From contig CALHDG010000235.1 in the NCBI GenBank assembly GCA_938023075.1, positions 1 through 32,052 of the forward strand: DNA of 32,052 nt, written 5' to 3'. Position 1 is the stretch's first letter. Every line of letters starts with the position of its first letter. The stretch is from an uncultured Chitinophagales bacterium (lineage in GTDB: Bacteria > Bacteroidota > Bacteroidia > Chitinophagales > JAHDHT01). A program made the translations under genes and the position numbers. The notes under the pieces are model-generated. The model was given only the letters and a program-made list of their open reading frames with translations. It ran no database searches and was not told the DNA's origin. Shown here piece after piece: positions 1-32,052 of this stretch.

Positions 1-387
1 CATTGGAGCTACCACTTTATCTACCGACAATTGAATCAACTGCCACAATGAGCGGATAGTACAATCAATAGAATTGTTGCACAACTTACCTACGCCTTTA
101 AAGTTATCGCAAAATTGTTCGTCGTAAATATTGCCACCTAAGCTTTTCAATACCGCACCCAATTTAATTTCAGTTGCCGGTTTGGCTAAAGCATATCCAC
201 CCGTATTGCCACGTGTACTATCCACAAAATTTTCCATACGCAAAATGCGTAGAATTTTAGCCGTGTTGGCGGTACTCATGTTTTCCAATGCACTAATCTC
301 GTTGATGGTTAAACCATCTCCATCTGCATTTTTGGCAATGCGTAACAAAATGCGTAAACCGTATTCTTCTTGTGCGCTAATTTTCAT
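1..387 (-). CDS. Rrf2/IscR-family transcriptional regulator (partial, 3' end outside window)
   Basis: The minus strand reads an open frame of 129 codons from ATG at 385-387 to the window edge without a stop. It begins MKISAQEEYGLRILLRIAKN, has a winged-helix N-terminus and the Rrf2 stretch STRGNTGGYALAKP around residues 57-70. Three Cys residues follow at 93, 103 and 109 (C-x9-C-x5-C), in the place where IscR-type members bind a [2Fe-2S] cluster. The family senses Fe-S status, and in many bacteria an Rrf2 member controls the suf operon. Here it is the last visible gene of the suf run, 37 nt after a lipoprotein gene, so autoregulation of the operon is a reasonable inference. The C-terminus is not visible. 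Confidence in the family is high; the regulatory target is inferred from position. Confidence 0.9.
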   Translation of the reverse strand, partial: MKISAQEEYGLRILLRIAKNADGDGLTINEISALENMSTANTAKILRILRMENFVDSTRGNTGGYALAKPATEIKLGAVLKSLGGNIYDEQFCDNFKGVGKLCNNSIDCTIRSLWQLIQLSVDKVVAPM

Positions 388-424
388 ATTTTAATTATTG
401 CGAGCGAATGACCTTGCCATAATA

Positions 425-697
425 CTACTCTTCTCCTGGAATTTTGGCACCACAATCTTTTACTAATTGTCCACCTTTTTTAATCATATCCATCATCCCT
501 AATTCTTCTTCTTTCATTTTATTTACAAAACAATCACAGAAAGCATCCGGGTCTTCGGCTTTAAATTTTTCTGCTAACTGACCTAAACATTGTTTTTTAA
601 ATTGAGCAGTTGATTCTTCATTCCACTCAATTGGAGAGTTGCAGTTGCTTAACGAAAATATCATTAAAACCAATACTGCTGAAAATACATATTTCAT
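425..697 (-). CDS. small Cys-rich lipoprotein, function unknown
   Basis: A 90-residue protein. The N-terminus MKYVFSAVLVLMIFSLSNC is a lipoprotein signal peptide with a lipobox ending in Cys19, so the product is probably membrane anchored outside the cytoplasm. The mature part is charged and carries further Cys residues, including CDC near residues 54-56 and one in VKDCGAK. Short lipoproteins of this style are common in Bacteroidota; I do not recognise a named family. It lies between an Rpn-type gene and the Rrf2 regulator, in the same direction as the suf genes, and could be co-transcribed with them. Confidence 0.7.
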   Translation of the reverse strand: MKYVFSAVLVLMIFSLSNCNSPIEWNEESTAQFKKQCLGQLAEKFKAEDPDAFCDCFVNKMKEEELGMMDMIKKGGQLVKDCGAKIPGEE

Positions 698-763
698 ATT
701 TTTAATTTTATTTATATTTTTTTAATATTATTGTCTTTTTAAGGTGTTGCTATTTTGACAATT

Positions 764-1618
764 TTATTGATTGTTTTTCTTTAAAGCTTCAATTTCTTTT
801 CTCATTTCTTCTATTGCTCTATCTTTTTCATCAAGTGCTTTATTCTTTATTATAATCAATTCATTTTTTTGCTTTAGCTCCGCATGTTGCTTTTCAAACA
901 TTTCAAAATAGGTTCTCCAAGCTTCCCGTTCAGCTTCTATTTCTTTTCTTTCTTCTGCACTTGCACCTACGTGATGCAGTATATCAGTCATAATTTTTAG
1001 TTCTTCAACATCGGCTTGATGGTTAAATTCTTTAATTACACCCTTATCATCAATAAAATTACGTTGTTCAAAAACACTCAATAATTTATCTAATCTTGAT
1101 TTATATTTACCGGTAATTCGCTCTACCTGAACCACAAAACTATCGTGTGTTAAGTTTTCAATAAATTCATTTTTATGGTTAATAGTGGTATTATTTATTA
1201 AGTCGTGATATTGCCTTTCAACTTTAACACAAGCACTTTTAATATTTTTTAAATTGAAACCTAAAATATAAATAGTTGTGATAGGTAAGGTTACTTGAAC
1301 ATCATCAACTACATCTTGTTTTTTATATTGTTCAGCCAAATAGTTTCTGAAACGCATCAAATCCATTTCGTTTTTGGCTTTTTGAATTTCAATTAAAACC
1401 TTTTTGTGTTCGCCGGTTTCAGTTTTGATAATAGCAATAAAATTAAGTCGAAAAATGGCAACGGGCACAGCTTCTTTATCATAGGTAAATTCTTGTGGTT
1501 TTAATTGCACCGAGATTACATCTTCAGTTAACATAGTTCCAATAAAAAACTTAGCCACGCGTTCGTTTTCCATCAAACGCTTAAACACTACATCATATAT
1601 TGGATTGGCAATTATCAT
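764..1618 (-). CDS. Rpn/PD-(D/E)XK-type nuclease-fold protein with C-terminal coiled coil, probably inactive
   Basis: A 284-residue protein with the layout of the PDDEXK_2/Rpn (recombination-promoting nuclease, transposase_31-like) families: NPIYDVVFKRLM at the start and the IEIQKAK strand at residues 76-82, which holds the E-x-Q half of the active site. The preceding position, where the family normally has Asp (RLDF), is Asn60 here (RLNF; codon AAT instead of GAT). This suggests loss of the metal-binding Asp by a single transition. The last ~60 residues, rich in Glu and Lys, look like a coiled coil. It follows the sufE-DUF59 gene by 35 nt on the same strand. The fold is supported by motifs only; catalytic state is inferred. 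Confidence 0.75.
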   Translation of the reverse strand: MIIANPIYDVVFKRLMENERVAKFFIGTMLTEDVISVQLKPQEFTYDKEAVPVAIFRLNFIAIIKTETGEHKKVLIEIQKAKNEMDLMRFRNYLAEQYKKQDVVDDVQVTLPITTIYILGFNLKNIKSACVKVERQYHDLINNTTINHKNEFIENLTHDSFVVQVERITGKYKSRLDKLLSVFEQRNFIDDKGVIKEFNHQADVEELKIMTDILHHVGASAEERKEIEAEREAWRTYFEMFEKQHAELKQKNELIIIKNKALDEKDRAIEEMRKEIEALKKNNQ

Positions 1619-1653
1619 TGTATCATCTATAAAAAACTCTACCTATTTTTATT

Positions 1654-2559
1654 TTAGAAAAAACCTAACTCTAATTTAGCCTCTTCACTCATCATTTCTT
1701 TATCCCAAGGTGGGTCGAAAGTTAGCTCTACATCAACCTCACCAACTTCATTTAATTCTTTCACCTTATCCCTAACTTCAATTGGTAAACTATCTGCCAC
1801 CGGACAATTTGGCGCAGTCACCGTCATCTTTACAAACACATTATTTAGGGGTGGATAAACCTGAATTTCATATATTAAACCCAACTCATATATATTTACA
1901 GGAATCTCCGGGTCAAATACTTCCTTAATTTTTTCAGTCACCATCATTTCAATCTGTGCGGGTGATTTCATTTCATCGCCAACTGTTTCTTTAACGACAA
2001 TTTTGTCATCAATATCTGAAACATCCGAAACATCTGACACAACAGAATTTCCATTTCCTTTAATTTCATTTGCTGTTAATTCTTCCACTTTTACAGTCTC
2101 TTTTATTTCATTTTTCATAGCATTTTCATTTTCATTTATTTTGCTTTCAAAACCTAAAGCATACAATTTCATTTGCTTAATCATTGCATTTAAACCATTG
2201 CTTCGTTGTGAGCTTAAATGCGAACGTAAGTTGATATTATCAATAAACGTTAATTCAGCATCTTTTATATTAGTTGGTGTTTGATTATCCAAAATGTTTA
2301 CCAACAAGGCGATAATACCCTTAGTAATTACTGTGTTGCTATCTGCAAAAAATCGAACCTTTCCATCTTCTTCAAAAGCGTGTAACCAAACCGTTGACTG
2401 ACATCCTTTAACAATATTATCATCGGTTTTATATTGTTCATCCAACGAAGGCAACTCTTTACCCAAGTCAATAATGTATTCATACTGACCCATTGCATCC
2501 CCTTCAAATAAGGCAAAATCTTCAACAATTTGTTTTTGTATGTCTGCTATCGTATTCAA
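1654..2559 (-). CDS. sufE: SufE-DUF59 (SufT-like) fusion, Fe-S cluster assembly
   Basis: A 301-residue protein made of two normally separate parts. Residues 1-~138 are SufE, which accepts persulfide sulfur from SufS and passes it to SufBCD. The sulfur-accepting Cys is Cys53 in VKGCQSTVWL. Residues ~200-301 are a DUF59/MIP18 domain with FDPEIPVNIYELGLIY, TAPNCP (the conserved Cys) and the FDPPWDKEMMSEEAKLELG ending, as in SufT-like Fe-S maturation factors. The ~60-residue linker is acidic and low in complexity, with a VSDVSDVSDIDD run. In many Bacteroidota sufE and the DUF59 gene are adjacent; here one frame covers both with no internal stop. It starts 12 nt after sufS. Confidence 0.93.
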   Translation of the reverse strand: MNTIADIQKQIVEDFALFEGDAMGQYEYIIDLGKELPSLDEQYKTDDNIVKGCQSTVWLHAFEEDGKVRFFADSNTVITKGIIALLVNILDNQTPTNIKDAELTFIDNINLRSHLSSQRSNGLNAMIKQMKLYALGFESKINENENAMKNEIKETVKVEELTANEIKGNGNSVVSDVSDVSDIDDKIVVKETVGDEMKSPAQIEMMVTEKIKEVFDPEIPVNIYELGLIYEIQVYPPLNNVFVKMTVTAPNCPVADSLPIEVRDKVKELNEVGEVDVELTFDPPWDKEMMSEEAKLELGFF

Positions 2560-2571
2560 ATTATTCTTATT

Positions 2572-3804
2572 TTATTGTAGCATTATTTTTGCTTTTTCAA
2601 TGCCTTCTACTAACCGGTCAATATCTTCTTTGGTATTGTAAACCGCCAAAGATGCTCTTGCAGTTCCCGGAATTTCCCAAGCATCCATTAAAGGCTGACA
2701 ACAATGATGCCCGGTTCTAATCGCAATGCCCATCTTATCTAACAAAACACCAATATCGTACGGGTGAATATCTTTTATTATAAAAGATAAAACGCCTGCT
2801 TTATTTTTTGCTTGTCCTTTAATGTGTAAATTTTTTATATTAGATAAGGCTTCGGTGCCGTAAGCCAACACTTCATTTTCTTGCTTTTGAATAAAATCGT
2901 GACCGACTTCATTCATAAAATCTATAGCTGCTCCAAGTGCAATGCCACCGCAAATATTGGGTGTGCCGGCTTCAAATTTAAAGGGTAATTCATTATAAGT
3001 AGTTCCTTTTAAAGTTACCTCTTTTATCATTTCGCCACCACCTTGATAAGGTTGCATTTCAGTTAACCACTTTTCCTTTCCATACAAAATACCAATACCG
3101 GTTGGTCCGTACATTTTATGACCAGAAAAAGCTAAGAAATCAACATCCAATTTTTGGACATCAATTTTTAAGTGGGGAGCTGCTTGAGCAGCATCTAATA
3201 AAACAGCCGCACCGAATGTGTGTGAAGCCTCAATTATTTCCTCCACCGGGTTGATTGTTCCAAGCGCATTAGAAATATAACCAAGGCTAACCACTTTAGT
3301 TTTTTTGTTTAATAAAAGATGAAAGGCATCCATATCTAAAGTGCCATCTTCTAAAACAGGAATATATTTGATGTTACATTTTTTCTGTTCTGCAATTATT
3401 TGCCAAGGTACTAAGTTGCTATGATGTGCCATAGCGGATAACAAAATTTCATCACCTTCTTCTAAAAAAGTATTGCCAAAGCTTTGAGCGACTAAATTGA
3501 TACCTTCGGTTGTTCCCTTTGTAAAGTTTACTAACATATCTGATTCGGCATTGATAAACTCTTTGGCTTTAGTTCGTGCATTTTCATATTCAATCGTCGC
3601 TTGTTCTGCCAAATAATGAGCTCCTCTGTGAATGTTACTATTGTATTTTGTATAATAATTGGTAATAGCATCAATTACACTTTGTGGCTTTTGAGAAGTT
3701 GCCGCATTATCTAAATATACCAATGGCTTTCCATTTACTTCTTGCTGAAGTATGGGGAATTGTTGTTTGATTTTTGTTATTTTATTTGATGCTGCTTTGA
3801 CCAT
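2572..3804 (-). CDS. sufS: cysteine desulfurase SufS
   Basis: A 410-residue PLP enzyme that removes sulfur from L-cysteine and hands the persulfide to SufE. The PLP lysine is Lys230 in AFSGHKMYGPTG. The persulfide-carrying Cys is in RTGHHCCQPLM (Cys368, followed by a second Cys where many homologues have Ala). The N-terminal LVYLDNAATSQKP and the HRGAHYLAEQAT region are characteristic of SufS/CsdA. Length is as expected for the family. It lies 5 nt after the compact TOPRIM-like gene and 12 nt before sufE-DUF59, so it is still in the operon despite the inserted pair upstream. Confidence 0.96.
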   Translation of the reverse strand: MVKAASNKITKIKQQFPILQQEVNGKPLVYLDNAATSQKPQSVIDAITNYYTKYNSNIHRGAHYLAEQATIEYENARTKAKEFINAESDMLVNFTKGTTEGINLVAQSFGNTFLEEGDEILLSAMAHHSNLVPWQIIAEQKKCNIKYIPVLEDGTLDMDAFHLLLNKKTKVVSLGYISNALGTINPVEEIIEASHTFGAAVLLDAAQAAPHLKIDVQKLDVDFLAFSGHKMYGPTGIGILYGKEKWLTEMQPYQGGGEMIKEVTLKGTTYNELPFKFEAGTPNICGGIALGAAIDFMNEVGHDFIQKQENEVLAYGTEALSNIKNLHIKGQAKNKAGVLSFIIKDIHPYDIGVLLDKMGIAIRTGHHCCQPLMDAWEIPGTARASLAVYNTKEDIDRLVEGIEKAKIMLQ

Positions 3805-3809
3805 TTGAG

Positions 3810-4364
3810 TTAATTAGAATTTAATAACATGACCTGATTATAAAATGCCTCTATTTCTTTACGAATTTCAGAATTGAGTAATTGCTGTTTCCATTCTTCT
3901 ATGGCTAATAAATCTTTTGCATAATCAATTTGGTCTTTATCCAATAAAAAATGAAGATATTGCTTCGGAGCTTGTTGCATTTGTTTCCATTGGTTGTCAG
4001 AGATTTTCATATTGAATTGATCTTCATAAAATACTTTATCATTAAAAAAAACAACTTCAATTTCTGGTTTAGGTATAATAATTTTCAAACGGTCTTTATA
4101 CACTCTATATCTTAAAATATCTTTAATGTATACTTCATGATCATTTATTTTATATTCATCATTCGAATCTGCATCAGAAATTACAATGACCATAATGTCA
4201 TCTTCTGTAATTAAATAAGTACCTGCCTTTGAGAGCAAAGAGGAAAAACTATAAGCCGATAATAGTCTGAAATCTTCGTGATTTGGTAGCCCATCTATTA
4301 GAGCTTTTATTAAAGAGGCATTCACTTTTTCTTCTGTAAATACGTGAAATTTTGAATTATTCAT
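3810..4364 (-). CDS. compact TOPRIM-like protein paired with an Mrr-like nuclease (function unknown)
   Basis: A 184-residue protein without an obvious named family. It can be laid over a TOPRIM core: an N-terminal strand then Glu11 (FHVFTEEKVNASLIKALI), a D-x-D strand at 64-66 (VIVISDADSND), and a later PEIEVVFFND segment (Glu101, Glu103). The last resembles the PEIEAWLF segment of the larger TOPRIM protein at 9245-10015. The C-terminal third is charged and helical. Its start overlaps the end of the Mrr-like nuclease gene by 8 nt, so the two are probably translationally coupled and act together. The TOPRIM assignment is my own motif comparison and should be treated as tentative. Confidence 0.55.
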   Translation of the reverse strand: MNNSKFHVFTEEKVNASLIKALIDGLPNHEDFRLLSAYSFSSLLSKAGTYLITEDDIMVIVISDADSNDEYKINDHEVYIKDILRYRVYKDRLKIIIPKPEIEVVFFNDKVFYEDQFNMKISDNQWKQMQQAPKQYLHFLLDKDQIDYAKDLLAIEEWKQQLLNSEIRKEIEAFYNQVMLLNSN

Positions 4365-4923
4365 ATTTATTAGATTTCGTTAAATTAAGATTTGGATGCC
4401 CGTGTGTTGAGCTAAATTTAATTTTCTTTTCCAGTCCTTCAACAAAACATTCATTTTCCAAACAATATATAATATCTTCTCTTTGCCATAAAATAATTGA
4501 TTGTGGTAATGAAAAATGAGCTAATGTAGCCGCAGGCTTAGTAAAACCAGAGGTGCTAAATACACAACCAATACACGATGGAGGTCTTCTTAAAAGCTGA
4601 TTTCTTAATTTAGCCAAAGGTTCAACATTTACATTTACACCTTTATTAGAGTAATTTTTACATTCAACGATAACCGTTAATCCTATATTTTGAATATGAA
4701 CCGCCCCATCAATTTGCTCTACATTTTCACCAAATAGGTCCACATCATAAGGATAATCCACATATGCACCTTCTATTTCGAAAGCCCTTAAAACAAAATA
4801 CTCGAAAGCAATACCAGGCTGCCAACCGGGCGTTTCTTTTTCAAGAATGCCACTCCATAGATTAACTAAATCACTATGAGTTTTATATGCTTTTATAGTC
4901 GATATGTATTCGGTTTTTGTCAA
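4357..4923 (-). CDS. Mrr-like PD-(D/E)XK restriction endonuclease domain protein
   Basis: A 188-residue protein with the order of an Mrr/PD-(D/E)XK nuclease: helix Glu41 (GIAFEYFVLRAFE), Asp72 (EQIDGAVHI) and E-x-K at 87-89 (VIVECKNYS), followed by a segment like the FSTSGFTKPA stretch of Mrr-type enzymes (residues ~123-132). All expected catalytic residues are present, so it is probably an active nuclease. There is no separate DNA-binding domain; specificity may come from the partner gene that overlaps its 3' end by 8 nt. The pair is inserted between sufD (17 nt away) and sufS without interrupting transcription direction. A role in defence is inferred from the family and the pairing. Confidence 0.72.
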   Translation of the reverse strand: MTKTEYISTIKAYKTHSDLVNLWSGILEKETPGWQPGIAFEYFVLRAFEIEGAYVDYPYDVDLFGENVEQIDGAVHIQNIGLTVIVECKNYSNKGVNVNVEPLAKLRNQLLRRPPSCIGCVFSTSGFTKPAATLAHFSLPQSIILWQREDIIYCLENECFVEGLEKKIKFSSTHGHPNLNLTKSNKYE

Positions 4924-4940
4924 GTTATCTATTTTTAATT

Positions 4941-6278
4941 CTATACCATCATCCCTTTAATCTTTTCATCAATCTTTTCAATTAAATAATCTTTCAACGG
5001 TTCAATACCAACTTTCAAAACTACTTCTCCAACAAAAGCTTTTAGCAGATAAGTTTTGGCTTGCTTTAAACTCAATCCTCTTGAACGTAGGTAGAAAATC
5101 GCCTCCTCATCTAACTGCCCGATGGTACAACCGTGTGAACAACGTACATCATCGGCAAAAATTTCTAACTGCGGTTTGGTAAAAATTTGGGCATCATCGC
5201 TAACTAAAATATTGCGGTTGGTTTGATAGGCGTTGGTCTTTTGAGCATCGCGCCTAACCATAATTCTGCCATTGAAAACACCTTTCGATTTTCCGCCTAA
5301 AACCCCTTTGTACAACTCTTGACTAAAAGCATTTGCCGAACTATGGTCAACCAAAGAACGGTTGTCGGCATGCTGATTTTCATTTAAAACGTAAGCACCA
5401 TACATATGCGCCTCGCTGTGTTCATCGGCAATTACCATATTGGTTTTGTTGCGAATTAAACCACCTTCTAACGAATAGTTATGACAATGAATATGACTTT
5501 GCTTTGATAAATAAGTTTGTGTTTCGGTAAGATTGGTTGCGGTGGCTGCTTCATCTTGTACTATAAAATGATCAATTCTTGACGAAGTGCCTGCATATAT
5601 TTCAATCACCGAATTGCTGAAAGATTCTGCTGTTTCATTTAAAGAAACGAAATGTTGCAACACTTTTGCCTGACTGTTTTCGCCGCCTATAATTAAACTG
5701 CGTGGCGAAGCAATGGTTGCCCCCTTTTCGGTATTTGCGATTTGTAAAACATAAACCGGATGAGCTAAAACATGTTTATCAGGAATGTGTACAAACAAAC
5801 CATCTTGTGCCAAACCGGTATTTAAAGCCACCATCGCTTCGTTGGTATGGTCGGCGTATTTTGTGAAGTGGTCGCTAATCAATTGCGGTGCATATTTAAA
5901 TGCTTTCGACAAATTGCCAATCACCAAACCTTCGGCTTCATCAATTATGGTTGATAAATCTTCCCGATACCATCCATTTTCAAAAACCAGCATATTGGCT
6001 TTTAAATCAGGAATTAAAAATTTAGATATATCAATTGATGTTGGTTGTTTGTTGGTTGTAAAGTTAGACTGAAACGATTTTTTTGCAAGGCTATTTAAAT
6101 TGGTATACTTCCAATCTTCTAATTGAGTAGTAGGGAAACCTTTTTGGGCAAAACTATCAATTGCGTTTTTTCGTATGCGATGCAATTCACTTTTTGCATC
6201 ACCGTTTAAACCCGCTTCGTAGTTGTTGAAATCGTTTACCAACTGTTCTTTTAAATTATGTTGCACTGTCATTATCAA
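4941..6278 (-). CDS. sufD: Fe-S cluster assembly protein SufD
   Basis: A 445-residue SufD, a right-handed beta-helix scaffold subunit that pairs with SufB and SufC in the cytoplasmic SufBC2D complex. Recognisable parts are the N-terminal FPTTQLEDWKYTNLNSLAKK, the core run of repeats, and the C-terminal DDVRCSHGCTIGQLDEEAIF segment common to SufB and SufD. Two starts are possible (MIMTVQ); the ATG at 6270-6272 would remove two residues only. It follows sufC by 15 nt. The next gene downstream is not the usual sufS but the inserted Mrr-like/TOPRIM-like pair. Confidence 0.95.
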   Translation of the reverse strand: MIMTVQHNLKEQLVNDFNNYEAGLNGDAKSELHRIRKNAIDSFAQKGFPTTQLEDWKYTNLNSLAKKSFQSNFTTNKQPTSIDISKFLIPDLKANMLVFENGWYREDLSTIIDEAEGLVIGNLSKAFKYAPQLISDHFTKYADHTNEAMVALNTGLAQDGLFVHIPDKHVLAHPVYVLQIANTEKGATIASPRSLIIGGENSQAKVLQHFVSLNETAESFSNSVIEIYAGTSSRIDHFIVQDEAATATNLTETQTYLSKQSHIHCHNYSLEGGLIRNKTNMVIADEHSEAHMYGAYVLNENQHADNRSLVDHSSANAFSQELYKGVLGGKSKGVFNGRIMVRRDAQKTNAYQTNRNILVSDDAQIFTKPQLEIFADDVRCSHGCTIGQLDEEAIFYLRSRGLSLKQAKTYLLKAFVGEVVLKVGIEPLKDYLIEKIDEKIKGMMV

Positions 6279-6293
6279 TTTTTCTACATTTAA

Positions 6294-7061
6294 TTAATGA
6301 GATGCCGCCGGCACTTCTTCTTTTATCCAATCGTAGCCTTTTTCTTCTAACTCTAATGCCAACTCTTTGCCGCCCGATTTTACTATTCTTCCATTGTATA
6401 AGATGTGTACAAAATCAGGTACGATATAATCTAACAGACGCTGATAATGTGTAATAATTAAAGTAGCATTTTCAGCCGATTTCAGTTTGTTAACGCCGTT
6501 AGCAACCACTTTTAAAGCATCAATATCTAAACCAGAATCTGTTTCATCTAATATCGAAAACTTAGGCTCTAACATCGCCATTTGTAAAATTTCGTTCCGT
6601 TTTTTTTCACCGCCCGAAAAGCCTTCGTTGACTGCCCGTTGCATAAATTTAGGGTCAATTTCTAACATAGCCGCTTTCTCTCTTATTTTTAGTAAGAAGT
6701 CTTTAGCATTCATTAGTTCTAAACCGGCATTTTCGCGTTTGGCATTTATTGCTGTTCTGATAAAATTGGCAATGCTCACTCCAGGAATTTCTACCGGATA
6801 TTGAAAAGCGAGAAACAAACCTGCCCAAGCTCTTTCTTCCGGGTCGAGGTCTAACAAATCTTCGCCGTTTAAGTTAACCGTTCCACCGGTAACCTCATAT
6901 GTTTCCTTTCCAGATAAAACCGATGCAAGAGTTGATTTGCCCGAGCCATTTGGTCCCATAATGGCATGCACTTCGCCTGCATTAATTTCTAAATTAATTC
7001 CTTTCAGAATCTCTAAACCCGATTCTTCAACCTGCGCTTTTAAATTTTCTATTTTTAACAC
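6294..7061 (-). CDS. sufC: Fe-S cluster assembly ATPase SufC
   Basis: A 255-residue ABC-type ATPase that powers SufBC2D. Walker A is GPNGSGKST at residues 36-44, the Q-loop is FQYP near 86-89, the signature is FSGGEKKR from 148, and Walker B is FSILDETDSGLD around 168-179; the DETDSGLD form is distinctive of SufC. No transmembrane segments, as expected. The gene directly upstream is the truncated VapC remnant rather than sufB, so sufC is separated from sufB by about 3 kb of accessory genes, all in the same direction. No promoter of its own is evident in the 13 nt to the remnant. Confidence 0.97.
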   Translation of the reverse strand: MLKIENLKAQVEESGLEILKGINLEINAGEVHAIMGPNGSGKSTLASVLSGKETYEVTGGTVNLNGEDLLDLDPEERAWAGLFLAFQYPVEIPGVSIANFIRTAINAKRENAGLELMNAKDFLLKIREKAAMLEIDPKFMQRAVNEGFSGGEKKRNEILQMAMLEPKFSILDETDSGLDIDALKVVANGVNKLKSAENATLIITHYQRLLDYIVPDFVHILYNGRIVKSGGKELALELEEKGYDWIKEEVPAASH

Positions 7062-7074
7062 GTATGTATATTAT

Positions 7075-7218
7075 TTATTTGTTTTGTTCAAAATAATGTA
7101 GTCTTAAGCCGTAAACTCTGCCAAAATGTTCTAAGTTATTGGTGGCTAATTCCAAATTGTTAGCCATTGCTGTTGCTGCTATTAAAATATCAGGAACACC
7201 AATTAGTCTATTTCTCTT
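7075..7218 (-). pseudogene. truncated VapC-type PIN toxin remnant
   Basis: Directly after the antitoxin-like gene the minus strand encodes KRNRLIGVPDILIAATAMAN, then NLELATNNLEHFGRVYGLRL and a TAA at 7075-7077. This matches the C-terminal ~45 residues of VapC PIN toxins: the Asp of the active site (PDILIAATA) and the TNNLEHFGR strand. No start codon lies upstream in this frame, and an in-frame TAA sits at 7219-7221. The N-terminal two thirds, with the other PIN acidic residues, is missing. The deletion probably removed the end of the antitoxin and the beginning of the toxin together. It cannot be a working toxin. Confidence 0.8.
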
Positions 7219-7402
7219 TTAAAAATTCTGCATAATCGTCATCTGACATTACTGGTCCATTTAGCAACAATTTTTCTATCCTCTTCTTTTTAAGTTTGGT
7301 ATCCTTCCGTTGATTCGAATTTTTATCAATTTCACTTTTTAATAAATGAAACTGCTCATCCGGCAACTGTTTAACGGCTTCTAATATTTCTGCATATCCC
7401 AT
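7208..7402 (-). CDS. VapB-like antitoxin remnant
   Basis: A 64-residue, highly charged protein. It ends LLNGPVMSDDDYAEFLKEK, which resembles the C-terminal toxin-neutralising tail of antitoxins paired with PIN toxins; such tails normally run some residues further. The stop overlaps the VapC remnant, which begins in another frame at the same place, so the 3' end is probably a deletion junction. It lies 11 nt after the Rpn-type nuclease gene. With its toxin truncated it has no obvious job, although the frame is still open. Family assignment is moderate. Confidence 0.55.
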   Translation of the reverse strand: MGYAEILEAVKQLPDEQFHLLKSEIDKNSNQRKDTKLKKKRIEKLLLNGPVMSDDDYAEFLKEK

Positions 7403-7413
7403 TTGGTTTATTT

Positions 7414-8319
7414 TTATATATCGTTTTGTATTTTTAAAATAATCTTTTCAACTTCTTCAATAGGCAAATTAACGATTCTTGCTATCATTTCTATTTCCAT
7501 GTTTTCTTTAAGGCATTGCTTTATTACTGCAAATTGATTTTTCCTTTCTCCTTTCTTTTCTCCCTTAATTAAGCCTTTTTTCTCTCCCTTAATTAAACCT
7601 TTCTTCTCTGCTTTCTTTTCTGCTATTGTTATTCTGCCAATCGCATCTTGTTCGGCAATGGAAGCATTATCATAATCTTTCCATTCCTCTTTATCCCAAT
7701 TGTGCAAATCGGCATCTTTATAGGCTTCTTTTAGTCCGTCATCATCTACATGCCCGGGAATTACATCTAAATTTTCAGCATTTTTAATAAAATAAATCCA
7801 TTTTTCTTTGAGTGTTTTTAATTCGTTTTCTTTTATATGAAATTTCTTCAATTCAATAAAAGTAAATTGAATGTCTTTTAATTTGTGTTCGTGCGTTTCA
7901 TCATTAACTATTATATGATGCGATAGATAGTGCGCCCCTTCAAAGAAATTAAAATCTAAAATACCAATAAAGTAAGTTGGTTTTAGCAGTTTATATTTGT
8001 CACCTTTGTTAATTTGCATGGAGTATTCCCGACAGGTATAATATTGAACCCGTTTGTCAAAACCATCTACATCGGCTACCTGCATTTCTATTATAAACTG
8101 TCTGCCTTTTACATCTTTTGCTCTTACATCAATAATCGTAGCTTTTTCTCCTGCAATTCTTGGCATTTGATATGGATTGACAATAGACACTTCTGTAATT
8201 ATACGGTCGCCCGCTAACTTCAATACCGCATTTAAAAACGAAATGATGATCACCGTTTTCTTTTCGTTGCCAAATATTTTACGAAAAGCTACATCGTTTT
8301 TTACGTCTGCAAATTTCAT
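7414..8319 (-). CDS. Rpn-family PD-(D/E)XK nuclease / putative transposase
   Basis: A 301-residue member of the Rpn family (recombination-promoting nucleases, formerly PDDEXK transposase-like). The N-terminus MKFADVKNDVAFRKIFGNEK is diagnostic. Asp64 (TIIDVRAKD) and Glu78-x-Gln80 (FIIEMQVAD) supply an intact active site. The middle has HYLSHHIIVND and a PGH segment. Near residues 240-260 an eight-residue unit, GLIKGEKK, is repeated in tandem (24-nt repeat at the DNA level, about 7550-7600), a common tail pattern in this family. Family proteins are RecA-independent DNA endonucleases that raise recombination. It lies between DUF2442 and the VapB-like gene inside the suf operon. Confidence 0.87.
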   Translation of the reverse strand: MKFADVKNDVAFRKIFGNEKKTVIIISFLNAVLKLAGDRIITEVSIVNPYQMPRIAGEKATIIDVRAKDVKGRQFIIEMQVADVDGFDKRVQYYTCREYSMQINKGDKYKLLKPTYFIGILDFNFFEGAHYLSHHIIVNDETHEHKLKDIQFTFIELKKFHIKENELKTLKEKWIYFIKNAENLDVIPGHVDDDGLKEAYKDADLHNWDKEEWKDYDNASIAEQDAIGRITIAEKKAEKKGLIKGEKKGLIKGEKKGERKNQFAVIKQCLKENMEIEMIARIVNLPIEEVEKIILKIQNDI

Positions 8320-8346
8320 TTTTTGTTTTTGTTAGATGCTTTTTAT

Positions 8347-8601
8347 TTAAGCAACCTTAGACTCAACTTTTTTTTCAACCAACGTTCTCAAATAATTGGG
8401 ACAAATATCATATCCATTTTCCCAAGCCAAACCTCCACCTGCTTCAATGTGTAATGTTCTAAATTTTTCTTCTTCTAATAATTTTTTAGCAATACCTTTT
8501 CCTAAAAATGGTTTTAAATTTACTTCTGCTTCAAAACCATCTTCAAATTTTATCTTAATATAATAACAATTTTTTATTTCTAAATTATTAACTATAATCA
8601 T
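8347..8601 (-). CDS. DUF2442 domain protein
   Basis: An 84-residue protein that fits DUF2442: an N-terminal beta segment (YIKIKFEDGFEAEVNLKPF), a central helix and the WENGYDICPNYL motif, corresponding to the family's W-x-N-G-x-D-I-x-P-x-x-L. Members are small proteins of unknown mechanism, often next to DUF4160 or toxin-antitoxin-like genes. Its ATG overlaps the stop of the CHAT-like gene by one base (TAATG), so the two are translationally coupled. This makes it the third member of a TOPRIM / CHAT-like / DUF2442 cassette. Whether it acts as an antitoxin or regulator in the set is unknown. Confidence 0.75.
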   Translation of the reverse strand: MIIVNNLEIKNCYYIKIKFEDGFEAEVNLKPFLGKGIAKKLLEEEKFRTLHIEAGGGLAWENGYDICPNYLRTLVEKKVESKVA

Positions 8602-9245
8602 TACTCAAATAAATCATTTACTTCGGCTTCGCTATGAAATAATTTTGTGTTCTCTGATTTGTAATAGATTCGAAGCCTACTCCAAATATGCATCAATGCT
8701 TTGTATCCCTCCATTACATCAAAATCAGGATTGTTTTCCGCAATTTTATCCAATTCATATTGCCCCGATTCACACTTTAATTTCAATTTATCTAAATACT
8801 TAATTATCTCCTTTTTATTCTTTAGTAGCGTAAAATTATCCAAAATGTCCGAGACAATGTTTATAAAAATATGTTTTGATTCATCAGCATCTTCAAGAGC
8901 AGCTAATCTGCCGGTGTAACCCCAATAAATTGAACCCGAATTGGCTGTAACTTTTCCTAACAAATTTGCAGTATAACAAGCATAAACAAAAACAATTCTT
9001 TTATTTAAATAAGCATCCTTATCAGAATAAGCTATTTTATCATCATTGTCATAAAAGCAATTATCGCTACCGTGCGTAAAAATAAAAACATCATCTTGTG
9101 GCCTTCTGCTCAAGTTATCTATTAAATTTTTTCTGGTCGCATCCATAGACATCATATTAAATGAATCATTTGGTAAACACTCGCTAACAATGTTGAAATT
9201 TGATTTGGTTGAAAGGTCATAATTTGTTACAAATCCAATTTTCAT
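8601..9245 (-). CDS. CHAT/caspase-like putative cysteine peptidase
   Basis: A 214-residue protein of no named family that I recognise. It carries a His-Cys pair placed as in caspase-like and CHAT peptidases: DDVFIFTHGSDNCF with His58 after a hydrophobic strand, and RIVFVYACYTANLLG with Cys90 after the next one, comparable with the LVVLSACETA strand of CHAT domains. A following SGSIYWGYTG strand also fits. No signal peptide or membrane segment, so it should be cytoplasmic. Start and stop overlap both neighbours by one base (TAATG), which ties it to the TOPRIM gene and DUF2442. The peptidase call is inferred from motif placement, not from overall similarity. Confidence 0.55.
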   Translation of the reverse strand: MKIGFVTNYDLSTKSNFNIVSECLPNDSFNMMSMDATRKNLIDNLSRRPQDDVFIFTHGSDNCFYDNDDKIAYSDKDAYLNKRIVFVYACYTANLLGKVTANSGSIYWGYTGRLAALEDADESKHIFINIVSDILDNFTLLKNKKEIIKYLDKLKLKCESGQYELDKIAENNPDFDVMEGYKALMHIWSRLRIYYKSENTKLFHSEAEVNDLFE

Positions 9246-10015
9246 TATGCAGGAGCGTTTGCTTTCCGAATCAATAAATCTCTTGCTATTCTAAGCAAAT
9301 CACTCGTATATTCTTTACCCACTTCTGTTTCATTTTTGATATGTTTAATCATATCAATAACTCTGTAAGTACTTCCATCACTTGCTTTAAAAATAATTTT
9401 ATTGCTTGGAATATGCTCATTTAAAAGATTTATAAAAACTCTTCTATCCAAATTTTTTGAAATTGGCGTTTCTAATTCTTTAATGGATGTCTTTAAAATT
9501 TCACCTACTCTTGATAGAAAATTATATAAAGACGATGAACGAGCAGTAGCTTTCGAAATATTTATATTTTCTAAAAAATGAGGTGATTTGTAATTTTTGA
9601 GCAAATTATAAGCGCTTTGTTTTGGGTGTGGTATTTCGTCTGGCAAAGGCAGTCTTTCTAAAATTATTTGAGCACTCTTGCTTTTTCCATTCTTAATGGC
9701 AAGTTCATCATCAGCAAAAAGCCAGGCTTCAATTTCAGGTACTGCAAAAAAGACTTCAACGTCACCATATTCTTCTTGCTTTGTCTCAATATAATTTTTC
9801 GCATCAGGCAAATTTATAATGTCCAAATCCATTAATATTCCTACAATAGTATTATTGCTTGCAGGGATATTAGATAAATAGTCCTTCATATTGTGTTTTC
9901 CCTCAGATATTAATACGGAAACAAATTTGTCGCTTAAACCGACAGCCTTGAATATTGACTCAATAATTATCTTGTCACTTTTTCCTTCAACAATTAATAT
10001 CAGTTTATTTTTCAT
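9245..10015 (-). CDS. TOPRIM-domain protein (DUF4276/OLD-TOPRIM-like)
   Basis: A 256-residue protein with a TOPRIM core: Glu10 (LILIVEGKSDKIIIESIF), Asp63-x-Asp65 (GILMDLDI) and a VFFAVPEIEAWLFADDE segment (residues ~88-104) typical of DUF4276-like and OLD-nuclease TOPRIM domains. These residues bind divalent metal for phosphodiester chemistry. The C-terminal half (residues ~110-256) is helical and not assigned. No ATPase domain is fused or adjacent, unlike OLD or Gabija proteins. It follows sufB by 46 nt and its stop overlaps the start of the CHAT-like gene by one base, so it is the first gene of a coupled trio. A nuclease role is inferred. Confidence 0.75.
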   Translation of the reverse strand: MKNKLILIVEGKSDKIIIESIFKAVGLSDKFVSVLISEGKHNMKDYLSNIPASNNTIVGILMDLDIINLPDAKNYIETKQEEYGDVEVFFAVPEIEAWLFADDELAIKNGKSKSAQIILERLPLPDEIPHPKQSAYNLLKNYKSPHFLENINISKATARSSSLYNFLSRVGEILKTSIKELETPISKNLDRRVFINLLNEHIPSNKIIFKASDGSTYRVIDMIKHIKNETEVGKEYTSDLLRIARDLLIRKANAPA

Positions 10016-10061
10016 GCCAATATTTTATATCTATATGTGGTAATGAATAAAAATTTAAATG

Positions 10062-11522
10062 CTATCCAACACTCCCCTCCAAACTAATCGCCAACAATTT
10101 CTGTGCCTCCACCGCAAACTCCATTGGTAATTCATTCAAAACTTCTTTGGCGAAACCGTTGACAATTAACTCGGTCGCCTTTTCAACATCCAAACCGCGT
10201 TGGTTACAATAAAACAAAATATCTTCTCCAATTTTGGAGGTGGTGGCTTCGTGTTCAACCTGTGCATCGCTGCGAGCCGACTCAATATAGGGGAAAGTAT
10301 GCGCCCCACATTTATCGCCAATCAACAGCGAATCGCATTGACTAAAATTATATGCCTTATCGGCATTCTTAGCCACTTTTACCAATCCCCTGTAACTATT
10401 ATCGCTAACGCCGGCAGAAATACCTTTGCTAATTATTCGACTCTTGGTGTTTTTTCCGATATGTAACATTTTGGTTCCAGTGTCTGCCTGTTGGTGATGA
10501 TTGGTTACCGCAACTGAGTAAAATTCGCCAATACTATTGTCGCCTTTTAAAATGACCGACGGATATTTCCAGGTAACTGCCGAGCCGGTTTCCACCTGCG
10601 TCCAACTAATTTTTGAATTGTCGCCTTTGCAAATACCCCGCTTGGTTACAAAATTATAAATGCCCCCTTTGCCCGTCTGCGGGTCGCCGGGATACCAATT
10701 TTGAACGGTGCTGTATTTAACCTCTGCATTTTCGGCAGCAATAATTTCTACAACTGCCGCATGCAATTGATTTTCATCACGCTGTGGAGCGGTGCAACCT
10801 TCCAAATAACTCACATAACTATCGTCTTCGGCAACAATTAAAGTACGCTCAAACTGTCCGGTGTTGGCTGCATTAATTCTAAAATAAGTACTCAATTCCA
10901 TCGGGCAACGCACCCCTTTTGGAATGTAGCAAAACGAACCATCGGTAAACACCGCCGAGTTTAACGCCGCATAAAAATTATCGGTCATTGGTACTACCGA
11001 GCCAATATATTTTTTTACTAATTCAGGATGTTCTTGCACGGCTTCGGAAAACGACATAAAAATAACACCCAACTTTTTCAGCTCTTCCTGAAAAGTAGTT
11101 TTTACCGAAATGCTATCTACCACAATATCAACAGCAACTCCGGTCAATCGTTTTTGTTCTTCAATAGAAATGCCCAACTTGCCAAATGTTTTCAACAATT
11201 CCGGGTCTACCTCATCTAAGGATTTGTATTTTGGCGTTTCTTTCGGAGCGGCATAATAATGAATATCCTGAAAATCAATTTTATCGTATTTGACGAAAGC
11301 CCATTCCGGCTCTACCATAGTTTGCCAATGGCGGTAGGCTTTTAACCGCCATTCTAACAACCACTCCGGCTCCTCTTTTTTTGCGGAAATTAAACGAATA
11401 ATATCTTCGTTTAAGCCTTTTGGTGCCAAGTCGTTTTCAATATCGGTGGTGAAACCGTATTTGTATTCGCTTTGGGTTATTTCGTTGATTGTTTTGTCAA
11501 AATCGGTTAATACCTCTGCCAT
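10062..11522 (-). CDS. sufB: Fe-S cluster assembly scaffold SufB
   Basis: A 486-residue SufB, the scaffold subunit of SufBC2D on which nascent [4Fe-4S] clusters are built. Recognisable parts are [58 protein letters not shown] and the C-terminal [20 protein letters not shown] followed by YCNQRGL, which includes the conserved Cys and Glu. Length is as expected. It is the first gene of the operon; a well-formed Bacteroidota promoter lies about 86 nt upstream. Downstream genes are accessory until sufC, 3 kb away, so expression of the inserted cassette should follow that of the suf genes unless internal promoters exist. Confidence 0.97.
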
Positions 11523-11607
11523 ATAATCATTATATATTTTGAATAATTAAGGATGAATTGCTCTCTACATTCGAAGAAAAATTAACCCTTTTAGTTCTTC
11601 TGTTTTG

Positions 11608-11640
11608 CAAAATTATTCTTTTTATACTAAAAAGTACAAA
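11608..11640 (-). promoter_or_regulatory. Bacteroidota-type promoter of the suf operon
   Basis: On the minus strand a -33 TTTG (11637-11640) and a -7 TAATTTTG (11608-11615) are 21 nt apart, close to the Bacteroidota primary sigma consensus TTTG-N19-TAnnTTTG. The expected transcript start leaves a leader of roughly 80 nt before the sufB ATG. No Fur-like palindrome is clear beside it. Confidence 0.6.
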
Positions 11641-11817
11641 TAAAGGATAAAAAGAATTCCCTAAAGCTGATTTTTATGTATTTTTATTAGAAGCGGAGCA
11701 GTTTTGCTTTGTGGATACACCCGCATCGTTACCATCAAGAAGCCATTTTCAAGGACTCATTCGGTTTTGGAGAAAAGATTGTTTATAAGTATAATAGTCA
11801 GGAAAACGAATACTGTT
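11641..11817. other. divergent intergenic region between suf operon and HEPN gene
   Basis: Noncoding between sufB (minus) and the HEPN gene (plus). Positions ~11691-11775 are less A/T-rich than the flanks and stay open in one plus frame for about 32 codons ending at a TAA near 11790, without a start codon; this may be the remnant of an older gene or a dispersed repeat. Nothing else recognisable apart from the promoter elements listed separately. Confidence 0.3.
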
Positions 11818-11825
11818 TAATTTTG
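11818..11825 (+). promoter_or_regulatory. -7 promoter box of HEPN gene, near-leaderless
   Basis: TAATTTTG matches the Bacteroidota -7 consensus TAnnTTTG and ends only 5 nt before the ATG at 11831. The usual spacing would put the transcript start at or within the first codons, so either the mRNA is leaderless or the ATG at 11837 is used. No TTG lies at the normal -33 distance. Confidence 0.4.
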
Positions 11826-11830
11826 CATAA

Positions 11831-13594
11831 ATGAATATGTACCTAATAAATAAAGAGCTATTAAAACCAGAAAAAGTTGAAAATAGTATTAAAATAAAAT
11901 TGGATAATATTGAAAATAACTTTTCAATTGAGAATAAAGAGCTTGTTAAAAATGAGATTAACTTTTTAGCTGTCTTGTGTAAGAATGGTAATTATAAAGA
12001 AAGTTTAGAATTTAAATTGTTGATGTTAATACTAAGTACAAGTATAAATTATGCAATTGAATATGAAAATCCAGACTCAATAGACAAAGTCATTAAAATT
12101 TTGAAAACCGATCCAGTAATTTTAAAACACAAACCCAAAGAGATGTTCTCCCTTAATTATGTTTATGCAAATAGTAATTATGCAAAATGGATTTTATTAC
12201 TCTCAAATGAAGATGCTTCCTACTTCAATAATCTTTTTTACAAGGGAAACATCAAATTGTTGTTAAAAGCAAAATATTCATTACTAAAAATATACAAAGA
12301 AGACTTATCTAAAAAACTATCAATGCATGAAGGGCAGAGATATTCATATTTATATTTGTTGATAAGTGTTTTGAGTACTTTACTAAGATTTTCTGAAGGG
12401 TTTCAAATTTTAGATACACTTGATAAAAATAACTTTAAATCACCATTATTAGCAGGGCTGAATGCTCAACTATTAGATTCATTAAAAAGCAATACTTGTC
12501 TTAATCACAATACAAAATTAACTGAAAAACTATTTGACAACTGTGAAATATTTTTGAAAAGTGAAGATAGTGTCCCATTTATGAATAACAAGTTGCAAAA
12601 AAGATCCGTTTTACGATTAAAAGAAAAATATAGTAAAGACTTTAATGTAGAAAAAGAAAAACCGTCCGCAAAAAATGAAGTCAAGTCCTTTAAATCTGAA
12701 TTTATTAAAAATGAACCTTTTAAGTCAATTTTAAAAAGGATTTATATAAAGAAAAAGAAATTTAAGCTTGGAAGTAAAAATGCTCAACATCCAAACAAAT
12801 ATGAACAATTTTGTTCTAATAAAGACTTATTTTTAAATGAGCATAAATTTTATTGTAGTTGCAAGCAGTCTTTGAAAGACAATCTAAAAATCGTAACAAG
12901 GCATCCTCATACAAAGATAAAATGGGTTGAGCAGTACGAAGACTTGCTCAAAATGCTAATTAATAATTTTAAATACGCAAGAAAGACTTATTTTAAATCA
13001 TTAGACCAAACAACAGAATCTGATTTAAAATCAGATATAGAATTGGGTGAGTCAGAATTAAAGAGAGAGTATTTAAAAACTGCTTTTGGTGATTGTTACC
13101 GAATTTTAGATAAAATCGGATTAGGTGTTTTAGCTGCTTTAAACATAAATCATAAAGCTATTTTAAATCAAAATCAGGAGAAAATATCTAACACTTCGGA
13201 TGAGGAAATAAAAGCAACTACAAATCAAAGTCAAAAGAAAGTATTTTTTTTAAACATGTGGGATATTGAAAACTTATTTGATGACGAACTAATAAATATG
13301 AATCCTTATCTGATGACATTGTATAGCATCGCAAAAGATCTTGATAATGTAAAAGAGACATCGGCATTTAAAGATTTTAGAAAAGTTAGAAATGCGATTG
13401 AACATAAGTTGTTTTTCATTTTAGATAAACCAAAAAATAACAAAGGAGATTTCTATTACATCACTAAAAAAGAATTAAGTTCACATTGTTTACTTATGTT
13501 AGGTATAACAAAATCAGCAATATTTTCATTTACTTATTTTATCAGAAAAGAATCAATTTCAAAATCAGAAGATATTAATGTTATAGAACATTAA
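11831..13594 (+). CDS. LA2681-like HEPN domain protein (putative ribonuclease effector)
   Basis: A 587-residue protein. The C-terminal ~200 residues fit the LA2681-like HEPN family: FGDCYRILDKIGLGVLAALN, then FFLNMWDIENLF, then NPYLMTLYSIAKDLDN and finally FKDFRKVRNAIEHKLFFILD, where Arg520 and His525 form the R-x4-H motif of HEPN ribonucleases. The N-terminal ~300 residues are Lys/Asn-rich and helical, possibly TPR-like. A Cys/His patch (FYCSCKQ) lies near the middle. HEPN proteins of this kind are regarded as RNA-targeting toxins or defence effectors. It is monocistronic, divergent from the suf operon, and visibly more A/T-rich than aspS, which suggests acquisition. ATG at 11831 or 11837 are both plausible. 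Confidence 0.7.
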   Translation: MNMYLINKELLKPEKVENSIKIKLDNIENNFSIENKELVKNEINFLAVLCKNGNYKESLEFKLLMLILSTSINYAIEYENPDSIDKVIKILKTDPVILKHKPKEMFSLNYVYANSNYAKWILLLSNEDASYFNNLFYKGNIKLLLKAKYSLLKIYKEDLSKKLSMHEGQRYSYLYLLISVLSTLLRFSEGFQILDTLDKNNFKSPLLAGLNAQLLDSLKSNTCLNHNTKLTEKLFDNCEIFLKSEDSVPFMNNKLQKRSVLRLKEKYSKDFNVEKEKPSAKNEVKSFKSEFIKNEPFKSILKRIYIKKKKFKLGSKNAQHPNKYEQFCSNKDLFLNEHKFYCSCKQSLKDNLKIVTRHPHTKIKWVEQYEDLLKMLINNFKYARKTYFKSLDQTTESDLKSDIELGESELKREYLKTAFGDCYRILDKIGLGVLAALNINHKAILNQNQEKISNTSDEEIKATTNQSQKKVFFLNMWDIENLFDDELINMNPYLMTLYSIAKDLDNVKETSAFKDFRKVRNAIEHKLFFILDKPKNNKGDFYYITKKELSSHCLLMLGITKSAIFSFTYFIRKESISKSEDINVIEH

Positions 13595-13623
13595 ACACTT
13601 CGATAATAATCTTAAATCTGCCG

Positions 13624-13680
13624 TCAAATATAAGCCTCAATCAATTTAACAGCTATTTGATTCTTTTCAACTTTAAAATT
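13624..13680 (-). pseudogene. ankyrin-gene tail remnant, copy 1
   Basis: The minus strand encodes FKVEKNQIAVKLIEAYI then TGA. The same tail, with about 6 differences in 48 nt (13629-13675 compared with 14214-14260), ends the ankyrin remnant at 14197-14365. Only the last ~18 codons survive. The two copies bracket the orphan antitoxin. Confidence 0.5.
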
Positions 13681-13786
13681 TTCAAATATGACATTGCTCA
13701 AAGAAATGTCATATTTTGTGGCTACAAATTAAGTTAGTAGAATATTGATTAAATTTACGATTGTTTAATTAAAAGAATTCTTTACA

Positions 13787-14047
13787 ATGACATTGCAAGC
13801 CAGAAAATATAAGCTAATTCAAAAAATTACAGATTCTGATAGTGAGGAACTAATTAATCAATTAGAGCAATTAATGGATGAAAAAAGTGATTTTGAATTA
13901 ACAGACGATACCTTATCAAATTTTACAGTTTCAATTGACGAAAAACTGGATATTGACCAACTAATTAAAGAACAAGGTTTTAAAAATGCTACCAAAGAAG
14001 AATTAGATGCAATTATCGAAAAAGCAAACCTTACTGAGATGATTTAA
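13787..14047 (+). CDS. orphan antitoxin-like protein
   Basis: An 86-residue acidic protein starting MTLQARKYKLIQKITDSDSE. It resembles short Bacteroidota antitoxins that precede PIN-domain or RelE-type toxins: an N-terminal dimerising helix pair, then a DIDQLIKEQGFKNATKEELD tail. No toxin frame follows; the next 400 nt hold a nested inverted repeat and an ankyrin remnant, so the toxin is either lost or never was part of this copy. No DNA-binding motif is evident. Function as an antitoxin is inferred from style only. Confidence 0.55.
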   Translation: MTLQARKYKLIQKITDSDSEELINQLEQLMDEKSDFELTDDTLSNFTVSIDEKLDIDQLIKEQGFKNATKEELDAIIEKANLTEMI

Positions 14048-14068
14048 AACAGCCTAATTGAAAAACAT

Positions 14069-14192
14069 AAGGGGATACTGGATAAAATTTATTCCGCAAG
14101 CTCCAAAAATTTTTCCAGTATGACGTTAAAAAAAGCCGTCATGCTGGAATTTTGTGAAGTGAAGTAGAACAAAATATCCAGTATCTCCTTTT
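14069..14192. repeat. 124-nt nested inverted repeat (MITE/REP-like)
   Basis: The outer arms are AAGGGGATACTGGATA at the left and its near-perfect complement at 14175-14190 (one mismatch in 16). Inside, CCAGTATGACG (14115-14125) pairs with CGTCATGCTGG (14137-14147), extended by A/T pairs. The whole folds into a long two-level hairpin directly after the antitoxin-like gene. It could act as a terminator, but its size and nested arms suggest a small non-autonomous mobile element. Confidence 0.6.
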
Positions 14193-14196
14193 AATT

Positions 14197-14365
14197 TCAA
14201 CACTGTTTTTTAATATAAGCCTCAATCAATTCAATAGCTTGTTGATTCTTTTTAACTCGTGCCACCGAAAGCGGAGTCTCACCCGCCCAAGCCTCTTTTA
14301 TCGTTTGGGTTTGCCCCATAATCAAGCAGTAATTTGGCAATGTCTAATTGATTAATCCGAATACG
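14197..14365 (-). pseudogene. ankyrin-repeat protein remnant, frameshifted
   Basis: The minus strand reads RINQLDIAKLLLDYGANPND, the end of an ankyrin repeat, then runs into a TGA at about 14279. With a one-base shift it continues ETPLSVARVKKNQQAIELIE and AYIKKQC-stop. So a frameshift sits around 14285, and the 5' portion is missing. It lies just upstream of aspS on the opposite strand. The rest of the open frame reaching into aspS is noncoding. Confidence 0.6.
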
Positions 14366-14419
14366 TTCAACAGTAACTCTGTAAATAAAATAAATAGCAT
14401 TTCTAATAATCTTATAATT

Positions 14420-14427
14420 ATATTTGC
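14420..14427 (+). promoter_or_regulatory. -7 promoter box upstream of aspS
   Basis: TATATTTG fits TAnnTTTG and lies 20 nt before the aspS ATG, leaving a short leader. No TTG at the canonical -33 distance, so this is a partial match. Confidence 0.4.
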
Positions 14428-14447
14428 GCCTCATAAAATTTGAATAA

Positions 14448-16208
14448 ATGTATAGAACGCATACCAATGGAGAACTACGCTTAAGCCATAAAGGAGAAAT
14501 GGTAACCCTCGCCGGTTGGGTGCAACGTGTTAGAGAATTGGGTGGCATGACTTTTGTGGATTTGCGCGACCGCTACGGCTTAACCCAATTGGTTTTTAGT
14601 GATGATATGGATGCAGCACTAAATGAACAGGTGAATAAATTAGGGCGAGAATTTGTAATTCAAGCTAAAGGTGAGGTATTAGAGCGTTCCAGTAAAAATG
14701 ACCAAATGCCAACCGGCGAAATTGAAATTAAGGTAAATGAGTTGACCTTATTAAATGCTGCGGAATTACCTCCTTTTTTAATAGAAAATGAAACCGACGG
14801 CGGCGAAGAAATACGGATGAAATACCGGTACTTGGATTTACGCAGACCGGTGATGGCACAAGCCTTAATGTTGCGGGCAAAACTCATTAAAGCCGTTCGG
14901 GAATATTTGGATAATTTAGATTTTGTAGAAGTAGAAACACCAAATTTAATTAAATCAACACCCGAAGGAGCGAGAGATTTTTTAGTGCCCTCACGTTTAC
15001 AAAAGGGGAGTTTTTATGCTTTACCGCAATCTCCACAAATTCTTAAGCAACTGCTAATGGTAGGCGGTATGGATCGCTATTACCAAATCGTAAAATGTTA
15101 CCGTGATGAAGATTTTAGAGGTGACCGGCAACCGGAATTTACTCAGATAGATTGCGAAATGGCTTTTGTAGAGCAGGAAGATGTGTTGAGTACCTTTGAA
15201 GGAATGGTAAAACATGCCTTCAAAAAAACCATTGAGGTAGACTTGCCCGATTTTGTAAGAATGACTTATGCTGATGCCATGAAATATTATGGAAATGACA
15301 AACCCGATTTACGTTTCGATTGTAAAATTGTTGATTTAAATGAGGCTTGCAGCGGTACAGAATTCAACGTTTTTAACAGTGCTTTAACCGATGGCAAATT
15401 GATTGCCGGTATTGTTGGAAAAGGGATGGCAACTTATTCGCGGAAGCAAATTGATCAGCTAACTGATTTTGTAAAAGAACCACACCGTGGCGCCGGTGGT
15501 ATGATCTATTTGAAATTTAATGAAGATGGCAGTCATAAATCATCTATTGATAAATTTTTGACGGAAGAAAAAGTGGCAGAATTAAAAGCAGCTTCCGGTG
15601 CAGAAACCGGCGATATGTTGTTGATTATTGTGGATAAAGAATCGGTTGCCAGAAAATGTTTGGGCGATTTGCGTTTAGAATTAGCGAAGCGGGAAGATTG
15701 GATTGACCCAAAAGCATGGTCAGTTTTTTGGGTAATTGATTTTCCGTTATTTATTGAAGATGAAGATACCGGCGAATTTACTTTTGCCCATCATCCCTTT
15801 TGTTCGCCACATCAAGAAGATTTGCAATATTGGGATACCGAACCTTTAAAAGTAAGAGCGCAAACATATGATTTAATTATGAATGGCAACGAGTTGTGCT
15901 CCGGCTCTATCCGTATTCACGATAAAGAAATGCAGGAAAAAGTATTTAACTCACTCGGTTTAAGTGCCGAAGAGCGCGATGCGAAGTTTGGTTTTATGCT
16001 CAATGCGTTTAAATATGGTGCTCCTCCGCACGGCGGCTTAGCTCTTGGAGTAGACCGATGGGTGATGCTGATGGTTGGAGGTACGTCTATTCGCGATGTG
16101 ATTGCCTTTCCAAAATCAACCGGCGGGCGCGATTTAATGATGGATGCCCCGGCACAAGTTCCTCAAGCATCTTTGGAGGAATTGGGAGTTAAAGTTGTTG
16201 AAGTGTAA
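14448..16208 (+). CDS. aspS: aspartyl-tRNA synthetase
   Basis: A 586-residue class II synthetase charging tRNA-Asp. The N-terminal OB-fold anticodon-binding domain begins YRTHTNGELR with GWVQRVRELGGMTFVDLRDR. Class II motif 1 is in RYLDLRRP onward, motif 2 in QIVKCYRDEDFRGDRQPEFT, and motif 3 in GLALGVDRWVMLMVGG near the C-terminus. The GAD insertion domain of bacterial-type enzymes (TEFNVF, GIVGKGMATYSRKQID) is present, and length matches the bacterial form. It appears monocistronic, flanked by a remnant-rich region upstream and a hairpin-rich gap downstream. Whether it is discriminating or not cannot be read reliably here. Confidence 0.97.
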   Translation: MYRTHTNGELRLSHKGEMVTLAGWVQRVRELGGMTFVDLRDRYGLTQLVFSDDMDAALNEQVNKLGREFVIQAKGEVLERSSKNDQMPTGEIEIKVNELTLLNAAELPPFLIENETDGGEEIRMKYRYLDLRRPVMAQALMLRAKLIKAVREYLDNLDFVEVETPNLIKSTPEGARDFLVPSRLQKGSFYALPQSPQILKQLLMVGGMDRYYQIVKCYRDEDFRGDRQPEFTQIDCEMAFVEQEDVLSTFEGMVKHAFKKTIEVDLPDFVRMTYADAMKYYGNDKPDLRFDCKIVDLNEACSGTEFNVFNSALTDGKLIAGIVGKGMATYSRKQIDQLTDFVKEPHRGAGGMIYLKFNEDGSHKSSIDKFLTEEKVAELKAASGAETGDMLLIIVDKESVARKCLGDLRLELAKREDWIDPKAWSVFWVIDFPLFIEDEDTGEFTFAHHPFCSPHQEDLQYWDTEPLKVRAQTYDLIMNGNELCSGSIRIHDKEMQEKVFNSLGLSAEERDAKFGFMLNAFKYGAPPHGGLALGVDRWVMLMVGGTSIRDVIAFPKSTGGRDLMMDAPAQVPQASLEELGVKVVEV

Positions 16209-16288
16209 GCGAAGACTCCACTTCATAAATCTAACTATATAGATGTAGCTCTATATTTACCTTGCATTTAAATAACTTTATTTTTTTA

Positions 16289-16415
16289 GAAGCGAAACGG
16301 TGAAACCATTTAGAAACGCGCTCCCCGCTATCCGTTCAAATGCTGCGCCAACGCACAAGGGCAAACGCTTCAAGCAGCATAACCACTCAAACACCCCTAT
16401 CGGGGCTAAACTTCC
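16289..16415 (+). repeat. structured intergenic repeat, copy A
   Basis: Shares GAAGCGAAAC, CCCGCTNTCCGYTCAAATGC, ATAACCRCT and ATCGGGGCTA with copy B at 29024-29145, in the same order and spacing. An outer stem pairs CCCCG with CGGGG, and an inner stem pairs ATGCTGC with GCAGCAT. The inner stem differs in sequence from copy B but stays paired. Confidence 0.6.
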
Positions 16416-16469
16416 AACTTCATCACTTTTTATATAGGTGCCAAATATATAGCCACCAAGTAAATATTA

Positions 16470-16501
16470 AAGGTGACACCTTTTTAAAAAGGTGTCACCT
16501 T
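16470..16501. repeat. perfect 32-nt palindrome
   Basis: AAGGTGACACCTTTTT is followed at once by its exact reverse complement, with no spacer. In either direction the stem ends near A/T-rich sequence, so it could serve as a bidirectional terminator 260 nt after aspS, or as a binding site for a dimeric protein. Confidence 0.7.
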
Positions 16502-16601
16502 GTTAAAGTACGAAGCAGCGAACTTTGAAAACTAGTACTTTAAAAACTATACATACCAGCATATTTTTATAGTAATTAAAATGTATTTTTATTTGTTTAA
16601 T

Positions 16602-16760
16602 GTCAGCACTGGAAGTGCTGCATCTTGGTAGCTAAGTAATTTAATTTAATTGAGCTCCAGAGGAGCGACACTTTTAATAACTTTGGGCGGTATCGCTCCA
16701 ACGGAGCTTCACTAATGTGTAGCCTTTTATGCTACTACCAAGCTGTCATCCCTCTGGGAT
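16602..16760. repeat. REP-like composite of short hairpins
   Basis: Five hairpins in a row: CAGCACT-GGA-AGTGCTG (16604-16620), GCTCC-AGA-GGAGC (16654-16666), GCTCC-AAC-GGAGC (16695-16707), GTAGC-N7-GCTAC (16719-16735) and ATCCC-TCT-GGGAT (16748-16760). CTTGGTAG (16624-16631) pairs with CTACCAAG (16735-16742) around the middle ones. This is the layout of REP/BIME-type elements mobilised by RAYT transposases. Confidence 0.55.
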
Positions 16761-16807
16761 TATCTTTGTACAGTAAGTTTACATAGAATAATGACGAGTT
16801 TCGCAAC

Positions 16808-16828
16808 AGGTCGCAAAAATTGCGACCT
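16808..16828. terminator. hairpin with nine-bp stem upstream of yfhO-like gene
   Basis: AGGTCGCAA-AAA-TTGCGACCT is a perfect nine-bp stem with a three-base loop, 75 nt before the next ATG. It lacks a T-run, so it is either a weak terminator or a further REP-like hairpin. Confidence 0.4.
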
Positions 16829-16903
16829 CTACTGAATAAAACCTTAGAAAAACAAAAACTTTTGAAACTTATCTTATTTTTACCCGAATAGATAACATTG
16901 TTG

Positions 16904-19345
16904 ATGAAAAACCTTAATTGGAAAACCGATGTGCTTCCACACGTTGTTATAGTGGCGTTGTTTTTAGCCTTAACCTTTTTCTTTTTATCGCCGTTGCTGC
17001 AAGGTAAAGTGTTGTATCAAGGCGATATCGTACAATGGAAAGGCATGGCTAAAGAAATTTTAGACCATAAAGAAAAAACCGGCAAACAAGCCTTATGGAC
17101 CAATCGTCCGTTTGCCGGTATGCCTTCATTTTTAATTTCTACTCAACACAAATCGAACATATTAAGATATGTAGATCAGGCAATATCTTTAGGGATGAAT
17201 TACAATTATCGTCCAGCAAAAATATTGTTTTTGATGTTTTTGGGATTTTATTTAGGCTGCATGATTTTGGGGCTAAACAAATGGTTAAGTGCTATTGGAG
17301 CAACCGCTTTTGCGCTTTCTACCTTTTTTGTAGTTTCTTTGGAAGCCGGACACAACACTAAGATTTTAACCACCGCTTATTTGTTGCCGGTTATCGCTTC
17401 CATCTTATTTGCCTACCGGCGGCATCCGTTGTGGGGTGGTTTTTTATTGGCGGTTACCTTGGGTTTAAGTATCAATGCCAATCATGTTCAAATTACTTAT
17501 TATGCTTTTTTAGTGGGCATCATTATATTTATTACCGAGTTAGTTTTTGCGGTAAGAGACCAACAGTTAGCCCGTTTTGGCAAAGCCACTACATTTTTAG
17601 CGGTTGGAGCATTGCTTGCAGTCAGTTTAAATGCCGGGCAATTATTAACCACCTATCAACATACCAAAGAAACTATTAGAGGAAAAGCCACCGCCCTTAG
17701 CAACACCGAAAAAGCCAAACAAAATGATGGCGGTTTAGATTATGATTATGCGATGAGTTGGAGTTATGGCATTAGCGAAACACTTACCATTTTAATTCCG
17801 AATTTTGCCGGTGGAGCTTCCGGTGGTGGTTCTATAAGTGAAAATTCTATAAGCTATCAAACATTAATAGATAATCGAGTTCCAAAAAATAATGCAAGGC
17901 AAATTATAAAACAACTGCCCTCCTATTACGGAAATCAACCTTTTACTGGTGGACCAACCTATTTTGGTGCAACTATCTGTTTTCTATTTATATTAGCATT
18001 GCTATTATTACCATGGAAACATAAAATTTGGGCAATAGCGGCGGTGGTACTTTCTATGTTTCTTGCATGGGGTAAGTATTCATTTATCTCTGACTTATTC
18101 TTTAATTACTTTCCGTTGTACAATAAATTTCGAACCCCTATGATGGCATTGACAATAGCGGGTGTCGTTTTTCCTTTGCTTTCTGTAATAGGTTTAAATT
18201 TTTTGCTAACGGAATCGTTGAATAAAAAAGATCTCCTTAAAAAATTATATATCGCTACTGGCATTACTGGAGGCTTATGTTTATTATCCGCAATAGCTGG
18301 CGGTATTTTTTGGGATTTTAGAAGTGCCGCCGATGCACAATTACCACCTGAGCTTTCCGGTTTAATATTAAATGATTTGATAAATGACCGTAAGGCTTTA
18401 ATGCGAAGCGATGCTATTCGTTCTTTAATTTTTATTTTGTTATCTGCAGGGGTTTTATGGGTTTTCATTAAAGAAAAAATTAAAGCTCCAATCGTAATGG
18501 CATTAATTGGCATGTTAACTTTAGTTGATCTCGGTTTAGTGGCAAAACGTTATTTAACCCCAGAAGATTTTACCAAACCAAGAGGTATTGATAAGGCATT
18601 TGCCTTAAGCCCGGCAGAGCAACAATTGACCAAAGAGCCTGGACATTTTAGGGTTTGGAATACACAAAAGCGATTAGATTCGGATGGCATTACACCTTAT
18701 TCTTTAAATACTTTGGGTGGTTATTCGGCTGCTAAGCTAACGCGTTATCAAGATTTGTTAGATCAGCAAATTAGCAAAGCCAACCCCAATGTATTGAATA
18801 TGTTGAACACAAAATATATTATTAGTGACAATAAAGCCAACTTAAATGAAGCGGCTTGCGGACCGGCTTGGTTAAGCAACTCAGTTATATGGGCTACTAA
18901 TGCAGATGATGAAATGGCAAAACTCGATAACTTTGAGGCTTGCTCAGAAGTGATTTTAAATGAAGCCTATAAAGATAAAGTTGGTACACTTAAGGGGTCG
19001 GGTGGAAGCATTCAATTAGTTAAAAATGAATTGGATTATTTGGAATATGAAGTGAATAGTAATCAAAATCAGTTGGCTGTTTTTTCTGAAATGTTTTATA
19101 AAGCCGGAGGCGGTTGGCAAGCCACCATTGATGGTGAAGCTGCCGAAGTGCTGCAAGCCAATTATAATTTACGCGCTTTAGTAATGCCGCCGGGCAAACA
19201 TAAAGTTGAATTTAGGTTTAACCCTTCTTTTTATAAAACGGGGGAAACCATTTCTTTGGCAAGTTCTATATTATTGCTATTGGCTTTTGGAGGATTATTG
19301 TTTGTTGAACGCAAAAAAATGAACACAAAACATGAAAACGGATAA
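16904..19345 (+). CDS. YfhO-like integral membrane protein (putative glycosyltransferase-type)
   Basis: About 813 residues. It has the Bacteroidota YfhO layout: a first transmembrane helix (VVIVALFLALTFFFLSPLL), a lumenal-side loop with QGDIVQWKGMAKEI and WTNRPFAGMPSF, about a dozen hydrophobic helices, and a soluble C-terminal domain before a final helix near the end. YfhO proteins are multi-spanning GT-C-like enzymes; YfhO/CsbB of Bacillus glycosylates lipoteichoic acid, but no such polymer is expected here, so the substrate is unknown. I prefer ATG at 16904 over TTG at 16898. Its 3' end overlaps the DoxX-like gene by 14 nt. Confidence 0.85.
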   Translation: MKNLNWKTDVLPHVVIVALFLALTFFFLSPLLQGKVLYQGDIVQWKGMAKEILDHKEKTGKQALWTNRPFAGMPSFLISTQHKSNILRYVDQAISLGMNYNYRPAKILFLMFLGFYLGCMILGLNKWLSAIGATAFALSTFFVVSLEAGHNTKILTTAYLLPVIASILFAYRRHPLWGGFLLAVTLGLSINANHVQITYYAFLVGIIIFITELVFAVRDQQLARFGKATTFLAVGALLAVSLNAGQLLTTYQHTKETIRGKATALSNTEKAKQNDGGLDYDYAMSWSYGISETLTILIPNFAGGASGGGSISENSISYQTLIDNRVPKNNARQIIKQLPSYYGNQPFTGGPTYFGATICFLFILALLLLPWKHKIWAIAAVVLSMFLAWGKYSFISDLFFNYFPLYNKFRTPMMALTIAGVVFPLLSVIGLNFLLTESLNKKDLLKKLYIATGITGGLCLLSAIAGGIFWDFRSAADAQLPPELSGLILNDLINDRKALMRSDAIRSLIFILLSAGVLWVFIKEKIKAPIVMALIGMLTLVDLGLVAKRYLTPEDFTKPRGIDKAFALSPAEQQLTKEPGHFRVWNTQKRLDSDGITPYSLNTLGGYSAAKLTRYQDLLDQQISKANPNVLNMLNTKYIISDNKANLNEAACGPAWLSNSVIWATNADDEMAKLDNFEACSEVILNEAYKDKVGTLKGSGGSIQLVKNELDYLEYEVNSNQNQLAVFSEMFYKAGGGWQATIDGEAAEVLQANYNLRALVMPPGKHKVEFRFNPSFYKTGETISLASSILLLLAFGGLLFVERKKMNTKHENG

Positions 19346-19697
19346 AATTATTTATTGGCTAAGCACCGGTTTGATGTGTGCCCTGTTTTTATTTTCGGCG
19401 GGCATGTATTTTTTTAATAACCCTATGGTAAAGGAAATTTTTACGTTTTTAGGGTTCCCCACTTGGATTATTTACCCTCTTGCTGTTGCTAAAATTCTTG
19501 CCGTAGTAGCCATATTGAGTAAACAATCAAGGGTTTTAAAAGAATGGGCTTATGCGGGTTTGTTTTTTGATTCGATGTTGGCATTTGGAGCCCATTGGTT
19601 TGCCAATGATGGTCAATTTGCTCCTGCCTTAATTGCTATGGTCTTAATTTTGGTCTCGCGAATTTTTGATCACAGGCTTTATTCATCCATAAATTAA
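19332..19697 (+). CDS. DoxX-like four-helix membrane protein
   Basis: A 121-residue protein with four hydrophobic segments (about residues 8-28, 42-62, 71-88 and 97-112) and the DoxX_2-like pattern YWLSTGLMCALFLFSAGMYF, FPTWIIYPLAVAKILAVVAI. The family contains quinone-linked and unknown small membrane proteins. Overlap of 14 nt with the preceding YfhO-like gene shows that the two are co-translated, but a functional link is not established. Confidence 0.8.
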   Translation: MKTDKIIYWLSTGLMCALFLFSAGMYFFNNPMVKEIFTFLGFPTWIIYPLAVAKILAVVAILSKQSRVLKEWAYAGLFFDSMLAFGAHWFANDGQFAPALIAMVLILVSRIFDHRLYSSIN

Positions 19698-19729
19698 TTT
19701 TAATAGAATAAGAAAAAAATCAGTAGCAT

Positions 19730-20221
19730 ATGCAAGAAATCATGAACAATTGGAAGAAGCATGCTGAAAAAAATGAAGACCGAAATTTTAAATTTTTGAC
19801 GAAACTGAAGCATCGTGGCAATCAAAAAAAAGTTGACAAAACAACAAAGGCTTTACACGATGAGGCTTTTAGCAAAATTGATTGTTTACAATGCAGCAAT
19901 TGCTGTAAAACTTCTACTGCTCAAATTACAAAAAAGGACTTGACGAGAATTTCAGCTCATTTAAAATTGACCGAAGAAGAATTTACGGATCAATATTTGG
20001 AAAAAGATCCATTCGATCAGTTAATTATTGCTGGTTTACCATGTCCTTTTCTTGGAGAGGATAACGCTTGTGCCATTTATGAAGTTCGCCCGAAAGACTG
20101 CGAAGAATTTCCACATACTTATAAACCAGAATTTTCCAGTAGACGGTATATGCACAGTGCCAATACGGTGGATTGTCCTGCTGTTTTTTATATTGTGGAA
20201 CGGTTAAGGCGTATTATGTAA
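19730..20221 (+). CDS. YkgJ-type cysteine-cluster protein
   Basis: A 163-residue cytosolic protein with the Cys pattern of the YkgJ/CxxCxxCC family: DCLQCSNCCKTS, then GLPCPFLGEDNACAIYEVRP, then KDCEEFPHT and a final VDCPAVF. The Cys residues probably hold zinc or an Fe-S cluster; the role is unknown. The start is either 19730 or the ATG at 19742 (MNNWKKHA). It is 32 nt after the DoxX-like gene and 16 nt before the S4 protein, in a plus-strand run. Confidence 0.85.
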   Translation: MQEIMNNWKKHAEKNEDRNFKFLTKLKHRGNQKKVDKTTKALHDEAFSKIDCLQCSNCCKTSTAQITKKDLTRISAHLKLTEEEFTDQYLEKDPFDQLIIAGLPCPFLGEDNACAIYEVRPKDCEEFPHTYKPEFSSRRYMHSANTVDCPAVFYIVERLRRIM

Positions 20222-20237
20222 TTCGCTTATCAACACT

Positions 20238-20465
20238 ATGAAAAAAGATACATTTTGTTTAAGAAAAGGAGATGAATTTATTGAGCTCATCAAATTATTG
20301 AAGCTAAAGCAAATTGCGCAAACCGGTGGTCATGCCAAAATGATGGTTGAAGAGGGTTTGGTAAAAGTAAACGGCGTTCAAGAATTTAGAAAGCGACATA
20401 AGCTTAGAGCCGGATTTTTGGTAGAAGTCGATGATGATATTCGTATTGAAATTATTAATACTTAG
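20238..20465 (+). CDS. S4-domain RNA-binding protein (YbcJ-like)
   Basis: A 75-residue single-domain S4 protein: FIELIKLLKLKQIAQTGGHA, then KMMVEEGLVKVNGVQEFRKR and a closing beta strand (GFLVEVDDDIRIEII). The TGGHAK-x4-EGLVKVNG core and the RKRHKL motif match YbcJ/RlbA-like proteins, which bind structured RNA, possibly in ribosome assembly. Complete length for the family. Last gene of the plus-strand run; convergent with the ParE-like toxin 32 nt downstream. Confidence 0.88.
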   Translation: MKKDTFCLRKGDEFIELIKLLKLKQIAQTGGHAKMMVEEGLVKVNGVQEFRKRHKLRAGFLVEVDDDIRIEIINT

Positions 20466-20497
20466 GAAATATAATTCAACATTATTATATAGAAAAA

Positions 20498-20788
20498 TTA
20501 CAAATGTATTTTATAATCCATTTTCTGCCCCAAGACTCTGACCACAAAAATACCAACATCCTTCATTTCATAAAAAATGGTATGTGATTTAAAATTATAT
20601 CTTCTTAAATTAGGATGAAATTGAGCAGCACTTCTTCCTAAATTAGGATTTTCAGTTAAACGATTTAAACAATGAAGCAGTTCTGCCTTATACTTTTCTG
20701 ACTGCTGTTTACCGAAATTTTGGATTGTATACTTTACAATATTGATTAGATCACGTTCAGCTTTTTTTGAAAATTTGAAATTACTCAT
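20498..20788 (-). CDS. ParE/RelE-superfamily toxin
   Basis: A 96-residue basic protein with ParE features: FSKKAERDLINIVKYTIQNF, RLTENPNLGRSAAQFHPNLR and a C-terminal HTIFYEMKDVGIFVVRVLGQ. ParE members poison DNA gyrase; RelE-type relatives cleave mRNA. Its ATG overlaps the end of the antitoxin gene by 4 nt, the standard order of antitoxin first. It looks intact. Confidence 0.88.
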   Translation of the reverse strand: MSNFKFSKKAERDLINIVKYTIQNFGKQQSEKYKAELLHCLNRLTENPNLGRSAAQFHPNLRRYNFKSHTIFYEMKDVGIFVVRVLGQKMDYKIHL

Positions 20789-21036
20789 ACAGTGCCTAAC
20801 TCATCAATTTCCTTTTCAGCTTGGCTCCATATATCATCCAAATTACGCTCGCTTATCCCACTTTTGTAACCTGCTTCAATAGCCGAGTATAAAGTATAAA
20901 ATTCAGCGTTTCTTGCTTGATCTTTTCTAACTAAGTCTCTCACATAATCACTTTCATCTTTATAATGCCCTTGTTCAACTACAAATTTCAACCACTGATC
21001 TTGTTTTTCTGCGAAAGTTATTGTTTTTCTTGGCAT
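20785..21036 (-). CDS. ParD-type antitoxin
   Basis: An 83-residue protein with an N-terminal ribbon-helix-helix (RKTITFAEKQDQWLKFVVEQ, YKDESDYVRDLVRKD) and an acidic C-terminal tail (LDDIWSQAEKEIDELG) that should wrap the toxin. The family binds its own promoter and neutralises ParE. Overlaps the toxin by 4 nt. The 121 nt upstream, before the hydrolase gene, should contain its promoter, though I see only a partial match (TTAATTTG). Confidence 0.88.
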   Translation of the reverse strand: MPRKTITFAEKQDQWLKFVVEQGHYKDESDYVRDLVRKDQARNAEFYTLYSAIEAGYKSGISERNLDDIWSQAEKEIDELGTV

Positions 21037-21157
21037 ATATTTATTCCTTTTTGGTACAAATTAATAAACAATTGGTGCAAATATTCGTTTTTATGGTGAG
21101 TTTTCTTAGAAAATATTTCCTCTAAAACTGTACTTTCAATAATTATTCGGTTTACTA

Positions 21158-21694
21158 TTACCGCACCCTTTTTAAGCCTAACACGGTAAGCCAAAATAAT
21201 ATACATGGTATCCAAACTACTTTAAACTCACTGATTAAAACCTTTCTACCCCAATCACTCATTAATCCATCAATACTTAGTGGGGCTACTTTTATTGGTC
21301 GCCAAGGTAAAAAAATGCGCTCATTATAAAATGGTGCAAATAAGGCTACGCCTTTGCCTCCATTCGTCATCGCATCAAACAAAGCATGAGATAGCGTACA
21401 CAAAAAGAAGTAAATAAAAAGGGGTAACCATATTTTCCGGTTGGCAAAACTATCTCTATAAAATAAACCAATAATGAGCAAACTGAACAGCACTGAAAAA
21501 CTAATGGAATGGGTAAAGCCTCTATGCCCAAACAAATGCCCATAGGGTATACCAAAATCAAAGGCAATTACATCAGCATCGGGAACAATGGTACACAAAG
21601 CACCAAGCAATAGCAACTTAACAAGATTGCGCTTATCTGAAAAAAATGGACTAATAGCCACAGCCGCCCAAATGTGCGCAAAAGGAGTTGGCAT
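21158..21694 (-). CDS. YdjM/DUF457-family membrane-bound metal-dependent hydrolase
   Basis: A 178-residue protein with MPTPFAHIWAAVA at the start, a PDADVIAF acidic motif, HRGFTHSISFS (the family's H-R-G-x-T-H-S metal-binding motif) and LSHALFDAMTNGGKG. Four hydrophobic segments anchor it in the inner membrane. Family members are LexA-regulated YdjM in Escherichia coli and phospholipase-like proteins elsewhere; the substrate here is unknown. It starts 3 nt after the stop of the ABC exporter gene, so the two share a transcript. Confidence 0.85.
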   Translation of the reverse strand: MPTPFAHIWAAVAISPFFSDKRNLVKLLLLGALCTIVPDADVIAFDFGIPYGHLFGHRGFTHSISFSVLFSLLIIGLFYRDSFANRKIWLPLFIYFFLCTLSHALFDAMTNGGKGVALFAPFYNERIFLPWRPIKVAPLSIDGLMSDWGRKVLISEFKVVWIPCILFWLTVLGLKRVR

Positions 21695-21697
21695 GAA

Positions 21698-23479
21698 TTA
21701 GGCAGCTTTAGTTTTAGAAAATTGCATATCGTGCAGCTTTTTATAATGCCCCCGTTTTTGGAGTAGTTCTTCGTGTGTTCCCATTTCTACAATTTCTCCT
21801 TTATCTAATACAATAATTTTATCGGCATTTTTTATGGTACTTAATCTGTGTGCAATAATAATGGAGGTTTTATTTTTCACCAAATGGTCTGTTGCGTGTT
21901 GAATTAACATTTCCGATTCCGTATCTACAGATGATGTCGCCTCATCTAATATTAAAATGTCGGGTTGATAAACGAAAGTACGGATAAAGGCAATTAATTG
22001 TCGCTGTCCGGTAGATAGCATCGCACCCCTTTCCATTACATTATAGTGATATTTTCCAGGGAGTTTTTCTATGAAGGTTGACGCACCTATTTCTTTGGCG
22101 GCTTTTTTCACCCGGTCTAAAGTAATATCGCTGTTTCGCAAGGTAATATTATCTAACACCGTACCCGAAAACAAGAAGACATCTTGTAAAACCAACCCGA
22201 TGCGGCTTCGTAAAGATTGCAGTTCGTAATCCTCAACCGGAATCCCATCGACCTTAATACTTCCTTTTTGTATTGGGTAGAAGCGATTCAAAATATTAAT
22301 GATAGAAGATTTACCCGCTCCAGTTGCACCAACAATTGCCAAGGTTTCACCGGCTTGTAAATCAAAACTTACGCCTTTTAAAACAAAATTCTTTTCATCA
22401 TAAGCCATCCATACATTGTCAAAAGCTATAGTGCCTTTTATATTTTTTACCATCGTTTTTCCGGTATTGGGTATGTTATCTTTTAAATCTAAAATACCAA
22501 AAATACGATCTGCCGCAATCATACCCATTTGTATAACATTAAATTTATCTGCCATCATCCGTAAGGGGCGAAACAACATCGATAAATACATAATGAAGGC
22601 GATTAACGTACCGATACTGGTTGCGCTATTAATAATTCTATTCGCTCCATACCAAACCACCAAAGCTAAAGCGGCTGCCGAAATGATTTCCATGACCGGA
22701 AAAAAAACAGCATATGCCCATACTGCGGAAATGTTTGCACTCCGGTGACTATCATTAATGGCTTTAAATTTTTTGAGTTCTCTTTCTTCAGCCGTAAAAG
22801 CCTGTACTATATACATACCCGAAATATGTTCTTGTAAAAAAGCGTTTAACCGGGCAACTTCTGTCCTCACCCTATCGTAACTTTTCTTTATACTTTCTTT
22901 AAATAAATAAGTAGCATAAATCATAATGGGAAAAACCGTCAACACTACTAAAGTTAATTGCCAATCACTATAAAACATAATAATTAATATAGTTATAATA
23001 GTTAGCATATCCGCAATTATTGTAATTAACCCTTGCGAAAACACACTGTTGATCGTTTCAACATCATTTATAGTTCTTGTGGTAGAAGTTCCGATTGGTG
23101 TTTGATCAAAATATCTTAATCTTAACTTTAGAATATGACTAAAAACTGCTACCCGCAAATCTTTAATAATAGATTGCCCTAACCAATTGGTTGCATAAAT
23201 AAAGTAATACCGAAAAATGACATTAAAGCATAGAATACCAATTAAAACGAAGGTCATTTTATACAAAAGTGGTATGTCATTTTTCAGAATAGCATTGTCT
23301 ACTGTCAATTGAATAACATAAGGTCGTAAAGGATTGATAACTGCTAAAATGATTGCTAAAATGGTAGAGGCAATAAAAATACCTTTGAAAGGTAAGGCTA
23401 ATTGTAACAGCCTTTTAAACAAAGCAAAGTCAATAATTTTATTGTCGTTATTTTGGTCTGATTTCAACTCTATGCACAA
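21698..23479 (-). CDS. MsbA-like ABC exporter (fused permease and ATPase)
   Basis: A 593-residue half-transporter. Residues ~20-325 are a six-helix exporter membrane domain with DQTPIGTSTTRTINDVETIN. The ATPase follows: Walker A GATGAGKSS near residue 385, signature LSTGQRQLIAFIRTF near 487, Walker B ILILDEATSSVD near 508 and the switch His in IIAHRLST. Signature begins LSTGQ rather than LSGGQ, a common variant. It should work as a homodimer or with another half; substrate (lipid, peptide or drug) cannot be read. Divergent from leuB across a 290-nt gap in which I see no clear promoter. Confidence 0.92.
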   Translation of the reverse strand: MCIELKSDQNNDNKIIDFALFKRLLQLALPFKGIFIASTILAIILAVINPLRPYVIQLTVDNAILKNDIPLLYKMTFVLIGILCFNVIFRYYFIYATNWLGQSIIKDLRVAVFSHILKLRLRYFDQTPIGTSTTRTINDVETINSVFSQGLITIIADMLTIITILIIMFYSDWQLTLVVLTVFPIMIYATYLFKESIKKSYDRVRTEVARLNAFLQEHISGMYIVQAFTAEERELKKFKAINDSHRSANISAVWAYAVFFPVMEIISAAALALVVWYGANRIINSATSIGTLIAFIMYLSMLFRPLRMMADKFNVIQMGMIAADRIFGILDLKDNIPNTGKTMVKNIKGTIAFDNVWMAYDEKNFVLKGVSFDLQAGETLAIVGATGAGKSSIINILNRFYPIQKGSIKVDGIPVEDYELQSLRSRIGLVLQDVFLFSGTVLDNITLRNSDITLDRVKKAAKEIGASTFIEKLPGKYHYNVMERGAMLSTGQRQLIAFIRTFVYQPDILILDEATSSVDTESEMLIQHATDHLVKNKTSIIIAHRLSTIKNADKIIVLDKGEIVEMGTHEELLQKRGHYKKLHDMQFSKTKAA

Positions 23480-23769
23480 AAGTAATACAATTATTGTTTA
23501 GGAATGAGAAAAAAATAACTTTACATTCTGACTTTGCAATATTTCGATATACTTCGTTGAAAAGCCTTGTCGTAGCCCGTTTTCGCCTCGTCTATCAAAA
23601 ATTAATTTATCATAGATGGTAAATTTATTTTTTCATCATTCCTTAGAACTTTAATAAAGTTTTCTTTAAGAGAAAGCTTTGCTCAAAAAAACACCTTTAA
23701 AGTATTGTTGATAATTTAAATTAGGATTAAGTTGCTTTTTTATAAATATTGAGCACTATAAATTCTGTA

Positions 23770-24834
23770 ATGAAAAATTTATCAATAGCAGTATTAAAGG
23801 GAGATGGTATTGGACCAGAAGTAACTAACGAAGCTATTAAAGTGTTACAAACGGTTGCACAAAAATTTGGTCATCAATTTATATTTGAGGAGGCTTTGGT
23901 TGGCGCGGCAGCTATATTCGATTCTGGCGATCCATTACCAGAAAAAACATTGGACATTTGTAAGGCAAATGATGTGATTTTATTTGGAGCAATCGGTCAT
24001 CCAGATTTTGATAATAATCCGAATGCAACAATTAGACCTGAACAGGGTTTACTTCAATTGAGAAAGGAGCTTAATTTATTTTTAAACATCAGACCGGTTA
24101 AAGCTTATGATGCACTTTTGGATAAAAGCCCCTTGAAAGAAGCTATCATTAACGGAGTCGATTTAAAAATTTATCGGGAGTTAACGGGTGGCATTTATTT
24201 TGGAGAAAAAAAATTAAGTGAAGATGGAAAATTAGCTTCTGATTTATGCAGTTACCAAGTATTTGAAATTGAACGAGTGGCTCATCTCGCCTTTAAAGCT
24301 GCTTCAAAATGCAAACAAAAACTCACTTTAGTGGACAAAGCGAATGTGTTAGAAACCAGCCGCTTATGGAGGCGTATTACAAGTGATGTGGCAACTCACT
24401 ATCCAACTATTCAATTTGAAACCTTATTTGTTGATAATGCCGCGATGCAACTTATTTTAAATCCTCAACAGTTTGATGTAATATTAACCAGTAATTTGTT
24501 TGGCGATATTTTAAGTGACGAAGCCAGTGTGATTGGAGGTTCTTTGGGGCTGTTACCATCCGCTTCCATAGGTGATGAATATGCGATGTTTGAACCCGTA
24601 CACGGAAGTTATTATAGCGCCACCGGTAAAGGCATTGCCAACCCAATGGCAGCCATTTTATCTGCAGCAATGATGCTGGAACACGTTAACTTATTGGATG
24701 AAGCCAAGGCAATTCAATCGGCAGTAAATATGGCTTTAAACCAACAGATAGTAACGGAAGATATAGACCCTCAATATGGAAAGCCTACCAACATAGTTGG
24801 TGATTTTATTGTTAATGTAATCAACAAATTATAA
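23770..24834 (+). CDS. leuB: 3-isopropylmalate dehydrogenase
   Basis: About 354 residues from the preferred ATG at 23770; an upstream in-frame TTG at 23749 is less likely because the Rossmann-like start MKNLSIAVLKGDGIGPEVTN fits the family. The enzyme oxidises and decarboxylates 3-isopropylmalate in leucine synthesis. Diagnostic pieces are RELTGGIYFGEK, VDKANVLETSRLWR, SNLFGDILSDEASVIGGSLG and FEPVHGS. The loop after HGS reads YYSATGKGIANP, where most LeuB have APDIAGKGIANP. No leuA, leuC or leuD lies in the window, so the gene stands apart from its pathway here. Confidence 0.9.
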   Translation: MKNLSIAVLKGDGIGPEVTNEAIKVLQTVAQKFGHQFIFEEALVGAAAIFDSGDPLPEKTLDICKANDVILFGAIGHPDFDNNPNATIRPEQGLLQLRKELNLFLNIRPVKAYDALLDKSPLKEAIINGVDLKIYRELTGGIYFGEKKLSEDGKLASDLCSYQVFEIERVAHLAFKAASKCKQKLTLVDKANVLETSRLWRRITSDVATHYPTIQFETLFVDNAAMQLILNPQQFDVILTSNLFGDILSDEASVIGGSLGLLPSASIGDEYAMFEPVHGSYYSATGKGIANPMAAILSAAMMLEHVNLLDEAKAIQSAVNMALNQQIVTEDIDPQYGKPTNIVGDFIVNVINKL

Positions 24835-24958
24835 TTTAAATGTCATTTGATTTTATGAGGATTATTTAATTCTCGGTACTACTACCATTTTAATGGAAGC
24901 AGTTTTATGTTATTTTATGAGGTAAGCCGGAATTCCCCTTCAAATGTTGAAGAGCCTG

Positions 24959-24998
24959 TACCGACACATCGGTAGGTTGGCTTTTTCTAAAGAAAAAG
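24959..24998. other. two adjacent hairpins after leuB
   Basis: TACCGA-CACA-TCGGTA (24959-24974) is followed by CTTTTTCT-AA-AGAAAAAG (24981-24998). They lie 125 nt after the leuB stop in a 296-nt gap and may end the leuB transcript, although there is no clear T-run after the second stem. Confidence 0.4.
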
Positions 24999-25130
24999 GT
25001 CGGGGTAGTTTAAAAACATTTAGTAAGATTTCTCATTAAAAACGTAGTAGAACCTAATTTTCTTCAATAGAAATAATTCATGCATAATTCAAAAATACTT
25101 CATACTTTTAAACATCAAAAAGTAATCAAT

Positions 25131-26363
25131 ATGAAGTACTCCCCTACCCTTCAAATTAATGAGCAATCGAAAAAATTAATTGCCTCAGGAGAAACCGTTT
25201 ATCAGTTAGGTTTCGGGCAGTCTCCATTTCCTGTTCCAAAAAGTGTGGTGGAAGCCTTACAAACAAATGCACGTCAAAAAGATTATTTACCTGTTATGGG
25301 CTTATTATCTTTACGAGAAGCCATTGCCAACTACTATCAAAATAAGTTAAACTATCCGGTTAGTGCAGAATTTATTATGATTGGTCCTGGAAGTAAAGAG
25401 TTGATATTTTTATGTCAGATGGTTAAAAATTGGCACGTATTATTACCGTCGCCAAGTTGGGTAAGTTATGCCCCGCAAGCAACTTATGCGAATAATAAGT
25501 TGAGTTGGGTATCTACTACTTTTGAAAACCATTGGCAAATAAAGGCGCAAGATTTAGCCACCGTATGTCAACAAATTCAAGCACCCAAGTTGTTAATTTT
25601 AAATTACCCCAATAATCCAACAGGGCAAACTTATCAAGCAGAAGAGCTGCAAGAAATAGCTATGGTTGCCAAAAAATACAAGCTCACTATTATTGCAGAT
25701 GAAATCTATGAACGGTTACATTTTTCTGGTGAACATCATAGCCTGACAACTTATTATCCTGAAGGTACTATAATAAGTAGCGGTATTAGTAAATGGTGTG
25801 GTGCAGGCGGCTGGCGATTAGGGCATTTTGTATTTCCAGAAACCCTTAGAGCACTGCAAAATGAAATGGCGGCATTGGCGAGTGAAACTTTTTCTTGTGT
25901 GAGTGCCCCCATTCAATACGCCACTATAAAAGCATATACTAATTATGAAGCAATGGAGGACTATATAAAACGGCCAAAAATTGTTTTGCAAGCCATTGCT
26001 GAATATATGGCTACTCAATTTAATCAAGTGAACATAAAATGCCATAATGCGTCAGGTGGTTTTTATTTATTCCCCGATTTTGAAGCCCATCGAGGTTTTT
26101 TATCTTCCATAAATATTTTTACCAGCAAACAACTGGCTGCTTATTTATTTAATCAATTTAAAATAGCCACCTTGCCCGGCTCTGCGTTTGGTATGGATGA
26201 AAGTCAGCTTTGCCTTCGACTGGCTTATGTAGATTTTGATGGTTCTACTGCATTAACCAACTATAAACAATTTCAAAAATTGAAGCAACATGAAAAGCTT
26301 TTGGAGCAACTAATACCCAAGTTACACAAAGCTACTGGACTTATTTGTAATTGGCTGCAATAA
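25131..26363 (+). CDS. class I/II PLP aminotransferase
   Basis: About 410 residues from ATG at 25131 (an earlier ATG at 25080 adds 17 poorly conserved residues). The PLP lysine is Lys221 in SSGISKWCGAGGWRLGH; NYPNNPTGQ and ADEIYERLHF are the other cofactor contacts, and the C-terminal Arg is in LRLAYVDFDG. It fits aspartate/aromatic aminotransferase-like enzymes. Lying 296 nt after leuB it might be linked to amino-acid synthesis, but the gap contains hairpins and the link is weak. The exact amino donor is not readable. Confidence 0.87.
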   Translation: MKYSPTLQINEQSKKLIASGETVYQLGFGQSPFPVPKSVVEALQTNARQKDYLPVMGLLSLREAIANYYQNKLNYPVSAEFIMIGPGSKELIFLCQMVKNWHVLLPSPSWVSYAPQATYANNKLSWVSTTFENHWQIKAQDLATVCQQIQAPKLLILNYPNNPTGQTYQAEELQEIAMVAKKYKLTIIADEIYERLHFSGEHHSLTTYYPEGTIISSGISKWCGAGGWRLGHFVFPETLRALQNEMAALASETFSCVSAPIQYATIKAYTNYEAMEDYIKRPKIVLQAIAEYMATQFNQVNIKCHNASGGFYLFPDFEAHRGFLSSINIFTSKQLAAYLFNQFKIATLPGSAFGMDESQLCLRLAYVDFDGSTALTNYKQFQKLKQHEKLLEQLIPKLHKATGLICNWLQ

Positions 26364-26455
26364 ATATTTCATAATAAATATATAATTAATTACAAATTAT
26401 GAACAGCTATTTTTGACTGGTTTTTTTTGCAGCAAAAGTTCTAACAAAAATTATT

Positions 26456-26463
26456 TATTTTTG
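26456..26463 (+). promoter_or_regulatory. -7 promoter box, near-leaderless, before SdpI-like gene
   Basis: TATTTTTG matches TAnnTTTG and ends 4 nt before the ATG at 26468, as at the HEPN gene. The transcript may start at or near the initiation codon. Confidence 0.35.
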
Positions 26464-26467
26464 TGGC

Positions 26468-26818
26468 ATGTTGAAGTTGTTTTTAAATTCATTCACCATT
26501 ATTGTTTTTTTGTGTGGACTTACTTTTCTAATTGCTGGTTTTGTGATGACTAAGTATCCTCCAAAAAAAATTAATCAGTTGTATGGTTACCGCACCAAAG
26601 CCGCTATGAAGAGTCAGCAAAGTTGGGATTTTGCGCAGAAAAGATCGTCGCACGATTTAAAATTATTTGGTTTTGGTATGATGATTTTTTCAATAGGAGG
26701 TATGTTTTTACCTTTTGGTAAATGGGGTTGGGTTTTTGCCCTCATTACTATATTTGTTTTTATAGGCATTATGTATTTTAATACAGAAAATGCTTTGAAA
26801 AATCAATTTGGTATTTAG
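26468..26818 (+). CDS. SdpI-like membrane protein
   Basis: A 116-residue protein with three hydrophobic segments and the SdpI/YhfL motif PPKKINQLYGYRTKAAMKSQ followed by WDFAQKRSSHDL. SdpI of Bacillus gives immunity to the SDP toxin, but Bacteroidota homologues are common and have no assigned role. It appears to be a single-gene unit. Confidence 0.8.
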   Translation: MLKLFLNSFTIIVFLCGLTFLIAGFVMTKYPPKKINQLYGYRTKAAMKSQQSWDFAQKRSSHDLKLFGFGMMIFSIGGMFLPFGKWGWVFALITIFVFIGIMYFNTENALKNQFGI

Positions 26819-26880
26819 ACAATTGGATGATTGTTTTGCTGCCAAAGTTGAAAATCTTTATTTTTACTATTGGTTATACC

Positions 26881-27210
26881 TTTATATCACAAAACACGCA
26901 TAATCTATGCTTTCCTGCTCTCGAAGTTGGCTTCTTTTAAGCATTTTCTGATATGCCGAGCAATAAATGCTTTCCAAGCTCGAATAATATCTGATAATGG
27001 CTTTCCATCTGTACCTATAATTAAATGAATAGGGCTTGTAATAAGGCAATAAATATATACTTGCAATCCTTTGTTTTTGATGCAATAATTGGTGCTTTCA
27101 TAAAAAATATCTCTAAATTGTCTTCTGATAAAAATATCAATCCAATTGACGACCGTGAAGGTTACAAAGCAAAGTTGAGTATTATCGCTTATTGTATACT
27201 TTAATGCCAC
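26881..27210 (-). pseudogene. decayed REP-associated tyrosine transposase (RAYT)
   Basis: The minus strand reads FVTFTVVNWIDIFIRRQFRD, YESTNYCIKNKGLQVYIYCL and ITSPIHLIIGTDGKPLSDII, the N-terminal half of an IS200-like Y1 transposase. The HUH metal site, normally MPSHLH or similar, reads TSPIH, so the first His is Pro (CCT for CAT). After FESRKA comes TAG where the family has Trp, and the frame resumes IMRVL to a second stop at about 26881. The C-terminal third is absent, so this copy cannot transpose. Hairpins lie 20-50 nt upstream. Confidence 0.8.
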
Positions 27211-27228
27211 CTATACAAAATAATAAAT

Positions 27229-27267
27229 AAGCGAGACGCTTAAATTGAAAGGACGTTGCGAGACGCT
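27229..27267. repeat. REP-like hairpins beside RAYT remnant
   Basis: The decamer GCGAGACGCT occurs at 27231-27240 and 27258-27267. The first copy folds as TAAGCG-AGA-CGCTTA. The second folds as GTTGCG-AGA-CGCTAC with one mismatch. Placement directly upstream of a RAYT gene is typical of cognate REP sequences. Confidence 0.5.
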
Positions 27268-27426
27268 ACGACCACTTTGGGGTCCCTATAGTAATCATGA
27301 CTATTTTACAAATTGACAGTAGGGTTTTAAAGTGCAATGAAATAGAGTAAAAATAATCACGATTTTAAGGTTATTCTCCTAACTCTATAATGACTAAATA
27401 TTTTTTTTATTACGCGTATAAAAATA

Positions 27427-27457
27427 TTGTAATTGGCGTTTAATTAATTTACTTTTG
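27427..27457 (+). promoter_or_regulatory. Bacteroidota-type promoter of the small lipoprotein gene
   Basis: TTG (27427-27429) and TACTTTTG (27450-27457) are 20 nt apart, a good match to the phylum consensus, and leave a leader of about 22 nt before the ATG at 27486. Confidence 0.55.
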
Positions 27458-27485
27458 CAGCCAACATTAAAAACAGTAAATAAAT

Positions 27486-27692
27486 ATGAAAAAGATTTTC
27501 AGCCTTTTAGCAGTAGTGGCTATTTTAACTGCTTTTACTTCTTGTAAAAAAGATTACACTTGCACATGTACTACGCTCGGCATTGAAAGTTCAACCACAA
27601 TTGAAGACAAATCAAAATCAGAGGCTGAAGATATTTGTGCAACCGCAGACACCGCTGCCCAATTAGCTGGCGGTTCTTGTACTTTAGATTAA
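27486..27692 (+). CDS. small Cys-rich lipoprotein, function unknown
   Basis: A 68-residue protein with a lipoprotein signal peptide MKKIFSLLAVVAILTAFTSC (lipid-bearing Cys20), then a Cys-rich mature part (KKDYTCTCTTLG, DICATAD, GGSCTLD). Five Cys outside the lipobox suggest disulfides or metal binding outside the cytoplasm. It has its own promoter and a strong terminator, so it is a single-gene unit. Family not recognised beyond Bacteroidota small lipoproteins. Confidence 0.75.
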   Translation: MKKIFSLLAVVAILTAFTSCKKDYTCTCTTLGIESSTTIEDKSKSEAEDICATADTAAQLAGGSCTLD

Positions 27693-27724
27693 GTACAAAA
27701 TTCCTAAAATTTAAAATTAGAAAG

Positions 27725-27763
27725 AAATAACCTTTATTTGAAAAAGATAAAGGTTATTTTTTT
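27725..27763 (+). terminator. rho-independent terminator
   Basis: A perfect stem of 13 bp (27725-27737 with 27747-27759), loop of nine, followed by T residues. It ends the small lipoprotein transcript; the A-run on the other side may also help stop the convergent acyltransferase transcript. Confidence 0.8.
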
Positions 27764-27827
27764 GAAGATAGGTTTGTAGAGATTTTCCACAGTCAGCGAG
27801 ATTTGTAATCTAACCGAAGTATTGCTT

Positions 27828-28919
27828 TCAGGAAAACTTGCGCACATCAAGGATTTTTTTTCCTGGAAATGAAATTTTTGAAAGCGGTAATTCAATTAAT
27901 AGATAGGAAATTGATGAAAAAATAATGGAGACTAAAAAAAACAGATATATTTGAAAATCAGATGGTATAATATTTATTCTCTTTACAAAAGGAATGACCA
28001 ACATATGAAACAAGTATAAACTATAGCTAATGGTACCTAAAAATCGTAAGGGCTTAAAACACAAAATACTTTTAATAAAGCCATCACTACGTTTCGAAGA
28101 CAACAGCAATATAGACCAAAGCAACATATACAATAGATAAAATGGCGGTTTATGAAACTTTAATTCAAAACCCAATAAGGTTGAATAATATGGAAAACTC
28201 ATAAATATCAATATAAGTGAAGTAATACCCAAAATATCAAAAAGCCGGTTATTCAATTTCTTAAATGAAACATGATTAAGCAACTCATAAACTGAAAGAA
28301 AAGTACCAGACAAAAAAATTGGTGCATATTTTAAAGTTGATATATTAGATAGCTTACCTTTACTTGCCAATAAAAGAGTTGTTAAAACAAGCATAAGTAC
28401 AAAAAGAAAAATTTTTAAATAACTCCATTTTAAGTATTTATGACAACACCACATTATTACCGGACTTATAAAATAGTATTTAAATTCAACTGGTATAGAC
28501 CAAAAGATAGTTTTTCCTTCTATTAGAAATAGATGTTGCGGAATGTCAGAAAACGCTTCAATTTTTGTGGGGAAATAACCTATTGAATTTAAAATATAGT
28601 AGCTAACAAGTGCAACCAGAAAAAGTGGATATATTCGAATAAATCTCCTCCAAAAATAATTTAACCAATACCGTAAAGATACCTTTTTATTTAAAAAAGC
28701 TTGTGCAATTTGCCGATCTAACAAGTAGGCAGAAAGTATAAAGAAAAGGTAAACACCAGCTTTTCCCGTTCCGTGCAAGTTTAAGTGCTCATGAAACAGC
28801 AAACCAGTATTGCTTGAGTGAGACAACATAACAATTAAAACAGCTAAACCTCTCAATCCATCTAATGGCTTAAAATGATTTGCTTTATTATTATGCGGAA
28901 AAAACCACTTATTGAACAT
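27828..28919 (-). CDS. acyltransferase family 3 membrane protein (OafA/YrhL-like)
   Basis: A 363-residue multi-spanning protein with the acyltransferase-3 start FKPLDGLRGLAVLIVMLSHS (R-G and the catalytic-type His), GVYLFFILSAYLL, a W-R-R-F-I-R-I-Y-P motif and a C-terminal FLGTISYSLYLFHMLVI, about ten helices in all. The family moves acetyl or other acyl groups onto cell-surface sugars from the cytoplasmic side. No glycan genes lie beside it, so the acceptor is unknown. Single gene on the minus strand. Confidence 0.9.
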   Translation of the reverse strand: MFNKWFFPHNNKANHFKPLDGLRGLAVLIVMLSHSSNTGLLFHEHLNLHGTGKAGVYLFFILSAYLLDRQIAQAFLNKKVSLRYWLNYFWRRFIRIYPLFLVALVSYYILNSIGYFPTKIEAFSDIPQHLFLIEGKTIFWSIPVEFKYYFISPVIMWCCHKYLKWSYLKIFLFVLMLVLTTLLLASKGKLSNISTLKYAPIFLSGTFLSVYELLNHVSFKKLNNRLFDILGITSLILIFMSFPYYSTLLGFELKFHKPPFYLLYMLLWSILLLSSKRSDGFIKSILCFKPLRFLGTISYSLYLFHMLVIPFVKRINIIPSDFQIYLFFLVSIIFSSISYLLIELPLSKISFPGKKILDVRKFS

Positions 28920-29023
28920 TTAAATTCAAATGTTTATTTAATTATAAGTTAAATTTATTTTTTCTCATTCCTTTACAAGTTTAGCCAAACTATAAAGTAG
29001 TTTACACTTTTGCATTAATTTTT

Positions 29024-29145
29024 TTTGAAGCGAAACATAGCGGCATTATAAAAACGTAGGTCCCGCTTTCCGCTCAAATGCCATTTGCCTGCGCTGCAAA
29101 AGCCTTGCAAAATGGCATAACCGCTGCAATCGGGGCTAGTTTAAA
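29024..29145 (+). repeat. structured intergenic repeat, copy B
   Basis: Shares the anchors of copy A (16289-16415): GAAGCGAAAC, CCCGCTTTCCGCTCAAATGC, ATAACCGCT and ATCGGGGCTA. The inner stem here is ATGCCATTTGC against GCAAAATGGCAT, a different sequence from copy A yet still paired. Confidence 0.6.
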
Positions 29146-29469
29146 AACCTCAGTTCTTCGTACAATAAAAAACGGAGGAACTAAAAACAGAAAAGTATCA
29201 ACCACTTTGATAAACCTGTTCATTCCAGATATCAAATCGTAAGGATAGCTTGATTAAAATGGCTAATATACATTTGTTCAGATTAAATTTTTGACTTTTT
29301 GACCAAATGATTTTGTGCTTAGGCGATTCAAAAAACATCTTGCAGATAAAATTCTACACCTCGCTAAAGTCATTATGCACACAGCAATGTTTATAAAGTG
29401 TGCATAAATATGATGTTACTTATAGGTAATCTTTATCTTTCCTATTAACTGATTCTAAGTTTCGTTCTC

Positions 29470-29477
29470 TATTTTTG
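29470..29477 (+). promoter_or_regulatory. -7 promoter box before the lamin-tail protein
   Basis: TATTTTTG matches TAnnTTTG, 85 nt before the ATG at 29563. No TTG at -33 distance; weak support on its own. Confidence 0.3.
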
Positions 29478-29562
29478 TAGCACTTCAAAACTAATCTTAA
29501 CTAAGCTATATAAACATCATTAAAAAAAATATAAATAAACCATACAACTTTAGTTAAATTTT

Positions 29563-32052
29563 ATGAAAATTTTCCACACGTTATTATCCCTTTGTTTTGT
29601 ATTTTTAATTTCCGCTTACTCCATAAATGCTCAGGCAGTTTATATTGCAGAATTGAGCTACAACCCTTGTACCGATCAAGGTGCTGATGGCGATTGTGAA
29701 TATTTGATAATCTCAAATGATGAGGCAACGGATGTTGATATTTCAGATTACAGTATAAGCAATGGCTTTAATTACACCTTCCCTGCAGGAACAATAATTC
29801 CCGCCGGCGGGAGTATTTCACTGGGCATTTCCGCAAATTGTTCTGCCGGCACCTTCAATTTAAGTGGAGGCTGGAGCGGTAGCATGAGCAATTCAAATAA
29901 CGAAACCATAGAAATATTGGATGCGAGTGGAAACCTAGTAAGCGCAGTAACTTACGATGGAGCAATAGGAGACGGTGATTGTATGGCAAACTGTTTTGAT
30001 GCCGGTGGAACAGTTTCGGCTTGTGCCAGTTCAATTTTAGCCGGTTTAGATTGTCCGGGTTTAGGAAATGACGGTGATGCTTGTATAGATGAAAATGGTG
30101 GCGACTCAGTAGTAGATGCTACAGATTGTAGTTGTCCAATTATTTGTGCTAATTTTGGAATGGCTTGTACCGATAGCGATGGCGATGCTTCAACTATTGA
30201 TGGAAATTGTAATTGCATAGAAGTTGTAATAAGTGACCTATACATTTCTGAGCTAAGTTATAACCCTTGTGCTAATCAGGGAAGTGATGGCGATTGTGAG
30301 TATATCGTGATCACAAATATTGGTACTTCAACAGTTGATTTATCCGGCTATTTTATAGGTGGAGGCTTTAGTTATACTTTCCCTGCAGGAACTACAATCC
30401 CAGCTGGTGGAAGCCTTTCTTTAGGAATTTCCGATACGTGTCCTGCCGGTTCGTTCGATTTAAGTGGCGGATGGACCGGAAGCATGAGCAACTCAAATAA
30501 TGAAACCATAGAAATATTAGACGCAAGCGGCACATTAATCAGTTCAGTTACTTATGATGGATCGATTGCAGATGGCGATTGTATGGCAAACTGTTTTGAT
30601 GCCGCTGCTGTGGTTTCAGCCTGTGTGTCCAGCATATTAGGCGAACCAACTTTCGATTGTCCTGATTTGATGGCGAACATTGGCGATACCTGTACCGATA
30701 GCGATGGCGACACTTCAAGTATTGATACTGATTGTACTTGCACAGAAATAACCCTAACTTTTGATTGTCCTGATTTGATGGCAAACATAAACGATGCTTG
30801 CGATGATGGCAATACCTCCACCAATAATGATGTGGTCAATGCGGCTTGCATTTGCGAAGGCACTCCAATTGTGGTAAACTGCCCTGCCTCTGCCAAAATT
30901 AATGAGTTTCATTATGACAATGGCGGTACAGATGTAAACGAGTTTATTGAAATTGCTTTATCTGTTGGTTCAGAAGCTGCTTCTGTTCAAATTGATTTGA
31001 TTAACGGGGGAAATGGTACAAGCTATGATACGTATGTTTTATCTGCTGCTGATTTAGTAAGTTCTGATGGTACTATGGATTATTATGTGTGGAATCCGGG
31101 CAGTATACAAAATGGAAGTCCAGACGGTATTGCGGTGAGTTGTACCGATGGTTCCTTATATCAATTTTTATCTTATGAAGGTGAGATAACCGGTGTTGGT
31201 ACACCAGTTGATGGAGCCACTTCAACCGATGTAGGGGTTATAGAAGATTCCAATAATACCGAAACCCAATCCGTTATGTGTGATGGTGCAGGAAATTTCT
31301 TAGCCAACTGCATAGCTGACCCAGGTGCAGCTAACAATTTAAGCACTTGCATAACTGAAGGCTGTACCGATCCATTAGCTTGTAACTTTAATGATGATGC
31401 CAATATGGATGATGGCTCTTGCATGTTACCAACCGGCTGCGATACCTGCGATGGGATGGGAGGCATAACCGATAATCCTGAAGTTGGTGAACTTTGCGAT
31501 GATGGCGATCCCATGACCAACTACGATATTATTCAACAAGATTGTGCTTGCGCGGGTACTACAGAAACATTCGATTGTCCGGTTTTACAATCAAATGCAG
31601 GTGATACTTGTGATGATGGAAATCCAGCAACCGAAAATGATGTGATCAATGATGATTGTGATTGTGCCGGTACGCCTATTTGTATTGCCAATTTTGTAGT
31701 CAGCGAAGTTACTTGTGATAGCATCCCAGGAGCACCAGAATCGTATACAGTTAATATCGATTTTACTGGTGGAGGCTTTGACATGTTTACCATAGAACCC
31801 AATGCCGGAGAGATCAGCGGATTAGATTGCCGATGCGAAGGAGTAGTGCCTCCACCACCAGGAGATCTTATTATTTCGGAGTTAAGTTTTAATCCTTGCA
31901 GTGCACAAGGTAACGATAGCGATTGCGAATATTTTATTTTAACGAACACCGGTGACAGTGCAATTGACTTAAGTGCTTATACTATCAGTAATGCTTTTTC
32001 TTTTACTTTTCCCGATGGAACTACTATTGCTTCCGGTCAGGATATTGCTGTC
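29563..32052 (+). CDS. large secreted lamin-tail-domain repeat protein (partial, 3' end outside window)
   Basis: An open frame of 830 codons runs to the window edge with no stop. Residues 1-~23 are a signal peptide (MKIFHTLLSLCFVFLISAYS then INAQA). Lamin-tail-type domains begin near residues 26 (VYIAELSYNPC), 226 (LYISELSYNPC) and 769 (LIISELSFNPC); a divergent one starts near 444 (AKINEFHYDNGG). The first two are close copies, each with FPAGTTIPAGG-like and SNSNNETIEILDAS segments. Between them are Cys-rich units such as DCPDLMANIGDTCTDSDGD and a GCTDPLACNFNDDANMDDGS motif near residue 601. Such proteins in Bacteroidota are exported, often by the type IX system; the sorting domain would be beyond the window. 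Minus-strand frames across it are shadows. Confidence 0.85.
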   Translation, partial: MKIFHTLLSLCFVFLISAYSINAQAVYIAELSYNPCTDQGADGDCEYLIISNDEATDVDISDYSISNGFNYTFPAGTIIPAGGSISLGISANCSAGTFNLSGGWSGSMSNSNNETIEILDASGNLVSAVTYDGAIGDGDCMANCFDAGGTVSACASSILAGLDCPGLGNDGDACIDENGGDSVVDATDCSCPIICANFGMACTDSDGDASTIDGNCNCIEVVISDLYISELSYNPCANQGSDGDCEYIVITNIGTSTVDLSGYFIGGGFSYTFPAGTTIPAGGSLSLGISDTCPAGSFDLSGGWTGSMSNSNNETIEILDASGTLISSVTYDGSIADGDCMANCFDAAAVVSACVSSILGEPTFDCPDLMANIGDTCTDSDGDTSSIDTDCTCTEITLTFDCPDLMANINDACDDGNTSTNNDVVNAACICEGTPIVVNCPASAKINEFHYDNGGTDVNEFIEIALSVGSEAASVQIDLINGGNGTSYDTYVLSAADLVSSDGTMDYYVWNPGSIQNGSPDGIAVSCTDGSLYQFLSYEGEITGVGTPVDGATSTDVGVIEDSNNTETQSVMCDGAGNFLANCIADPGAANNLSTCITEGCTDPLACNFNDDANMDDGSCMLPTGCDTCDGMGGITDNPEVGELCDDGDPMTNYDIIQQDCACAGTTETFDCPVLQSNAGDTCDDGNPATENDVINDDCDCAGTPICIANFVVSEVTCDSIPGAPESYTVNIDFTGGGFDMFTIEPNAGEISGLDCRCEGVVPPPPGDLIISELSFNPCSAQGNDSDCEYFILTNTGDSAIDLSAYTISNAFSFTFPDGTTIASGQDIAV

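Follow-up and report, generated by a model that had tools for sequence, protein, structure and literature searches.

Between sufB and sufC of an uncultured Chitinophagales bacterium lie three short genes, which encode a TOPRIM-domain protein (P0001), a CHAT/caspase-like protein (P0002) and a DUF2442 protein (P0003). The question raised by this locus is whether these genes form an undescribed defence system and, if so, which of them belong to it. The window, that is, the whole stretch of 32,052 nucleotides that was analysed, corresponds to contig 235 in an assembly of 6.1 Mb (Table 1). A reading made from the sequence only had taken the three genes for a single unit, in which the overlapping junctions would impose a fixed stoichiometry on the products. 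The overlaps are confirmed, as is the assignment of the third gene to DUF2442: stop and start codons have one base in common (TAATG) at both the P0001–P0002 and the P0002–P0003 junctions. These junctions probably reflect translational coupling, as judged from the DNA, and nothing further about stoichiometry follows from them.

The three genes are located inside a longer operon, in the order sufB, the genes of P0001 to P0003, an Rpn family nuclease gene, a 64-aa open reading frame (ORF), a PIN-like fragment, sufC, sufD, an insertion of Mrr-type and TOPRIM-like genes, and sufS. A gap of 46 bases separates sufB from the TOPRIM gene. The spacing between sufB and sufC amounts to about 3 kb in the window versus ~25 bases in a genome of the same family (G001), where the sufB match ends at position 1343 and sufC starts at 1315. 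The inserted genes have no matches in the suf-bearing genomes of relatives (one of the same family and seven of the same order), and their G+C content is 26–33%, against 36–42% in the suf genes. Because of this lower G+C content and their absence from the suf operons of relatives, the inserted genes were probably acquired. Several other genes of the window deserve mention in their own right. The second insertion, between sufD and sufS, consists of a gene for an Mrr-type nuclease followed by one for a TOPRIM-like protein; the same two genes also occur together in a Chloroflexi contig, and they may represent another undescribed two-gene unit. The 64-aa ORF and the PIN-like fragment are perhaps the remains of a decayed VapBC-like pair. 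On the other side of sufB, a very AT-rich, divergently oriented gene adjoins it and encodes a protein with an LA2681-like HEPN domain.

Table 1. Positions of the genes of the window and of the related loci mentioned in the text.
Feature	Position	Strand	Basis or remark
P0001, TOPRIM-domain protein, 256 aa	9245-10015	minus	First gene of the pair; Pfam OLD-like_TOPRIM
P0002, CHAT/caspase-like protein, 214 aa	8601-9245	minus	Second gene of the pair; AlphaFold2-predicted fold, putative dyad His58/Cys90
TAATG stop/start overlap, P0001–P0002 junction	9243-9247	minus	Sequence
P0003, DUF2442 protein, 84 aa	8347-8601	minus	Pfam DUF2442 4.1e-9
sufB, upstream operon gene	10062-11522	minus	Pfam SUFBD_core 2.5e-78; 88% identical to sufB of G001
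sufC, downstream operon gene	6294-7061	minus	81% identical to sufC of G001
Rpn family PD-(D/E)XK nuclease/transposase	7414-8319	minus	Pfam PDDEXK_2 2e-52; NCBIfam TIGR01784 1.4e-42
64-aa ORF, then 40-residue fragment like the end of a PIN domain	7075-7402	minus	PF01850 E 0.027; just before sufC
Mrr-type nuclease, then TOPRIM-like protein	4357-4923, 3810-4364	minus	PF04471; motifs VISDADSND, PKPEIE
LA2681-like HEPN protein, 587 aa	11831-13594	plus	PF18733 1.3e-16
Mrr/TOPRIM-like pair, Chloroflexi (L026)	5433-5999, 6004-6540		44% and 25% identity
Devosia locus	within 10 kb		LmuA/LmuB (Lamassu) and SIR2-nSTAND protein
Paraburkholderia locus	within 10 kb		DRT8 reverse transcriptase and its RT-associated PD-(D/E)XK partner
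Stenotrophomonas locus	within 10 kb		MzaB, C, D, E and GmrSD_N gene
Rhizobium locus	within 10 kb		Type IV restriction helicase (mREase_IV) and OLD protein
One Pseudomonas locus (L037)	1525-8226		TnsB-like and TniB (Tn7-like transposase genes), Peptidase_C14 caspase-SH3 protein, trypsin gene
GmrSD_N (DUF262) gene, Stenotrophomonas (L040)	7314-8873		Its stop overlaps the start of the TOPRIM gene
Orphan TOPRIM relatives	L020 373-1191, L021 6001-6819, L023 5989-6780		Directly upstream of threonine-synthase-like gene (assigned by eye)

With P0002 as the sole query, no relative was found in plasmids, phages, IMG/VR, GTDB contigs or other genomes of its phylum, and some weak matches (E 0.001–0.05) were taken as chance. 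P0001 led to a 13.7-kb IMG/VR contig (L014) with a full-length relative of 30% identity, where the next gene overlaps by ATGA and encodes a P0002 relative of 26% identity. When GTDB contigs were scanned with the TOPRIMs of the window and of L014, nine further confident TOPRIMs emerged, six of which directly precede a P0002 relative, namely in two Pseudomonas, Devosia, Rhizobium, Stenotrophomonas and Paraburkholderia. The pair is therefore found at seven other loci, one in a prophage contig and six in Alpha-, Beta- and Gammaproteobacteria, with the gene order of the window. The two genes overlap by the four bases ATGA in six of these pairs and by 26 bases in the seventh, and the proteins share 19–38% identity with those of the window. 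The identity matrices of the P0001 and P0002 families are strongly correlated over the eight pairs (r 0.92, permutation p 0.0005), which indicates that the two proteins are inherited as a unit; contact between them does not follow from this correlation. Searched with a nucleotide pattern of the Cys motif, IMG/VR gave only the L014 contig. Profile searches gave no further copies in 394 other genomes of the window's phylum (apart from one marginal match, E 0.008, in a stop-interrupted frame), in ~198 other genomes from the genus to which the first Pseudomonas host belongs, or in about 238 and 239 others from the host orders represented by Rhizobium and Paraburkholderia, and the module is for this reason considered rare. 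The TOPRIM and CHAT-like genes constitute a mobile two-gene module that is conserved as a unit.

This recurrence bears on two explanations of the locus. The genes form part of one long same-strand run from sufB to sufC, as would be seen if they had come together by chance in the suf operon or served in iron-sulphur assembly. However, the pair is also present outside any suf context in a second phylum and in a phage, and the suf operons of relatives are without it; since the pair recurs elsewhere, chance juxtaposition is refuted for it, and the likelihood left to this explanation is negligible. A system in which TOPRIM, CHAT-like and DUF2442 proteins act jointly would agree with the one-base overlap at both window junctions. 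Co-occurrence in other genomes, which the sequence-only reading had named as a check, holds for the TOPRIM with the CHAT-like protein, but tblastn detected no relative of P0003 next to any of the other seven pairs. A search with PF10387 (DUF2442) gave no match in five of six partner chromosomes; the remaining one has members of the family on other contigs only. The three genes do not stand as one unit: on the basis of these searches DUF2442 is a local, accidental neighbour and not a component of the conserved pair, and joint action of the three is largely refuted and very improbable. DUF2442 is an antitoxin family paired with DUF4160 in dhiTA (PMC8198452), and P0003 matches the NCBIfam DhiA antitoxin model with 1e-6, far below the model cut-off. 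Membership of the dhiTA toxin-antitoxin family was rejected: DUF2442 is present, but neither neighbour matches DUF4160.

Searches of Pfam, NCBIfam, PADLOC and PHROGs gave no significant match for P0002, and none of the eight members of its family matches the Pfam CHAT or Peptidase_C14 models at E 1; the family is consequently a divergent one, outside both of these Pfam families. The residues invariant in all eight homologues include His58, Gly59, Ala89, Cys90, Thr92, Gly97, Gly109 and Tyr110. An AlphaFold2 model built from the alignment of the eight homologues reached a pLDDT of 92.7 and a pTM of 0.90 (pLDDT 46 from the single sequence). In this model, His58 comes directly after strand 52–56 and Cys90 directly after strand 84–88, which is the order of clan CD. 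The Foldseek list for the model is headed by GPI transamidase, gingipain, SAVED-CHAT, caspases and legumain, with weak E-values of 0.005 and up, and therefore the assignment of the fold relies on structural Z-scores and residue placement. With VIA-align the best match was SAVED-CHAT (Z 11.9, 3.2 Å, 158 residues), followed by gingipain, DdvA, separase, C11 peptidase, Craspase TPR-CHAT (Z 9.7) and caspases. P0002 is thus confidently predicted to adopt the caspase-haemoglobinase fold of clan CD peptidases, with His58 and Cys90 as the putative catalytic dyad. The sequence-only reading had placed these two residues as in CHAT/caspase-like peptidases and had suggested a structure prediction of the 214-residue protein; the model agrees in its predicted fold and in the predicted position of both residues after successive core strands. 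The protein is a single domain of 214 aa in which no sensor domain was recognised.

Nucleases of this broad TOPRIM class cleave tRNA or DNA. P0001 scores 26.7 bits against Pfam OLD-like_TOPRIM (PF20469), above the cut-off of 23.2, and at the cut-off against DUF3226. Among the PADLOC models, HEC-01B (1.1e-15) and MAD4 (2.6e-7) match its TOPRIM region and one HEC-01A model matches the protein weakly (8.1e-4); its neighbour P0002 matches neither HEC-01A nor HEC-01B. A homologue gave a weak match to the PADLOC AriB model (1.1e-4). The metal site, Glu10 and Asp63-x-Asp65, lies where it had been located earlier and is invariant in the eight partnered homologues, as is a VPxIEAWxFAD motif. By its profile score above a curated cut-off and its Glu and Asp-x-Asp ligands, P0001 is classed as an OLD-like TOPRIM. 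A C-terminal region beyond the nuclease core is also conserved (Gly233, Tyr236 and Leu240–Asp246), and no gating loop, insertion or cleavage site was found in the protein.

The three GTDB TOPRIMs without an adjacent P0002 relative belong to Thiotrichaceae/gammaproteobacterial MAGs, and no P0002 relative was found elsewhere in these genomes either. In each of them Asp63 is replaced by Asn, and this position is one of only three that are changed in every orphan among the forty invariant in the partnered TOPRIMs. The comparison suggests that the TOPRIM retains its catalysis only alongside the protease; the loss of Asp63 was probably a single event in one lineage.

Recognised defence genes are found within 10 kb of four of the six chromosomal pairs (Table 1). 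At a fifth, one of the Pseudomonas loci, TnsB/TniB genes are likewise found inside the 10 kb around the pair; the caspase and trypsin genes beside them are possibly another protease-based cargo. In the Stenotrophomonas locus, where a GmrSD_N gene overlaps the TOPRIM gene, GmrSD_N is a possible third component of this lineage only. A separate OLD gene lies about 0.9 kb beyond the pair of L022, phage-tail genes alone were seen near the pair of chromosomal locus L036, and in the phage contig the pair is placed between the genes of the terminase large subunit and the portal. No ATPase gene other than sufC was found near the window pair and none adjoins the other pairs, in keeping with the earlier remark that this TOPRIM has no ATPase partner. 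The surroundings of the pair make a good but uncontrolled case for defence, as the scanned neighbours were chosen by hand. Because it is shared by distant bacteria and a phage, and mostly stands beside known antiviral genes, the pair is probably an undescribed system of defence against viruses.

Several known systems resemble it in part. In Canu (CanABC), too, a protease of the caspase clan is encoded next to a nuclease within defence islands, and the caspase activates the partner nuclease (PMC12799240), which is the logic proposed here for the TOPRIM/CHAT-like pair. However, the Canu nuclease has an MBL fold, the Canu caspase has Ig-like/TPR parts that the one-domain P0002 lacks, and the present pair has no CanB and carries the nuclease gene first. 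Membership of Canu is ruled out by the TOPRIM nuclease and the single-domain P0002. PARIS (AriA/AriB) and Gabija/OLD share the OLD/AriB-type TOPRIM with its E...DxD metal site, but the present TOPRIM has a peptidase in place of the adjoining or fused ABC/OLD ATPase, and for lack of such an ATPase this membership was discarded as well. SAVED-CHAT and TPR-CHAT (Craspase) of type III CRISPR are among the closest solved folds to P0002, which is a bare catalytic domain without SAVED or TPR and only about 10–12% identical to them. As for HEC-01 and MADS, whose models recognise the TOPRIM region, PADLOC has no convincing model for P0002 or P0004, and the peptidase partner is not among its models.

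How such a pair might work can be outlined from these parts. A CHAT/caspase-clan cysteine peptidase without an extra sensor domain and a metal-dependent, OLD/AriB/HEC-01B-type TOPRIM nuclease would be co-translated and would probably assemble into a complex that stays inactive as long as the cell is healthy. Upon infection, the peptidase would cut by means of His58/Cys90, most likely its TOPRIM partner, and cleavage would free a nuclease activity against DNA or tRNA; the infected cell would then be arrested, giving phage defence by abortive infection. The AriB TOPRIM cuts tRNA (PMC12409363), and protease-activated nucleases of the MBL fold are established in Hachiman, AVAST and Canu, with further enzyme classes expected by the authors of that work (PMC12799240). 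The combination of nuclease and protease mentioned by the sequence-only reading is accordingly a published logic, for other families. The chances that the pair is an abortive-infection module in which the peptidase frees the nuclease are about evenly balanced. That a minimal CHAT-type caspase relative and a TOPRIM nuclease make up a new self-contained sensor-effector pair, with proteolysis unlocking the nuclease, is a tentative proposal, somewhat short of even.

The roles might be reversed, the TOPRIM acting as a sensor or regulator that binds or nicks phage nucleic acid and the CHAT peptidase as the effector that cuts an essential host protein or another protein. The conserved C-terminal region of the TOPRIM could regulate the partner, and type III-E CRISPR provides a case of a CHAT protease that cleaves a different protein, Csx30 (PMC10952713). 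Nonetheless, no third conserved gene accompanies the pair as a dedicated substrate, and the metal site of the TOPRIM is strictly kept beside the protease, which suggests that TOPRIM catalysis matters; a reversal of roles is unlikely, at perhaps half the weight of an even bet. Less probable still is an arrangement like a toxin-antitoxin system, with the CHAT peptidase degrading or restraining a TOPRIM toxin, or the reverse, and serving chiefly to keep mobile elements stable. Such a role would suit a pair of small, overlapping genes that travels on mobile elements, once as phage cargo and once close to Tn7-like transposase genes, and it would suit the adjoining member of the antitoxin family of dhiTA (PMC8198452). 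Against this, the locus has no DUF4160 toxin partner, and DUF2442 does not accompany the pair elsewhere, while the orphan TOPRIMs persist without the protease only with an altered metal site, a fact compatible with both this arrangement and release of the nuclease by the peptidase.

The pair is a new combination of known kinds of part. In agreement with the earlier statement that no system of this composition had been described, no TOPRIM and CHAT/caspase pair was found in the literature, of which subscription papers and preprints were thinly covered. P0002 adds a peptidase family that is missed by current profile libraries, and the pair offers a compact, testable case for asking how infection might be sensed by a peptidase without a recognised sensor domain. 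If the proposed mechanism is true, protease gating of nucleases, established for the MBL fold, would include another, unrelated nuclease fold, and caspase-type proteases would have been coupled to nucleases more than once in bacteria, here in a very small form of two genes and about 470 residues.
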